The notes beneath the pieces were generated by a model. It was not told the origin of the DNA and ran no database searches. It saw only the letters and a list, made by a program, of their open reading frames with translations. Both the position numbers and the translations under genes were made by a program. 64,000 bases of DNA from Stenotrophomonas sp. ZAC14D1_NAIMI4_1 (GTDB lineage Bacteria; Pseudomonadota; Gammaproteobacteria; Xanthomonadales; Xanthomonadaceae): positions 1,762,407 through 1,826,406 of the forward strand of contig NZ_CP026001.1 in the NCBI RefSeq assembly GCF_003086775.1. The letters are read 5' to 3'. Shown here piece by piece: positions 1 through 64,000 of the stretch. Positions within the stretch are counted from its first letter, which is position 1. The number at the start of each line of letters is the position of its first letter.

Positions 1-879
1 GCCGCTCAAGGCCAGCCGCTCGCGCACGTAGGCTTGCCCTGCCGCGCTGGCCTGCAACCGCTGCACGCCCGCGTTGAAGGCGGCATCGTCACCGAAGCCG
101 CTGTAGACCGTGCCGACGTTGCCGGCCGGCATGCCGGCGGCGCGCTGCGCCAGTTCGTGCAGGACCAGTGCGTGCAGGCTGATCACACCGGCCAGTGCAT
201 CGGGCGCCACCTGCAGGCGGGTGGCCAGCTGTGCGGCAGCTGCCGGCCGGGTTGCCAGCGCGGTGGCAATGCCCTGGTACAACGCCATCTGTGGCAGCGC
301 AGCGGCCTCGCGCGAGACCAGGCCGCCTGCAGGCAGGCCGTCGGCCTTGGGAAAGAAGTAATCAAAGGCCACCAGGGTGGTCAGCAGATCCTCGGCCAGC
401 GCTTCGCCCGGCAGGTTGGCCCCACACAGCGAAATGCCGCCGTCATAGGCCTGCGGATGCTGTTCCAGGCTGGCTACGGTGACCGCGCCGCCCATCGAGA
501 AGCCGAGCATCCACGTCCTGCGCACCGGCTTCAGTTCGGCCAGCGTGTGCTGGCGCAGGCGTTCCATGTCGGCCACCGCGTCGGCCACCGCCCAGCCCTG
601 GCTGGAATAGGCGCTCTGCGCGACCGCGTAACCCGCATCCAGCAGCGCCTGGGTGCTGTCGGCAGCGGCCATCGGCGTCGCGCGCGGCACGCCGACCGGT
701 TCGTAGCCATGGGCCAGCATCACCAGCTCGCCGTTCCAGTGCGTGGGTACATCCAGCCGCCATGGCGCGCCCTGCAGTTCGCCGTTGAGCGAGCGTGGCG
801 CAGGCGGGGCGGCGGCGTGCAGTGCGGTCGTGGGCAGCAACAGGCCGATGGCCAAGGCCAGTAGAAGCAGCAGGCGCAT
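1..879 (-). CDS. Secreted alpha/beta hydrolase, 3' end cut by window edge
   Basis: The gene reads from 879 down to the window edge, giving 293 residues with no stop, so the C-terminus is missing. A hydrophobic start of about 23 residues ending near LHAAA looks like a signal peptide, suggesting export. An HG oxyanion motif lies at residues 57-58. A GFSMGG nucleophile elbow at 126-131 gives the likely catalytic Ser128, the mark of alpha/beta-hydrolase esterases and peptidases. The catalytic Asp and His would lie further on, and the His is probably beyond the edge. The substrate cannot be told. The next gene, lysR, is on the same strand about 90 bp away and probably separate. Confidence 0.85.
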   Translation of the reverse strand, partial: MRLLLLLALAIGLLLPTTALHAAAPPAPRSLNGELQGAPWRLDVPTHWNGELVMLAHGYEPVGVPRATPMAAADSTQALLDAGYAVAQSAYSSQGWAVADAVADMERLRQHTLAELKPVRRTWMLGFSMGGAVTVASLEQHPQAYDGGISLCGANLPGEALAEDLLTTLVAFDYFFPKADGLPAGGLVSREAAALPQMALYQGIATALATRPAAAAQLATRLQVAPDALAGVISLHALVLHELAQRAAGMPAGNVGTVYSGFGDDAAFNAGVQRLQASAAGQAYVRERLALSG

Positions 880-966
880 CGCGTTCGTCCTTGCAGGAAT
901 GTGCCGAGCATAGGCGCAGCCCCTGCGGTGCGCGCGCTGCACTGCGACAGCACGCGCATGCCGGGC

Positions 967-1875
967 TCAGGCCGGCTGCTGGCCGGTCGCGGTTTCGATG
1001 AGCGTATGGCGGAAGGTTTCCACCAGCGGCCGCAGGTTGATGCGGTGCCAGGCGGCCCACAACGGCGTGCGGTAGCTGAACCACGGCAGCTCGCGCAGTA
1101 CCACGCCGGCCGGTGCCTGGTGGTCCAGGCTGCGCTGCAGGGTGGTCAGGCCCAGCCCGGCAGCCACCAGGCCGAGCGCGGCCAGTGGCTCGCTGGCTTC
1201 CATGGCGATGCTCGGGGTGAAACCGGCCTTCGCGCAGGCGGCGATGAAAGTGTCGTGGCGCAGCGCGCTTTCCTTGTGCATCACCCCGATCCACTGCTGG
1301 CTGGCCAGGTCATCGGGTGTGATCTGCTCGGCACTGGCGAGGGGATGTCCCGCGGGCAGGGCCAGCAGCATCGGGTCGTTCAGCACCTGCGTGGCCTGCA
1401 GATCAGGATCGTCGAACGCGGGCGGTTCGCAGACCAGGGCGATGTCCAGGCTGCGCTGGCGCAGGCCTTCCAGCTGCACGTCCGATTGCTGGTTGTACAG
1501 GGCGATATGCACGGCCGGGCGATCGCCGCGCAGCGCGCGCAGGGCGGTGGGCAGTACGCCCGAGTGCATGGCGTATTCCAGGTAGCCGATGCACAGGCCG
1601 CCCTCGTCGCCCCGGCCCAGGCGCCGGGCCAGCGACTCCAGCCGGTTGGCGTGGGTCAGCAGGGCCCGCGCCTCCGCCAGGAAGGTACGGCCATCGGCCG
1701 TCAGGCGGATGCGCTGCTGCGAGCGCTCGAACAGCTGCAGCTCCAGCCGTTCCTCCAGCTGGGCGATCTGGCGGCTGAGCGGGGACTGGGAAATGTGCAG
1801 GCGCTCGGCGGCGCGGCCGACGTGTTCATCTTCGGCGACAGCCACGAAGTAGCGAAGTTGGCGGAGATCGAGCAT
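967..1875 (-). CDS. LysR-family transcriptional regulator
   Basis: A 302-residue protein of normal LysR length. The N-terminal winged helix-turn-helix (residues 1-60, with the pattern LRQLRYFVAVAEDEHVGRAA and then SQSPLSRQI) binds DNA. Residues 90-295 form the periplasmic-binding-like effector domain. It is divergent from an aldo/keto reductase starting at 1979, the usual LysR layout, so it probably controls that gene and itself. An imperfect inverted repeat (1876-1885/1914-1923) fills the shared promoter region. The inducer is unknown. Confidence 0.92.
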   Translation of the reverse strand: MLDLRQLRYFVAVAEDEHVGRAAERLHISQSPLSRQIAQLEERLELQLFERSQQRIRLTADGRTFLAEARALLTHANRLESLARRLGRGDEGGLCIGYLEYAMHSGVLPTALRALRGDRPAVHIALYNQQSDVQLEGLRQRSLDIALVCEPPAFDDPDLQATQVLNDPMLLALPAGHPLASAEQITPDDLASQQWIGVMHKESALRHDTFIAACAKAGFTPSIAMEASEPLAALGLVAAGLGLTTLQRSLDHQAPAGVVLRELPWFSYRTPLWAAWHRINLRPLVETFRHTLIETATGQQPA

Positions 1876-1923
1876 AAGACCGTCCGGGACTCAAGATTGG
1901 AAAATTATGTCTTGGACAGTCTT
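1876..1923. promoter_or_regulatory. Inverted repeat between lysR and the aldo/keto reductase, possible LysR operator
   Basis: AAGACCGTCC at 1876-1885 pairs with GGACAGTCTT at 1914-1923 (one mismatch). They flank an AT-rich core containing ATTGGAAAATTAT, which fits the loose T-N11-A LysR pattern. The repeat begins one base upstream of the lysR start codon and lies about 55 bp before the aldo/keto reductase start. Role inferred from position and symmetry only. Confidence 0.45.
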
Positions 1924-1978
1924 ACCGGGCAAGCCTAGCCTGTGCCTCAACCTCAACAACCTCCCCAAGAGGACCCCC

Positions 1979-2998
1979 ATGAGCATCAATGAACTGCTGG
2001 CCGGCAAGACCCTCGGCTTCGGTACCGCCCCGCTGGGCAACATGTTCCGCGACATCCCGGAAGCCGAGGCCCAGGCCACGGTGGACGCGGCCTGGGAGCA
2101 GGGCACGCGCTACTTCGATACCGCCCCGTTCTACGGCGCCGGCCTGGCCGAGATCCGCCTGGGCGACGCGCTGGCCAGGCGCAACCGCGAAGATTTCGTG
2201 CTGAGCACCAAGATCGGCCGCCTGATCCTGGATGAAGTGGAAGACACCAGCGCCCGCGACCTGGGCGAGAAGGGCGGCCTGTTCGTCGCCGGCCGGCCCA
2301 ACAAGCTGGTCAATGATTACTCGGCCGACGCCACCCTGCGCTCCATCGACGACAGCCTGAAGCGGCTGAAGACCGACCGCCTGGACATTGTCTGGGTGCA
2401 TGACATCGCCCAGGACTTCTACGGCGATGAGTGGCTGTCCTACTTCGAGACCGCACGCCGCGGCGCCTTCCGGGTGCTGACCCGGCTGCGCGAGGAGGGC
2501 GTGATCAAGGCCTGGGGCCTGGGCGTCAACCGCGTGGAGCCGATCGAACTGACCCTGGATCTGGACGAGGCGCGCCCCGATGGCTTCCTGCTGGCTGGCC
2601 GCTACTCGCTGCTTGACCATGAGCGCGCGCTGCAGCGGGTGATGCCGAAGGCGGCCGAGCGCAACACCGGCATCGTCGTGGGTGGGCCGTACAGTTCCGG
2701 CGTGCTGGCCGGTGGCAGCCACTTCGAATACCAGCAGGCCTCGCCGCAGATCCTGGCCAAGGTTGAACGCATGAAGACCATTGCTGCTGCGCACGGCATC
2801 AGCATCAAGGCCGCCGCACTGCAGTTCTCGCTGGCCAACCCCGCCGTCGCGGCGGTGATCCCGGGCGCCAGCCGTCCCGAGCGCATCGCCGAAGACTACG
2901 CGGCGCTGAAGGAAGTGATTCCGCCTGCGTTCTGGCAGGAACTGCGCGCGCAGGGGCTGGTGTCCGCCGACGCGCCGCTGCCCATCGATCTGCGCTGA
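1979..2998 (+). CDS. Aldo/keto reductase (D-threo-aldose 1-dehydrogenase-like)
   Basis: 339 residues in an AKR-type TIM barrel that reduces or oxidises carbonyls with NAD(P)H. The catalytic set is visible: Asp47 and Tyr52 in DTAPFYG, Lys78 in STKIG, and a His in WVHDIA near residue 138. The C-terminal cofactor-binding segment AAVIPGASRPERIAED is present. The overall pattern is closest to the L-fucose/D-threo-aldose dehydrogenase and pyridoxal dehydrogenase branch; the exact substrate is uncertain. The start at 1979 follows an AAGAGGA ribosome site; an upstream in-frame start at 1907 lies inside the shared promoter and is rejected. Confidence 0.88.
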   Translation: MSINELLAGKTLGFGTAPLGNMFRDIPEAEAQATVDAAWEQGTRYFDTAPFYGAGLAEIRLGDALARRNREDFVLSTKIGRLILDEVEDTSARDLGEKGGLFVAGRPNKLVNDYSADATLRSIDDSLKRLKTDRLDIVWVHDIAQDFYGDEWLSYFETARRGAFRVLTRLREEGVIKAWGLGVNRVEPIELTLDLDEARPDGFLLAGRYSLLDHERALQRVMPKAAERNTGIVVGGPYSSGVLAGGSHFEYQQASPQILAKVERMKTIAAAHGISIKAAALQFSLANPAVAAVIPGASRPERIAEDYAALKEVIPPAFWQELRAQGLVSADAPLPIDLR

Positions 2999-3016
2999 GC
3001 ACGGAGGAGACCTGCC

Positions 3017-3427
3017 ATGGCAACCGCATCTGCATCACTCACCGTACCGGCCAGCGCCGATCGCGTCTGGAACCTGATCGGCGGCTTCGATTCGCTGCCG
3101 GACTGGCTGCCGTACATTCCCACCAGCACGCTCAGCGAAGGCGGTCGCGTGCGCCATCTGGCCAACCCCGACGGTGATGTCATCGTCGAGCGGCTGGAGG
3201 CGTTCGACCAGGCCGGGCGCAGCTACACCTACTCGATCCTGCAGGCACCGTTCCCGGTGACCGGCTACCGGTCCACCCTGCGCGTGGTCGAACTGGACCA
3301 CGGTGCGCGCATCGACTGGTCCGGCACGTTCACCCCGGTGGGCGTCAGCGATGAAGCGGCCTCGGCATTGTTCGAGGGCATCTACCGTGACGGCCTGGGG
3401 GCGCTGCAGGCCACGCTGGCCGGTTGA
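3017..3427 (+). CDS. SRPBCC-family protein (polyketide cyclase/MxaD-like)
   Basis: 136 residues with the START/Bet v1-like pattern: an N-terminal strand and VPASADRVWNLIGGFDSLPDWLP, then GGRVRHLANPDGDVIVERL, then a long C-terminal helix ending in GLGALQATLAG. These proteins form a cavity for hydrophobic ligands; the ligand here is unknown. A strong GGAGGAG ribosome site precedes the ATG. It lies 18 bp after the aldo/keto reductase and is probably co-transcribed with it, so it may share that substrate. Confidence 0.85.
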   Translation: MATASASLTVPASADRVWNLIGGFDSLPDWLPYIPTSTLSEGGRVRHLANPDGDVIVERLEAFDQAGRSYTYSILQAPFPVTGYRSTLRVVELDHGARIDWSGTFTPVGVSDEAASALFEGIYRDGLGALQATLAG

Positions 3428-3508
3428 ACAACGCGGTTGCCCACGGCACGGCCGGATTCGATACGATGGGTCGCATCAGCCATCATCTGCTTGATCTGGA
3501 GTCCTGCC

Positions 3509-4342
3509 ATGGTCGACCGCCTTGCCATCCTGCTGGAACGTTTCGCGGTCAATGCCTCGGTGTTCCATGCCGGCGCGCTGTGTGGCATCAACAGCCTGCA
3601 GGGCGAGGACGAGGCTGGCCAGCTGCATCTGGTGCGGCGCGGGCCGGTGCAGGTCAGCCATGGCCAGCAGACCGTGCAGGTGGATGCGCCGAGCCTGCTG
3701 CTGTACCCACGGCCGATGCCGCACCGCTTCAGCACCGATCCGCAGCACGGCGCCGACATGGCCTGCGCCAATCTGCATTTCGAAGGCGGCCGGCTCAATC
3801 CGATCAGCGCGGCCCTGCCGGATTTCATCTGCATGCCGTTGGCCGATCTGTATGGCGGCAGCGCCGCGCTGGACCTGTTGTTCGAGGAAGCCTTCGAGCA
3901 GCGCTGCGGGCGCACGGTGATGGTCAACCGACTGTTCGAGGTGGTGATGATCCAGGTGCTGCGCCAGTTGATGGAAGGCGGGCAGATGCGCGGCGGCCTG
4001 TTCGCCGGGCTTGGCCACCCGCGCCTGCGGCTGGCCCTGGTGGCCATGCACGAGGCGCCGTCGCAGGCCTGGACGCTGGAGGACCTGGCCGAAACCGCAG
4101 GGATGTCGCGCAGTGTGTTCGCCGCCAGCTTCCGCGAGGCGATGGGGACCACGCCCGGCCAGTACCTGCAGGGCTGGCGCGTCAGCCTGGCCCAGCAGGC
4201 GCTGCGCCAGGGCCGCCCGCTGAAGCGCATTGCCGACGATGTCGGCTACGGCAGCGAGGCTGCGCTGTCACGTGCATTCAAGGCGCACACCGGGCAGTCG
4301 CCACGGCAGTGGCGCGATCAGGATCGCGCCAGCGCCGCCTGA
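3509..4342 (+). CDS. AraC-family transcriptional regulator with cupin sensor domain
   Basis: 277 residues. The N-terminal half resembles the AraC-binding cupin domain of the CupR/AraC_N type (LHLVRRGPVQV, then LLLYPRPMPHRF). Residues about 180-272 hold two helix-turn-helix units (SRSVFAASFREAMG and IADDVGYGSEAALSRAFKAHTGQSPRQWR), the classical AraC signature. The start at 3509 is chosen because the sensor domain begins there; an in-frame start at 3437 would add 24 poorly conserved residues. Its 3' end lies only 4 bp from that of the convergent crcB. Targets are unknown. Confidence 0.88.
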   Translation: MVDRLAILLERFAVNASVFHAGALCGINSLQGEDEAGQLHLVRRGPVQVSHGQQTVQVDAPSLLLYPRPMPHRFSTDPQHGADMACANLHFEGGRLNPISAALPDFICMPLADLYGGSAALDLLFEEAFEQRCGRTVMVNRLFEVVMIQVLRQLMEGGQMRGGLFAGLGHPRLRLALVAMHEAPSQAWTLEDLAETAGMSRSVFAASFREAMGTTPGQYLQGWRVSLAQQALRQGRPLKRIADDVGYGSEAALSRAFKAHTGQSPRQWRDQDRASAA

Positions 4343-4346
4343 GCGA

Positions 4347-4739
4347 TCAGCCCATCACCAGCCGGGCCAGCTTCATGCCGCCGAAGAGGCCGGCCAGGCC
4401 GAGTGCGACCGAACCGCCGGCATACAGGGCGGCCAGCCCATGCTGGCCGCGCTGCAGCAGCAGGCCGATTTCCAGCGAGTAGGTGGAGAACGTCGTGTAG
4501 CCACCGAGGATGCCGGTGGTCAGCAGCAGCCGCAGCTGCGGTGATGCACCGTTGCGCAGGGCGAACGCCTCCACCACCACGCCCATCAACAGCGCGCCGC
4601 TGATGTTGATGAGGAAGGTGGACCAGGGCCACGGGCTGCCAACCGCAACCCGCGCGCCGAGCAGGTTGCAGGCGTGGCGCAGGCACGCGCCCGCGCCGCC
4701 CCCCAGGAAGACCAGGACATAGTTGTTCAGTGCTTGCAT
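4347..4739 (-). CDS. crcB: Fluoride ion exporter CrcB/Fluc
   Basis: A 130-residue inner-membrane protein with four hydrophobic segments, the standard size for Fluc channels that export fluoride as dimers. It has the N-terminal GGGAGACLRH region, a conserved Asn in FLINISG (residues 42-48) and GGYTTFSTYSLE at 79-90, which holds the family's pore-lining Phe/Thr residues. The start at 4739 gives the family's N-terminus; the longer in-frame start at 4838 would run through the riboswitch and is rejected. The riboswitch about 90 nt upstream explains regulation by fluoride. Confidence 0.95.
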   Translation of the reverse strand: MQALNNYVLVFLGGGAGACLRHACNLLGARVAVGSPWPWSTFLINISGALLMGVVVEAFALRNGASPQLRLLLTTGILGGYTTFSTYSLEIGLLLQRGQHGLAALYAGGSVALGLAGLFGGMKLARLVMG

Positions 4740-4827
4740 CGTTTGCCTCGAGTGCTGGTTCGCAGGATCGACGGCGTACGCAATGGCGGGCACGGCCTGC
4801 CATCGACGAACGCCGGGTTCGTCAACA

Positions 4828-4885
4828 ACAGGAGCCATCAGCCATCAAAGGCGGTTATCGGGGGAGCCCCATCCCCATCACCGTC
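4828..4885 (-). promoter_or_regulatory. Fluoride riboswitch (crcB motif)
   Basis: Read on the minus strand, the segment has the hallmarks of the crcB RNA motif: GGTGATGG, then a GGGGCTCCCC stem-loop, then AACCGCC, then GCTGATGGCTCCTG. These match the conserved blocks of the known fluoride aptamer, including the pseudoknot-forming segments. It lies in the leader of crcB about 90 nt before the start codon, the expected place. Binding of fluoride should turn crcB expression on. Confidence 0.92.
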
Positions 4886-4922
4886 CATGCTACCAGCGAC
4901 AGGCTGCCCTGCGCAGGAACGG

Positions 4923-5363
4923 TCAGGGCAGGGCGGTCGCCACCACGCGGGCCACCTTGCTGCGGCTGATGCCTTCGCGCAGCAGGTCGTTGGCCATCAA
5001 CCCCAGCGATGCCTGCCGCCGGAAACCAACGTCGAGCCCGCGCCGGGCCAGGATGTTGGCCACCATTTCATAGGCCGTTTCCCAGACATCCAGATACGCC
5101 TCGCTGGGCAGGTACATGTAGGCGGTGCCACGTTCGCCCACTGCGCCATCGACCGGACCGAACAGCAGCTCGCGTGGATCCATCTTCACCGCATCGGCGA
5201 TGCGGAAGAGCTGTTCGGCTTTTACGTGGTCGGCTTTGACGTTGTCGTTGAGCCAGTTGCTGACGGTGGCCGTGGTGCTTTTCGCGGCGCGGGCCAGGTG
5301 AGCCGGGCGGGTATGCCCGGCGTCCTTCATGGCGGCGGCGAGTCGTTGTCCAAGAGTATTCAT
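4923..5363 (-). CDS. XRE/CI-like helix-turn-helix regulator
   Basis: 146 residues. The first 70 form a Cro/CI-type DNA-binding domain (LGQRLAAAMKDAG, then AKSTTATVSNWLNDN, then EQLFRIADAVKMDPRELLFG). The C-terminal half (EAYLDVWETAYEMVANILARRGLDVG onwards) is helical and lacks the Ser-Lys LexA/CI peptidase, so SOS-type self-cleavage is not expected. It is divergent from a small Cro-like gene at 5442, the layout of a phage immunity switch, but no phage structural genes are nearby. Likely a domesticated or remnant repressor. Confidence 0.82.
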   Translation of the reverse strand: MNTLGQRLAAAMKDAGHTRPAHLARAAKSTTATVSNWLNDNVKADHVKAEQLFRIADAVKMDPRELLFGPVDGAVGERGTAYMYLPSEAYLDVWETAYEMVANILARRGLDVGFRRQASLGLMANDLLREGISRSKVARVVATALP

Positions 5364-5386
5364 CTATGCAAGCCAGCTTAACGCGT

Positions 5387-5402
5387 GGATTCAAAAGAAT
5401 CC
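5387..5402. promoter_or_regulatory. Palindrome between the CI-like and Cro-like genes, candidate operator
   Basis: GGATTC-AAAA-GAATCC is a perfect 6-bp inverted repeat in the 78-bp space between two divergent helix-turn-helix genes. This is the size and place expected of an operator for CI/Cro-type dimers. Function is inferred; only one clear copy is seen. Confidence 0.45.
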
Positions 5403-5441
5403 TTGCCACCAAAATAAGTCTGATGACGAAAGAGATCGAAA

Positions 5442-5651
5442 ATGGACGAAAAGTGGTGCAAGCGTCACGTGCGCATGCGGCTGGGCCTGGGCACCGACGC
5501 TGAGCTGGCCAGGCTCTTTGGAATCAGCAGATCCGCTGTCTCGCAATGGCCCGGCGACGTTCCGATTCCCGCGCTGCGGCGCTACATGCTGCAACAGCGT
5601 TATCCGGATCTGTTCCCGGCGGAAAAGAGCAATCAGGCAGAATCGGTCTGA
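5442..5651 (+). CDS. Small Cro-like helix-turn-helix protein
   Basis: 69 residues. The helix-turn-helix is TDAELARLFGISRSAVSQW (residues 18-36), followed by VPIPALRRYMLQQRYPDLFP, typical of Cro/YdaS-type phage antirepressors. An AAAGAG ribosome site precedes the ATG. It is divergent from the CI-like gene and probably the opposing half of a bistable switch. No phage neighbours are present. Confidence 0.75.
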   Translation: MDEKWCKRHVRMRLGLGTDAELARLFGISRSAVSQWPGDVPIPALRRYMLQQRYPDLFPAEKSNQAESV

Positions 5652-6014
5652 TTAACGACCGAAAATGTCGCATCCGGATCGGTCCACCCATTTTGTTAAG
5701 CGTGCTTATCGCAATAGGCGAATTCGATGGACAACGGGACAACGGGACAACGGGACAACGGGACGACGGGTGGACGGCAGGTCCGGAGCGGGCGCCGGTG
5801 TCGGCTTTGGCGCGACCCGGGGGTGAGGCAGTGACGCCTCTCGCATCATGAACGATTAATAATTTCAATCACAAAAGTCGCCCCCTGTAATTGACCTGTC
5901 GTGAAAATTATGACTAATTGGCATCAATCGGCCGTGAAGACCGGGAGTCTTTCAGTAGCACGCAAGTGGATCGGTTGACCGTCAACGATGCAGGACAAGT
6001 CCAACGGAGGTCGT
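5652..6014. other. Gene-free, AT-richer spacer
   Basis: 363 bp without a credible gene. It contains an 8-bp tandem repeat (5731-5770). From about 5850 to 5945 there is a stretch much richer in A+T than its surroundings, with TTGACC followed by TATGAC/CTAATT-like sequences that could form a promoter for the small gene at 6015. The composition suggests foreign origin or a silenced regulatory region. Confidence 0.5.
5731..5770. repeat. 8-bp tandem repeat, five units
   Basis: ACAACGGG repeats four times perfectly and a fifth unit reads ACGACGGG. It is a short variable-number candidate. The unit length is not a multiple of three and it lies outside any gene, so it cannot vary a protein but could change promoter spacing. 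Confidence 0.9.
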
Positions 6015-6251
6015 ATGGAATACGGCATGCATGGCTTGGCTGAACGGGTACGCCGCGAACTGGAAGCCAGTTACCACAAACACGGATGCGGTCCGGCGTT
6101 CTGGGATACCTACCAGCAGGTGCTTGACCGCCTGGTTCCGCAGGGAACCGAGCGTACCGAAGTCACCAATGATCTGGCGCTGATCATCGAGCAGCTCGGC
6201 ATCGTCCGCCGTGCGCAGCTGGTGCCGCCGGACGGCGGGCGCCCGCGCTGA
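6015..6251 (+). CDS. Small conserved-looking protein of unknown function
   Basis: 78 residues, soluble, mixed charge, with helical stretches (LAERVRRELEASYHKHGCGPAFWDTYQQVLDR). I do not recognise a family. A GGAGG ribosome site at 6006-6010 supports the ATG at 6015 over an in-frame ATG at 5988, which has no such site. It is convergent with the ferredoxin gene, whose stop is 1 bp away. The AT-rich spacer upstream may hold its promoter. Confidence 0.65.
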   Translation: MEYGMHGLAERVRRELEASYHKHGCGPAFWDTYQQVLDRLVPQGTERTEVTNDLALIIEQLGIVRRAQLVPPDGGRPR

Positions 6252-6252
6252 G

Positions 6253-7302
6253 TCAGCACAGGCGCCAGGCGCCGCAGGCCAGCAGGGCCAACAGCAGCGA
6301 TGCCAGCGCGGTGGTGCGTGTGCGCCACCGGCGGCGCGCCTGCCCGGCCATGGACTGCGGACTGCAGTAGCGCACCAGCCCTTCGCCGAAGCCGGCACGG
6401 TGCTGCTGCTGCGCGCACGCTTCCAGGCAGGCGCCGCAGGCAAGGCAATCGGCCTGTGGCCCATGGCGGATATCCAGCTGCATCGGGCAGGCGGTCACGC
6501 ACGCCGCGCAATCGGTGCAATCCCCCAGCCGGTCCGCACTGAAGGTGGGCATCGGCCCGGCCAGCAGCGGATGGGCGGCGCGGAATACGTAGTCCTGTGC
6601 CGTTGTCGGGTCGAGCAGGCCACGGCCGCGACCGAGCACGCCACCCAGGGCGGCAGGCCGCGCGCCGCGCGGTTCGCCACGGCGGGCGTCGTAGAGCATG
6701 CGCGGCGTATGCGGATCGGTCAGCAGTGGCTGCAGGCGCGCGAACGGGCACAGCGAACGGCACACCTGTTCGCGCAGGAAGCCCGCATTGCCGTAGGTGG
6801 CTGCGGCATAGAACAGCACCCAGAAGGCTTTCCAGCCAGTCCAGCCGCTTGCAGCAGGCAGGCCAAACAGGCCGTGGATGGGGCTGAACAGGCCGACGAA
6901 GGTGATGCCGGTCCACAGCGAGAGCAGGACCCAGCACAGCCGGGTCGCGACCGTGGCCACGCGCGGGGGCAGCTGTCGCGACAGCGCGCGGGCGATGCCA
7001 TCGAAGGCCCGCATCCACAGCGTCTGCGGGCAGGCATGGCCACACCAGACCCGCCCGGCGAGGTGGGTCAGCAGCGCCAGGCTCACCGCAAGCACCGCCA
7101 GCAGGCCCAGCAGCACGCCGACGTCATCGGGCCACAGGGTCCAGCCAAACAGGTCGAAGCGGCGCGCGGCAAGGTCCAGCAGCAACGCCTGGCGCCCGTT
7201 CCAGCGCAGCCAGGGCAGCAGATGGAACAGCGCCAGCAGGACGGCGCTGAGGGCGCCACGCCAGCGCCAGGGACGGGGCAGGGAGGGCGCGGCGCAGCTC
7301 AT
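6253..7302 (-). CDS. CcoG/RdxA-like polyferredoxin membrane protein lacking the C-terminal domain
   Basis: 349 residues with about five membrane segments. Cysteine motifs are CGHACPQTLW (near 90), CRSLCPF (near 185), CTDCAACVTACP (near 265) and CLACGACLEACA (near 290); the last two bind 4Fe-4S clusters. These match CcoG/FixG, the membrane reductase used in assembly of cbb3 oxidase. Known CcoG proteins are roughly 450-500 residues and carry a periplasmic Ig-like tail, which is absent here; the protein ends with one more membrane helix. Its ATG overlaps the stop of the upstream membrane protein (ATGA), so translation is probably coupled. An FNR-type box lies upstream at 7703. Confidence 0.82.
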   Translation of the reverse strand: MSCAAPSLPRPWRWRGALSAVLLALFHLLPWLRWNGRQALLLDLAARRFDLFGWTLWPDDVGVLLGLLAVLAVSLALLTHLAGRVWCGHACPQTLWMRAFDGIARALSRQLPPRVATVATRLCWVLLSLWTGITFVGLFSPIHGLFGLPAASGWTGWKAFWVLFYAAATYGNAGFLREQVCRSLCPFARLQPLLTDPHTPRMLYDARRGEPRGARPAALGGVLGRGRGLLDPTTAQDYVFRAAHPLLAGPMPTFSADRLGDCTDCAACVTACPMQLDIRHGPQADCLACGACLEACAQQQHRAGFGEGLVRYCSPQSMAGQARRRWRTRTTALASLLLALLACGAWRLC

Positions 7303-7586
7303 CCCAGGGGCAGCTCGTCGTCGTCGCCGTCGCCCATCGGCCGCAGCAGGTAGCCGGTCACCGCGCTGGACAGCGCCGTGACCGCCCAGAACATGAAGAA
7401 GCCCGCGGTGTAGCCCAGCTCGCGGCTGATCACGCTGGCGGGGAAGCTGATGGCCTGCAGTTGCAGGGGATCGACGAAGGCGAAGAACACAACGCTGGCC
7501 ACGCCGGCGGCGATGAAGCTGGGCCAGAGGATCGCGCCCCAGTGCTGGATCAGCCGCTGGCGGCGGCTGGAAGACGGTGTGTTCAT
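7299..7586 (-). CDS. Small two-helix membrane protein in the ferredoxin operon
   Basis: 95 residues with two membrane helices (ILWPSFIAAGVASVVFFAF and AGFFMFWAVTALSSAVTGYLL) and an acidic tail. No family is recognised. The start at 7586 is preferred over a longer in-frame start at 7703, which would run across the FNR-type box. It overlaps the CcoG-like gene by four bases, so the two are probably made together for a respiratory or oxidase-assembly role. Confidence 0.75.
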   Translation of the reverse strand: MNTPSSSRRQRLIQHWGAILWPSFIAAGVASVVFFAFVDPLQLQAISFPASVISRELGYTAGFFMFWAVTALSSAVTGYLLRPMGDGDDDELPLG

Positions 7587-7702
7587 GCGGTCCCAGGTCT
7601 GAGGAAGAGGGCGGCGCGTATACTTCGCGCTGGGCGGCGCAGCATCCGCAGGGCGTGCGTCCTGCAAGCGCGCCAGCCTAGGCGTGCCTGCCCGCCTCGA
7701 CA

Positions 7703-7716
7703 TTGATCTGGATCAA
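7703..7716. promoter_or_regulatory. FNR/ANR box between the ferredoxin operon and the globin gene
   Basis: TTGAT-CTGG-ATCAA is a perfect match to the FNR consensus TTGAT-N4-ATCAA. It lies in the 181-bp region between divergent genes (7586 and 7768). A palindromic site could serve either or both under low oxygen. Confidence 0.8.
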
Positions 7717-7767
7717 CAGCGGCAGCCGCCGCCTTCGGCACACTGCCGATCCGTACTGGGTAACCCG

Positions 7768-8208
7768 ATGAACGCAGCAACCCCGACCGAACTTCCCGTT
7801 GCCTCCCTTGAGCTGTGCAGCGAGGAGGAGGTGACTCGCCTGGTCCACGACTTCTATGCGCGGGTGCGCGAGGAGGAGCGGCTGGGGCCGGTGTTCGAGG
7901 GGCATGTGCATGACTGGCCTTCGCACCTGGCCCAGCTGGTCGATTTCTGGTCGGCGATGCTGCGCGGCACCCGCCGTTTCAGTGGTTCGCCGATGTCCAA
8001 GCACATGGCCATCGCGCTGGACAAGGACCTGTTCGACCGCTGGCTGGTGCTGTTCCACATCACCACCGCCGAGTGCGGCAACCCGCCGATGCAGGCCCTG
8101 GCCGACGATGTCGCCAAGCGCATCGCCGAAACCTTCTGGCGCCGGTACCAGATGCTGCGCTGGCCGCAGGTGGGCCTGCCGGTGCTGGGCGTTCGCGGCC
8201 AGGATTGA
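7768..8208 (+). CDS. Group III truncated hemoglobin
   Basis: 146 residues with the short globin pattern of group III: FYARVREEERLGPVF, then WPSHLAQLVDFWSAMLRGTRRFSG, then KHMAIALDKDLFDRWLVLFHITTAE. The His in SKHMAI near residue 76 is the likely haem ligand. Such proteins bind oxygen or nitric oxide in the cytoplasm. The ATG at 7768 is used; the upstream in-frame start at 7684 would include the FNR box. It sits between two FNR-type boxes and next to hemN, in line with low-oxygen or nitrosative stress. Confidence 0.9.
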   Translation: MNAATPTELPVASLELCSEEEVTRLVHDFYARVREEERLGPVFEGHVHDWPSHLAQLVDFWSAMLRGTRRFSGSPMSKHMAIALDKDLFDRWLVLFHITTAECGNPPMQALADDVAKRIAETFWRRYQMLRWPQVGLPVLGVRGQD

Positions 8209-8218
8209 TCCAGGTCAA
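8205..8218 (+). promoter_or_regulatory. FNR/ANR-like box before hemN
   Basis: TTGAT-CCAG-GTCAA matches the FNR consensus with one change in the second half. It overlaps the globin stop codon (8206-8208) and lies 35-48 bp before the hemN start. Control of hemN by FNR/ANR is known in other gammaproteobacteria. Confidence 0.6.
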
Positions 8219-8252
8219 GGCGGTCGCGTCGCGCCAGCGCGATGCTGGCGCC

Positions 8253-9662
8253 ATGGACACGTACTCTCCCGCTGCTGGTGGCCTGGCCTGGACCTTCGAC
8301 CCCGATCTGCTGCGCCGGCATGACCGGCCGGGACCGCGCTACACCTCCTACCCGACCGCGCCGCACTTCCACGATGGGTTCGATGCGTCGGCCCTGCGCC
8401 AGGCGATCGCCGACAGCAACCAGCAGGCGCGCGCGCTGTCGCTGTACGTGCATGTGCCGTTCTGTTCCAGCCCATGTTTCTACTGCGGCTGCAACCGGGT
8501 GATCACCCGGGATCGCGGCCGCGGCCACAGCTATGTGGCGCGGGTCCTGGCCGAAGCCGACCTGCTGGCACCGCAGTTCGATGACGGGCGCGAAGTGATC
8601 CAGCTGCACCTGGGCGGCGGCACGCCCAATTTCCTCGACGCCGAGGCAATGACCACGCTGGTGGAAGGGCTGCGCAGGCGCTTCGATTTCAGTGACTTGT
8701 CACAGCGCGATTTCTCCATCGAACTGGACCCGCGTTTCATCGACGCCGGTGACGTGGCGATGCTGGCACGGCTGGGTTTCAACCGTGCCAGCCTGGGCGT
8801 GCAGGATTTCGACCCGCAGGTGCAGGAATCGATCAACCGCGTGCAGGGCGTGCGGCAGACGCTGGACATCCTGCGTGCCTGCCGGGACAGCGGCATGCGC
8901 TCGGTCAACGTGGATCTGATCTACGGCCTGCCCGGACAGAACCTGGAAGGCTTCGGCCGCACCCTGGAACTGGTGCTGGCCCTGCGCCCGGACCGCCTGG
9001 CGGTGTATGGCTACGCGCATCTGCCGCACCTGTTCCGCGCGCAGCGGCAGATCGACGAACGCCGGCTGCCTTCACCGGAAGACAAGCTGGCCCTGCTCGG
9101 GCTGGCGGTGCAGCGCCTCTCGGCAGCCGGCTACCAGTACATCGGCATGGACCACTTCGCGCTGCCCGAGGAAGACCTGTCGCGCGCGCAGCGTGCCGGC
9201 CAGCTGCATCGCAACTTCATGGGCTATACCACCCATGCCGACACCGACCTGCTGGGCCTGGGCGTCAGCGCCATCAGCCACGTGGGCGCGACCTACAGCC
9301 AGAACCCGCGTGACCTGCCATCGTGGGAGGCGGCGGTGGACCAGGGCCAGCTGCCGGTCTGGCGCGGCGTCGCGCTCAGCGAGGATGACCAGCTGCGCGC
9401 CGAGCTGATCCAGCAGCTGATGTGCCAGGGCGAGGTGGATGGGCGCGCGCTGGGCCGGCGCCATGGCGTGCAGTTCGAGGAGTACTTCGCGCAGGACCTG
9501 CAGGCCGTGCAGCGCCTGCAGCAGGACGGCCTGGCCGAATACAGCGAGGGCGTGGTGCGCACCAGTGAGCCCGGGCGGCCGCTGCTGCGCCTGCTGGCGA
9601 TGTGCTTCGATCCGTATCTGCGCGCAGCGCAGGAGCAACCGCGCTATTCGCGGGCGATCTGA
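8253..9662 (+). CDS. hemN: Oxygen-independent coproporphyrinogen III oxidase HemN
   Basis: A 469-residue radical SAM enzyme that converts coproporphyrinogen III to protoporphyrinogen IX in haem synthesis without oxygen. The CxxxCxxC cluster motif is at Cys71, Cys75 and Cys78, followed by GCN, as in true HemN. The GGGTP SAM motif is near 121, with GQNLEGF and the C-terminal HemN domain after residue 380. The length is normal (E. coli about 457). Only 44 bp separate it from the globin gene, and an FNR-like box lies in between, so it may have its own anaerobic promoter. Confidence 0.96.
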   Translation: MDTYSPAAGGLAWTFDPDLLRRHDRPGPRYTSYPTAPHFHDGFDASALRQAIADSNQQARALSLYVHVPFCSSPCFYCGCNRVITRDRGRGHSYVARVLAEADLLAPQFDDGREVIQLHLGGGTPNFLDAEAMTTLVEGLRRRFDFSDLSQRDFSIELDPRFIDAGDVAMLARLGFNRASLGVQDFDPQVQESINRVQGVRQTLDILRACRDSGMRSVNVDLIYGLPGQNLEGFGRTLELVLALRPDRLAVYGYAHLPHLFRAQRQIDERRLPSPEDKLALLGLAVQRLSAAGYQYIGMDHFALPEEDLSRAQRAGQLHRNFMGYTTHADTDLLGLGVSAISHVGATYSQNPRDLPSWEAAVDQGQLPVWRGVALSEDDQLRAELIQQLMCQGEVDGRALGRRHGVQFEEYFAQDLQAVQRLQQDGLAEYSEGVVRTSEPGRPLLRLLAMCFDPYLRAAQEQPRYSRAI

Positions 9663-9672
9663 AGATTGGTTG

Positions 9673-10341
9673 TCAGCGCGGCCCGGAATCGCCGCGCGCC
9701 GGGCCGAAGTCGCGCGCCACGTTCCCAGGGCTGCTGGCCGTGCGCCACACGGTAGGCCAGTCACCGGACGGGCCGCCATTGCAGTCGGCCTGCAGCTGCA
9801 CGGTCTCGGGCTGGAACACGGCGCCGTCCCATCGCCAGCTCGCCGCGTGCCCGCAATCGCCGATGCCCCGGTAGAAGGTGGTTTCGGTCAATCGCTGGCT
9901 GACCGGATCGAAGCGCGGCCAGCCGAGGCGCTGCAGTTCGAACGCTGGCGCGTCGTCGGCGATGGCTGGTGCGCCGGCCACGGCGAAGTGCAGGGCGTGG
10001 GCGGTGGCGAGGTTGCCATGGTCCACCACGAACACCACCACGTTGGCGTTGTAGGCACCCGCCTGACAGCCGATGAAGACCAGCTCGCGATGCGCATCGA
10101 GCGCGAAGGCCTGGTCGTGCTGGCGCACCAGGCTGTCGTCAGGGTCGCACTGGCGCTGCAGCAGGGCGGCCGTGTGCAGCCGGCGCACCCCGGTAATGCG
10201 CGAAGCGCTGAGCTGCGGCGAGAGGGTGCGTGCGCTTGCTGGAGCGACTTTCAGTACCGGCAGCGGCGCGGGTGGGGCGGCCGTAGCGCCCAGGGCAGCC
10301 GTAGCCGCCAGCAGCGCCAGCCAGGGGCGGAGTGCTCGCAT
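9673..10341 (-). CDS. DUF1176-like secreted protein
   Basis: 222 residues with an N-terminal signal peptide (ALRPWLALLAATAALGATAA) and a C-terminal pattern YRGIGDCGHAASWRWDGAVFQ that matches the DUF1176 family. Three spaced Cys residues could form disulfides in the periplasm. Function is unknown. It is convergent with hemN, 10 bp from its stop. Confidence 0.7.
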   Translation of the reverse strand: MRALRPWLALLAATAALGATAAPPAPLPVLKVAPASARTLSPQLSASRITGVRRLHTAALLQRQCDPDDSLVRQHDQAFALDAHRELVFIGCQAGAYNANVVVFVVDHGNLATAHALHFAVAGAPAIADDAPAFELQRLGWPRFDPVSQRLTETTFYRGIGDCGHAASWRWDGAVFQPETVQLQADCNGGPSGDWPTVWRTASSPGNVARDFGPARGDSGPR

Positions 10342-10363
10342 CGTTGTCGGTCCTTGACTGGAG

Positions 10364-10450
10364 TGGTGCCCGGAGCCGGAATCGAACCGGCATGGGGTTG
10401 CCCCCGGCGGATTTTAAGTCCGATGCGTCTACCAGTTTCGCCATCCGGGC
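10364..10450 (-). tRNA. tRNA-Leu (anticodon TAA)
   Basis: 87 nt including an encoded CCA. Acceptor GCCCGGA pairs with TCCGGGC, the D-arm has GGTAGACGC, the anticodon loop is CTTAAAA (anticodon TAA), and there is a long variable arm typical of class II tRNAs plus TTCGATTC in the T-arm. It reads UUA and UUG codons. Confidence 0.97.
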
Positions 10451-10566
10451 CTTGCAGCGCGCGCCGATTGTAACGGAATCGCTGCCCATGCCGGCGGATA
10501 ACACCGCCTTTACGCAACCGGCTGCAGCGCTGGGTACAGTCCGCCAACTCTCCCAGGAATGGCGAC

Positions 10567-11589
10567 ATGCACGGACGTGGCAGGCGATGGATGCGGTGCG
10601 CGCTGATGTTGGCCGCGTGTCTGGTGGCTGGCCCGCTGTCGGCACAGCCGGCGCCGCCACCGGCTGAAGCGGTGGTCGACCTCGACACGGTGCAGGTGAC
10701 CGGCGAACAACCCGGCCCGGGCCTGTGGAAAGTGACCGGCCCGCAGGGTCACGTGCTGTGGATCCTCGGCACGGTGTCGCCGCTGCCGGCGCGCATGGAA
10801 TGGCGATCGGACGAGGTCGAACGCACCATCGCCGGCGTCGATCATGTGCTGGGCGATCCGGGCTTCGGCCTGGACGCGAAGATCGGCTTCTTCAAGGGGC
10901 TGACGTTGCTGCCGCTGGCGAAGAAGACCGCGCGTGACCCGCAGGGACGCACGCTGGACCAGGTGCTGCCTGCACCGACCTATGCACGCTGGTCGGGGCT
11001 GAAGCAGACCTACCTGGGCAACGATCGTGGCGTGGAGAAGGATCGCCCGCTGGTGGCCTCCGGCCGGCTTTACCAGGCGTTCCTCAAGCGCAATGGCCTG
11101 CGCGACAGCAAGCAGGTCAAGGAGGCGCTCAAGCGGGCCTACAAGGCCCGCGACCTGGAACCGGAGGACGTGCAGGTCAAGCTGAAGATCGATGACCTGC
11201 GTGGTGCGCTGAAGGAACTGCAGGCCTCGGAAGTGGATGATCGTGCGTGCTTCGAACGGACGCTCGACACGGTGGAATTCCAGGCGCCGGTGCTGCGCGA
11301 GCGTGCCAATGCCTGGGCGCTGGGCGATGTCGCCGCGCTGAAGCGGCTGCCCTTGTCCGCGATGGCGCAGAGCTGCCGCGAGATGCTGCAGGACTCGGAG
11401 TTCGTGCGCCGCCGCGGCTGGAGCAACCTGCCGCAGCAGGTGCGTGCGCGGTGGCTGCAGGCAGCCGACGCAGCGCTGGTAAAACATGCCGCCACGTTTG
11501 CGACGATGCCAGTCAGCCAGCTGCTGGGTGAGGGCTATCTGGAAGAGCTGACGCAGCGTGGCTACGTGATCGAGGCCCCGCCGGAATAG
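10567..11589 (+). CDS. TraB/GumN-family protein
   Basis: 340 residues with a signal peptide (CALMLAACLVAGPLSAQ). The TraB/GumN start motif is LWILGTVSPLPARMEW (residues about 60-75). In family members this region (GxxH in the active forms) is followed by long helices as here, but His is replaced by Val-Ser, so a metal-protease-like activity is doubtful. The C-terminal LLGEGYLEELTQRGYVIE matches the family's terminal block. Probably periplasmic; function unknown. Confidence 0.8.
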   Translation: MHGRGRRWMRCALMLAACLVAGPLSAQPAPPPAEAVVDLDTVQVTGEQPGPGLWKVTGPQGHVLWILGTVSPLPARMEWRSDEVERTIAGVDHVLGDPGFGLDAKIGFFKGLTLLPLAKKTARDPQGRTLDQVLPAPTYARWSGLKQTYLGNDRGVEKDRPLVASGRLYQAFLKRNGLRDSKQVKEALKRAYKARDLEPEDVQVKLKIDDLRGALKELQASEVDDRACFERTLDTVEFQAPVLRERANAWALGDVAALKRLPLSAMAQSCREMLQDSEFVRRRGWSNLPQQVRARWLQAADAALVKHAATFATMPVSQLLGEGYLEELTQRGYVIEAPPE

Positions 11590-11653
11590 CCCACGCTTGA
11601 AGTCCCCGTGCTTCCTGTCATATTCCTCCGTATCAGGGGAAGGGGAGCGGGAA

Positions 11654-12100
11654 ATGGCGTTGCATGCGTTTGCCTATGTCAGTACGGCCAGGGAAGGGCT
11701 GGAAGTGCCCGATCTCGATGCGCTGCTGGCCGACGCGACGCCCTTCAACCGCATGGCCGGCGTGACCGGTGTCCTGATGTTCGATGGCAGCCGCTTCCTG
11801 CAGTACATCGAAGGTCCGCGCGATGGCGTGGCATCGGTGCATGCGCGCATCCTCAACGCGCGCCGCCATGGCAGCATCAGCGAACTGGCCTCCGGCGACC
11901 TGCAGTCGCGCTGGTTCCCGCGCTGGACCATGGCCAACCGCATGATCGATGCGGCCACCCTGGACAGCATCGTGACCGCGCCCTGGCAGGGCTTCGACAA
12001 CGCGCCGGCATCGTGCAGCCACGGTTTCGCGCTGCTGCTGCAGGCCTGGACCGGCGGCCATGGAGAACTGGAGCCGGCTGCCGTCAGCCTGGGCTCCTGA
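11654..12100 (+). CDS. Short BLUF-domain blue-light sensor
   Basis: A 148-residue single-domain FAD photoreceptor. All key residues are visible: Tyr8, Asn32 and Gln50, plus the Trp91-x-Met93 pair. These are spaced exactly as Tyr21, Asn45, Gln63, Trp104 and Met106 of AppA. Helices after residue 100 form the short C-terminal cap. It has no fused output domain, so it must act through a partner protein, which is not evident nearby. The ATG at 11654 follows AGGGGAGCGG; an alternative start at 11597 adds 19 residues ahead of the domain. Confidence 0.92.
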   Translation: MALHAFAYVSTAREGLEVPDLDALLADATPFNRMAGVTGVLMFDGSRFLQYIEGPRDGVASVHARILNARRHGSISELASGDLQSRWFPRWTMANRMIDAATLDSIVTAPWQGFDNAPASCSHGFALLLQAWTGGHGELEPAAVSLGS

Positions 12101-12208
12101 GCGGGGCGTGGCCCGCCGCCGCCGGAGCGGTTAACCTTGGCGGCCTGCTTGCCTGCCTTCGGAAATCCGGATGACCCAGACCCTGTCGCTGCCTGCGAGG
12201 CATCGCGC

Positions 12209-13495
12209 ATGAGCGCACCCATCGGTGCTGCACAGCGGCCGCTGCCGGCCGTGATCGGGCTGGGCTACGTCGGCCTGCCGCTGGCGGTAGCCTTCGGCCG
12301 GCACATTCCCACCCTCGGCTACGACATCGACGCGGCGCGCATCGCCGAACTGGGCAGTGGCCAGGACCACACCCTGGAGATGGAGGCGGAGGAGCTGGCC
12401 GAGGCCACGCAGCTGCGTTACAGCAGCGACCCCGCGCAGCTGGATGCCTGCAACGTCTACATCGTCACCGTGCCGACGCCGATCGATGCCTACGAGCAGC
12501 CGGACCTGGAGCCGCTGCGCTCGGCCACGCGGCTGGTGGCCGGCCACCTGCGCGCCGGTGACCTGGTCATCTACGAATCCACCGTCTACCCCGGCACCAC
12601 CGAGGAAGTGTGCGTGCCGCTGCTGGAAGAGGGCTCGGGGCTGCGCTTCAACGAAGATTTCTACTGCGGCTACAGTCCGGAACGGGTCAGCCCCGGTGAT
12701 CGCCAGCGGCGCCTGGCCGACATCCGCAAGATCACCTCGGGTTCGACCCCGGCGGTGGCCGCGGTGGTGGATGGCCTGTACCAGCGCATCATCGCCGCCG
12801 GCACCTTCCCGGCGCCGTCGATGCGCGTGGCCGAAGCGGCCAAGGTGGTCGAGAACATCCAGCGTGACGTCAACATCGCCCTGGTCAACGAGCTGGCGCT
12901 GATCTTCGATCGCCTTGGCATCGACACCCAGGACGTGCTGGACGCTGCTGGCAGCAAGTGGAATTTCCTGCCGTTCCGCCCCGGCCTGGTCGGTGGCCAC
13001 TGCATCGGCGTGGACCCGTACTACCTGCTGCATAAATCCGAGAGCGTGGGTTACCACCCGGACCTGATCCACACCGCGCGGCAGGTCAACAACCGTGTCG
13101 GCGAACACGTGGCCACGCGCGTGCTGGCGATGCTGGCCGAGCGTGGCCGCGAAGCGGCGCAGTCGCGCATCCTGGTGCTGGGCGTGACCTTCAAGGAAGA
13201 CTGCCCGGACCTGCGCAACAGCCGTGCGCTGGAACTGGCCCAGCGCCTGCAGTCTGCCGGTGCACAGGTGCAGGTCAGCGATCCGTGGGTCGGGCCGGCC
13301 GCGCTGGCCGATGCGGACGTGCACTGGGTGGCCGAACCGCAGGCCGGGCTTTACGACGCGGTGGTGCTGGCGGTGGCCCATGCCAGCTTCAAGACGCTGG
13401 ATGAAGCGCGCATCCGTGCCCTGCTGGCGCCGGGCGGGCTGGTCTACGACGTGAAGTCGGCCTGGCCCCGCAGCGTGGTCGACGACCGCCTGTAG
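12209..13495 (+). CDS. UDP-N-acetyl-hexosamine/UDP-glucose dehydrogenase (WbpA/TviB type)
   Basis: 428 residues. GLGYVGLPLAVAFG (residues 17-30) is the NAD-binding start. YESTVYPGTTEE and GYSPERVSPGD are substrate-side motifs, and GGHCIGVDPYYL holds the catalytic Cys265. The pattern is closest to WbpA/TviB enzymes, which oxidise UDP-GlcNAc or UDP-GalNAc to the uronic acid for surface polysaccharides. The ATG at 12209 has GAGG upstream; the longer start at 12137 is a TTG and is rejected. No other polysaccharide genes are nearby. Confidence 0.9.
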   Translation: MSAPIGAAQRPLPAVIGLGYVGLPLAVAFGRHIPTLGYDIDAARIAELGSGQDHTLEMEAEELAEATQLRYSSDPAQLDACNVYIVTVPTPIDAYEQPDLEPLRSATRLVAGHLRAGDLVIYESTVYPGTTEEVCVPLLEEGSGLRFNEDFYCGYSPERVSPGDRQRRLADIRKITSGSTPAVAAVVDGLYQRIIAAGTFPAPSMRVAEAAKVVENIQRDVNIALVNELALIFDRLGIDTQDVLDAAGSKWNFLPFRPGLVGGHCIGVDPYYLLHKSESVGYHPDLIHTARQVNNRVGEHVATRVLAMLAERGREAAQSRILVLGVTFKEDCPDLRNSRALELAQRLQSAGAQVQVSDPWVGPAALADADVHWVAEPQAGLYDAVVLAVAHASFKTLDEARIRALLAPGGLVYDVKSAWPRSVVDDRL

Positions 13496-13538
13496 ACACC
13501 TGCGCGGTAGACTGTGGCGGTTGCAACCGAGGAACGCC

Positions 13539-15161
13539 ATGCACCGGTATATCGTCTACCTGCTCGCCATCCTGCTGTTTCCCCTGTGCCTGTGGCTGGC
13601 CACGATCTGGCCGGCCTGGTACTGGGGCGTCGGCCTGACCGCCGCGATGGTGGCGCTGGGCACCTGGGACCTGCTGCAGAAGCGCAGCACCCTGCGCCGC
13701 AACTATCCGGTGATGGCGCACTTCCGCTACGGCCTGGAATCGATCGGCCCGGAAATCCGCCAGTACTTCGTGCAGAGCGACCTGGAGGACGTGCCGTTCT
13801 CGCGGCAGCAGCGTGCGCTGATCTACCAGCGCTCCAAGAACGAAATGGACACGGTGCCCTTCGGCACCCTGCGCAGCACCTATGCGGTGGATTACGAGTG
13901 GATCAACCATTCGCTGGCACCCACCACCATCGCCGCGCATGATTTCCGCGTGCTGATCGGTCCCACCTGCGCCAAGCCCTATTCGGCCAGCGTGTTCAAC
14001 ATCTCGGCGATGAGCTTTGGTTCGCTGTCGGCCAACGCGATCCGCGCACTGAACGAGGGCGCGCGCCGCGGCGGCTTCTACCATGACACCGGCGAGGGCT
14101 CGATTTCGCCCTACCACCGCGAGATGGGCGGCGACCTGGTCTGGGAAATCGGCTCGGGCTACTTCGGCTGCCGCGACGAGAAGGGCGGTTTCAGCGAAGA
14201 ACGCTTCATCGCCAATGCCACCCAGGATCAGGTCAGGATGATCGAGATCAAGCTGTCGCAGGGCGCCAAGCCCGGCCACGGCGGCGTGCTGCCGGCACCG
14301 AAGGTGACCGCCGAGATCTCTGCCACCCGCGGCGTGCCGATGGGCGTGGACTGCGTGTCGCCCTCGCGCCATTCGGCGTTCTCCACGCCGGTGGAGCTGC
14401 TGCAGTTCGTGGCCCGCCTGCGCGAGCTGTCCGGTGGCAAGCCGGTCGGCTTCAAGCTGGCCATCGGCCATCCGTGGGAATGGTTCGGCATCGCCAAGGC
14501 CATGCAGGAAACCGGCCTGCTGCCTGATTTCATCGTGGTCGATGGCGCCGAAGGTGGCACCGGCGCGGCCCCGGCCGAGTTCGTCGACCATGTGGGCGTG
14601 CCGATGCACGAGGCGTTGCTGCTGGTGCACAACACCCTGGTCGGCCTGGACCTGCGTGAGCGCATCCGCATCGGTGCGGCCGGCAAGATCACCAGCGCGT
14701 TTGAAATCGCCCGCACCATCGCGCTCGGTGCGGACTGGTGCAACGCCGGCCGCGGCTTCATGTTCGCCCTGGGCTGCATCCAGTCGTTGAGCTGCCACAC
14801 CGACAAGTGCCCGACCGGCATCGCCACCCAGAACCCGGCGCGCTGGAAGCACCTGGATGCGCCGGACAAGGCCACGCGCGTGCACAGTTACCACGAGCAC
14901 ACGCTGCATGCGCTGAAGGAGCTGCTGTGCGCCGCCGGCCTCAACGACCCGGCCGAGCTTGGCCCGGAGCACATCCTGCGTCGCGTTTCGCCTGTCGAGA
15001 TCCGTTCGCTGGCCTCGCTGTACCGCTATCTGGAACCGGGCGAACTGCTGCACAAAGTGCCGGACCACGCAGTGTTCCACTCGTTCTGGGCTGAAGCGCG
15101 CAGTGATTCGTTCCAGCCGCCGCCGCGCATCCAGGCGTTGCGCGCGAGCAAATCACGGTAA
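13539..15161 (+). CDS. FMN-binding glutamate synthase-family protein
   Basis: 540 residues. Two N-terminal membrane helices (YIVYLLAILLFPLCLWLAT and WYWGVGLTAAMVALGTWDLL) are followed by a GltB-like FMN/TIM-barrel domain (FNISAMSFGSLSANAIRALNEGA, KPGHGGVLPAPKVT, VDGAEGGTGAAP, GAAGKITSAFEIAR). Cys413, Cys419 and Cys424 in CIQSLSCHTDKC resemble the 3Fe-4S ligands of glutamate synthase. It lacks the glutaminase and GltD parts, so the reaction is unknown. The ATG at 13539 is preferred over a TTG at 13521. Confidence 0.88.
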   Translation: MHRYIVYLLAILLFPLCLWLATIWPAWYWGVGLTAAMVALGTWDLLQKRSTLRRNYPVMAHFRYGLESIGPEIRQYFVQSDLEDVPFSRQQRALIYQRSKNEMDTVPFGTLRSTYAVDYEWINHSLAPTTIAAHDFRVLIGPTCAKPYSASVFNISAMSFGSLSANAIRALNEGARRGGFYHDTGEGSISPYHREMGGDLVWEIGSGYFGCRDEKGGFSEERFIANATQDQVRMIEIKLSQGAKPGHGGVLPAPKVTAEISATRGVPMGVDCVSPSRHSAFSTPVELLQFVARLRELSGGKPVGFKLAIGHPWEWFGIAKAMQETGLLPDFIVVDGAEGGTGAAPAEFVDHVGVPMHEALLLVHNTLVGLDLRERIRIGAAGKITSAFEIARTIALGADWCNAGRGFMFALGCIQSLSCHTDKCPTGIATQNPARWKHLDAPDKATRVHSYHEHTLHALKELLCAAGLNDPAELGPEHILRRVSPVEIRSLASLYRYLEPGELLHKVPDHAVFHSFWAEARSDSFQPPPRIQALRASKSR

Positions 15162-15168
15162 CGGTTGT

Positions 15169-15232
15169 GTAGAGTCGAGCTTGCTCGACTGCTTCTCGAT
15201 CAACAAAAGCAGTCGAGCAAGCTCGACTCTAC
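15169..15232. repeat. SMAG-type palindrome, paired form
   Basis: GTAGAGTCGAGC at the left end is mirrored by GCTCGACTCTAC at the right end, giving an almost perfect inverted repeat of about 25 bp per arm around a short AT-rich loop. GTAG at the tip is the SMAG signature. It ends 11 bp before the GNAT start codon, so it forms a large hairpin in that gene's leader. Confidence 0.9.
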
Positions 15233-15243
15233 GGAGATGCATC

Positions 15244-15705
15244 ATGCAGTTCAGGACCGGCACGGCCGATGACGTAGCGAGGCTGTGGGCACTGCGCACG
15301 CGCTGCGTGCGCGAAACCTGCAGCAGCCATTACCCACCCGACGTGATTGCACCCTGGTCGGCCTCGCCGCCGCCGGCGCAGTACGCGCGCCTGCTGGCGC
15401 AGGGCGGCTGTGTGGTGGCCGAGGACAGCCAGGGCGGCCTGCTGGGTTTTGGCGTGTTCGATGCCGAAGGCAACGAGGTCGATGCGCTGTTCGTCGATCC
15501 GGACAGGGGCGGGCAGGGCATCGGCCAGGCGCTGATGCAGCGCTTGCTGGCGCTGGCCGACCCCGCGCGCGACGTGGTGCTGTCGGCATCGCTCAATGCG
15601 GTGCCGTTCTACCAGCGCCAGGGGTTCATCGCCGGAAACGAGGAGGCCTATCCACACCCCAGCGGCGTGGCCCTGGCCTCGGTGCGCATGCACCGGAAAC
15701 TGTAG
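15244..15705 (+). CDS. GNAT-family N-acetyltransferase
   Basis: 153 residues. The acetyl-CoA binding motif is VDALFVDPDRGGQGIGQALMQRLLAL (R-G-G-Q-G-I-G near residues 90-97), followed by LSASLNAVPFYQRQGF, the usual C-terminal GNAT block. The substrate is unknown. The ATG at 15244 has GGAG at 15233-15236, directly after the upstream SMAG. The stop codon TAG (15703-15705) is part of the GTAG tip of the next SMAG, so the gene is bracketed by repeats. Confidence 0.88.
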   Translation: MQFRTGTADDVARLWALRTRCVRETCSSHYPPDVIAPWSASPPPAQYARLLAQGGCVVAEDSQGGLLGFGVFDAEGNEVDALFVDPDRGGQGIGQALMQRLLALADPARDVVLSASLNAVPFYQRQGFIAGNEEAYPHPSGVALASVRMHRKL

Positions 15706-15729
15706 AGCCGAGCCCACGCTCGGCTCTAC
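15702..15729. repeat. SMAG palindrome, single
   Basis: A 28-nt hairpin beginning GTAGAGCCGAGC and ending GCTCGGCTCTAC. Its first bases supply the stop codon of the GNAT gene. It lies between the convergent GNAT and FAD oxidoreductase genes and may act as a terminator or transcript stabiliser. Confidence 0.88.
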
Positions 15730-15739
15730 AAAACCCGGG

Positions 15740-16987
15740 TCAGCGCCCCGCCAGCCATTCGATGACGCCTTCGGCCGCGCGCAGGCCACTGGCATAGCAC
15801 GCCGTCAGCAGGTAACCGCCGGTCGGCGCTTCCCAGTCCAGCATCTCGCCGGCACAGAACACGCCGGGCAGGGTGCGCACCATCAGGCCATCATCCAGCG
15901 CCTGCAGGCGCACGCCGCCGGCGGTGCTGATCACCTCGGCCATCGGCCGCGGGCGCTGCAGGCGCAAGGGCAAGCGCTTCAGCGTGGTTGCCACGGCCGG
16001 CAGATCGTTGCCGGCCTCCTTGCCCAGGAGCTCGAACACCAATGCGGCTTTCACCGCATCCAGCCCGGCCTGGCGGCGCAGGTGCTCGCCGAAGCTGCGG
16101 CCCTTGCGCGGGCGCGACAGGTCGGCCAGCAGGCGCGCTTCATCGCGGCCCGGCACCAGATCGAGCCACAGGGTGGCGTGGCCCTCGCGGTTGATGGTCT
16201 CGCGCAGGTCCGCGGCCAGGGCGTAGACCAGGCTGCCTTCGATGCCGTATTCGCTGGCCACGCATTCGCCCTGCAGCGACTGCGGTTGGCCCTGCAGGTC
16301 GATCCAGTGCGCAACCACCGCCTTCAGCGGTGCACCGGCATTGCGTTGGGCAAAGAACGGGGTCCAGTCCACGTCGAAGCCGCAGTTGGCCGATTGCAGC
16401 GGGGCGATGTCCACGCCGCGCGCCTGCAACGGCGCGACCCAGGCGCCATCGCTGCCCAGTTGCGGCCAGCTGCCGCCGCCCAGCGCCAGCACGGTGGCGT
16501 CGGCGTGCACGTCCAGCGGGCCGTCGGCGGTGCTGAAGCACAACGCGCCATCATCGCTCCAGCCCATCCAGCGGTGGTTGGCGTGCAGGCGCACGCCCTG
16601 ATCCTTCAGCCGCCGTACCCAGCCGCGCAGCAGCGGCGCCGCCTTGCGGTCGACCGGGAACACGCGGCCGGAACTGCCCACATAGGTCTCCACGCCGAAG
16701 CCGGCCGCCCAGTCACGCAGCGCCTGCGCGTCGAAGCCGTCCAGCCAGCGGCCGACCGCGGCGGACTGCTCGCGGTAGCGGCTGTCGAACAACGGGCGCG
16801 GGTCGGAATGGGTCAGGTTGAGGCCGCCCTTGCCGGCAATCAGGAACTTGCGGCCGGGCGAGCCCTTGGCTTCGTACAGGTCCACGTCCAGCCCCGCCGC
16901 GCGCAGGCGCTCGGCGGCGAACAGGCCGGCCGGGCCGCCACCGATGACGGCGACCTGGCGCGGCGGTGCGGCATTACGGTTTGACAT
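15740..16987 (-). CDS. FAD-dependent oxidoreductase, HI0933/YhiN-like (TIGR03862 type)
   Basis: 415 residues. An N-terminal Rossmann motif GGGPAG (16-21) with FAAERLRAAGLDVDLYEAK binds FAD. GRKFLIAGKGGLNLTHSD (residues 46-63) is the HI0933-like signature. The C-terminal FCAGEMLDWEAPTGGYLLTACYASG returns to the flavin. Members are flavoproteins of unknown substrate. The start at 16987 overlaps the 3' end of the FKBP gene by 14 bp, so the two form an operon. Confidence 0.88.
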   Translation of the reverse strand: MSNRNAAPPRQVAVIGGGPAGLFAAERLRAAGLDVDLYEAKGSPGRKFLIAGKGGLNLTHSDPRPLFDSRYREQSAAVGRWLDGFDAQALRDWAAGFGVETYVGSSGRVFPVDRKAAPLLRGWVRRLKDQGVRLHANHRWMGWSDDGALCFSTADGPLDVHADATVLALGGGSWPQLGSDGAWVAPLQARGVDIAPLQSANCGFDVDWTPFFAQRNAGAPLKAVVAHWIDLQGQPQSLQGECVASEYGIEGSLVYALAADLRETINREGHATLWLDLVPGRDEARLLADLSRPRKGRSFGEHLRRQAGLDAVKAALVFELLGKEAGNDLPAVATTLKRLPLRLQRPRPMAEVISTAGGVRLQALDDGLMVRTLPGVFCAGEMLDWEAPTGGYLLTACYASGLRAAEGVIEWLAGR

Positions 16988-17408
16988 CGAGCAGCTCGAC
17001 ATCGAACACCAGCGAGGAACCGGCCGGGATCGGGCCGACGCCGCGGTCGCCATAGCCATAGGCCGGCGGGATCATCAGGGTGCGCTTGCCGCCCACCTTC
17101 ATGCCGGCCACGCCTTCATCCCAGCCACGGATGACCTGGCCGGCGCCGAGGGTGAAGGTGAACGGTTCGCCGCGGCCGACCGAGCTGTCGAGGGTCTTGC
17201 CGTGCTTGCTTTCGGTGCGCTGGTCGTAGATCCAGCCGGTGTAGTGCACGCTCACCTTCTGCCCGGGCACGGCTTCGGCGCCGGTGCCAACCTGGGTATC
17301 GATGCGCTCGAAGGTAGCCAGGGTGCCACCCGGCGGCGGACCGGACGGTTCGCGGGCACAGCCGGCGGCGACAAGGGACAGCAGCAGGGGAAGCAGCAGG
17401 CGGCGCAT
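16974..17408 (-). CDS. FKBP-type peptidyl-prolyl isomerase, probable lipoprotein
   Basis: 144 residues. A hydrophobic start ends in VAAGC, a probable lipobox with Cys17, so the protein should be anchored in the periplasm. The FKBP domain (residues 40-144) has VSVHYTGWIYD, EPFTFTLGAGQVIRGWDEGVAGMKVGGKRTLMIPPAYGYG and SSLVFDVELLDV, including the family's Tyr, Phe, Asp, Val-Ile and Trp pocket. It catalyses cis-trans proline isomerisation in protein folding. Confidence 0.92.
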   Translation of the reverse strand: MRRLLLPLLLSLVAAGCAREPSGPPPGGTLATFERIDTQVGTGAEAVPGQKVSVHYTGWIYDQRTESKHGKTLDSSVGRGEPFTFTLGAGQVIRGWDEGVAGMKVGGKRTLMIPPAYGYGDRGVGPIPAGSSLVFDVELLDVKP

Positions 17409-17477
17409 CGGCGTCTCCGGGATGGGCGGTGTCGGGGGCGGCAAGGGTAGCGCATCAGCGCCGGGTATCATGGGGGC

Positions 17478-17843
17478 ATGGCCAAACTCCTGCTCAATCT
17501 CCGCAACGTCGGTGACGACGAATACGCCGATGTATGCACGCTGCTGGACCAGCATGGCATCGCCTGGTACCGCACCGAACCCAGCCCGTGGGGCATTTCC
17601 AACGGCGGCCTGTGGCTGAGCGAGGACGGCGACCAGCCGCGGGCGAAGGCGCTGATGGCCGAGTACCAGGCGGCGCGCGGGGTGCGCGTGCGCGCCGAGC
17701 GTGAGCAGGCACTGCGCGAGGGCACGGCCGAGACGTTCGGCAGCCTGCTGCGGCGTCGTCCGGTGTTCGTGGTGCTGGTGTTGCTGGGCATGATCGTGGC
17801 GGCGGCGCTGGTGCTGCTGCCGTTCGTGCTGTTGCGGGGGTAG
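17478..17843 (+). CDS. DUF6164-like membrane-anchored protein
   Basis: 121 residues. The N-terminal part (AKLLLNLRNVGDDEYADVCTLLDQHGIAWYRT and ISNGGLWL) resembles the DUF2007/DUF6164 signal-transducing-type fold. A basic linker follows, then one C-terminal membrane helix (FVVLVLLGMIVAAALVLLPFVLL). Function is unknown. It is divergent from the FKBP gene. Confidence 0.72.
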   Translation: MAKLLLNLRNVGDDEYADVCTLLDQHGIAWYRTEPSPWGISNGGLWLSEDGDQPRAKALMAEYQAARGVRVRAEREQALREGTAETFGSLLRRRPVFVVLVLLGMIVAAALVLLPFVLLRG

Positions 17844-17885
17844 GGGCTTTCCTGCCGGGTTGCACCCGGCACCCGCCGAAGCAAG

Positions 17886-18040
17886 GTCAACGGCAACGTC
17901 AAAAGCCCAGCTCCAGTGGGAGGGCGGGGCGGTGTGGGCAGGCGGGGGACGGCAAAAGCTGCTCCTGCGTGCCTCGTAGAGCGCCATCCATGGCGCTCTG
18001 CGCCCCCGCCAGCCCACACCGCCCCGCCCCTGACAGGTTC
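17886..18040 (-). other. Nested inverted-repeat element, copy A
   Basis: Outer arms 17922-17948 and 18003-18029 pair over 27 positions with one A-A mismatch. The inner arms 17978-17987 and 17990-17999 (AGAGCGCCAT/ATGGCGCTCT) pair perfectly. Read on the minus strand it shares the 5' flank CCTGTCAG, the core CATGGATG and the 3' flank TTGACGTTGCCGTTG with the elements at 24995 and 49643. Its inner stem starts with GTAG on the plus strand, like a SMAG. Function unknown. Confidence 0.75.
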
Positions 18041-18052
18041 TGGGTATCTGCC

Positions 18053-18091
18053 GGGGTCGGATCCCTCCGCCGTGCGGAGCGCTCTGACCCC
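18053..18091. repeat. 39-nt hairpin repeat, copy 1
   Basis: GGGGTCGGATCCC at the left and GCGCTCTGACCCC at the right pair around a CTCCGC/GCGGAG stem. Length and outer sequence match the hairpin at 49551-49589, while the inner stem differs. It lies just before trhO. Confidence 0.8.
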
Positions 18092-18131
18092 TGAATCTGT
18101 CCATGCGGCCGACAGGCGCTAAAATGGCGGG

Positions 18132-18899
18132 ATGATCGCCAATACCGCTGCCTACCACTTCGCCGTCATCGACGCCCCCCAGGCCCTGTGCGACCAGCTG
18201 CTGGCGCGCGCCGAGGCGGCGGAGCTGCGCGGAACCATCCTGGTGGCGGGCGAGGGCCTGAACCTGTTCCTGGCCGGGGCGCCGGAGGCGATCGAGGGTT
18301 TCTACGCCGCCCTGCATGCCGATGCGCGTTTTGCCGGCATGCGGGTCAAGACCAGCATCAGCGAGCACCAGCCGTTCGCGCGCCTGAAGGCGAAGGTGAA
18401 GGACGAGATCATCAGCTTCCGCCGCGATGACGGCCAGCCGCTGGAGTACCCGCGGGCGCCGGCCGTGGACCCGGCCACCGTGCAGCGCTGGCTGCGCCAG
18501 GGCCACGATGATGCAGGCAAGCCGGTGGTGATGCTCGACACCCGCAACCTGCAGGAAGTGGAGTACGGCACGTTCAAGGACGCGCTGGTGCTGCCCATCC
18601 ACAAATTCACCGATCTGCCGGAGGCCCTGGCGCCACACCGCGAGGCGCTGAAGGACAGCACCGTGGTCAGCTTCTGCACCGGTGGCATCCGCTGCGAGAA
18701 GGCCGCCCTGTGGATGCTCAACGACGGCATGGACAACGTGCTGCAGCTTGACGGCGGCATCCTTGGTTACTTCGAGGAGGTCGGCGGCGAGGGCTACGAG
18801 GGCCGCTGTTTCGTGTTCGATGAGCGCGTGGCGCTGGATGCCGCGCTGCAGCCGATGGTGGACGAGCCGCTGGCCGAGCCGCGCCCGAGCGCGTTCTGA
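18132..18899 (+). CDS. trhO: tRNA uridine(34) hydroxylase TrhO (rhodanese-related)
   Basis: 255 residues. An N-terminal acylphosphatase-like domain (GTILVAGEGLNLFLAG, MRVKTSIS, ARLKAKVKDEIISF) is followed by a rhodanese domain with active-site CTGGIRCEK (Cys182, then Cys187). These are the features of TrhO/YceA, which hydroxylates uridine 34 in several tRNAs using oxygen. The length is a little shorter than the longer TrhO forms (about 350 in E. coli), as in many proteobacteria. Confidence 0.88.
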   Translation: MIANTAAYHFAVIDAPQALCDQLLARAEAAELRGTILVAGEGLNLFLAGAPEAIEGFYAALHADARFAGMRVKTSISEHQPFARLKAKVKDEIISFRRDDGQPLEYPRAPAVDPATVQRWLRQGHDDAGKPVVMLDTRNLQEVEYGTFKDALVLPIHKFTDLPEALAPHREALKDSTVVSFCTGGIRCEKAALWMLNDGMDNVLQLDGGILGYFEEVGGEGYEGRCFVFDERVALDAALQPMVDEPLAEPRPSAF

Positions 18900-18924
18900 T
18901 CGCGCTTCGGCTGACCGCGCTTCG

Positions 18925-18986
18925 GTAGAGCCGGCCGCTGGCCGGCTGCGGAGGCTCTCTGGCTGCCGGCCAGCGGCCGGCACTAC
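18925..18986. repeat. SMAG-type palindrome, paired form
   Basis: Begins GTAGAGCCGGCCGCTGGCC and ends GGCCAGCGGCCGGCACTAC. Each half can also fold alone. It lies between trhO and the LLM oxidoreductase gene. Confidence 0.88.
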
Positions 18987-19115
18987 CAGCCCTGCTTGGC
19001 GCGGCCCGGCGGGCCCTGGACCCATCCCGCAGGAATCAGCATCCTGCCACCGTCACTGGCCGTGGCCCCGTCCCGACCCCATGCATGGGGACATCCTGTG
19101 ACGGAAATACGCCTG

Positions 19116-20111
<996 letters not shown>

Positions 20112-20180
20112 ACATCTGCATCACGGCGCATTGCACCCGCGCCGGGTCTGATGGAGGCTCCTCATTCCGGAGCCCCCACC

Positions 20181-20678
20181 ATGGCCGATACCCGCGCCGA
20201 ACACATTGCCCAGCTGGCCGAACTGATCAAGGACGTGGAGGTGGCGATGTTCACCACCGTCGGCGTCGATGGCCGCCTGTACAGCCGCCCGCTGGGCACC
20301 CAGCAGGTCGCCTTCGATGGCGACCTCTGGTTCGCCACCGCCGCCGACAGCCCGAAGGTGGCCGAGATCGCGCTCAATCCCCGGGTCAACGTGGCCTATG
20401 CCTCGGCGTCGAAGAACACCTACGTGTCGGTGGCCGGGCGCGCGCGCATCGTCGATGACCGGGCGAAGATCGAGGAGCTGTGGTCGCCGCCGATGAAGTT
20501 GTTCTTCCCGGGCGGCAAGGATGACCCGAACCTGCGGCTGATCCACGTGCGCGCCGATTCGGCCGAATACTGGGATGGCCCCGGCACGCTGCTGGGCAAG
20601 GCGCTGAGCTTCGTGCTGTCGGCGGTGCAGGACGAACCGGCGCAGCTGGGCGACAACGGGTTCATCGACCTGCGGTGA
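20181..20678 (+). CDS. Pyridoxamine 5'-phosphate oxidase-family general stress protein
   Basis: 165 residues with the split-barrel flavin-binding fold (EVAMFTTVGVDGRLYSRPLGTQQ, DLWFATAADSPKVAEIALNPRVNVAYASASKNTYVSVAGRARIV, LFFPGGKDDPNLRLIHVRADSAEYWD). The pattern is that of general stress protein 26, which binds FMN or FAD and is not a true PNPOx. GGAG at 20169 supports the ATG at 20181. Confidence 0.85.
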   Translation: MADTRAEHIAQLAELIKDVEVAMFTTVGVDGRLYSRPLGTQQVAFDGDLWFATAADSPKVAEIALNPRVNVAYASASKNTYVSVAGRARIVDDRAKIEELWSPPMKLFFPGGKDDPNLRLIHVRADSAEYWDGPGTLLGKALSFVLSAVQDEPAQLGDNGFIDLR

Positions 20679-20705
20679 GGGTCTCATCCACGCCGTGCGT
20701 GGACT

Positions 20706-20768
20706 GTAGTGCCGGCCGCTGGCCGGGCATTGCGGCATTCCTGGCAGCCGGCCAGCGGCCGGCTCTAC
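20706..20768. repeat. SMAG-type palindrome, paired form
   Basis: Begins GTAGTGCCGGCCGCTGGCC and ends GGCCAGCGGCCGGCTCTAC, two hairpin halves in inverted orientation. Lies 3' of the stress-protein gene and convergent ExoD gene. Confidence 0.85.
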
Positions 20769-20780
20769 CGGGGCGATGAA

Positions 20781-20803
20781 GTAGATCCACGCCATGCGTG
20801 GAT
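20781..20803 (+). repeat. SMAG palindrome, single
   Basis: A GTAG tip followed by the hairpin ATCCACGCCATGCGTGGAT. The same hairpin recurs at 37593 (reverse) and 45265, and a degenerate half at about 20690-20704. Confidence 0.85.
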
Positions 20804-20811
20804 GGCAGTAC

Positions 20812-21483
20812 TCAGAACCAGCGCTGGAACAGCTCCACCGTATAGCCCACCAGCTGCCCCGAACTGAAGCCGAAGAAGGCGATGGCCACCACGCCGGCAA
20901 TCCAGTTGAACAGCATCAGCGCGCCATCGCGTTCCAGCAGCGCCAGTGCGAACAGCAGCAGCTGGAAGCCGAACAGGAAGTTGGTGAACGGGATCGGCAG
21001 CGACAGCAGCACGCCCAGCAGGACCAGCAGCAGGCCGGTGAATGCATGCGCCGGCAGCGGAACCAGCAGTTGCGGCATGCGCGGCGAGAGCATGCGGTCC
21101 AGCCGCCGCAGCGGCCGGTCGATGCGGTCCAGGAAGGTGTGCATGGTCCCGCGCTTCGGCCCACGCCGGGCGATGAAGCCCGGCAGCCAGGGCTTGCGGC
21201 GGCAGAACAGCATCTGCAGGCCGATCAGAACCACCAGCGGCCCGCTGACCGCGCCGCCCATGCCCGGGATCGGGATGAAGGAGGGCAGGATGGCCACGAA
21301 CAGGAACACGCCGAAGGCGCTCTGCTGCAGGTCCTTGAGAATCTGCCCGAGGGGCATGTGCTCGGCCGGGTCACCGGAAGCGAACATCGCCAGCAGGGTA
21401 CGGATGCCCTCGTTGCGGTAGATCGGGCGCTGCTCGCTCGATCCGTCATCCGGCACGTGGTTCGGATCAGGCGGTGAGCTCAT
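20812..21483 (-). CDS. ExoD-family membrane protein
   Basis: 223 residues. The soluble start contains MPLGQILKDLQQSAFG, followed by five or so membrane segments (FLFVAILPSFIPIPG, SGPLVVLIGLQMLF, FTGLLLVLLGVLLSLPIPFTNFLFG, LLFALALLERDGALMLF), the ExoD pattern. ExoD of rhizobia affects exopolysaccharide production, but the mechanism is unknown. Its start overlaps the 3' end of the CorC-like gene by 17 bp, so they are translated from one mRNA. Confidence 0.85.
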   Translation of the reverse strand: MSSPPDPNHVPDDGSSEQRPIYRNEGIRTLLAMFASGDPAEHMPLGQILKDLQQSAFGVFLFVAILPSFIPIPGMGGAVSGPLVVLIGLQMLFCRRKPWLPGFIARRGPKRGTMHTFLDRIDRPLRRLDRMLSPRMPQLLVPLPAHAFTGLLLVLLGVLLSLPIPFTNFLFGFQLLLFALALLERDGALMLFNWIAGVVAIAFFGFSSGQLVGYTVELFQRWF

Positions 21484-22780
21484 CGGCCTGCTCGTCGGAC
21501 AGGGTGCGCAGCAGCAGCTTGTCCACGCGCGCACCGTCCAGATCGACCACCTCGAAGCGCCAGCCGGCCCAGTCGAAATACTCGCCCGCATGCGGGATGC
21601 GGCCGAAGTAGTGGATGCACATGCCGGCCAGCGTGTAGTAGTCGCCGTCCTCGGCATCGGGCAGCTCGTTGCTGCCGATCAGCTCGCGCAGGTCCTCGAT
21701 CGGCAGCGAGCCGTCCACCAGCAGCGAGCCGTCCTCGCGGGTCACCACCAGGGCGTCCTCGTCGGCGTTTTCCACCGCCTGCAGGCGGCCGACCACTGCC
21801 CCCATCAGGTCGCTGATGGTCACCAGGCCCTGGATCTCGCCGTACTCGTCCACCACCAGCGCCATCGACTGCTGTTCCTCGCGGAAGATCTCCAGCAGCT
21901 TCATCGCGTGGGTGGATTCGGAAACGTACAGCGGCTCGCGCAGGGTCTGGAACAGCGCGTTGTCACCGCGCGCCATGCGCGTGGCCAGTGATTTCAGCTC
22001 CAGGATGCCGACCACGTCCATGTCGTTGTCGCGCAGGACCGGGTACCGCGAGAACTCGTGCTCGGCCATGATTTCCAGGTTGCGCTCCAGGCCGGCCTGG
22101 GTGTCGAGCCAGGCGATCCGGTTGCGCGGGGTCATCAGGCTGTCGGCGGTACGGTCGCCCAGGCGCATGACGCGGTTCATCATGTCGCGCTCGTGGGTAT
22201 CGATCACGCCGGCCTCGTGGCTCTCGGCCACCAGCATGCGGATCTCTTCTTCGGTCACCTGGGCGGCTTCGTCCTGGCCCAGGCCCATCACCTTCAGCAT
22301 CAGCTGGGTGGTCTTGGACAGCAGCCAGACGAAGGGCAGGGCCAGCTTGGCCAGCCAGCTCATCGGCATGGCCACCAGGCCGGCGATGGCTTCCGACCGG
22401 GTCAGCGCCAGGCGCTTGGGCACCAGCTCGCCGAAGATCAGGGTGATGAAGGTGATCAGGCTGACGGCCAGCACGGTGCCGATCTTGCCGGCATAGGCGA
22501 AGCCGGGCATCAGCCCCTCGATCCATCCGCCGAAGGCTTCGCCCAGCGCTTCACCGCCCAGATAGCCGGTCAGGACGCCGATGACGGTGATGCCGATCTG
22601 CACGGTGGACAGGAAGCTTTCCGGCTTCTCGGAGAGCTCCAGCGCCTTGGCGGCGCGCTTGGAGGTGGCGGCCATCTGCTTCAGGCGGCTCTTGCGCGAG
22701 GTCATGACCGACATCTCAGACATGGCGAAGAAGCCGTTCAGCAGAACAAGCGCGAAAACAATCAGGATCATTTCAAACAC
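21467..22780 (-). CDS. Hemolysin/CorC-family membrane protein (CNNM-CBS-CorC_HlyC)
   Basis: 437 residues. The N-terminal DUF21/CNNM membrane domain (residues 1-190, with GFFAMSEMSVMTSRKSRLKQMA and FGELVPKRLAL) is followed by a CBS pair (SLMTPRNRIAWLD, then FSRYPVLRDNDMDVVGILELKSL, and ALVVDEYGEIQGLVTISDLMGAVVG). The C-terminal CorC_HlyC domain ends in WRFEVVDLDGARVDKLLLR. Such proteins are linked to magnesium/cobalt efflux rather than true haemolysis. Confidence 0.92.
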   Translation of the reverse strand: MFEMILIVFALVLLNGFFAMSEMSVMTSRKSRLKQMAATSKRAAKALELSEKPESFLSTVQIGITVIGVLTGYLGGEALGEAFGGWIEGLMPGFAYAGKIGTVLAVSLITFITLIFGELVPKRLALTRSEAIAGLVAMPMSWLAKLALPFVWLLSKTTQLMLKVMGLGQDEAAQVTEEEIRMLVAESHEAGVIDTHERDMMNRVMRLGDRTADSLMTPRNRIAWLDTQAGLERNLEIMAEHEFSRYPVLRDNDMDVVGILELKSLATRMARGDNALFQTLREPLYVSESTHAMKLLEIFREEQQSMALVVDEYGEIQGLVTISDLMGAVVGRLQAVENADEDALVVTREDGSLLVDGSLPIEDLRELIGSNELPDAEDGDYYTLAGMCIHYFGRIPHAGEYFDWAGWRFEVVDLDGARVDKLLLRTLSDEQADELTA

Positions 22781-22998
22781 GGGCGTCGTCCCCGGTTGGT
22801 GGCAGGGAGGGCGGGTGCTTGCAGTGGCGGCAGGCGCTCAGGAACAGGGTCCGGCGCGGCGCAGGGGGGTAAGGGTCGTCGTCCATAAGGTGCGCCCGGG
22901 GGCGCGCTGGCATCTTAGCAAACGGCCATGGCTGGGTGGCAACTGCCTGTTCAGGTTGAGGGTTTCCACCCCCTTGTCGGGGGCGGGGATACCCGGAA

Positions 22999-23016
22999 TG
23001 GTCATCTAGCCGTCAT
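22999..23016 (+). promoter_or_regulatory. Possible PHO box before DUF47-Pit
   Basis: TGGTCAT-CTAG-CCGTCAT is a direct repeat of GTCAT with an 11-bp period, the spacing of the PhoB box (CTGTCAT-N4-CTGTCAT). By eye 13 of 18 positions fit the E. coli consensus. It lies 48 bp before the DUF47 start. Xanthomonad PhoB sites may differ, so this is tentative. Confidence 0.4.
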
Positions 23017-23063
23017 AATTCGTCCTGGTGCCGTCCTTCCCGCGACGGCTGACAGGTTTCTCA

Positions 23064-23690
23064 ATGTTCTCTCTGCAGACCATTTTCGGTTCCGGCAAAC
23101 AGTTCTACACCCTGCTTGATGAGGCTGCCGTCGCGGCTTCCGACGCCGCCAAGGCGCTGCATTCGATGCTGCGCGAGGCCGACCGCCAGCCCGCGCTGGA
23201 CGCCTTCAAGCTCGCCCGCCTGCGCGAGCGCGCCGCCTCTGACAAGATCAGCCAGGCGCTGGTGGACAGCTTCATGACCCCGATCGAGCGCGAGGACATC
23301 GAAGCGCTGGGTTCGGCGCTGTACAAGATCCCGAAGCAGATCGAGAAGTTCGCCGATCGCTATTCGCTGGCCACGACCCACCTGGAGCACATCGACTTCG
23401 CGCCGCGCGCGGCGATGCTGGAACAGGCTGCCGGCGTGGTGGTGGAGATGGTGGCCGACCTGCGCCACATGAACCTGGACCGGATGACCGCGCTCAACGA
23501 GAAGCTGCGTTCGCTGGAAAACGAGGCTGACCGCCTGATGCTCGAGCTGTACCGCGACATCTATTCGGGCCGCCTGGACAACCTGCAGATGTTCCTGCTG
23601 AAGGAATTCTTCGAGATCCTGGAAAAGGCCATCGACCGCTGCCGCGAGGCCGGCGTGGTGGCGTACCAGATCGTGTTGAAGAACAGCTGA
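23064..23690 (+). CDS. DUF47/PhoU-like phosphate transport regulator
   Basis: 208 residues, nearly all helical, matching the PhoU_div/DUF47 family (FGSGKQFYTLLDEAAVAASDAAKALHSML, then DKISQALVDSFMTPIEREDIEALGSALYKIPKQIEKFADRY, then KLRSLENEADRLMLELYRDIYSG). Such proteins sit next to Pit transporters and modulate phosphate uptake. The pit gene follows after 13 bp. The ATG at 23064 gives the usual N-terminus. Confidence 0.92.
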   Translation: MFSLQTIFGSGKQFYTLLDEAAVAASDAAKALHSMLREADRQPALDAFKLARLRERAASDKISQALVDSFMTPIEREDIEALGSALYKIPKQIEKFADRYSLATTHLEHIDFAPRAAMLEQAAGVVVEMVADLRHMNLDRMTALNEKLRSLENEADRLMLELYRDIYSGRLDNLQMFLLKEFFEILEKAIDRCREAGVVAYQIVLKNS

Positions 23691-23703
23691 CGGACGCCGC
23701 CGC

Positions 23704-24825
23704 ATGTTGACCCTTGTCCTGGTGGTGATCCTGGCCGCGCTCGTCTTCGAGTTCATCAACGGCTTCCACGACACCGCCAATTCCATTGCCACCGTGGTGG
23801 CGACCAAGGTGCTCTCGCCCGGCTGGGCGGTGATGCTGGCCGCGGTCATGAACCTGATCGGCGCGCTGACCGGCACCGCGGTCGCGCTGACCATCGCCTC
23901 CGGCCTGCTCAACACCAACGTCGTGGAGGTCACCCCGCAGGTGATCCTGTGCGCGCTGCTGGGCGGCATCATCTGGAACCTGATCACGTGGTGGAAGGGC
24001 CTGCCGTCCTCCTCCTCGCACGCCCTGATCGGCGGCCTGTGCGGCGCCGGCCTGGCCGCGGCCCACAACAACTGGGATGCGCTGATCTGGTCCGAGCGCC
24101 TGGGCAGCTGGGCGCAGAACAAGGGCCTGCTGTGGAAGGTGTTCGTGCCGATGATCACCTCGCCGATCGCCGGTTTCCTGCTCGGCATCGTGGTGATGGT
24201 GCTGCTGTGGGGCCTGATCGCCGGCCTGGCCAAGATCGGTGGTGCCATCGGCCGCCTGGCCCGCCCGCGCATCGTCAACGCGTTCTTCGGCAAGGCCCAG
24301 ATCGCCTCGGCGGCCTACATGGGCTTTGCCCACGGCCACAACGATGCGCAGAAGACCATGGGCATCATTGCCATGACGCTGATCGGTGCCGAAGCCACCG
24401 GTGCGTTGAACGACCTGCCGTCGTGGCTGGCCTTCATGCACCCGGACGCGCACGCCGGTGACGGCATCGCGATGTGGATCGTGCTGACCTGCGCGGTGGT
24501 GATGGCTGCCGGTACCGCCTCGGGCGGCTGGAAGATCATCAAGACGCTGGGCCACAAGATGGTCAAGCTGCACCCGATCCACGGCTTCGCTGCGGAGACC
24601 AGCTCGGCCACCATCCTGACCATGGCCGCCCACTTCGGCATGCCGGTCTCGACCACCCACAGCATCTCCACCGCCATCATGGGCGTCGGCTTCGCCAAGA
24701 ATCCGCGTTCGCTGAAGTTCGGCGTGATCGAGCGCATTGTCTGGGCCTGGATCCTCACGATCCCCGCCGCCGGCGGCTGCGCGTACCTGATCCTGAAGCT
24801 GTTCGAGCTGTTCGGCTGGACCTGA
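23704..24825 (+). CDS. Inorganic phosphate transporter, Pit family
   Basis: A 373-residue inner-membrane protein. The duplicated Pit signature is seen twice, in inverted halves: FEFINGFHDTANSIATVV (residues 16-33) and GFAHGHNDAQKTMGIIAM (about 209-226). A second SSSSHALIGGLCGAG/VSTTHSISTAIMGVGFA pair is also present. It transports phosphate (as metal complex) with protons at low affinity. It forms an operon with the DUF47 gene and is followed by a strong terminator at 24846. Confidence 0.93.
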   Translation: MLTLVLVVILAALVFEFINGFHDTANSIATVVATKVLSPGWAVMLAAVMNLIGALTGTAVALTIASGLLNTNVVEVTPQVILCALLGGIIWNLITWWKGLPSSSSHALIGGLCGAGLAAAHNNWDALIWSERLGSWAQNKGLLWKVFVPMITSPIAGFLLGIVVMVLLWGLIAGLAKIGGAIGRLARPRIVNAFFGKAQIASAAYMGFAHGHNDAQKTMGIIAMTLIGAEATGALNDLPSWLAFMHPDAHAGDGIAMWIVLTCAVVMAAGTASGGWKIIKTLGHKMVKLHPIHGFAAETSSATILTMAAHFGMPVSTTHSISTAIMGVGFAKNPRSLKFGVIERIVWAWILTIPAAGGCAYLILKLFELFGWT

Positions 24826-24845
24826 GGCCAGCGGCCCGATAAACG

Positions 24846-24877
24846 AAAAAGCCCGCCGGATTCCGGCGGGCTTTTTT
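24846..24877. terminator. Rho-independent terminator after pit
   Basis: GCCCGCCGG-ATT-CCGGCGGGC with AAAAA before and TTTTTT after. A perfect 9-bp stem with A and T tracts works in both directions. Confidence 0.93.
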
Positions 24878-24906
24878 CATGGGCAAGGGATTCTTCCGTA
24901 CCCATC

Positions 24907-24980
24907 GTGTCGACCAAGGTCGACACCTACCAGAGCAGAACCAGGGACGAATGCCGTGCCGACCAACGGTCGGCACCCAC
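24907..24980 (-). repeat. Two SMAG-like hairpins, reverse orientation
   Basis: GTGTCGACC/GGTCGACAC followed by CTAC (24907-24930), and GTGCCGACC/GGTCGGCAC followed by CCAC (24956-24980). On the minus strand these begin GTAG and GTGG. The second is almost the same as repeats at 45239 and 49590. Confidence 0.8.
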
Positions 24981-24994
24981 CACCAGCCAGCGCC

Positions 24995-25150
24995 CGGAAA
25001 CTGTCAGTGGCGGGGTGGGGTGGGTATGCAGGACCGTTGGCGCCATGGATGGCGCCATCGAGCCCCCATGGATGGGTTTACGGCGTGTCCTGCATACCCA
25101 CCCCACCTCGCCAACCCACGGAATGCCAGCTCTTGCCGTTGCCGTTGCCG
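24995..25150 (+). other. Nested inverted-repeat element, copy B
   Basis: The outer stem pairs 25009-25034 with 25087-25112 over 26 bp, with one G-T wobble. Inside are GGCGCCAT/ATGGCGCC (25039-25056) and a second CCCAT-GG-ATGGG hairpin (about 25064-25076), giving a possible three-way junction. Flanks GGAAACTGTC and TTGCCGTTGCCGTTGCC are shared with copy C. Function unknown. Confidence 0.8.
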
Positions 25151-25212
25151 CTGCAGTTGCAGTTGATCCACGGCGAGTGCCGGGCCGCAGGCCCGGCCAC
25201 CACCACCACCCC

Positions 25213-26709
25213 TCAGTTACGCTGGAACAGCGCCTGCACATCCCTGCGGAACGCCGCCTGGCTGTCCGCGCGGCTGTAGAACATGTGCCCGCCCGGATAG
25301 CTGCGCACCTGCACCCGGTCCGGGTTGCTGCCCATCGCCGGCATCTGGTCCACCGTGAGGATCGAACCCATGAACGGACACGACAGGTCGTTCCAGCCAT
25401 GCACGATCAGCACCTGCAGGTGCGGATCGATCGCCACCGCCTGGCGCAGCTGGGTCACCGCCCCCTGGCGCAGCTCGCCACCGCGGTCCCACAGCCGGTT
25501 CACGTCGTAGTTCAGCGCCTGGTAGCGCGCATCGACCTTCCAGCCGACCACGCGCGTCACGAAGTCGACCATCGCCGTGGTGGTCGGCGCGATGATGCTG
25601 TCCAACAGGGGATCATTGGCGCGCTGTTCCGGATCGTTCGGGAACGGGTCGAACGCGGTCACGTTGGAGTCGTAGCGACTGCCCAGCGTGCCCTTGTCGC
25701 GGAACACCTCGCGCAGGTAAGCCTGGGTTTCCAGGCGGCCACCGGCGCGGCGCACGAACTGCGGGTCCAGCCCGGTCAGCTCGGTCACCCGGCGCAGCAT
25801 CGCCTCGGTCGCCTGCGGATCGCTGCGGCCCTTCATCAGCGCGGTGGCGTAGTCACCGCGCGTGTATTCCACCACCTCGCGCATTGCGGCATCGGTCAGC
25901 TTGCCCTGGCGCTCCAGGTGCGCCGCCGCGATGGACGGCAACGTCTGCATCCACGCCATCGGCGAAACATCGGCGTTGTCTTCCAGGGTCGGGCTCAGGT
26001 ACGGCGATACCAGCACCAGGCCGTTCATCGCCACGCCCAGGCGCGTCTGCAGGTAATGGGTGATGCGCGGGCCACGGTAGCCGCCGTAGCTTTCGCCGGT
26101 CAGGTACTTGCGCGCGCCCATGCGCTGGTTGCGCAGCAGCCAGTCGTAGATCGAACGTGACAGGTACTCGATGTCGGCGCTGGGGTTGTACAGCTGCTTC
26201 TTCGCTTCATCATCGCTGATGCGCGCGCGGCTGAAACCCGTGCCGACCGGATCGATGAACACCAGGTCGGTGAAATCCAGCCAGGTGCCAGGGTTGTCGT
26301 GCAGGGTGGCCGGTGCCGAGGCACTGTCGCCTTCCGAGCCGAAGGTGACCACCTTGGGCCCGATCGCGCCCATGTTGAGGTAGACCGACGATGCGCCGGG
26401 GCCGCCATTGAGAGCGAAGGTCACCGGGCGGTCCTTGCCGGGCATCGTGTAGGCGGTGAACACCACATCGGCGATCACCTTGCCCTTCTCGTCGCGCACC
26501 GGCAGGGTGCCGACGGTGGCGGTGTAGTCGAGGGTGCGGCCGGCCAGGCGCATGCTCTGGCGGGCGGAGGCATCGGCCGGCAGCGCGGGCGCTTCGGTCT
26601 TTTCCTCCTTGGTGTCGGGCTTGGATTCGGCGGCCGATGCGGTGAAGGCGCAGGCAGGGGCAACGAGCAGGCCGGCGCAGAGCGCGGCGATGTGCAGCAG
26701 GGACTTCAT
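25213..26709 (-). CDS. Secreted S10-family serine carboxypeptidase
   Basis: 498 residues with a signal peptide (SLLHIAALCAGLLVAPACA), so probably periplasmic or secreted. NGGPGASS at 101-108 is the S10 oxyanion-hole motif, and GESYGG gives the catalytic Ser207. The Asp lies in the region LIVHGWNDLSCP and the His in SYPGGHMFYS near the C-terminus. The family removes C-terminal residues from peptides at acid pH. It is a single gene, convergent with pit. Confidence 0.92.
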   Translation of the reverse strand: MKSLLHIAALCAGLLVAPACAFTASAAESKPDTKEEKTEAPALPADASARQSMRLAGRTLDYTATVGTLPVRDEKGKVIADVVFTAYTMPGKDRPVTFALNGGPGASSVYLNMGAIGPKVVTFGSEGDSASAPATLHDNPGTWLDFTDLVFIDPVGTGFSRARISDDEAKKQLYNPSADIEYLSRSIYDWLLRNQRMGARKYLTGESYGGYRGPRITHYLQTRLGVAMNGLVLVSPYLSPTLEDNADVSPMAWMQTLPSIAAAHLERQGKLTDAAMREVVEYTRGDYATALMKGRSDPQATEAMLRRVTELTGLDPQFVRRAGGRLETQAYLREVFRDKGTLGSRYDSNVTAFDPFPNDPEQRANDPLLDSIIAPTTTAMVDFVTRVVGWKVDARYQALNYDVNRLWDRGGELRQGAVTQLRQAVAIDPHLQVLIVHGWNDLSCPFMGSILTVDQMPAMGSNPDRVQVRSYPGGHMFYSRADSQAAFRRDVQALFQRN

Positions 26710-26818
26710 GGCACCAGGACGATAGCGGAAGAGGATCCCGATGCTAGGCCGCCGCCCGGCGCACCGTATGTGTCCAAAGGCATGGCCGCCGGTGCTGGCC
26801 CGTTGCGGCCAGATTCGG

Positions 26819-27397
26819 TCAAGCGGGCAGGGCGTTTCGCGCGTTGTCGTCGGCCAGCAGACCGTACACGGCCGAATCGGACAACTCGCCCTGGATGCGC
26901 CAGCGCTGGCGCAGCACGCCTTCCAGGTGGAAGCCCAGGCGATCAAGCACGTGTGCGGAGGGCTGGTTGCGCGGGTCGATCTCCGCTTCCACACGATGCA
27001 GGCCCAGCGTGTCGAACAGATAGGCAAGCAGGTGCTGCAGCGCTTCGTGCATGTAGCCCTGGCCCTGCTTGCCGGGGGCCAGCAGGTAGCCGATCTCGGC
27101 GCGTGCGGCGTCACGGTCCAGTGCGAACACCACGCAGATGCCCAGCAACGGGCCTTCCAGCGATTCGCGCACGGCCAGCTTGAGCTGGGTGCCGGTGGTG
27201 TGCGCGGCGAGGTCGTCGTCGATCTGCGCGCGGGCTTCGGTCGGTCGCGTCCACGCCGGATGATTCCAGAAGCGCATCACGTCCGGGTCGGACTGCAGGG
27301 CGAACAGGGCGGCCGCATCGTCACGGCGGATCGGGCTCAGGACCAGGCGCGCGCTGTGCAACGGCAGTCCCGGGAACAGCAGCGAATGGCTGGCCAA
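26819..27397 (-). CDS. RimJ/RimL-type GNAT acetyltransferase
   Basis: 192 residues. The N-terminal LHSARLVLSPIRRDDAAALFAL is typical of RimL-like enzymes, and the acetyl-CoA motif is IGYLLAPGKQGQGYMHEALQHLLAYLF with LHRVEAEIDPRNQPSAHVLDRLGFHLEG after it. It may acetylate a protein N-terminus or a small molecule. The first available start is a TTG at 27397; no upstream in-frame ATG exists, so the start is uncertain. Confidence 0.82.
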   Translation of the reverse strand: MASHSLLFPGLPLHSARLVLSPIRRDDAAALFALQSDPDVMRFWNHPAWTRPTEARAQIDDDLAAHTTGTQLKLAVRESLEGPLLGICVVFALDRDAARAEIGYLLAPGKQGQGYMHEALQHLLAYLFDTLGLHRVEAEIDPRNQPSAHVLDRLGFHLEGVLRQRWRIQGELSDSAVYGLLADDNARNALPA

Positions 27398-27483
27398 TAC
27401 GAGGGTCCACGCAGAGAGATGCGCATTATGGCGCCGCTGGGTTTGCCGATGGGGGCGTGATGTCCGGGGGGGGGCATCAACCG

Positions 27484-27537
27484 GTAGTGCCGGCCGCTGG
27501 CCGGCAACCTCGACTGCCGGCCAGCGGCCGGCACTAC
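27484..27537. repeat. SMAG-type palindrome, paired form
   Basis: Begins GTAGTGCCGGCCGCTGGCC and ends GGCCAGCGGCCGGCACTAC with a short middle. It lies 12 bp from the parE stop and could serve as its 3' hairpin. Confidence 0.9.
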
Positions 27538-27549
27538 CAGAGGATGGCG

Positions 27550-29439
27550 TCAGGCTTCCAGGGAAGCCAGGTCGCCCTTGCTCTCCAGCCAGCCCTTGCG
27601 GTCAGACGCACGCTTCTTGGCCAGCAGCATGTCCATCAGCGAACGGGTCTGCTCGCCGTCATCCACCGTCAGCTGCACCAGGCGGCGCGTATCGGGGTGG
27701 ATGGTTGACTCGCGCAGCTGCGGCGGATTCATCTCGCCCAGGCCCTTGAAGCGGGTGACATTGACGGCGCCCTTGATCTTCTCGCGTTCGATCTTGTCCA
27801 GGATCGAGCGCTTCTCTTCCTCGTCCAGGGCGTAGAACACCTGCTTGCCCACGTCGACGCGGAACAGCGGCGGCATCGCCACGAACACATGGCCGGCATC
27901 GACCAGCGCCGGGAAGTGCTTCAGGAACAGCGCGGTCAGCAGGGTGGCGATGTGCAGGCCGTCCGAGTCCGCGTCGGCGAGGATGACCACCTTGCCGTAG
28001 CGCAGGCCGGCGATGTCTTCCTTGCCCGGGTCGCAGCCGATGGCCACGGCGAGGTTGTGCACTTCTTCGGAGGCCAGCACGCTGTTGGACGACACTTCCC
28101 AGGTGTTGAGGATCTTGCCGCGCAGCGGCAGGATCGCCTGGAAGTCCTTGTCGCGCGCCTGCTTGGCGCTGCCGCCTGCCGAGTCACCTTCCACCAGGAA
28201 CAGTTCGGTGCGCGACAGGTCCTGGCTGATGCAGTCGGCCAGCTTGCCGGGCAGGGCCGGGCCCTGGGTGACCTTCTTGCGGACGACCAGCTTCTCGGTC
28301 TTCAGGCGCGCGCTGGCGCGTTCGATGGCGATCTGCGCGATCTTCTCGCCCAGCTCCACGTTCTGGTTCAGCAGCAGGCTGAAGGCGTCGTGCGCGGCGC
28401 CTTCGACGAAACCGGCGGCCTGGCGCGAGGACAGGCGTTCCTTGGTCTGGCCGCTGAACTGCGGGTCGGTCATCTTCAGCGACAGCACGAACGACACGCG
28501 GTCCCACACGTCTTCCGGGGCCAGCTTTACGCCGCGCGGCAGCAGGTTGCGGAAGTCGCAGAACTCGCGCAGCGCCTCGGTCAGGCCGGTACGCAGGCCG
28601 TTGGCGTGGGTGCCGTGCTGGGCGGTGGGAATCAGGTTGACGTAGCTTTCCTGGACCAGCTCGCCTTCCGGCAGCCAGGCCACGGCCCAGTCAACGATCT
28701 CGGTATCCTTCTTCAGGTTTCCGACGAACAGATCGGCCGGCAGCGACTCGCGGTCGCCCAGCTCCATCTTCAGGTAGTCGCGCAGGCCGTCTTCGTAGTA
28801 CCAGGTGTCGACTTCGCCGGTGGCTTCGTCGGTCAGCTTCACGGTCAGGCCCGGGCACAGCACGGCCTTGGCGCGCAGCAGGTGCTTGAGCGCGCGCACG
28901 GCGAACTTGGGCGTATCGAAGTACTTCGGGTCCGGCCAGAAGCGCAGCCGCGTACCGGTGTTCTTCTTGCCGACCGTGCCGACCACTTCCAGCGGCGAGG
29001 CGCGGTCGCCATCGCGGAAGGTGATGCGATGCTCGGCACCGTCGCGCTTGATGTGGATCTCGACCAGGGTGGACAGCGCGTTGACCACGCTGACGCCGAC
29101 GCCGTGCAGGCCGCCGGAGAAGGTGTAGTTGTTGTTGTTGAACTTGCCGCCCGCGTGCAGGCGGGTCAGGATCAGCTCGACGCCCGGAATCTTCTCTTCC
29201 GGATGGATGTCGACCGGCATGCCGCGGCCGTCATCGCTGACTTCCACGCTGCCGTCCTTGTACAGGGTGATCTCGATCGAGCGGGCGTGGCCGGCGAGGG
29301 CCTCGTCCACCGAGTTGTCGATCACTTCCTGCGCCAGGTGGTTCGGGCGCGCGGTGTCGGTGTACATGCCAGGACGGCGCTTGACCGGGTCAAGGCCGGA
29401 CAGGACTTCAATATCGGCGGCGTTATAGCGTGCGTTCAT
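27550..29439 (-). CDS. parE: DNA topoisomerase IV subunit B
   Basis: 629 residues, normal ParE length. The GHKL ATPase motifs are EVIDNSVDEALAGHA (about 38-52), DDGRGMPVD and HGVGVSVVNALS. The TOPRIM motifs are EGDSAGGSAKQARD and DADSDGLHIATLLTAL. The C-terminal GLGEMNPPQLRESTIHPDTR separates ParE from GyrB-only insertions. It decatenates daughter chromosomes with ParC, which is not in the window. A target of quinolone and aminocoumarin drugs. Confidence 0.96.
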   Translation of the reverse strand: MNARYNAADIEVLSGLDPVKRRPGMYTDTARPNHLAQEVIDNSVDEALAGHARSIEITLYKDGSVEVSDDGRGMPVDIHPEEKIPGVELILTRLHAGGKFNNNNYTFSGGLHGVGVSVVNALSTLVEIHIKRDGAEHRITFRDGDRASPLEVVGTVGKKNTGTRLRFWPDPKYFDTPKFAVRALKHLLRAKAVLCPGLTVKLTDEATGEVDTWYYEDGLRDYLKMELGDRESLPADLFVGNLKKDTEIVDWAVAWLPEGELVQESYVNLIPTAQHGTHANGLRTGLTEALREFCDFRNLLPRGVKLAPEDVWDRVSFVLSLKMTDPQFSGQTKERLSSRQAAGFVEGAAHDAFSLLLNQNVELGEKIAQIAIERASARLKTEKLVVRKKVTQGPALPGKLADCISQDLSRTELFLVEGDSAGGSAKQARDKDFQAILPLRGKILNTWEVSSNSVLASEEVHNLAVAIGCDPGKEDIAGLRYGKVVILADADSDGLHIATLLTALFLKHFPALVDAGHVFVAMPPLFRVDVGKQVFYALDEEEKRSILDKIEREKIKGAVNVTRFKGLGEMNPPQLRESTIHPDTRRLVQLTVDDGEQTRSLMDMLLAKKRASDRKGWLESKGDLASLEA

Positions 29440-29597
29440 CTATCTTCAAAGCGCGGAGCGACGCGCAAGTGTGCGGTGTGGACGGGGAATTTGCACGCCT
29501 GCGGTTCAGCCTCGGCGCCGGGGAGGGGGTAAAATGACAGCCGCTGGAATCTGAACGCCGGCGCCCCCATGTCCAAGCCATACGCGAGGAGGACTCC

Positions 29598-29834
29598 ATG
29601 AAGAAGTTGCTGACCATTGCGATCCTGGCCGCTGCCGCCGTTGCAGTGCCGCTGGTGATGGCGCAGAACGCAGGCCAGACGGCCCCGCAGCAGGGCGACC
29701 AGGCCGACAAGGCCGCGCAGTCCGAAGCGGATGCCAAGGCCAAGCGCCGCGCCCAGGCCAATGCCGAAATGAAGGCCAAGGGCCAGCCGGTCCCGCAGCA
29801 GGAAGAAGAGGAAGAGGCGCGGAAGAAGAAGTAA
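29598..29834 (+). CDS. Small exported, highly charged protein of unknown function
   Basis: 78 residues. A clear signal peptide (KKLLTIAILAAAAVAVPLVMA, cleavage after VMAQ likely) is followed by a Gln/Ala/Lys/Glu-rich tail ending in EEEEEARKKK, low in complexity and probably helical. A GAGGAGGA ribosome site precedes the ATG and a terminator follows at 29878, so it is a real, well expressed single gene. No family is recognised. Confidence 0.75.
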   Translation: MKKLLTIAILAAAAVAVPLVMAQNAGQTAPQQGDQADKAAQSEADAKAKRRAQANAEMKAKGQPVPQQEEEEEARKKK

Positions 29835-29877
29835 GGCTTCCGCCGCCAAGGCCGCTGCCGCAAGGCGCTGGCCCCTG

Positions 29878-31897
<2,020 letters not shown>

Positions 31898-31906
31898 CTT
31901 GTGAAG

Positions 31907-31922
31907 GGGGGCTTCGGCCCCC
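31907..31922 (+). terminator. TTCG-loop hairpin between pyrG and kdsA
   Basis: GGGGGC-TTCG-GCCCCC with no T-tract after it. It may be an attenuator or an mRNA-stabilising 3' hairpin rather than a full terminator. Confidence 0.45.
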
Positions 31923-31985
31923 ATCCTGCATGCTTCAACCCCAGCGCGCCGGCCCTGCCGGCGTAGCGGACAACAAGGAAACGCC

Positions 31986-32816
31986 ATGAAACTGTGTGGA
32001 TTCGAGGTCGGGCTGGACCAGCCCCTGTTCCTGATCGCCGGCCCCTGCGTGATCGAGTCGATGCAGCTGCAGCTCGATACCGCCGGCAAGCTGAAGGAGA
32101 TCACCGACCGCCTCGGCGTCAACTTCATCTTCAAGTCGAGCTTCGACAAGGCCAACCGTACCTCGGGCACCGCTTTCCGCGGCCCGGGCATGGAAGAAGG
32201 CCTGAAGGTGCTGGCCGAAGTGAAGAAGCAGATCGGCGTGCCGGTGCTGACCGACGTGCATGAATACACCCCGATGGACGAAGTGGCCTCGGTGGTGGAC
32301 GTGCTGCAGACGCCGGCGTTCCTGGTCCGCCAGACCGACTTCATCCGCAAGGTGTGTGCGGCCGGCAAGCCGGTCAACATCAAGAAGGGCCAGTTCCTGG
32401 CGCCGTGGGACATGAAGCCGGTCGTCGAGAAGGCCAAGTCCACCGGCAACGAGCAGATCATGGTCTGCGAGCGTGGCGCCAGCTTCGGCTACAACAACCT
32501 GGTCAGCGACATGCGTTCGCTGGCGGTGATGCGTGACACCGGGTGCCCGGTGGTGTTCGACGCCACCCATTCTGTGCAGCTGCCGGGCGGGCAGGGCACC
32601 AGTTCCGGCGGCCAGCGCGAACACGTGCCGGTGCTGGCGCGTGCCGCGGTGGCGGTGGGCATCTCCGGCCTGTTCGCCGAGACCCACCCGGATCCGTCCA
32701 AGGCCCTGTCCGATGGCCCCAATGCGTGGCCGCTGGACCAGATGGAAGCCCTGCTCGAGACCCTGATGGAGCTCGACGCGGTGACCAAGAAGCACGGCTT
32801 CTCGCGCTTCGCGTGA
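31986..32816 (+). CDS. kdsA: 3-deoxy-8-phosphooctulonate synthase
   Basis: 276 residues. It condenses phosphoenolpyruvate with arabinose 5-phosphate to make KDO-8-phosphate for lipopolysaccharide. Motifs are [62 protein letters not shown] and [20 protein letters not shown]. The pyrG neighbour makes CTP, the next substrate for KDO activation. The last base of Ala-TGA overlaps a GTG start of the next gene. Confidence 0.96.
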
Positions 32817-33169
32817 GTCTTGACCCGTGGGCGGCGCTGGAAGCCCAGCGTCGCCGGCGGCATTGGCGCAGCTGGCCGTGGGGCTGGATGGCGCTGGCGC
32901 TGTGCGTGCTGGCGTGGGTCGCGTTCGGTTACATGGTGCTGCTGGGCGCTGCCGGTACCCGCATGCCCGGCGATGGTGCGGCCCCGCACTGGCAGGCCAC
33001 GATGTTCAAGGTTTCCCTTGCCGCGGCCGCCGTGCTGTATGCGGCGAGCCTTGCAAGCACGGTGCTGGGCTGGCGCCTGCAGCGCGCACGCGGTGCCGCT
33101 GGGCTGGCCGCGCTGCTGCTGGCCGTGCCGTCGGCGCTGCTGGCCTGGGCCATCCTTGCCCAGCTGTGA
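32813..33169 (+). CDS. Small three-helix membrane protein, paralogue 1
   Basis: 118 residues starting at a GTG that overlaps the kdsA stop (GTGA). The first helix is [25 protein letters not shown], then MPGDG, then two helices ([23 protein letters not shown] and [22 protein letters not shown]) joined by a basic RLQRARG loop. It has the same layout as the next gene, which suggests tandem duplication. Function unknown. Confidence 0.7.
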
Positions 33170-33218
33170 TGGTTCACCTGCGGGCATTGGCCCCCTTCAT
33201 GCAGTACCCATTCATACG

Positions 33219-34962
<1,744 letters not shown>

Positions 34963-34966
34963 GCCC

Positions 34967-35317
34967 ATGCGCGACTGGCGCTGGCTGCTGTTGCTGCTGG
35001 CCCTGCTGCTGGCATGGCTGCAGTACCGTTTCTGGTTCGGCCCGGGCAATTCGGGTGAAGTGATGATGCTCGAAGCCCAGGTCGCCAACCAGGAGCGGGA
35101 CAATGAAGGTCTGCAGCAGCGCAACGATGCGCTGGCTGCCGAAGTGAAGGACCTCAAGGAAGGCCAGGCCGCCATCGAAGAACGCGCGCGCAGCGAGCTG
35201 GGCATGATCAAGCCCGGCGAGAAGTTCTACCGCGTGGTGGAGGATGCGCCGGTTCGCCCGGCGCAGGCTGCACCGGTCTCGGCGCAGGTCGGCGACCATC
35301 CGGCGGACGTGCCGTGA
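34967..35317 (+). CDS. ftsB: Cell division protein FtsB
   Basis: 116 residues. One N-terminal membrane helix ([22 protein letters not shown]) is followed by a periplasmic coiled coil ([35 protein letters not shown]) and the family's [20 protein letters not shown]. FtsB joins FtsL and FtsQ in the divisome. The eno-ftsB-ispD order is conserved in gammaproteobacteria. Its stop overlaps the GTG start of ispD. Confidence 0.94.
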
Positions 35318-36012
35318 GCGCGGCCATCTGGGCGGTCGTTCCGGCCGCCGGGCGGGGTACCCGTTTCGGCGCGCCGTTGCCCAAGCAGTACCTGCAGGCG
35401 GGCGGGCAGATCCTGCTCGCCCACACCCTGGATGCACTGCTGGCGCACCCGGCCGTGGCCGGGGCGATGGTGGTGATCGGCCAGGACGATGCCGATTGGC
35501 CGGGCTGGACCGAGTGGTCCGGCAAGCCGGTGCTGACCTGCATCGGCGGCGCCACCCGGGCCGCTTCGGTGCTGGCGGGACTGCAGGCCCTGCCCGACAG
35601 TGTGCGCGCCGACGAGTTCGTGCTGGTGCACGATGCCGCGCGGCCCAACCTGTCGCTGGCCGATCTGGGCCGCCTGCTGGAAGTGGGGCGTGCCGACCCG
35701 GTCGGCGCGATTCTCGCCGCGCCCGTGCGCGACACCCTCAAGCGGGCCGGTGACGATGGTGGCATTGATGGCACCGAGCCGCGCGAGCGCCTCTGGCGTG
35801 CGTTGACCCCGCAGCTGTTCCGCCGCCACCAGCTGGTCCGCGCGCTGGCCGGTGCGGCCGCCAGCGGCGTCGAGGTCACCGACGAAGCCATGGCCATGGA
35901 GCGCCAGGGCCAGCGACCGCTGCTGGTGGAAGGCAGCGAGGACAATTTCAAGGTCACCACCCCGGCCGACCTCGACCGTTTCGAATTCGTACTTTCCCGC
36001 CGCGCCGGCTGA
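35314..36012 (+). CDS. ispD: 2-C-methyl-D-erythritol 4-phosphate cytidylyltransferase
   Basis: 232 residues starting at a GTG that overlaps the ftsB stop (GTGA). It joins methylerythritol phosphate to CTP in the MEP isoprenoid pathway. The CTP-binding start is [20 protein letters not shown], with [11 protein letters not shown] and the C-terminal [33 protein letters not shown]. It is followed by ispF from the same pathway. Confidence 0.95.
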
Positions 36013-36046
36013 TCGCCCGCGCGGCCCTGCTGCAAGGGTTGCATCC

Positions 36047-36544
36047 ATGAGCACAGCTCCGTTCCCGCCCGTCCGTATCGGCCAGGGCTACGACGTCCAT
36101 GCCTTCGGTGAAGGCGACCACATCATGCTGGGCGGCATCCGCGTGGCGCACAGCTGCGGCGTGCTGGCCCACAGCGATGGCGACGTCATCCTGCACGCGC
36201 TGTGCGATGCCATGCTCGGTGCGATCGCGCTGGGCGACATCGGCCAGCATTTCCCGCCCAGCGACGACCGCTGGAAGGGTGCGGACAGCAGTGATTTCGT
36301 CCGCCATTGCGACAGTCTGCTGCGCGAGCGTGGCTGGCGCGTCGGCAATACCGACATCACGGTCATCTGCGAGCGGCCCAAGGTCGGCCCGCATGCGCTG
36401 GCCATGCGTGAACGCATCGGCGGCCTGCTGCAGTTGCCGCTGGACGCGGTCAGCGTCAAGGCCACCACCTCGGAGAAGCTCGGCTTCACCGGCCGTGGCG
36501 AAGGCATTGCCGCGCAGGCCGTCGTCCTGCTGGTGGCGGCATGA
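36047..36544 (+). CDS. ispF: 2-C-methyl-D-erythritol 2,4-cyclodiphosphate synthase
   Basis: 165 residues. It closes the cyclic diphosphate in the MEP pathway. The zinc ligands lie in GYDVHAF and in [41 protein letters not shown] is the C-terminal signature. The stop overlaps the truD start (ATGA). Confidence 0.96.
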
Positions 36545-37572
36545 TTCCGTTGCCGCTGGCCTTTGGTGCGCCGCTGCTGAGCGCGCGCATCCGCACCACG
36601 CCGGACGACTTCCAGGTGGACGAACTGCCGTCCTTCGAGGCCACCGGCGAAGGTGAGCACCTGCTGCTGCACATCCGCAAGCGCGGCGCCAACACGGTGC
36701 ACGTGGCCAAGGTGCTGGCGAAGTGGGCGGGCCTGCCGGAGATGGCGGTCAGCTATGCGGGCATGAAGGACCGCAACGCGGTCACCACCCAGCGCTTCAG
36801 CGTGCACCTGCCCAAGCGCGTCGCCCCGGACCTGGCCAGCCTGGCCAGCGACGAGATCGAAGTGCTCGAGGCCACCTGGCACAACCGCAAGCTGCAGCGC
36901 GGGGCGCTGGCCGGCAACCGCTTCAAGCTGGTGCTGCGCGACGTGCAGGGCGACGCCGCGGCCATCGATGAGCGCCTGCAGCAGATTGCCGCGCGTGGCC
37001 TGCCGAACTGGTTCGGCGAGCAGCGTTTTGGTCGCGACGGTGGCAATGTTCCGGCCGCGCTGGCGATGTTCGGTGGCCGGCGCATGCGCCAGGACCAGCG
37101 TTCGCTGCTGCTGTCGGCGGCCCGCTCGGCCCTCTTCAACCGCGTGCTGGCCGCGCGCGTGGAGCAGGGCAGCTGGGACCAGCCGCTGGACGGCGAAGTG
37201 TGGATGCTCGATGGCAGCCGCAGCGTGTTCGGCCCGGAGCCGTACACCGATGTGCTGGCCGAGCGCCTGGCGCGGTTCGACATCCACCCCAGCGCACCGC
37301 TGTGGGGCGAGGGTGAGCTGCGCAGCACCGAGGCTGCCCGCACGCTGGAACTGGCCGCGCTGGACGATGAGGAGTCGCAGGCCCTGCGTGCCGGCCTGGA
37401 AGGCGCCCGCCTGAAGCAGGAGCGTCGCGCGCTGCGCCTGCGTCCTGCCCTGCTGCAGCACCAGTGGCTGGCCGATGACGTGCTGGAGCTGTCGTTTGCG
37501 TTGCCGCCGGGCTGCTATGCCACCGCGGTGCTGCACGAACTGGGCCCGGTGGAAGACGCCTCGCAGGGCTGA
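36541..37572 (+). CDS. truD: tRNA pseudouridine(13) synthase TruD
   Basis: 343 residues. The catalytic motif [15 protein letters not shown] (residues about 77-91) holds the conserved Asp. [14 protein letters not shown] and the inserted TRUD domain fit the family. It modifies uridine 13 of tRNA-Glu. It ends the pyrG-truD run and overlaps ispF by four bases. A reverse SMAG follows. Confidence 0.95.
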
Positions 37573-37592
37573 TCGCGGGGCGGGGTCGGGAT

Positions 37593-37615
37593 ATCCACGC
37601 ATGGCGTGGATCTAC
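37593..37615 (-). repeat. SMAG palindrome, reverse orientation
   Basis: ATCCACGC-ATG-GCGTGGAT followed by CTAC. A second related half (ACCACGCCATGCGTGGAT) lies at about 37629-37646. Both lie between truD and the convergent Smr gene. Confidence 0.8.
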
Positions 37616-37654
37616 TGGCATCGCATGGAACCACGCCATGCGTGGATGCGGGGA

Positions 37655-38194
37655 TCAACGCCGCGCCAGCAACACCAGCACCGCACCGGTGCCACCCTGG
37701 CCGGTCGGCGCCGAGTGGAACGCAAGCACGTCGTTGCGCAGCCGCAGCAGTCGGTCCACCAGGTTCTTCAACACCGGGGCGCCACCATCGGACTGCAGGC
37801 CCTTGCCATGGATGATGCGCACGCAGCCGTACTCGTGCGCGTGCGCTTCCAGCAGGAACTGGCGCAGCAGCATCTCGGCCTGCGCGGCGGTCGCGCCGTG
37901 CAGGTCCAGTTCGTCCTGCACCGAATACTGGCCGCGCTTCAGGCGCTGGAACATCCGCGGCGGCAGGTTGTCGCGGCGGTAGCTGGCGGTGTCGCCGGCT
38001 TCCAGCGGGCTGTTGTCGCGCAGCAGGCGGGCGAACTCACCCGCCGCCTCGGCTTCGTCGCGTTCGGCCATGCGCGCGCGCGGCTTCGGTCGCGGCGCCG
38101 CAGGCGCCGGCTCGACCTCCTTGCGCAGCGGCTTCACTTCGCCGATGGCCGCACGGAACAGGGCGGCCGGATCTTCATCTTCAGGGTGCGACAT
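37655..38194 (-). CDS. Smr-domain DNA endonuclease family protein
   Basis: 179 residues. A charged N-terminal part is followed by a C-terminal Smr domain with [22 protein letters not shown], the family's LDLHG motif (residues about 102-106), and [20 protein letters not shown], matching the HGKG motif. Stand-alone Smr proteins (SmrA/SmrB) nick or cleave nucleic acids, and SmrB acts on mRNA at collided ribosomes. The start at 38194 is chosen because upstream sequence is not family-like. Confidence 0.88.
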
Positions 38195-38403
38195 GCGCAC
38201 AGGGTAAACCGCCCGCGCGGGTCTGCCTATGTCGATTCGATGACGCGCATCACCACCGGCAGGGTAGGACCGGCGGCCCGCTTGCGGCACAATACCCGAC
38301 GCACTTGCGCGATCGCCGGTCCCCGACAGGGGCGCGGGCGGTCCCGCCCACGCGACAAGGTGACGGAATCGAATTCTTGGAAAATCAAGCGGTTAAATCG
38401 AAG

Positions 38404-39183
38404 ATGCGCATCCTGGTCAGTAACGATGATGGCGTCGACGCCGCAGGCATCCGGATGCTTGCCGCCGTGCTGCGCGAGGCCGGCCATGAAGTGACGGTGG
38501 TCGCCCCCGACCGTGATCGTTCCGGTGCCAGCAATTCGCTGACGCTGGACCTGCCGATCCGGCTCAAGCGCATCGACCATTACACCGTCTCGGTGGCAGG
38601 GACCCCGACCGACTGCGTGCACCTGGCGCTGACCGGCCTGCTCGAATTCGAACCCGACATTGTCGTTTCCGGCATCAACAACGCCGCCAACCTCGGCGAC
38701 GACGTCATCTATTCGGGCACCGTCTCGGCGGCGATGGAAGGTCGCTTCCTCGGCCTGCCGGCGGTGGCTGTTTCCCTGGTCACCCGCAACCACGACCCGA
38801 AGCACTTCGAGACCGCCGCGCGTGCCGCGGTGGAGATCGTCGCCCGCCTGAAGGCCGATCCGCTGCCGGCCGACACCATCCTCAACGTCAACGTGCCCGA
38901 CCTGCCGTGGAGCGAGGTCAAGGGTTTCGAAGTGACCCGGCTGGGCAACCGTCATCGCGCCGAAGGCTGCATCGCGCAGAAGGACCCGCGCGGCAACGAC
39001 GTGTACTGGATCGGCCCGGCCGGTCGTGAACAGGATTCCGGCCCCGGCACCGATTTCAATGCCGTGCGCACCGGCCACATCTCGATCACGCCCATCCAGG
39101 TCGACCTGACCCGCTACCAGGCACTTGAGAAGGTGGCCAGCTGGGTCGGCGGCCTCAGCGCCGCGCTGGACCAGCCGGCATGA
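38404..39183 (+). CDS. surE: 5'/3'-nucleotidase SurE
   Basis: 259 residues. The metal-binding start is [19 protein letters not shown] with the Asp-Asp pair, then [58 protein letters not shown]. It removes phosphate from nucleotides. It heads the surE-pcm-yqaA-nlpD run, each gene overlapping or abutting the next; the stop overlaps pcm (ATGA). Confidence 0.96.
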
Positions 39184-39857
39184 GCCCGCGCCTGCGCCTG
39201 CAGCCGGAAGCGGTTGGCATCGGCATGACCTCGCAGCGCGTGCGCGACCGCCTGGTCGATCGCCTGCGCGAAGCCGGCATCGTCGACGAGTCCACGCTGA
39301 ACGCGATCCGGGTGGTGCCGCGCCATCTGTTCATCGACGAGGCCCTGGCCTCGCGTGCCTACGAAGACACCGCGCTGCCGATCGGCCATGGGCAGACCAT
39401 CTCGCAGCCGTGGGTCGTGGCCCGCATGACCGAGGCAGTGCTGCAGGTCGCGCCGCAGACGGTGCTGGAAGTAGGCACCGGCTCGGGCTACCAGGCCGCC
39501 GTGCTCGGCGCCGTGGGCCTGGAGGTCTACACCGTCGAGCGCATCGGCGATCTGCTGCGGCAGGCCCGCAAGCGTTTCCGCGCACTGGGCATGAACATCC
39601 GTACCAAGCATGATGACGGCCGCGTCGGCTGGGCCGAGCACGGCCCCTACGATGCGGTGGTGGTCACCGCGGCCGCGCCGGCCCTGGTCGATGCCCTGGT
39701 CGAGCAGCTGGCTGTGGGTGGGCGCCTGGTGGCGCCGGTGGGTGGCCCGGGTGGCCAGTCACTGGTGCAGCTGGACCGCAGGGAAGACGGCAGCATTGAA
39801 CAACGCGTGCTGGCACCGGTCACGTTCGTGCCGCTGCTGTCTGGCATGCTCGATTGA
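39180..39857 (+). CDS. pcm: Protein-L-isoaspartate O-methyltransferase
   Basis: 225 residues. The family start [61 protein letters not shown] motif [15 protein letters not shown] and GRLVAPVG are seen. It repairs isoaspartyl residues in aged proteins using SAM. It overlaps surE by four bases. Confidence 0.96.
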
Positions 39858-39876
39858 ATCCACGGAGCAGGGTTGC

Positions 39877-40491
39877 ATGAAGATTTTCGGGCCGCTGTAC
39901 GAGCGGGCGATGAAGTGGGCGGCGCACGAACGCGCGCCGACCTACCTGACGGTGTTGAGTTTCTTTGAAGCCATCATTTTCCCGGTCATGCCGGAAGTGA
40001 TGCTGGCGCCGATGTGCGTAGCCCAGCCCAAGCGCGGCTGGTGGTTCGCCACGCTCAGCCTGGCCGGCTCCATGGTCGGCGCGGTGGTCGGCTATGCACT
40101 GGGGCATTTCGCCTTCGAGGCGATCAAGCCGGTGTTCGAGGCGCTGGGCATGCTGCCGGCCATCGAGCAGGGCATCGCCACCGTGCAGGCCAAGATGGCC
40201 GAGTCGCCGTGGGCGGTGTTCACCTTCCTGGTGCTGGGGGGCTTCATGCCCATCCCGATGAAGGTCTTCACATGGGCTTCGGGTATCGTCGGCGTGCCCA
40301 TGCCACAGTACCTGCTGAGCATGTTGATCGGCCGCGGCAAGCGCGTGTACGTGCTGGCCGCGGTCATCCGCATCGGTGGTGCGCGTGCCGAAGCGGCGCT
40401 GCGCCGCTGGATTGAACCGCTGGGCTGGATCGCCACCGCGCTGGTGGTGGGGCTGGTTGCCTGGCTTGTATGGAGGTCGAAGTTCGCATGA
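39877..40491 (+). CDS. YqaA-family membrane protein (DedA/VTT-like)
   Basis: 204 residues with about four or five membrane segments. Landmarks are SFFEAIIFPVMPEVMLAPMCVAQPKRGWWFATLSLAGSMVGAVVGYALG and FLVLGGFMPIPMKVFTWASGIVGVPMPQYLL, the VTT/DedA pattern with the reentrant loop and Arg/Pro residues. Such proteins are linked to lipid flipping and envelope stability. It sits between pcm and nlpD as in several gammaproteobacteria. Its stop overlaps the nlpD start. Confidence 0.85.
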   Translation: MKIFGPLYERAMKWAAHERAPTYLTVLSFFEAIIFPVMPEVMLAPMCVAQPKRGWWFATLSLAGSMVGAVVGYALGHFAFEAIKPVFEALGMLPAIEQGIATVQAKMAESPWAVFTFLVLGGFMPIPMKVFTWASGIVGVPMPQYLLSMLIGRGKRVYVLAAVIRIGGARAEAALRRWIEPLGWIATALVVGLVAWLVWRSKFA

Positions 40492-41273
40492 GTGCAGATT
40501 GTCTGAGCAAGGGAGTGCGCATCGGCGCGCTGGCGTTGCTGGTATCCACCCTGGCCGCCTGTGGCACCGCCACCGTCGTCCGCCCCGGCGGCAGCAGCGG
40601 TGGCACCACTGTCAGCACGCCGAAGACTTCGGTCGCCAAGCCCGGGCAGACCGTGGTCGTGCGCAAGGGCGACACGATCTACGCGCTGGCCCGCATCCAT
40701 GACATCACGCCGGCCGACCTGATCGCCTGGAACCGGCTGGACAATCCCTCGCAGATCTACCCGGGGCAGGTCATCCGCCTGTATCCGGCCGGCGCCACCG
40801 GTGGCCGCGCGCCGACCACGGTGGTGACCCCGCCGCGCGGCACCGCAGGCACGACGACGCCGACGCCGGTCGCGACGGCCCCGGTCGGGCCGGTGAAGAG
40901 CAACATCGACTGGCGCTGGCCGGCCGACGGCGCGATCGTCGGTCGTTACGTGGCGGGTGATGCGACCAAGCAGGGCGTGGACATCGCCGGCTCCAGCGGC
41001 GCGGCCGTGCGCGCCACCGCCAATGGCGTGGTGGTGTATTCCGGTGCCGGCCTGGTCGGCTACGGCGAGCTGATCATCATCAAGCACAGTGACCAGTGGC
41101 TGTCGGCCTATGGCCACAACCGCAAGCGCCTGGTCAACGAAGGGCAGAGCGTCAAGGCGGGTGAACAGATCGCCGAGATGGGCCGCACCGGGGCCAATCG
41201 CGACATGCTGCACTTCGAGATCCGCTACAACGGCAAGCCGGTCGACCCGCAGCAGTATCTGCCGGCGCGCTAG
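40488..41273 (+). CDS. nlpD: NlpD-type lipoprotein with LysM and degenerate M23 domain
   Basis: 261 residues. A lipobox LAAC puts the acylated Cys at 25, so it is anchored to the outer or inner membrane. LysM (about 55-98, VVRKGDTIYALARIHDITPADLIAWN) binds peptidoglycan. The LytM/M23 domain (140-255) lacks zinc ligands: His of HxxxD is Lys162 and the first His of HxH is Met241. It is therefore probably not an enzyme but an activator of the cell-division amidases, as in E. coli NlpD. GGAGG lies 11 nt before the ATG. No rpoS follows. Confidence 0.9.
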   Translation: MSADCLSKGVRIGALALLVSTLAACGTATVVRPGGSSGGTTVSTPKTSVAKPGQTVVVRKGDTIYALARIHDITPADLIAWNRLDNPSQIYPGQVIRLYPAGATGGRAPTTVVTPPRGTAGTTTPTPVATAPVGPVKSNIDWRWPADGAIVGRYVAGDATKQGVDIAGSSGAAVRATANGVVVYSGAGLVGYGELIIIKHSDQWLSAYGHNRKRLVNEGQSVKAGEQIAEMGRTGANRDMLHFEIRYNGKPVDPQQYLPAR

Positions 41274-41288
41274 CGCAGGCAGATACGG

Positions 41289-41500
41289 GTAGCGCCGGGC
41301 CACGCCCGGCGGCTCTTCGCGACCAAACAAAAACGCCCGAGCATCGGCTCGGGCGCTACAGACAACCTGTAATCCAGGGTAGCGCCGGGCCACGCCCGGC
41401 GGCTTTTCGCGACCAAACAAAAACGCCCGAGCATCGGCTCGGGCGCTACAGACAACCTGCAATCCAGGGTAGCGCCGGGCCACGCCCGGCGGCTCCGGCC
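41289..41500 (+). repeat. 90-bp tandem repeat built from paired SMAGs
   Basis: Unit start points at 41289, 41379 and 41469 give an exact 90-bp period: two full copies plus the start of a third. Each full unit is a GTAGCGCCGGGC hairpin, a spacer and a GCCCGAGC hairpin ending GGGCGCTAC. The two full copies differ at two positions by eye, so duplication is recent. The repeat lies 3' of nlpD and its AAAAACGCCCGAGC-GGGCG parts could stop transcription. Confidence 0.9.
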
Positions 41501-41875
41501 TCAACCTTCCAGAATGAAGGCGGCGGCCACCTTGCGGCCTTCGCCGGCAAGGATGTTGAACGTGCGCGCGGCGGCCGGATTGTTCATCACTTCCAGGCCG
41601 ATGCCGCGCGACAGGCAGGCCGCCATCACGGCCGCCGGCGGAAATACCTGGCGGTCGCCGGTGCCCAGCACGATCAGCGCCGGGTTCAGCGCAAGAATCG
41701 CTTCGATATCGGCCGGCTGCAGGTCGGACGCCTGGCGCACCGGCCACTCCGCGACCAGCTGGTCGGGGGTCAGGAAGAAGCTTTGCCCCAGCACCAGGTC
41801 GTTGACCCTGGCCGAGCGGCCGTCGGCGGCGCGCAGGCTGTAGGCGTAATCGGGCGGTTCGTGGTTCAGCTGCAT
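41501..41875 (-). CDS. Mth938-like (DUF498) protein
   Basis: 124 residues. VNDLVLGQSFFLTPDQLVAEWP, then LNPALIVLGTGDRQVFPPA and GIGLEVMNNPAAARTFNILAGEGRKVAAAFIL match the MTH938/DUF498 family (also seen in NDUFAF3). The bacterial role is unknown. It is followed (downstream on its strand) by the tandem repeat region. Confidence 0.85.
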   Translation of the reverse strand: MQLNHEPPDYAYSLRAADGRSARVNDLVLGQSFFLTPDQLVAEWPVRQASDLQPADIEAILALNPALIVLGTGDRQVFPPAAVMAACLSRGIGLEVMNNPAAARTFNILAGEGRKVAAAFILEG

Positions 41876-41888
41876 GGGGGCAGGGCGA

Positions 41889-42194
41889 TCAGCCGCGCGG
41901 CAGCACGATCTGGCGCTGTTCCTTGCTCGGGCGGTACAGCACGGCGACGTGGCCGATGCGCTGCACCAGTGCCGCCTCGGTGGCTTCGACGATCTCGGCG
42001 ATCATCGCGTCACGGGCGTCACGGTCCTCGGCGGCAACCTTCACCTTGACCAGTTCGTGGCGTTCCAGGACTTCGTTCAGCTCGGCGATGAAGGCCGGGG
42101 TGATGCCTTTGCCGCCGGTCTGCAGCAGGGCCTTGAGGTCGTGGGCGTGGCCGCGCAGGAAACGGGTCTGGGAGGCGGTCAGTGCGATGGACAT
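41889..42194 (-). CDS. yhbY: YhbY-family ribosome assembly RNA-binding protein
   Basis: 101 residues forming a single CRM domain (LTASQTRFLRGHAHDLKALLQTGGKGITPAFIAELNEVLERHELVKVKV, with the GKxG-type GGKG loop and LYRP near the end). YhbY binds the pre-50S ribosome. It is divergent from rlmE, another 50S-related gene, as in other gammaproteobacteria. Confidence 0.93.
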   Translation of the reverse strand: MSIALTASQTRFLRGHAHDLKALLQTGGKGITPAFIAELNEVLERHELVKVKVAAEDRDARDAMIAEIVEATEAALVQRIGHVAVLYRPSKEQRQIVLPRG

Positions 42195-42259
42195 GCAGGA
42201 AAAGGGGGTTGAATGGGACGATCAGGGTATCATGACGACCCCATCAGCCCCTATTTCCA

Positions 42260-42892
42260 ATGGCCACCCGTAGCAAAAGCAGCCAGCGCTGGCTCAAGGA
42301 ACACTTCTCCGACCCCTTCGTGAAGAAGGCGCAGGCCGAAGGCATGCGCTCGCGCGCAGCCTACAAGCTCGAGGAGCTGCTCGAACGTGACCGGTTGCTG
42401 AAGCCGCACATGGTGGTGGTCGACCTTGGTGCGGCTCCGGGCGGCTGGTCTCAGCAGGTCCGGAGACAGATTGGCGATACCGGCCGCGTGCTGGCGCTGG
42501 ACATCCTGGACATGCCGCCGCTGGCCGGTGTGGAGTTCCTTCACGGTGACTTCAGGGAAGAAACCGTCCTATCGCAGTTTGAAGCCATGCTCGGGGATCA
42601 GCCGGTAGACCTTGTGCTGTCGGACATGGCCCCCAATAAGAGTGGTGTGGGCGCGGTCGACCAGCCGCGGATGATGCACCTGGCCGAGCTTGCGCTGGAC
42701 TTTGCCGACAACCACCTCAAGACCGGTGGGGCGTTCCTGATCAAGCTGTTCCAGGGCGAAGGCTTTGACGACTATGTGCGCGAGATGCGCCGCCGGTACG
42801 ACAAGGTCTCCATCCGCAAGCCGGAAGCCTCGCGCAAGCGCTCGCCCGAGGTGTATGCCTTGGGACAGGGAAAACGCGCCCACATGAAGTAA
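42260..42892 (+). CDS. rlmE: 23S rRNA (uridine(2552)-2'-O)-methyltransferase RlmE/FtsJ
   Basis: 210 residues. [36 protein letters not shown] holds the catalytic Lys and the SAM motif; [16 protein letters not shown], then [14 protein letters not shown] and [14 protein letters not shown] complete the K-D-K-E set. It methylates U2552 late in 50S assembly. The rlmE-ftsH pair is conserved and heat-shock linked in E. coli. Confidence 0.96.
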
Positions 42893-42951
42893 GCTCGCCG
42901 AGTACGCTCGACCCCAACGCAAGACCCGCACTAAGAGGAACGCCGGAGCCA

Positions 42952-44895
<1,944 letters not shown>

Positions 44896-44918
44896 CGGCC
44901 CGCCATTGCTGATTGCAG

Positions 44919-44950
44919 ACGAGGCCGGGGAAACCCGGCCTCGTTGTTTC
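44919..44950 (+). terminator. Terminator after ftsH
   Basis: ACGAGGCCGGG-GAAA-CCCGGCCTCGT followed by TGTTT. An 11-bp stem with a GAAA loop and short T-rich tail. Confidence 0.85.
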
Positions 44951-44996
44951 CGGGCCCGCCGCCCGACCGAATTCACCGCCTTACGCTGGAGCCCGC

Positions 44997-45185
44997 ATGT
45001 CCGTTCCCCCGCCGCAACCGATTTCCCATACCGTCGAAATGGTCATCGCCACCATCGTCGGCGTTGCCGTGGGCCTGACCGTGGACAACCTGCTGCTGGG
45101 CTGCGGCGTCGGCATCGCCGTCGGCATCCTGCTGAGCATCATCAAGACCCTGTACGTGGATCGGAAGCGCCGCCGGCCGCGTTGA
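44997..45185 (+). CDS. Small two-helix membrane protein
   Basis: 62 residues. Two hydrophobic segments (MVIATIVGVAVGLTVDNLLLG and GVGIAVGILLSIIKTLYV) rich in Gly, with a basic tail DRKRRRPR on the cytoplasmic side. A GGAG ribosome site is near. No family is recognised. It lies just after the ftsH terminator, so it needs its own promoter. Confidence 0.6.
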   Translation: MSVPPPQPISHTVEMVIATIVGVAVGLTVDNLLLGCGVGIAVGILLSIIKTLYVDRKRRRPR

Positions 45186-45238
45186 GTATTTTCCCGGCAG
45201 GGCTGCGCCCTGCCTCTGACAGATTCCTGCAACTGTTG

Positions 45239-45287
45239 GTGGGTGCCGACCGTTGGTCGGCACGGTAGATCCACGCCATGCGTGGAT
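45239..45287 (+). repeat. Two adjacent SMAG-like hairpins
   Basis: A GTGGGTGCCGACC hairpin (45239-45263) and a GTAG-ATCCACGC/GCGTGGAT hairpin (45265-45287), side by side in the same orientation. They lie between two small genes. Confidence 0.82.
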
Positions 45288-45372
45288 CAGGCCTTGCGCG
45301 GTACCTCTGCTGCGCGTCAGGATGCGCCACCACGGCCGCCATAGGGGGAGGCCGGGTTTACAGGGGATCACC

Positions 45373-45876
45373 ATGAAACTGCTGCTTCCGCTTGCCCTCG
45401 CAGGGCTGGCGACCGTTGTCCTGCCCGCTGCGGCCGCTGAGATACGCGTCGTGCAGCCGGTGCCTTTCGCTGATTCGGCGATCATTGCCGACGCCATCAG
45501 GAGCGAGTGCACCATCGGTGCCACATTGGCGCAGTCGCTCGCCAGCAATGCCGTCCGCCACGGCAACACCCTGGTGTCCGGGCCGGTGGGTGCCGACAGC
45601 GGCAATGGGCGCTCGTTGAGGCTGGAGCTGGTCGAAGCGCAGAGCGCAGGCAACGCCTTTGTCGGGCATTTCAAGTCTGCCGCGGTGCGTGGTGTCCTGT
45701 TCGAGGATGGCCACCAGGTCGCGACGGTCACCGCAAGGCGAATCTCCCGCGGGGGCGCCTTTGCTGGCTTCAAGGGCTCCTGCACGGTGCTCGACCGCAC
45801 CGTCAATGCGATCGGCGAAGATCTGGCGGCCTGGCTGGCTGCACCGACGGACAACGCGCGCCTGGGCGACTTCTGA
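45373..45876 (+). CDS. Exported protein of unknown function
   Basis: 167 residues. A signal peptide KLLLPLALAGLATVVLPAAAA with a likely AAA-A cleavage directs it to the periplasm. The mature part has two Cys (in RSECTIG and KGSCTVL) that could form a disulfide. No family is recognised. The ribosome site AGGGGAT precedes the ATG. It lies before folP, separated by a GTGCCGGC/GCCGGCAC hairpin, so it is probably its own unit. Confidence 0.65.
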   Translation: MKLLLPLALAGLATVVLPAAAAEIRVVQPVPFADSAIIADAIRSECTIGATLAQSLASNAVRHGNTLVSGPVGADSGNGRSLRLELVEAQSAGNAFVGHFKSAAVRGVLFEDGHQVATVTARRISRGGAFAGFKGSCTVLDRTVNAIGEDLAAWLAAPTDNARLGDF

Positions 45877-45991
45877 TCGGGGCGGAACTGCCGTATCCGG
45901 TTTCGGTGCCGGCGCCCAGCCGGCACCACCCCCGGATGCAGCGTGCGGCCCTGCGGACTTAAACTAACCACCGTTGCCCGCAGGATCACCC

Positions 45992-46888
45992 ATGTTCGAT
46001 ATCTCCCCCCAGCTCGACTGCGCCGGCCGCATCCTGCGCCTGGACCGTGCCCGGGTCATGGGCATCGTCAATGTCACCCCGGATTCGTTCTCCGATGGTG
46101 GCGCCCATGACAGCACCGACGCGGCCGTGGCCCATGGCCTGAAGCTGGTGGAGGAGGGCGCCGACCTGCTCGACATCGGTGGCGAGTCCACCCGCCCGGG
46201 CGCCGCGCCGGTGTCGGTGGAAGAAGAACTGCAGCGCGTGCTGCCGGTGATCGAACAGCTCGCTGCCCGCACCACCGTGCCGATCAGCATCGACACCTTC
46301 AAGCCGGAGGTGATGCGCGCGGCCGTGGCGGCCGGCGCCGGCATGATCAACGACATCTTCGGCCTGCGCCAGGACGGCGCGCTCGACGCGGCTGCCGACA
46401 CCGGCGTGCCGGTGGTGCTGATGCACATGCAGGGCGAACCCGGCCACATGCAGGCCGACCCGCATTACGACGACGTGGTGGCCGAGGTCCATGGCTTCCT
46501 CGTGCAGCGCCTGTTCGCCGCCGAAATGGCCGGCATTGCCAGGAAGAATCTGCTGATCGACCTGGGCTTTGGTTTCGGCAAGACCACGGCCCACAACATG
46601 ACCCTGCTGGCCCGGTCCGAGCGTTTCCTGGAACTGGGCGTGCCGATGCTGGCCGGCCTGTCGCGCAAGCGCAGCCTGGGCGAGCTGACCGGCCGTGCGG
46701 TGGCGACCGAGCGCGTGGCGTCGTCGGTGGCTGCACATCTGATCGCGGTCCAGCGCGGCGCCCGCATCGTGCGCGTGCACGACGTGGCCGCCACGGTGGA
46801 TGCATTGAAGATCTGGGAGGCCGTGGATGCGGTCCCGACGCCCCGCGCCGATGCCGCGCCGTCGATCCGCTGGCCGGACGACGAGTGA
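45992..46888 (+). CDS. folP: Dihydropteroate synthase
   Basis: 298 residues. Motifs are [78 protein letters not shown] and the late GLSRKR. It joins p-aminobenzoate to the pterin in folate synthesis and is the sulfonamide target. The ATG at 45992 is preferred over a TTG at 45974. It overlaps miaA by one base and heads folP-miaA-hfq-hflX. Confidence 0.96.
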
Positions 46889-47841
46889 TGGCCGTCGACC
46901 AGCGTCCGCTGGCGATCGCGGTGATGGGCCCGACCGCCAGTGGCAAGACCGCCACGGCGATCGCCCTGGCCCGTCAGCTGGACGGTGAGATCGTCAGTGT
47001 CGATTCGGCGCTGGTCTACCGCGGCCTCGATATCGGTTCGGCCAAGCCCGATGCCGCCGAGCGGGCGCAGGCACCGCACCACCTGCTGGACCTGCGCGAC
47101 CCGTGGCAGACCTATTCGGCGGCCGAGTTCGCCGCTGACGCCGGCCGCGTGGTGGCCGACATTATCGCCCGCGGCAAGACCCCGATCCTGGCCGGTGGCA
47201 CCGGCCTGTATTTCCGCGCCCTGCTGCAGGGGCTGTCGCCCATGCCCGAGGCCGACCCGGCGATGCGCGAGGTGCTGAGCGCCGAGGCTACAGAGCGCGG
47301 CTGGGCCGCCCTGCATGCTGAACTGGCGCAGGTCGATCCGGCCGCTGCCGCGCGCATCCACGCCACCGATCCCCAGCGCATCCAGCGTGCGCTGGAGGTC
47401 TACCGCCTGACCGGCACGCCGATCAGTGAATGGCAGCGCCGCCCCGGCGTGGCGCCGCTGCCGGTGCGCACCCTGAAGCTGATCCTGGCCCCGCGCGACC
47501 GCGCCGTGCTGCACCAGCGCATCGAGGCCCGCTTCGATGCGATGCTGGGCGAGGGCTTCCTCGACGAGGTGCGTGCCCTGCGGGCCCTGCCGCAGATGGC
47601 GGCCGTGGCCGCGCCGCTGGACCTGCCGGCGGTGCGTGCGGTCGGCTATCGCCAGGCCTGGGAATTCCTGGACGGGCAGGGCGACGCCGCCCGCTTCCGC
47701 GACAAGGCGATCTTCGCCACCCGTCAGCTGGCCAAGCGCCAGCTGACCTGGCTGCGTGGCGAGCTTGATGCGCGCTGGTTCGATCCCCATATCGACCAGG
47801 AGCGCCTGGCAAGCGCAGTGTCGACCTTCGTCGCACGCTGA
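46888..47841 (+). CDS. miaA: tRNA dimethylallyltransferase
   Basis: 317 residues. The P-loop [11 protein letters not shown] (about 13-23), [35 protein letters not shown] and [13 protein letters not shown] are family blocks. It adds the isopentenyl group to A37 of tRNAs reading UNN codons. The folP stop shares a base with the ATG (TGATG), so translation is probably coupled; a GTG at 46885 is the alternative start. Confidence 0.96.
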
Positions 47842-47937
47842 ACCGCCGCTGGCCGTGTAACATCATGGGCCGGCGGGCGGCTCGGGGGCCGTGGCAACCG
47901 CCGGCAACCCAATAAGAACAATAATCAGGAGTTAGCA

Positions 47938-48213
47938 ATGTCCAAGGGGCAATCGCTGCAGGATCCTTTCTTGAATGCACTGCGGCGCGAACGCGTGCCG
48001 GTTTCGGTGTACCTGGTCAACGGCATCAAGCTGCAGGGCACGATCGAATCGTTCGATCAGTTCGTGGTCCTGCTGCGCAACACCGTCAGCCAGATGGTCT
48101 ACAAGCACGCCATTTCCACCGTCGTGCCGGCGCGTAACGTGAAGGTCGGGCCGGGTGGTGGCTATGTGCAGTCGGGTGAAAACGGTCAGGCGGGTGATGA
48201 AGCAGACGAGTAA
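47938..48213 (+). CDS. hfq: RNA chaperone Hfq
   Basis: 91 residues. The Sm1 motif ([41 protein letters not shown]) and the Sm2 motif [10 protein letters not shown] are intact, with the RRER rim after Leu-Asn-Ala. It forms hexamers that pair small RNAs with mRNAs. The C-terminal tail is Gly/Gln/acidic and disordered. A good CAGGAG site precedes the ATG. The order miaA-hfq-hflX is conserved. Confidence 0.97.
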
Positions 48214-48227
48214 TTCTGGAGCGGTGA

Positions 48228-49538
48228 ATGTTTGACCGCTCGAAAAAGGGCGAAAACGCCCTGTTGATCCAGCCCCACTTCGGCAAGCTGGAAGACGACG
48301 TGCTGGAAGAGTTCGGTGATCTGGCCCGCTCGGCAGGGGCCAGCATTGCCGCCACCATCACCGCGCGCCTTGACCGTCCCAACCCGTCGACCCTGATCGG
48401 CAGCGGCAAGCTGGACGAGATCAAGGCGGCGGCCGATGCAACCGGCGCCGACCTGATCCTGGTCAACCACTCGCTGAGTCCGGGCCAGGAACGCAACCTG
48501 GAACGTTTCCTGGAGCGCCGGGTGATCGACCGTACCGGCCTGATCCTGGACATCTTCGCCCAGCGTGCGCACAGCCACGAAGGCAAGCTGCAGGTGGAGC
48601 TGGCGCAGCTGCGCCACCTTGCCACGCGGCTGGTGCGCGGCTGGACCCACCTGGAGCGCCAGCGCGGCGGTTCCATCGGCCTGCGGGGCCCGGGTGAAAC
48701 CCAGCTGGAAACCGACCGCCGCCTGTTGCAGAAGCGGGTGGAGCAGCTGCAGAAGCGGCTGGAGAAGGTCGAGGTGCAGCGCACCCAGATGCGCCGCGCG
48801 CGCCTGCGCAGTGAACTGCCGCGCGTCGCCCTGGTCGGCTACACCAATGCCGGCAAGTCGACGCTGTTCAATGCCCTGACCGGCGCCGAGGCGTACGCGG
48901 CCGACCAGCTGTTTGCCACCCTGGACCCGACCGTGCGTCGCATCGCCGTACCCGGCGGCAGCGTCGTGCTGGCCGATACGGTGGGCTTCGTGCGCGACCT
49001 GCCGCATGACCTGGTCGCCGCGTTCCGCTCGACCCTGTCCGAGGCGCGCGAGGCCGACTTCCTGCTGCACCTGGTCGACGCCGCCGATCCGCACCGCGAG
49101 GAGCGCATCGCCCAGGTCGACGAAGTGCTGACTGCGGTCGGCGCCGGCGACCTGCCGCAGCTGCTGGTGTTCAACAAGATCGACCGCATCGAGGGCGGCG
49201 AGGTCCGCCACGACGGCCAGGACGGCATTCCCGATCCTTCGCGCCGCGAGCGGGTCTGGATTTCCGCCCGCGACGGGCAGGGCCTGGAGCTGCTGCAGAG
49301 CGTGCTGGGCAAGCGCCTGGGCCTGCAGCACGTCACCGGCGAGCTGCGCCTGCCGCCCAGCGCCGGCCGCCTGCGCGCGCGCCTGCACCAGCTGGAAGTG
49401 ATCCGCAGCGAGACGGCTGACGAAGACGGCTGGCTGCTGCAGGTGGACATCCCGATCGCCGAAGCTGAAAAGCTGGCTGCCAGCGCCGACGGCGGCCCGA
49501 TCCGCGCCCTGCTGCCGGAAAAACTGCCGGAGTGGTGA
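48228..49538 (+). CDS. hflX: GTPase HflX
   Basis: 436 residues. The HflX N-domain (residues about 1-190, with STLIGSGKLDEIKAAADATGADLILVNHSLSPGQERNLE) and Gly-rich GSIGLRGPGETQLETDRR precede a GTPase domain: G1 GYTNAGKST, G3 DTVGF, G4 NKID, then SARDGQG. HflX splits stalled or hibernating ribosomes and is heat-shock linked. It starts 14 bp after hfq and ends the operon. Confidence 0.96.
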   Translation: MFDRSKKGENALLIQPHFGKLEDDVLEEFGDLARSAGASIAATITARLDRPNPSTLIGSGKLDEIKAAADATGADLILVNHSLSPGQERNLERFLERRVIDRTGLILDIFAQRAHSHEGKLQVELAQLRHLATRLVRGWTHLERQRGGSIGLRGPGETQLETDRRLLQKRVEQLQKRLEKVEVQRTQMRRARLRSELPRVALVGYTNAGKSTLFNALTGAEAYAADQLFATLDPTVRRIAVPGGSVVLADTVGFVRDLPHDLVAAFRSTLSEAREADFLLHLVDAADPHREERIAQVDEVLTAVGAGDLPQLLVFNKIDRIEGGEVRHDGQDGIPDPSRRERVWISARDGQGLELLQSVLGKRLGLQHVTGELRLPPSAGRLRARLHQLEVIRSETADEDGWLLQVDIPIAEAEKLAASADGGPIRALLPEKLPEW

Positions 49539-49550
49539 ACCACGACGGGT

Positions 49551-49589
49551 GGGGTCAGAGCCCTTTGCTGCGCAAAGGGATCTGACCCC
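49551..49589. repeat. 39-nt hairpin repeat, copy 2
   Basis: GGGGTCAGAGCCC at the left, GGGATCTGACCCC at the right, with a CTTTGC/GCAAAG inner stem. The outer sequence matches the copy at 18053; the inner stem differs but still pairs. It lies 12 bp after the hflX stop. Confidence 0.85.
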
Positions 49590-49614
49590 GTGCCGACCAA
49601 CGGTCGGCACCTAC
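49590..49614 (-). repeat. SMAG-like hairpin, reverse orientation
   Basis: GTGCCGACC-AAC-GGTCGGCAC followed by CTAC. It touches the 39-nt hairpin on its left. Confidence 0.82.
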
Positions 49615-49642
49615 CAAAGCAGATCTCCGTTCCGACAGATCG

Positions 49643-49798
49643 CGGAAAACTGTCGAAGGCGGGGCACTGTGGGTTTGCGGGGTGTGAGCCGCATGGATGC
49701 GGCGACCAAGCCCCCATGGACGGGTTCACGGCGTCCCCGCAAACCCACAGTGCCCCGCCATCCCACGGATACCAGCATTTGACGTTGCCGTTGCCGTT
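49643..49798 (+). other. Nested inverted-repeat element, copy C
   Basis: The outer stem 49658-49682/49735-49759 is perfect over 25 bp. The inner hairpin GCCGCAT-GG-ATGCGGC (49688-49703) and a second CCCAT-GG-ACGGG hairpin (about 49712-49724) lie inside. The flanks GGAAAACTGTC and TTGACGTTGCCGTTGCCG match copy B. Function unknown. Confidence 0.82.
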
Positions 49799-49957
49799 GA
49801 TTGCGGCAGGTGCAGGGCTGCAAGCCCTGCTGGAACACTCCATCCCGCACTACCGGCCGATTACCGCACTCCAGCCGCCCGATAGTGCACATCCGCTCAC
49901 GCCCGCCGGGCGGATGATCCGAGGGTCTGCCCCCACGGCACCCCCGGAGTCCCTTCC

Positions 49958-51265
49958 ATGTCCCACGTCAGCACCGACGCACTCCCCCAGTACACCGCGG
50001 CGGAGAAACGCCACCGCGTGTTCGCCATCATGTCGGCCTCGTCCGGCAACCTGGTGGAGTGGTTCGACTTCTACGTCTACGCGTTCTGCGCCATCTACTT
50101 CGCCGGCGCCTTCTTCCCGGCGTCCAACCCGACCGTGCAGCTGCTCAACACCGCCGGCGTGTTCGCCGCCGGCTTCCTGATGCGGCCCATCGGTGGCTGG
50201 CTGTTCGGCCGCATCGCCGATCGCCTCGGCCGCAAGAAGTCCCTGCTGATCTCGGTCAGCATGATGTGCGGCGGCTCGCTGATGGTCGCCTGCCTGCCGA
50301 CCTACGCCAGCATCGGTGCGATGGCGCCGGTCCTGCTGCTGGTCGCGCGCCTGATCCAGGGCCTGTCGGTCGGTGGCGAGTACGGCACCACGGCCACCTA
50401 CATGAGCGAGGTTGCCCTGCGCGGCCAGCGCGGCTTCTTCTCCTCGTTCCAGTACGTCACCCTCATCGGTGGCCAGCTGCTGGCGGTGCTGGTCATCGTC
50501 ATCATGGAAGCCCTGCTGAGCGAAGCAGAGATCCGCGCCTGGGGCTGGCGCATCCCGTTCGTGCTTGGCGCCGTCGCCGCCGTGGTCGCGCTGCTGCTGC
50601 GCCGTACCCTGCATGAAACGCAGAGCGAGGCCGACCGTGGCGACAAGGATGCCGGCAGCCTGTCGGCGCTGTTCCGTGACCACAAGGCCGCCTTCTTCAC
50701 CGTGCTCGGCTATACCGCTGGCGGCTCGCTGATCTTCTACACCTTCACCACCTACATGCAGAAGTTCCTGGTCAACACGGTGCACCTGCCCATCAAGACC
50801 GCCAGTTACGTGATGACCGGCGCGCTGTTCCTGTACATGTGCATGCAGCCGCTGTTCGGCATGCTGTCCGACCGCATCGGCCGCCGCACCAGCATGATGC
50901 TGTTCGGTGCGCTGGGCGCGCTCACCACCGTGCCGATCCTGATCACCCTGCAGCACGTCACCAGCCCGTGGGCGGCCTTCGGGCTGATCGTGCTGGCGCT
51001 GGCCATCGTCAGCTTCTACACGTCGATTTCCGGCATCGTGAAGGCCGAGATGTTCCCGCCGCAGGTGCGCGCGCTCGGCGTCGGCCTGGCCTACGCCATC
51101 GGCAACGCGATCTTCGGCGGCAGCGCCGAGTACGCCGCGCTGGGCCTGAAGAGCCTGGGCCATGAACAGCTGTTCTTCTGGTACGTCACGGTGATGATGG
51201 TGGTGGCGTTCCTGGTCAGCCTGCGCCTGCCGCGCCAGGCCCGCTACCTGCACCACGACCACTGA
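49958..51265 (+). CDS. MFS transporter, metabolite:H+ symporter type (KgtP/ShiA-like)
   Basis: 435 residues with twelve membrane segments. [47 protein letters not shown] and [23 protein letters not shown] are typical of the MHS group that imports alpha-ketoglutarate, shikimate, proline or similar with protons. KgtP-like is the best guess, but the substrate is not certain. It is a single gene after a repeat cluster. Confidence 0.88.
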
Positions 51266-51326
51266 GGGGCAGGGGAGGACAGCGCCGCCGTTCTGCGGTA
51301 CAAGATGACCGTTGCTACCTCGATCC

Positions 51327-51827
51327 ATGCCGATGTCCTTCCCCTCCGACGCCGATCTCCATGCCCAGGCCGCCGCGCTTGGGCAGCGCCTGCAGCAGGC
51401 CTCGCTGCAACTGGTCACCGCTGAAAGCTGCAGCGGTGGCTGGATCGCCAAGTGCATGACCGATATCGCCGGTTCCTCGGCGTTCTTCGACTGCGGCATG
51501 GTGGTCTACAGCTATGAAGCCAAGCAGCGCCTGCTGGGCGTGCGCGCGCAGACCCTGGAGCAGTTCGGCGCGGTCAGCCGCGAGGCCGTGCTGGAAATGG
51601 TGTCCGGCGCGCTGATCAATTCCGGTGCCGGTATCGCCGTGGCCGTGACCGGCATCGCCGGCCCGGGCGGCGGCAGCCCGGACAAGCCGGTCGGCAGTGT
51701 CTGGATCGGCTGGAAGCGCCGCGGCGGTTACGCACGCGCCGAGCTGTTCCAGTTCGACGGCGACCGCGAAGCCATACGGCGGCAGACCGTCGCAGCCGCC
51801 CTGCACGGTATCGACGCCCAGCTGTGA
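51327..51827 (+). CDS. pncC: CinA C-terminal family, nicotinamide-nucleotide amidohydrolase PncC
   Basis: 166 residues, the CinA C-terminal domain alone. LVTAESCSGGWIAKCMTDIAGSSAFFDCGMVVYS, and VAVTGIAGPGGGSPDKPVGSVWIGW hold the active-site Ser and Lys/Asp residues of PncC. It converts NMN to nicotinate mononucleotide and often lies before recA. The ATG at 51327 is chosen; an ATG at 51333 is possible and a TTG at 51312 is unlikely. Confidence 0.9.
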   Translation: MPMSFPSDADLHAQAAALGQRLQQASLQLVTAESCSGGWIAKCMTDIAGSSAFFDCGMVVYSYEAKQRLLGVRAQTLEQFGAVSREAVLEMVSGALINSGAGIAVAVTGIAGPGGGSPDKPVGSVWIGWKRRGGYARAELFQFDGDREAIRRQTVAAALHGIDAQL

Positions 51828-51862
51828 CATGCTGGCCCGGTATCGAACCGGAGTAGGCATCG

Positions 51863-53545
51863 ATGTGGGAGACGCTGGGTACCGTCCGTGACCTTGGCCG
51901 GTTGCAGGAAATCGCGGCCGTCCTGATCCGTTACGGCTTCGGCGACGTGGTCCGGCGCATCGGCCTGGCCACCGTGCTGGAGCGCGCCGGCCGGCTGCTG
52001 CACTGGAACGAGGAAAGCCAGCAGATGCTGCGCATGACCGCGCCGGTGCGGGTGCGCAGCGCACTGCAGGATCTCGGCCCGACCTTCGTCAAGCTGGGCC
52101 AGGTGCTGGCCACCCGTGTCGACCTGCTGCCGCCGGAATGGATCGCCGAGCTTTCCGAACTGCAGAACGCGGTGCCGGCGCTGCCGTATGCCGCCATCCG
52201 CGAACAGTTGGAGTCCGACCTGGGGGCATCGCCGTCCCAGGTGTTCGCCTTCCTCGATGAAACGCCGATGGCCGCGGCGTCGCTGGCCCAGGCCCACCGC
52301 GCGCGCCTGCACGATGGCCGGGAAGTCGTGTTGAAGGTGCGCCGGCCCGGCATCCGCGATGTGGTGGAAGCCGACCTGCGCCTGCTGGCGCGCCTGGCGG
52401 AGATCGTCGAGGCGCGCCTGCCCGACCTGCGTCGCTATCGCCCGGCCGAAGTGGTCCAGCAGTTCACCGTATCGCTGCGCCGCGAGCTGGATTTCGCCGC
52501 CGAGTGCCGCAATGCCGAGCGCATCGCCCGCAACTTCCACGGCCGCGACGACATCCTGATTCCCGAGGTGCACTGGCAGTGGACCTGCGAGAGCCTGAAC
52601 GTCCAGGATTTCGTCGATGGCATTCCCGGCCGTGACCTGGCCGGCGTGGATGCGGCGGGGCTGGACCGCCGTGAGCTGGCCCGGCGCGGTGCCGACATCG
52701 TGCTGAAGATGGTGCTGGAGGACGGCAGCTTCCACGCCGACCCGCACCCCGGCAACATCATCTACCTGCGCGACGGCCGCATCGGGGTGATCGATTTCGG
52801 CATGGTCGGCGCGCTCTCCGAGGTGCGCCGGTTCCAGGTCGCGCAGTTGCTGCACGGCCTGGTCGAGCAGGACCCGCAGGGCGTGGCCGACGTGTTGCTG
52901 GACTGGGCCGGTGGGGTGGAGGTGGACGAGAACCGGCTGCAGCACGACATCAGCCAGTTCGTCGACCAGTACCGCGGCGTGCCGCTGAAGGACCTGCGCA
53001 TCGGCCTGATGCTGGGCGACATCACCCAGTTGCTGCGCAGCTACAGCCTGACCCTGCCAGCCGACCTGGCGCTGATGATCAAGGCCTTCCTGACACTGGA
53101 AGGCATGGGTCGCCAGCTTGACCCGGATTTCGACATGGCCAGCGCCGCGCGCCCGTTCCTGGAGCGGGTGGTATTGCAGCGCTACGCACCGCGGGCCCTG
53201 CTCAAGCGCGGACGGCGCAGCCTGCTGGGAATGATCGATTTCGCCGGCGAACTGCCACGCGACCTGCGCAAGCTGGTCCAGGCCGCGCGCCGTGGGCGCC
53301 TGCAGCTGAAGGTGGAAACCAGCGCGCTGCAGGGCTTCGGCGACCAGGTGAACCGCGCCGCCAACCGCCTGGTGATGGGCATCGTCACCGCCGCGCTGAT
53401 CATCGGCTCGTCCATCGTGATGCACAGCGTGGGCGGCATCTCCAGCCGCTGGCTGCTGGCCCTGGGCGTCTGCGGCTTCGTCGGTGCCGGTTTCTGCGGG
53501 GTCTGGATCCTGTTCTCGATATGGAGAAGCGGTAAGCACGCGTAG
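51863..53545 (+). CDS. ubiB: UbiB-like ABC1/AarF atypical kinase
   Basis: 560 residues. LGPTFVKLGQVLATRVDLLPPEW is the KxGQ motif, PMAAASLAQAHRA the Ala-rich loop, VLKVRRPG has the ATP-site Lys, FHADPHPGN and VIDFGMVG hold the catalytic Asp and DFG. The C-terminus has two membrane helices (VMGIVTAALIIGSSIVM and WLLALGVCGFVGAGFCGVWILF), as in UbiB of ubiquinone synthesis. An ATPase role in lipid handling is known for the family. Its 3' end lies inside a strong hairpin. Confidence 0.85.
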   Translation: MWETLGTVRDLGRLQEIAAVLIRYGFGDVVRRIGLATVLERAGRLLHWNEESQQMLRMTAPVRVRSALQDLGPTFVKLGQVLATRVDLLPPEWIAELSELQNAVPALPYAAIREQLESDLGASPSQVFAFLDETPMAAASLAQAHRARLHDGREVVLKVRRPGIRDVVEADLRLLARLAEIVEARLPDLRRYRPAEVVQQFTVSLRRELDFAAECRNAERIARNFHGRDDILIPEVHWQWTCESLNVQDFVDGIPGRDLAGVDAAGLDRRELARRGADIVLKMVLEDGSFHADPHPGNIIYLRDGRIGVIDFGMVGALSEVRRFQVAQLLHGLVEQDPQGVADVLLDWAGGVEVDENRLQHDISQFVDQYRGVPLKDLRIGLMLGDITQLLRSYSLTLPADLALMIKAFLTLEGMGRQLDPDFDMASAARPFLERVVLQRYAPRALLKRGRRSLLGMIDFAGELPRDLRKLVQAARRGRLQLKVETSALQGFGDQVNRAANRLVMGIVTAALIIGSSIVMHSVGGISSRWLLALGVCGFVGAGFCGVWILFSIWRSGKHA

Positions 53546-53597
53546 CGTGCTTACCGCAGCGGTTCCCCCCGGGAACCGCGGAATCGCGGCGCGATTC
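53529..53597 (+). terminator. Three consecutive hairpins at the ubiB 3' end
   Basis: Hairpin 1 (GCGGTAAGCACGC-GTA-GCGTGCTTACCGC, 53529-53557) spans the ubiB stop codon. Hairpin 2 (GCGGTTCCC-CCC-GGGAACCGC, 53559-53579) and hairpin 3 (GAATCGCG/CGCGATTC, 53581-53597) follow directly. None has a T-tract. Confidence 0.7.
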
Positions 53598-53599
53598 CT

Positions 53600-53703
53600 G
53601 TAGAGCCGACCGCTGGTCGGCTGCTCTTGCTCCTGAGCTTCTACCGCGATTGCCGAGCATAGGCTCGGCACTACAGCCGGTAGCGCCATGCCATGCCCGG
53701 CGG
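53600..53703. repeat. Degenerate SMAG cluster before lexA
   Basis: GTAGAGCCGACC-GCT-GGTCGGCT (53600-53622), TGCCGAGC-ATA-GGCTCGGCACTAC (to 53674) and a decayed GTAGCGCCATG hairpin (53680-53703). They separate ubiB from lexA. Confidence 0.75.
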
Positions 53704-53735
53704 CCGTTCCCGAAGCCCCGTGTCGCCCCAGGCAC

Positions 53736-53769
53736 TTGCACACCCATCAGTTAGTAGTAATACTACTAA
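53736..53769 (+). promoter_or_regulatory. lexA promoter with LexA operator overlapping the -10 box
   Basis: TTGCAC (53736-53741), a 16-bp spacer and TAATAC (53758-53763) form a sigma-70 promoter. TTAGTAGTAATACTACTAA (53751-53769) is a near-perfect palindrome matching the LexA box known from Xanthomonas. It covers the -10 box and ends 2 bp before the ATG, so LexA blocks polymerase directly. Confidence 0.9.
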
Positions 53770-53771
53770 CC

Positions 53772-54407
53772 ATGGACCTGACCGACACCCAGCAGGCGAT
53801 CCTGCAGTTGATCGCCGAGCGTATCGAGAGCGAAGGCGCACCGCCGTCGCAGACTGAAATCGCACGTGCATTCGGCTTCAAGGGCGTACGCGCAGCCCAG
53901 TACCACCTGGAGGCCCTGGAGCAGGCCGGTGCGATCCGTCGCATCCCCGGCCAGGCCCGCGGCATCCGCCTGGTACAGGCGCCGCCGATCGAGAAGCTGG
54001 CCGAACCCGGGTTGCCCGACAGCGTCCTGCGCCTGCCGGTGCTGGGCCGGGTCGCCGCCGGCCTGCCGATCGGCGCCGACATCGGTTCGGACGATTTCGT
54101 GGTGCTGGACCGGGTGTTCTTCTCGCCGGCCCCGGATTACCTGCTGAAGGTGCAGGGCGATTCGATGATCGACGAGGGCATCTTCGACGGCGACCTGATC
54201 GGCGTGCATCGCACCCGCGACGCGCATTCCGGGCAGATCGTGGTGGCCCGCATCGACGACGAGATCACCGTGAAGCTGCTGAAGATCGCCAAGGATCGCA
54301 TCCGCCTGCTGCCGCGCAACCCCGACTACAAGCCGATCGACGTCCTGCCCGACCAGGATTTCGCGATCGAGGGGCTGTACTGCGGCCTGCTGCGTCCCAA
54401 CCGCTGA
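53772..54407 (+). CDS. lexA: SOS repressor LexA
   Basis: 211 residues. The N-terminal winged helix (TDTQQAILQLIAERIESEGAPPSQTEIARAFGF) is the DNA-binding part. The Ala96-Gly97 cleavage site lies in VAAGLP, with catalytic Ser131 (GDSM) and Lys168 (VKLLK). RecA on single-stranded DNA triggers self-cleavage. The ATG is only 2 bp after the operator and no Shine-Dalgarno is present, so the mRNA is probably leaderless. It precedes recA by about 220 bp. Confidence 0.97.
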   Translation: MDLTDTQQAILQLIAERIESEGAPPSQTEIARAFGFKGVRAAQYHLEALEQAGAIRRIPGQARGIRLVQAPPIEKLAEPGLPDSVLRLPVLGRVAAGLPIGADIGSDDFVVLDRVFFSPAPDYLLKVQGDSMIDEGIFDGDLIGVHRTRDAHSGQIVVARIDDEITVKLLKIAKDRIRLLPRNPDYKPIDVLPDQDFAIEGLYCGLLRPNR

Positions 54408-54625
54408 GCCTGCTGCGGCAGCACCGTTCCACCAGCATTACCCCGCGGTCTTTTGTGGCGATTCTCTGGTTCCACTGAGGTTGGTACGGATGTCCGATAA
54501 TTCTTTTCTGAGCGCCGGGCAGAATCTCAGCCTGTGCGATACATCCGACTTAAAGTGAACCCATGGCAAAGAAGACCCCGAAAGACAGCACCCCCAACGA
54601 CATGACCTCTGCTAGGAGCAACACG

Positions 54626-55663
54626 ATGGACGAGAACAAAAAGCGCGCATTGGCTGCTGCTCTGGGCCAGATCGAGAAGCAGTTCGGCAAGGGCTCGGTG
54701 ATGCGCATGGGCGACCGCGTGGTCGAACCCGTTGAAGCGATCCCGACCGGCTCGCTGATGCTCGACATCGCACTGGGCATCGGTGGCCTGCCGAAGGGTC
54801 GTGTCGTTGAAATCTACGGTCCGGAGTCGTCGGGCAAGACCACCCTGACCCTGCAGGCCATCGCCGAATGCCAGAAGATGGGCGGCACTGCCGCGTTCAT
54901 CGACGCCGAGCACGCACTGGACCCGATCTACGCCGCCAAGCTGGGCGTGAACGTGGACGACCTGTTGCTGTCGCAGCCGGATACCGGTGAGCAGGCGCTG
55001 GAAATCGCCGACATGCTGGTCCGCTCGGGCTCGGTGGACATCCTGGTGGTCGACTCGGTTGCCGCGCTGACCCCCAAGGCCGAAATCGAAGGCGAAATGG
55101 GTGACCAGCTGCCGGGCCTGCAGGCCCGCCTGATGAGCCAGGCGCTGCGCAAGCTGACCGGCAACATCAAGCGCTCCAACACCCTGGTGGTCTTCATCAA
55201 CCAGCTGCGCATGAAGATCGGCGTGATGATGCCGGGCCAGAGCCCGGAAGTGACCACCGGCGGCAACGCGCTGAAGTTCTATGCCTCGGTGCGCCTGGAC
55301 ATCCGCCGTATCGGCGCGATCAAGAAGGGCGACGAGATCATCGGCAACCAGACCAAGATCAAGGTCGTCAAGAACAAGCTGGCGCCCCCGTTCAAGCAGG
55401 TCATCACCGAGATCCTGTACGGGGAAGGCATCAGCCGCGAGGGCGAGCTGATCGACATGGGCGTGGATGCCAAGTTGGTCGAGAAGGCCGGTGCCTGGTA
55501 CAGCTACGGTGAAGAGCGCATCGGCCAGGGCAAGGACAACGCCCGCGGCTACCTGCGTGACAACCCGACCGTCGCCGCCAAGCTCGAGGCCGAGCTGCGC
55601 GAGAAGTTCCAGCCGTCCGAAGCCGCCCGCGAGGAAGGCGACGACGAGGGCGACGACGAGTAA
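54626..55663 (+). CDS. recA: Recombinase RecA
   Basis: 345 residues. Walker [10 protein letters not shown] (about 66-74), the Walker B-like [11 protein letters not shown], loop L1 [18 protein letters not shown] and L2 [30 protein letters not shown] are intact. It exchanges strands and activates LexA cleavage. The ATG at 54626 has AGGAGC just upstream and matches RecA length; an in-frame ATG at 54563 would add 21 unusual residues without a ribosome site. No LexA box is seen before it. Confidence 0.97.
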
Positions 55664-55674
55664 GACTTGCTGTG

Positions 55675-55711
55675 GGGCAGGGCGGCGCCGTCAGTGACGT
55701 CGCCCTGTCCC
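55675..55711 (+). terminator. Hairpin between recA and recX
   Basis: GGGGCAGGGCG at the left and CGCCCTGTCCC at the right pair with one mismatch, with an inner CGTCA-GTGACG stem. There is no T-tract. It may partly stop transcription and lower recX, as known in E. coli. Confidence 0.5.
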
Positions 55712-55774
55712 GCAGGTTCGAACCGCCCACGGACGGGCAGGGTGCCAGGGACGGCGCCACCCTTGGAGTAGCAG

Positions 55775-56263
55775 ATGTCCGATGCCGACGCCCCCACCGG
55801 CCGCAAGCGCCGGCCGCGCGAACAGACCCCCGTACAGCGTGCCTTGGGCCTGCTGGTACGGCGTGAGCATTCGCGCAAGGAGCTGACCCGCAAGCTGACC
55901 GCACGCGGTATTGAAGGCGAGGCCGCCGAGGCTGCCGTTGCCAAACTGACCGAGGCCGGCTGGCAGGACGACACCCGCTTTGCGGAAAATCTCGTCCGGA
56001 TGCGCGCCAATACCGGCTATGGGCCCATCCACGTCCGTGCCGAGCTGGGGACCCATGGCCTGGACAGCGCGGCGATCGCCGCCGCGATGGAGACCTACGA
56101 GGGCGACTGGCAGGAAAATGCCCGCGATCTGGTTCGCCGCCGCTTTGGCGAGGATGGCCCGCAGGATCTGGCGCAGCGGCGCAAGGCCGCCGATCTGCTG
56201 GCCCGGCGGGGCTTCGACGGGGACAGTATCCGCCGTGCGACCCGCTTCGACCCGGATGACTGA
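55775..56263 (+). CDS. recX: Regulatory protein RecX
   Basis: 162 residues of three RecX helical repeats ([75 protein letters not shown], and the C-terminal [17 protein letters not shown]). RecX binds along RecA filaments and inhibits them. It lies after recA with a hairpin between, so it probably comes from read-through. Confidence 0.93.
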
Positions 56264-56374
56264 GACTGGCGGCGCCGGGCCTGATACCCTTTAGGTTTTC
56301 GGCGGTCCGTTACGACCCTGGCCAGTGAGGCCGGCGGTTCGGGGCTGCCGGCCCGCACACTGCCAGCCCCCTCA

Positions 56375-59023
56375 ATGAACGCACCCGCCAAATTCACGAC
56401 CTCCCAGATCCGCAGCGACTTCCTTGAGTTCTTCAAGGGCAAAGGCCACACCATCGTGCCGTCGGCGCCGCTGGTGCCGGGCAATGATCCGACCCTGCTG
56501 TTCACCAACTCCGGCATGGTCCAGTTCAAGGACGTGTTCCTGGGCGCGGAAAAGCGCAGCTACGTGCGCGCGGCCGACGTCCAGCGCTGCCTGCGCGCCG
56601 GTGGCAAGCACAACGATCTCGACCAGGTCGGCTATACCGCGCGTCACCACACCTTCTTCGAAATGCTGGGCAACTGGTCCTTCGGTGATTACTTCAAGAA
56701 GGACGCCATCGCCTGGGCATGGGAACTGCTGACCCAGGTCTGGAAGCTGCCGGCCGAGCGCCTGCTGGTCACCGTCTACCAGACCGACGATGAGGCCTAC
56801 GCGCTCTGGCGCGACATGGTCGGCATCCCGGAAGAGCGCATCGTGCGCATCGGCGACAACAAGGGCGCCCCGTACGCGTCGGACAACTTCTGGCAGATGG
56901 CCGACACCGGCCCCTGCGGCCCGTGCACCGAGATCTTCTACGACCACGGCGACCACATCGCGGGCGGCCCACCGGGCTCGCCGGATGAAGATGGTGACCG
57001 CTTCATCGAGATCTGGAACCTGGTGTTCATGCAGTTCGACCGCCAGAGCGACGGCACGCTGGTGCCGCTGCCGGCACCCTGCGTGGATACCGGCATGGGC
57101 CTGGAGCGCCTGGCGGCGATCCTGCAGCACGTGCACACCAACTACGAGATCGACCTGTTCCAGGCGCTGATCCGCAAGGCGTCCGAGCTGACCGGCATGG
57201 CCGACCTGGAGAACAAGTCGCTGCGCGTGATCGCCGATCACATCCGCGCCTGCTCGTTCCTGATCGTCGACGGCGTGCTGCCGTCCAACGAAGGCCGCGG
57301 CTATGTCCTGCGCCGCATCATCCGCCGCGCCCTGCGCCACGGCTGGATGCTGGGCGTGCGCCAGCCGTTCTTCAGCAAGCTGGTGCCGACCCTGGTCGAG
57401 CTGATGGGTGAGGCGTACCCGGAACTGCCGGCCCAGGCCGACACCGTCGTCCGTGCGCTGCAGGCCGAGGAAGAGCGTTTCGCCGAAACCCTCGATGCCG
57501 GCATGAAGATCTTCGAGGACGTGGCGGCCAAGGCAAGCAACGGCGTGATCCCCGGCGTTGACGCCTTCCGCCTGTACGACACCTACGGCTTCCCGCTGGA
57601 CCTGACCCAGGACATCGCCCGCGAGCGCGAGCTGACGGTCGATACCGACGGCTTCGACGCGGCGATGGAGCAGCAGCGCGAGACCGCGCGTGCCGCCGGC
57701 AAGTTCGGTGGCGGCGTGACGCTGCCGGCCGAGCTGGTGGCGACGCTGACCCCGACCCTGTTCCTGGGCTACGACCGCCTGCAGGCCGATGGCCTGACCG
57801 TGCTGGCCCTGCTCAAGGACGGCCGCCCGGCGCAGTCGGCAGATGCCGGCGACGCGGTGATCGTCATCACCAACCAGACGCCGTTCTACGCCGAATCCGG
57901 CGGCCAGGTGGGTGACACCGGCGTGCTGACCGGCAACGGTGTGCGCCTGGTGGTGAGCGACACCCAGAAGTTCGCGGGCCAGTTCCATGGCCACGTCGGC
58001 ACCCTGTCCGAGGGCGGCCTGAAGGTCGGCGACGTGCTGTCCGGCCAGGTCGATGGCGAGCGCCGTGGCGCCACCATCCTCAACCATTCGGCCACCCACC
58101 TGCTGCATGCCGCCCTGCGCGAAGTGCTGGGCACCCACGTGCAGCAGAAGGGTTCGCTGGTCGCACCGGACCGCCTGCGTTTCGACTTCTCGCATTTCCA
58201 GCCGATCAGTGTCGAAGAGCTGGCCGTGATCGAACGCAAGGTCAACCAGCAGGTGCGCGCCAACAACGCCGCTGAAGTGCACAACATGGGCATGCAGGAA
58301 GCGCTGGACTTCGGCGCGATGGCCCTGTTTGGCGAGAAGTACGGCGAGAACGTCCGTGTGCTGAAGATGGGCGATTACTCCACCGAACTGTGTGGCGGTA
58401 CCCACGTCAGCCGCACCGGTGACATCGGTCTGTTCAAGATCACCTCCGAAGGCGGTGTCTCGGCGGGCGTGCGCCGCATCGAGGCCGTCACCGGCCAGGG
58501 TGCCCTGGATTACGTGGACGCCGAGGAAGCCCGCCTGGCCGAAGCGGCCGAACTGCTCGGCGGCAGCGCCGCCGACGTGGTCGAGAAGATCCGTGCCCTC
58601 GGCCTGCGCCAGAAGCAGCTGGAACGCGAACTGGAAGCTGTGAAGGCCAAGGTCGCCGCCGGCGCCACTGCGGACCTTTCCGGCCAGGCCGTCGAGGTTG
58701 CCGGTGTGAAGGTGCTGGCCGCACGCCTGGAAGGCTTTGATGCCAAGGCCCTGCGTGACGCCATGGACCGCCTGAAGCAGCAGCTGGGCAACGCCGTGAT
58801 CGTGCTGGCCGGTACCCAGGACGGCAAGGCTGCCCTGGTCGCGGGTGTGAACGGCAGTGCAATGGGCAAGGTCAAAGCCGGGGAACTGTTGTCCCACATC
58901 GCCAGTCAGATCGGGGGCAAGGGCGGCGGACGCCCGGACCTCGCCCAGGGTGGTGGCGAGGACGGGCCCGCCCTTGCTACCGCTCTGGCCGCGGTCGTCG
59001 AATGGGTCAGCCCCCGCCTGTGA
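56375..59023 (+). CDS. alaS: Alanyl-tRNA synthetase
   Basis: 882 residues. The class II core ([64 protein letters not shown]) is followed by the editing domain with [11 protein letters not shown] and [13 protein letters not shown], and the C-terminal Gly-rich DHH-like region [10 protein letters not shown]. It charges tRNA-Ala and clears Ser/Gly mischarging. The recA-recX-alaS-csrA order is conserved in gammaproteobacteria. Confidence 0.97.
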
Positions 59024-59174
59024 TGTGAACCCCTGCCGTCCCCCTCCTTGTAGGAGCGGGACGGCTGACGGTACCATTGCGAAATCTTTTCCCTTTGTCG
59101 TGGGGACGCTTCTTGACGGAGCGTCAAGCCGGTGGGGGATACCCTTCCACACGGTTCCATGGAGACTTGCAAAA

Positions 59175-59378
59175 ATGTTGATCTTGACTCGCCGCGTCGG
59201 CGAAACCCTGATGATCGGAGACTCGGTGAGCGTCACCGTGCTCGGCGTCAAGGGCAACCAGGTGCGTATCGGTATCACCGCGCCGAAGGACGTTGCTGTG
59301 CATCGCGAAGAGATCTACCAGCGCATCCAGCGTGGTGACGAAGCCGGCAGCACCGGAAGCGAAAATTCCGGCGAATAA
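59175..59378 (+). CDS. csrA: Carbon storage regulator CsrA
   Basis: 67 residues. [16 protein letters not shown], then [31 protein letters not shown] is the complete CsrA/RsmA fold, including Arg44 and the GxxVRIG RNA-binding strand. It binds GGA motifs near ribosome sites and changes translation. The leader has TGGAGAC just before the start, so self-binding is possible. It lies 151 bp after alaS with an inner CTTGACG/CGTCAAG hairpin. Confidence 0.97.
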
Positions 59379-59457
59379 AAGCTTTACCTTCGCGTCTGAT
59401 TAACGTTATGATTCACGCCCCGCTGAGGTGCACCGCACCAGACGCGGAGAAAACCCC

Positions 59458-59550
59458 GGAGCGATGCCCGAGTGGCTGAAGGGGCTCCCCTGCTAAGGGA
59501 GTATAGGGTCAAAAGCTCTATCGAGGGTTCGAATCCCTCTCGCTCCGCCA
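59458..59550 (+). tRNA. tRNA-Ser (anticodon GCT)
   Basis: 93 nt including CCA. Acceptor GGAGCGA pairs with TCGCTCC, the anticodon loop is CTGCTAA (GCT), there is a long variable arm (AGGGTCAAAAGCTCT) and the T-arm holds GTTCGAATC. It reads AGC/AGU. csrA followed by tRNA-Ser is a conserved order. Confidence 0.97.
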
Positions 59551-59877
59551 GATACAAGAAAGCGCCCGTAGATCTTCGATCTGCGGGCGTTTTTCGTTGT
59601 GCGCGTATTTTCTCCGCGCAGGTATCTGTCGCGCCGTACACCGCAGTGATGACGCGCTTCCAGAAAGATGCCGCGCGTGCATGTCACGACGTGCCCGTGC
59701 ACATGTGTTTGATCAATCAGCACACCATTGCTACCCATCCGGATCACGATGCGCAGTTCTCGCTTACGGAACGGCAGGCGGGCAGATCATCAACACAACG
59801 CTATAAACGCGAGTACGTCTCATTTAGAATCGTGCGTCGTCGACAACAACGACAGACGGGTCTGGAGCGACTCTGCT
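59551..59877. other. Spacer between tRNA-Ser and the sigma factor gene
   Basis: 327 bp. It begins with the tRNA terminator and then has no recognisable gene or repeat. Towards the end there are AT-richer stretches (CTATAAACG, TCTCATTTAGAATCG) that may hold the promoter. No good Fur box is seen by eye. An alternative, longer start of the sigma gene would reach into it (59728 or 59749). Confidence 0.5.
59563..59594 (+). terminator. Terminator after tRNA-Ser
   Basis: CGCCCGTAGATC-TTC-GATCTGCGGGCG, a 12-bp stem with one G-T pair, followed by TTTTT. Confidence 0.92.
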
Positions 59878-60387
59878 TTGGCAGCGCACTACTACAAGGA
59901 ACTTCTGAACTTCTGCGCCCGCAACCTGCGGGACAGGGCGGCGGCAGCCGATCTGGTGCAGGAGGCCTATGCGCGCCTGCTGGGTGCGCAGCAGTCCGGT
60001 GCCGCTGTCGAGAACCCCCGCGCCTTGTTGTACCGGACCACCCGCAACCTGCTTACGGACCAGTACCGGCGCAACGAAGTGCGCGGCCACGCCAGCCTGG
60101 AGGCGCTGCCGGAGGAGGAGCAACCCGCAGCGCCCGCGCACCTGCAGCCCGACGAAGTGCTTGGTGCATGCCAGTACGCGCAGGCGCTGCAGGCCACCAT
60201 CGAAAGCCTCCCGCCGCGTTGCCGTGAGGCGTTCGTGCTCAATCGCTTCGAGGGCTTGTCGCACCAACAGGTCGCCGAGCGCATGGGCATTTCGCGCAAC
60301 ATGGTGGCCCAGCACGTGATCCGCGCTGTACTGGCCTGCAAGGCCTGCGAAGACCACTGCCAGGAGACGACGAAGCGGAGCGGGTAG
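59878..60387 (+). CDS. FecI-like ECF sigma factor
   Basis: 169 residues if read from the TTG at 59878. Region 2 is YYKELLNFCARNLRDRAAAADLVQEAYARLL with ALLYRTTRNLLTDQYRRNE. Region 4 is SLPPRCREAFVLNRFEGLSHQQVAERMGISRNMVAQHVIRAV. This is the FecI/iron-starvation type that responds to a FecR and a TonB receptor. The start is uncertain: GGAG lies 10 nt before the TTG, while in-frame ATGs at 59728 and 59749 give a long N-terminus unlike the family. A FecR and receptor follow. Confidence 0.85.
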   Translation: MAAHYYKELLNFCARNLRDRAAAADLVQEAYARLLGAQQSGAAVENPRALLYRTTRNLLTDQYRRNEVRGHASLEALPEEEQPAAPAHLQPDEVLGACQYAQALQATIESLPPRCREAFVLNRFEGLSHQQVAERMGISRNMVAQHVIRAVLACKACEDHCQETTKRSG

Positions 60388-60466
60388 GGCAGGACGCTGT
60401 CACCGTCCGACCTACACTGATCGCGCTTACGTGCGTCTACCCAGACAAGAGCCTGCATCCCGCCCC

Positions 60467-61621
60467 ATGAGCCAGCCTGATTCCCGCCACGCCGTCGATC
60501 GCCCTGATGCACCGCCTCGCCAGCAGGAGGAGGCCGATGCGCGCGAAATGGCTGGCGCCCTGCAGGATGAAGATCCGCTCGATGTAGCGGCGGCCGCCTG
60601 GATGGTGCGACTGCAGGATGGGCTGACCGCCGCGGAGCAGGACGAGTTCGAGCAATGGCTGGCCGAAGACCCGGCGAACGCGCCGGCGCTTGCACGGCTG
60701 CAGGGCACCTGGGACAGCCTGGCGCAGCTGCCCGCTGCAGCCGTGGAGGCGCTGAAGGCAAGCCTGCCCGCACCGCCATCATCCGCGTCCGCTGTGCCGC
60801 GTCCGCGCAGGCGCGCGTCGGCTGCATCGTCAGCACGCCACGCCCGGTCGCCAGCCCTCAGCCGCCTGTTCCCGCGCGCCGCTGCTGCCTTTGTGGCCTT
60901 CGTTGCGTTGGGGGGTGCCTGGTTCGCCTGGAACAGTTGGCAACGCCAGCCAACGTTCGAGCAGTCATTCGCTACGGTGCGCGGCGAGCAGCGCCAGGTG
61001 CTGCTGCCCGATGGCAGCATGCTGTGGCTGGATACCGCGACCCGTGCCGATGTGAGCCTGTACCGCACGCGGCGCGAAGTGCGCCTCTCCACCGGGCAGG
61101 TGTTCTTCGCCGTGCATCACGACGCGCAGCATCCCTTCGATGTGTTGACTGCCAATACCCGCGTGACCGTAGTGGGCACGCGCTTCTCGGTGCGACGTAC
61201 CGGCAGCGGCCTGGGCGGCGATGGCCACGTGGGTGTCGCCGTGGAAGAAGGCCATGTACGTGTGGCCAAGGTGCAGGAACCGGATGCGGCGGGTAACGCG
61301 GTGGATCTGCTGGCGGGCCAGTCGGTCATTGTTGGACCGGGCGGCACGCCTGGACCGGTCGGAAACGCGGTCGACATGGCCTGGCGCGAGGGACGCGCCA
61401 GCTTCAATGGCACCCGGTTGGACGAGGCGCTGGCCGAGTTCGAGCGCTATGGCGATACCGGTCTGGTCATCCGTGATCCTGCGGTCGCTGCGCTGGAAGT
61501 GCAGGGCAGCTTCAACCTGCGGCAGGCAGCCGCCTTTGCCAGGGCCTTGCCGCAGGTGCTGCCGGTGCGCCTGGATACGCGTGACGGGCGCACGGAAGTG
61601 GTCTCGTCCGGCGCAAAGTGA
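60467..61621 (+). CDS. FecR-family anti-sigma factor/signal transducer
   Basis: 384 residues. The N-terminal DUF4880 (DVAAAAWMVRLQDGLTAAEQDEFEQWLAEDPANAPALARL, about 50-95) holds the sigma factor. One membrane helix (AAAAFVAFVALGGAWFAW, about 140-157) and then a periplasmic FecR domain (GEQRQVLLPDGSMLWLDTATRADVSLY, then FAVHHDAQHPFDVLTANTRVTVVGTRF) and a DUF4974-type tail. It carries the signal from the receptor to the sigma factor. A GTG at 60431 is a weaker start. Confidence 0.93.
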   Translation: MSQPDSRHAVDRPDAPPRQQEEADAREMAGALQDEDPLDVAAAAWMVRLQDGLTAAEQDEFEQWLAEDPANAPALARLQGTWDSLAQLPAAAVEALKASLPAPPSSASAVPRPRRRASAASSARHARSPALSRLFPRAAAAFVAFVALGGAWFAWNSWQRQPTFEQSFATVRGEQRQVLLPDGSMLWLDTATRADVSLYRTRREVRLSTGQVFFAVHHDAQHPFDVLTANTRVTVVGTRFSVRRTGSGLGGDGHVGVAVEEGHVRVAKVQEPDAAGNAVDLLAGQSVIVGPGGTPGPVGNAVDMAWREGRASFNGTRLDEALAEFERYGDTGLVIRDPAVAALEVQGSFNLRQAAAFARALPQVLPVRLDTRDGRTEVVSSGAK

Positions 61622-61711
61622 GGGGGAAGGAATTTCGCGGATGACCTCAACACATGCCGGGGTCGTGCGTCTGCACAGGTAGGAATCACACTACCTTGGA
61701 GCTCCCCCCGC

Positions 61712-64000
61712 ATGTCGCACCCGTTCCTCCGCCTCGCGCCGCTTGCGCTGGCCACCGCCGTCGCCCTGCCGCTGCTGGCAACCGTCGCTGCGCCAGCCCA
61801 TGCCCAGGCCACTTCCGTTGGCACCGTCACGATCTCGCTGCGCGCGCAGCCGCTGGGCACCGCGTTGAATGAGCTGGCGCGGCAGGCGCAGCTGCAGCTG
61901 ATGGTGCATCCGGACCTGGTGGCGGGCAAGCAGGCTCCGGCCGTGTCGGGGCGGCTGACGCCGCAGCAGGCGCTGGAGAAGGTGCTGGCCGGTAGTGGCC
62001 TGAGCGCTGACATCCAGGGATCGGATGTGATCGTGCGTCGCGCACCGGACCGCCATGAAGATGACAGGACGGTCGGCACGCTGCGCGAAGTACGCGTGGA
62101 GGCGCGGCGCCTTGGTGAAACCGAAGGTACCGGCTCCTACACCAGCGACGGCCTGACGATCGGTAAGACGGCGCAGGCCATGCGCGAACTGCCGCAGTCG
62201 GTCTCGGTGCTGACCAAGCAGCGCCTGGAAGACCAGAACATCACTGACCTGGGCAAGGCCGCCGAGCAGATCGTCGGCCTGACCGTCCAGGACAGTGGCC
62301 ATCGCCTGACTGATATCTATTCGCGCGGCTTCGCCATCGACAGCGTGCAGATCGATGGCGGTGCGCCGATGTCGACCTCCAGTGGCAATTACACCTTCAT
62401 CTCCTACGACATGACCGAGTTCGACCGTGTCGAAGTGCTGCGTGGCGCGGCCGGCCTGCTCAACGGCACCGGGAACCCGGGCGGCGCGGTGAACCTGGTG
62501 CGCAAGATGCCGACTGCGGTGCCGCAGTTCAAGATCACCGCCAGTGCCGGCAGCTGGGACAACTACCGTACCGAGATCGATGCCTCCGGCCCGCTCGCCT
62601 TCGACGGCAAGCTGCGCGGTCGCGCGGTGGCTGCGTATGACGACCGGAAGTACTTCACCGACCTGCGTTCCACCCGCAAGCCGACTTTCTATGGCGTGCT
62701 GGAAGCTGACGTCGGTCCCGATGCGGTGGTGGCGGTGGGCGCGCGCTACCAGCACGTCAAGGAAAACGGTACGCCCCAGGGCTTCCCGCGCTACAGCAAC
62801 GGCGCCGACCTCGGCCTGCCGCGGCATACCGCGCTGACCTCGCCGTGGGCGTTCGAGGACACCACCTCGACCGAGTTCTTCGCCAAGCTGAGCTGGCGCG
62901 TGGCGCCGCGCTGGACCATGCGGGTCAATGCGACGTTCACCGAGGAAGACCGCGACGTCAACGGCGGCTATGTCTCCGGTGCGGTCAATCCGACCACCCT
63001 GGCCGGCTCGCGCTGGGTCGGCTCGGACCAGCACAGCTGGAACCGCCAGCACATGATCGACCTCAACCTCAGCGGCGCGTTTGATCTGTTCGGGCGGACG
63101 CATGAGCTGCTGGTCGGCGCGGACATGCAGGACATCCGCAGCCGCTGGCAGAGCTTCGTCGTAGAACGTGCCACCGGCCAGGTGGCCAACCTGTTCGATA
63201 TCGGCTCGACGCCCTACGCGCCGGGCAACCTGGCGCGTGGCCAGCTGTTCCGCAGCTACGATCCCAACGACACCCGCCAGTACGGCGTCTACGGCACGCT
63301 GCGGCTGGAAGTGGCCGACAACACCAAGGTGGTCGTCGGTGCGCGCGCCAACAAGTACAAATTTGATCAGATCTACAGCACCTACCTGGATGCCAGCTGG
63401 CAGATGACCGATACCTGGCGCGTGGCCAGCGCCACCCAGTACAGCGAGCCGACCCAGGTCGTACCGTTCGGTGGCGTCATCTACGATCTCTCGCCGCAGT
63501 GGTCGGCGTATGCCAGCTACGCCGAGATCTTCAATCCGCAGGCCTATTACAAGTCCGGCCCGGCACCGGGCAGCGGCCTCAAGCCGATGCACGGCAGCAA
63601 TACGGAAGTGGGTGTGAAGGGCGAGCTGCTTGATGGCCGCCTCAACACGTCCTTCGCGCTGTACCGGGTGATCCAGAAGGATCGTGCGATCCAGGATGCG
63701 CGCTACCCGATCACCGAAACGCTGTTTGCCGGCACCTGCTGCTATGTCAATTCCGGCAAGGTGGTCAGCCAGGGCGTTGATATGGAGGTGAACGGCGAGG
63801 TCGCGCGTGGCTTGAACCTGTACGCCGGCTACACCTTCAACAGCAACCGCAACAAGACCGACAGCGCGGTGTTCAGCACGATCACGCCGAAGCACTCGCT
63901 GAAGTTCTTCGGCACCTGGCAGCTGCCGGGCGCGGCCTCGGCGTGGAAGATCGGCGGTGGCGCGACGATCAACAGCAACCAGTACGTAAAGGGCACTGCG
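61712..64000 (+). CDS. TonB-dependent siderophore receptor with STN signalling domain, 3' end cut by window edge
   Basis: 763 residues seen; the C-terminus lies beyond the window. A signal peptide (PLALATAVALPLLATVAAPAHAQA) is followed by the STN domain (about 35-110, SLRAQPLGTALNELARQAQLQLMV, SGRLTPQQALEKVLAGSGL), a likely TonB box (REVRVEAR near 126), the plug (MRELPQSVSVLTKQRLEDQ to GTGNPGGAVNLVRK) and barrel strands. STN plus FecIR shows a FecA/FpvA-type transducing receptor for ferric siderophores; the ligand is unknown. GGAG lies 10 nt before the ATG. Confidence 0.93.
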   Translation, partial: MSHPFLRLAPLALATAVALPLLATVAAPAHAQATSVGTVTISLRAQPLGTALNELARQAQLQLMVHPDLVAGKQAPAVSGRLTPQQALEKVLAGSGLSADIQGSDVIVRRAPDRHEDDRTVGTLREVRVEARRLGETEGTGSYTSDGLTIGKTAQAMRELPQSVSVLTKQRLEDQNITDLGKAAEQIVGLTVQDSGHRLTDIYSRGFAIDSVQIDGGAPMSTSSGNYTFISYDMTEFDRVEVLRGAAGLLNGTGNPGGAVNLVRKMPTAVPQFKITASAGSWDNYRTEIDASGPLAFDGKLRGRAVAAYDDRKYFTDLRSTRKPTFYGVLEADVGPDAVVAVGARYQHVKENGTPQGFPRYSNGADLGLPRHTALTSPWAFEDTTSTEFFAKLSWRVAPRWTMRVNATFTEEDRDVNGGYVSGAVNPTTLAGSRWVGSDQHSWNRQHMIDLNLSGAFDLFGRTHELLVGADMQDIRSRWQSFVVERATGQVANLFDIGSTPYAPGNLARGQLFRSYDPNDTRQYGVYGTLRLEVADNTKVVVGARANKYKFDQIYSTYLDASWQMTDTWRVASATQYSEPTQVVPFGGVIYDLSPQWSAYASYAEIFNPQAYYKSGPAPGSGLKPMHGSNTEVGVKGELLDGRLNTSFALYRVIQKDRAIQDARYPITETLFAGTCCYVNSGKVVSQGVDMEVNGEVARGLNLYAGYTFNSNRNKTDSAVFSTITPKHSLKFFGTWQLPGAASAWKIGGGATINSNQYVKGTA

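Follow-up and report, generated by a model that had tools for sequence, protein, structure and literature searches.

Copy C, the element considered here, lies ahead of a transporter gene starting at position 49959 of a 64,000-nucleotide stretch of the Stenotrophomonas sp. ZAC14D1_NAIMI4_1 genome (the window, i.e. the whole of the DNA that was analysed). A long outer stem (P1) carries two hairpins, P2 and P3, and a conserved joining strand completes the core (Table 1). An earlier note on this DNA described a perfect 25-bp outer stem, which direct reading bears out. It also closed both inner hairpins on two-base GG loops; the hairpins are both present, but a GG loop is unable to close, and the loops are instead six bases long, lying 23 nt apart. 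The fold energy of copy C gives z = -5.85 against 200 shuffles, none of which is as low, and its minimum-energy fold is not the three-way junction (-79.1 vs -74.5 kcal/mol for the junction). Two further copies are present in the window. Copy B, near 24995, has outer arms that differ in sequence from those of copy C yet pair, as the earlier note had claimed, and the third, copy A, is a diverged copy on the minus strand; a search for its altered second hairpin returned apparent chance matches in coding sequence. Elsewhere in the window, an Rfam search locates a fluoride riboswitch (4822-4885, minus strand, 48.6 bits).

Table 1. Features of copy C and the positions of the two other window copies.
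Feature	Position in window	Strand	Basis
P1 outer stem, 5' arm, 25 nt	49658..49682	+	direct reading; folds with 49735-49759
P1 outer stem, 3' arm	49735..49759	+	direct reading
P2 hairpin GCCGC-ATGGAT-GCGGC, loop ANGGAN at 49693-49698	49688..49703	+	direct reading, covariation
P3 hairpin CCC-ATGGAC-GGG, loop ANGGAN at 49716-49721	49713..49724	+	direct reading, covariation
GCC, proposed partner of GGC 49730-49732, lengthening P3	49710..49712	+	near-invariant across the class, covariation hardly informative
Joining strand TTYACGGCGT, conserved	49725..49734	+	columns 70-79 of class alignment A3
CTGTC, 5' flank kept in own-genome copies	49650..49654	+	alignment A1, 100 copies
Hairpin GCAGGGC-TGCAA-GCCCTGC downstream of copy C	49812..49830	+	same type 3' of own-genome rows (see text)
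Copy B, whole element, other outer arms	25009..25112	+	sequence reading, R1 match
Copy A, diverged core, altered second hairpin (our reading)	17944..18004	-	R1 E 0.0016

The element is highly repeated in its own genome. With 61 own-genome cores as input, a covariance model of 59 nt (R1) finds at least 150 places at E <= 0.1 in 4.70 Mb, far from the few or no further copies for which the earlier note had allowed, and the second-hairpin pattern occurs 98 times while its reversed control pattern does not occur. Copy counts here and below are minima, as the best 150 candidates were scored in the own genome and the best 135, 15 and 13 per genome in the genus, class and phylum searches, respectively. 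Among the 150 listed copies there are 54 neighbouring pairs closer than 1 kb, 53 of them divergent (minus-then-plus) and one plus-plus; 107 of the 150 are paired, at a median distance of 316 bp, and SMAG-like sequence is found in 35 of the 49 pair spacers read. Gene context, assigned in the own genome and across the class by our own ORF scorers rather than a published gene finder, was tabulated for 111 own-genome pattern rows, one of which (3662406) is no genuine copy: 35 are placed between converging genes, 33 in sense tandem, 31 in antisense tandem and 12 between diverging genes, so that orientation in tandem contexts is neutral. One of the two hairpins is replaced or interrupted in six own-genome copies. 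An apparently common palindromic insert of ~85 bp (GTGAGGGCGCTTTGC...) sits within the second hairpin of three copies (L089, L098 and L100, at 3304515, 3481689 and 3533259), and another insert takes the place of the first hairpin in those at 1577478, 1860103 and 3317353.

This layout bears on a possible boundary function at gene ends, in which the element would act as a processing, stability or Rho-related barrier guarding mRNA 3' ends or separating neighbouring transcripts. In own-genome copies the nearer gene end usually lies on the 3' side, where a converging stop codon is typically 60-100 bp away; the outer stem also has very high stability, and a divergent pair would serve both directions. 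Against this, 45 of the 111 rows point at the start of a downstream gene, no U-run is seen on inspection, and a barrier would need neither the ANGGAN loops nor the conserved TTYACGGCG; we regard such a function as improbable. The missing U-run, together with the location of copies beside gene ends in both orientations, likewise tells against the terminator-like element that had been suggested earlier. A hairpin of the type GTGCAGGGC...GCCCTGC is present on the 3' side of 74 of the 111 rows.

Of 41 Stenotrophomonas genomes, 31 have R1 matches, and the R1 core occurs in 71 of 369 gammaproteobacterial genomes (63 of 271 genera). Across the phylum 39 of 398 genomes match, 38 of them within the class and one, outside it, by a single weak match (E 6.3e-4). 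A pattern scan of named genomes gave at least 118 stretches, including Yersinia, Vibrio, Shewanella, Marinobacter, Methylomonas and Xanthomonas; by our reading of their titles two say only Proteobacteria and the others name gammaproteobacterial taxa. Among 180 class placements the antisense orientation to genes is commoner (53 vs 34 sense), 19 lie at a locus edge and 30 lie inside a called gene (25 sense, 5 antisense), the last, we think, being partly gene-call errors. Close pairs in other genera (<600 bp, four loci, counted by eye) are divergent in 12 cases, convergent in 4 and tandem in 11. Tandem arrays (L278 in G582, L175, L124) hold six copies at ~227 bp, four at ~180 bp and three at 105 bp; these, and the Yersinia copy discussed below, were read among 100 loci chosen from those fetched. 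Comparison of copy C with plasmids and phages by blastn gave no match, a search that far-diverged copies would escape. The element pattern does occur in four viral contigs, of which L267 is without the hairpins and L268-L270 have the element or its Yersinia-like form, and there may thus be rare carriage on phage or prophage contigs.

Conservation of the structure was analysed on a class alignment (A3) of 140 matches comprising 134 distinct rows. An 18-pair three-way junction accounts for 90.0% paired cells, with changes on both sides of a pair in 564 cells vs 188 after shuffling. The covariation score is 0.579 vs 0.173 shuffled and at most 0.080 in versions slid along the alignment, though A3 was fitted to eight R1 pairs and the covariation of those pairs therefore leans toward the model. 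Further pairs lie outside the R1 model, and were chosen by inspecting A3 itself: the first hairpin extends further than the earlier note saw, as columns 3-51 (CG 79, TA 41), 4-49, 7-47 and 9-42 covary, while a proposed pair 5-48 fails (47 of 133). The GCC/GGC pairing beneath the second hairpin hardly varies across the class, and covariation is therefore little test of it. Taken with the shuffled and slid controls, the class-wide covariation supports the earlier proposal of a three-way junction under selection for structure; the alternative outcome that the note had named, no significant covariation, is not what the shuffle test on the 134 distinct rows returned. By eye, a third GGA-loop hairpin is seen upstream of the two standard ones in L239 and perhaps L254.

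The outer arms are variable yet paired. Pairing could be assessed in 144 of 155 copies, the others being too near an end, and about 20 of the 144 are from Stenotrophomonas; the arms pair (score >15) in 108 of the 144 vs 2 of 716 swapped arms, and 36 have a weak outer stem. Thirteen copies of one genome (G347), read by eye, are near-identical in the core and differ in their arms beyond a few core-adjacent bases, yet still pair; such a combination of different arms with one core would fit arms created at insertion. In genomes G123 and G129 the arms are graded among copies, and at an orthologous site shared by the own genome and G009 (L354 vs L070, flanks 96-97% identical) matching changes have occurred in both arms. 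Graded arms and paired orthologous changes also fit fast paired evolution. The copy C site itself holds an element with different arms in G009, and the syntenic gap in G011 is without one. Copy C's downstream neighbour is kept in 3 of the 30 loci fetched (L297, L298 and L317), the other 27 being uninformative on an empty site.

Both hairpins carry C-ANGGAN-G in 104 of the 111 own-genome rows, the remainder being the six with one hairpin replaced or interrupted and the one that is not a true copy. Outside Stenotrophomonas the P2 loop was counted in 129 copies in which P2 had not been fixed by the search pattern. Seven of these lack a recognisable first hairpin and 26 have other loop lengths; the 96 six-base loops have A 91, G 92, G 92 and A 93 at positions 1, 3, 4 and 5, respectively, and all four bases occur at positions 2 and 6. 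The published Rsm motif is A/U-CANGGANG-U/A (PMC4353343). From their sequence, the ANGGAN loops of the element correspond to a CsrA/RsmA motif and are predicted to bind this protein. One CsrA dimer is able to bridge two such sites. CsrA is encoded in the own genome and, by comparison of the lists by hand, matched in 66 of the 71 element genomes, no CsrA match being found in G048, G109, G140 and G381 (67-88% complete) and G235 (98% complete); because 247 of the 298 element-free genomes also have CsrA, the co-occurrence is weak.

If pairing acts in RNA, G.U would be tolerated on the functional strand, so that mispairs in the outer stem can indicate which strand this is. In copies with a stem score of at least 24, with the two terminal pairs at either end of the stem left out, the GGA strand has more G.T than A.C, at 246:121 in other genera, 98:70 in the own genome and 59:48 in other Stenotrophomonas, the excess being small in the own genome and the copies not independent; other mismatches number 338 in other genera, 202 in the own genome and 105 in other Stenotrophomonas. 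The excess suggests that the GGA strand acts as RNA, although it could be due in part to deamination with a strand bias. Of the roles put forward in the earlier note, structured RNA is the one favoured by this strand test.

An element with such loops might simply place the adjacent gene, and no other, under CsrA/RsmA control in cis. It has the motif, and in some own-genome copies, copy C among them, a start codon follows 100-200 bp downstream. Yet the two loops in copy C are >200 bp from the start codon of the transporter gene and cover no ribosome-binding site, promoter-like motifs (by inspection, unscored) often intervene between element and start, and orientation is neutral, all of which makes an exclusively local control function highly improbable.

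Self-complementary TIR repeats were described in S. maltophilia K279a in 2013, and like the element the SMAG (GTAG REP) and TIR repeats of S. maltophilia are palindromic and often paired (PMC3733652). Unlike them, the element shows no GTAG tag and does not adjoin the RAYT/TIRYT genes examined: none of 29 Y1-transposase loci in eight Stenotrophomonas genomes other than K279a has a copy within ~1.5 kb, and three R1 matches near Y1 loci (E 0.05-0.55) are taken as chance. We therefore rejected identification with SMAG/REP or with the TIR of a tyrosine transposase, in agreement with the earlier view that this is no ordinary SMAG. Two Y1 loci (L402 and L404) have a GGGGTCAG...CTGACCCC palindrome on their flanks. 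Upstream of copy C (window 49551-49589), a GGGGTCAGAGCCCTTTGC...GCAAAGGGATCTGACCCC palindrome resembles these inverted repeats, and this likeness implies that a TIRYT transposase may have its TIR repeat in that hairpin rather than in the element.

The element might alternatively be a purely selfish, REP-like DNA repeat, its hairpins acting as single-stranded DNA for some transposase and the ANGGAN loops as recognition signal, with no role as RNA. At least 150 copies, patchily distributed and mostly intergenic, would be expected of such a repeat, as would tandem arrays, neutral orientation, divergent pairs resembling REP dimers and the one syntenic gap without a copy. Pairing at the level of DNA does not, however, predict an excess of G.T over A.C on one strand, nor do the Y1 loci (the only transposase type tried) show an association; the matching changes in both arms at one orthologous site also run counter to this explanation, and the free N positions of the loops suit an RNA-protein motif. 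We consider it rather unlikely. The mobile element proposed earlier fares likewise in part: dispersal and the syntenic gap fit, and an association with a transposase, sought for Y1 only, was not found.

Among described RNAs the closest relatives are TwoAYGGAY and Ysr224. Rfam returns nothing above threshold at the window copies, the best sub-threshold matches of copy C being unrelated microRNA and viral RNA models. The gathering score of TwoAYGGAY (RF01731) is not reached in the window, nor does the model match at E <= 0.01 among the best 15 own-genome candidates, and copy C scores 16.9 bits (E 0.19, minus strand) against Ysr224 (RF02770), below the cut-off. A class relative (L219) comes nearer to both, with 32.5 bits for TwoAYGGAY (cut-off 43) and 40.8 for Ysr224 (cut-off 70), and a Yersinia proxima copy reaches 94 bits for Ysr224, on the strand opposite to GGA, with an R1 match on the other strand. 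The TwoAYGGAY model has matches in 15 of the 166 class genomes searched, 10 of them with a score over its cut-off (best 15 candidates per genome). At 5 of 20 TwoAYGGAY loci R1 matches at E < 0.001 with identical place and strand (L386 3.9e-7, L390 7.5e-5, L382 1.1e-4, L384 3.4e-4, L389 6.4e-4), L386, L382 and L384 being above the Rfam cut-off and L389 and L390 below; at the other 15 loci R1 is weaker or missing. The earlier statement that the RNA is unrecognised thus holds for the element itself, whereas its relatives grade into these two families, and a match to a described family exists only remotely, through them.

TwoAYGGAY is described as probably an RNA, probably not cis-regulatory, from human gut, gammaproteobacteria and Clostridiales (Weinberg 2010, PMC2864571), and was proposed in 2014 to bind CsrA (PMC4333381). 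Like the element it has an outer stem and two hairpins with AYGGAY-type loops, those of the element being wider (ANGGAN), and it is multicopy, with 6 divergent, 1 convergent and 1 tandem among 8 close pairs tallied by eye; most of the 18 Rfam-type loci read by eye, however, lack the TTYACGGCG/RAGCC core of the element or have it in altered form. The element would seem to be a remote and unannotated branch of this poorly understood family. Ysr224 is likewise multicopy and shares the Yersinia proxima copy with R1 on opposite strands, but is modelled as another structure with a short outer stem. Ysr224 has been called temperature-responsive (PMC9029176), and in Y. ruckeri it is multicopy and expressed, with expression differing among copies and no strand given for it (PMC12112432). 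Since Rfam draws Ysr224 on the strand apparently without GGA loops, this expression may concern that strand, and the curated strand may deserve a check. TwoAYGGAY shares clan CL00106 with E. coli CsrB; CsrB/RsmZ-type CsrA decoys resemble the element in their ANGGA hairpin loops, known from the literature, and differ in being one gene with many sites, where the element has many dispersed copies with two sites each. As far as the listings of the literature searched show, the element has not been described, and the 20 sequence-string matches listed, of 27, look like chance primer matches.

We give an even chance to the reading that copy C belongs to the TwoAYGGAY superfamily as one of many copies of an RNA element that binds CsrA/RsmA and has spread as an intergenic repeat. 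The structure, the class-wide covariation, the ANGGAN loops, copy number, divergent pairing, variable paired arms and the GGA-strand G.T excess were computed directly; binding, transcription in Stenotrophomonas and spreading we infer from them. Copy C would belong to a class-wide structured RNA family in which a long P1 carries P2 and P3, each ANGGAN loop held by C-G. Transcription of the intergenic DNA on the GGA strand would present the two loops as a two-site target for a single CsrA/RsmA dimer, and the outer stem, being stiff, would shield the predicted motif from RNases. As most of the listed own-genome copies are in divergent pairs, a transcript from either side would carry one sense copy, and many weakly transcribed copies might jointly act as a scattered CsrB, titrating or buffering CsrA/RsmA. 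Copies would be spread and rewritten by recombination among themselves or by some mobility system. The neutral own-genome orientation, the commoner antisense side across the class, the five element genomes with no CsrA match, the weak co-occurrence with CsrA, the lower-energy alternative fold, the weak stems of 36 of the 144 class copies, the small G.T excess in the own genome and the possibility that Ysr224 is expressed from the other strand count against this reading.

A bolder form of the multicopy CsrA/RsmA-binding reading would make this a gammaproteobacterial genomic repeat dedicated to CsrA/RsmA, a dispersed sponge whose >100 intergenic copies, mostly in divergent pairs, set the level of free protein, which we hold only as a tentative and somewhat doubtful proposal. 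Jointly with it, and just as doubtfully, the outer arms may be rewritten faster than the core while remaining paired, any stem being tolerated and only one pair of loops. As far as the literature searched shows, what is new is the occurrence in many copies across the class, the more detailed junction, the divergent pairs, the turnover of the arms, the strand test and the Ysr224 link. The R1 covariance model adds copies beyond the reach of the Rfam model, and even without CsrA binding a single core with differing yet pairing arms needs explanation. If the proposal is right, orphan annotations (TwoAYGGAY, Ysr224 and unnamed Stenotrophomonas palindromes) would become one testable family, whether repeats can serve as a regulatory sink for an RNA-binding protein would become a directly testable question, and the global regulator CsrA/RsmA would have a repeat family of its own.
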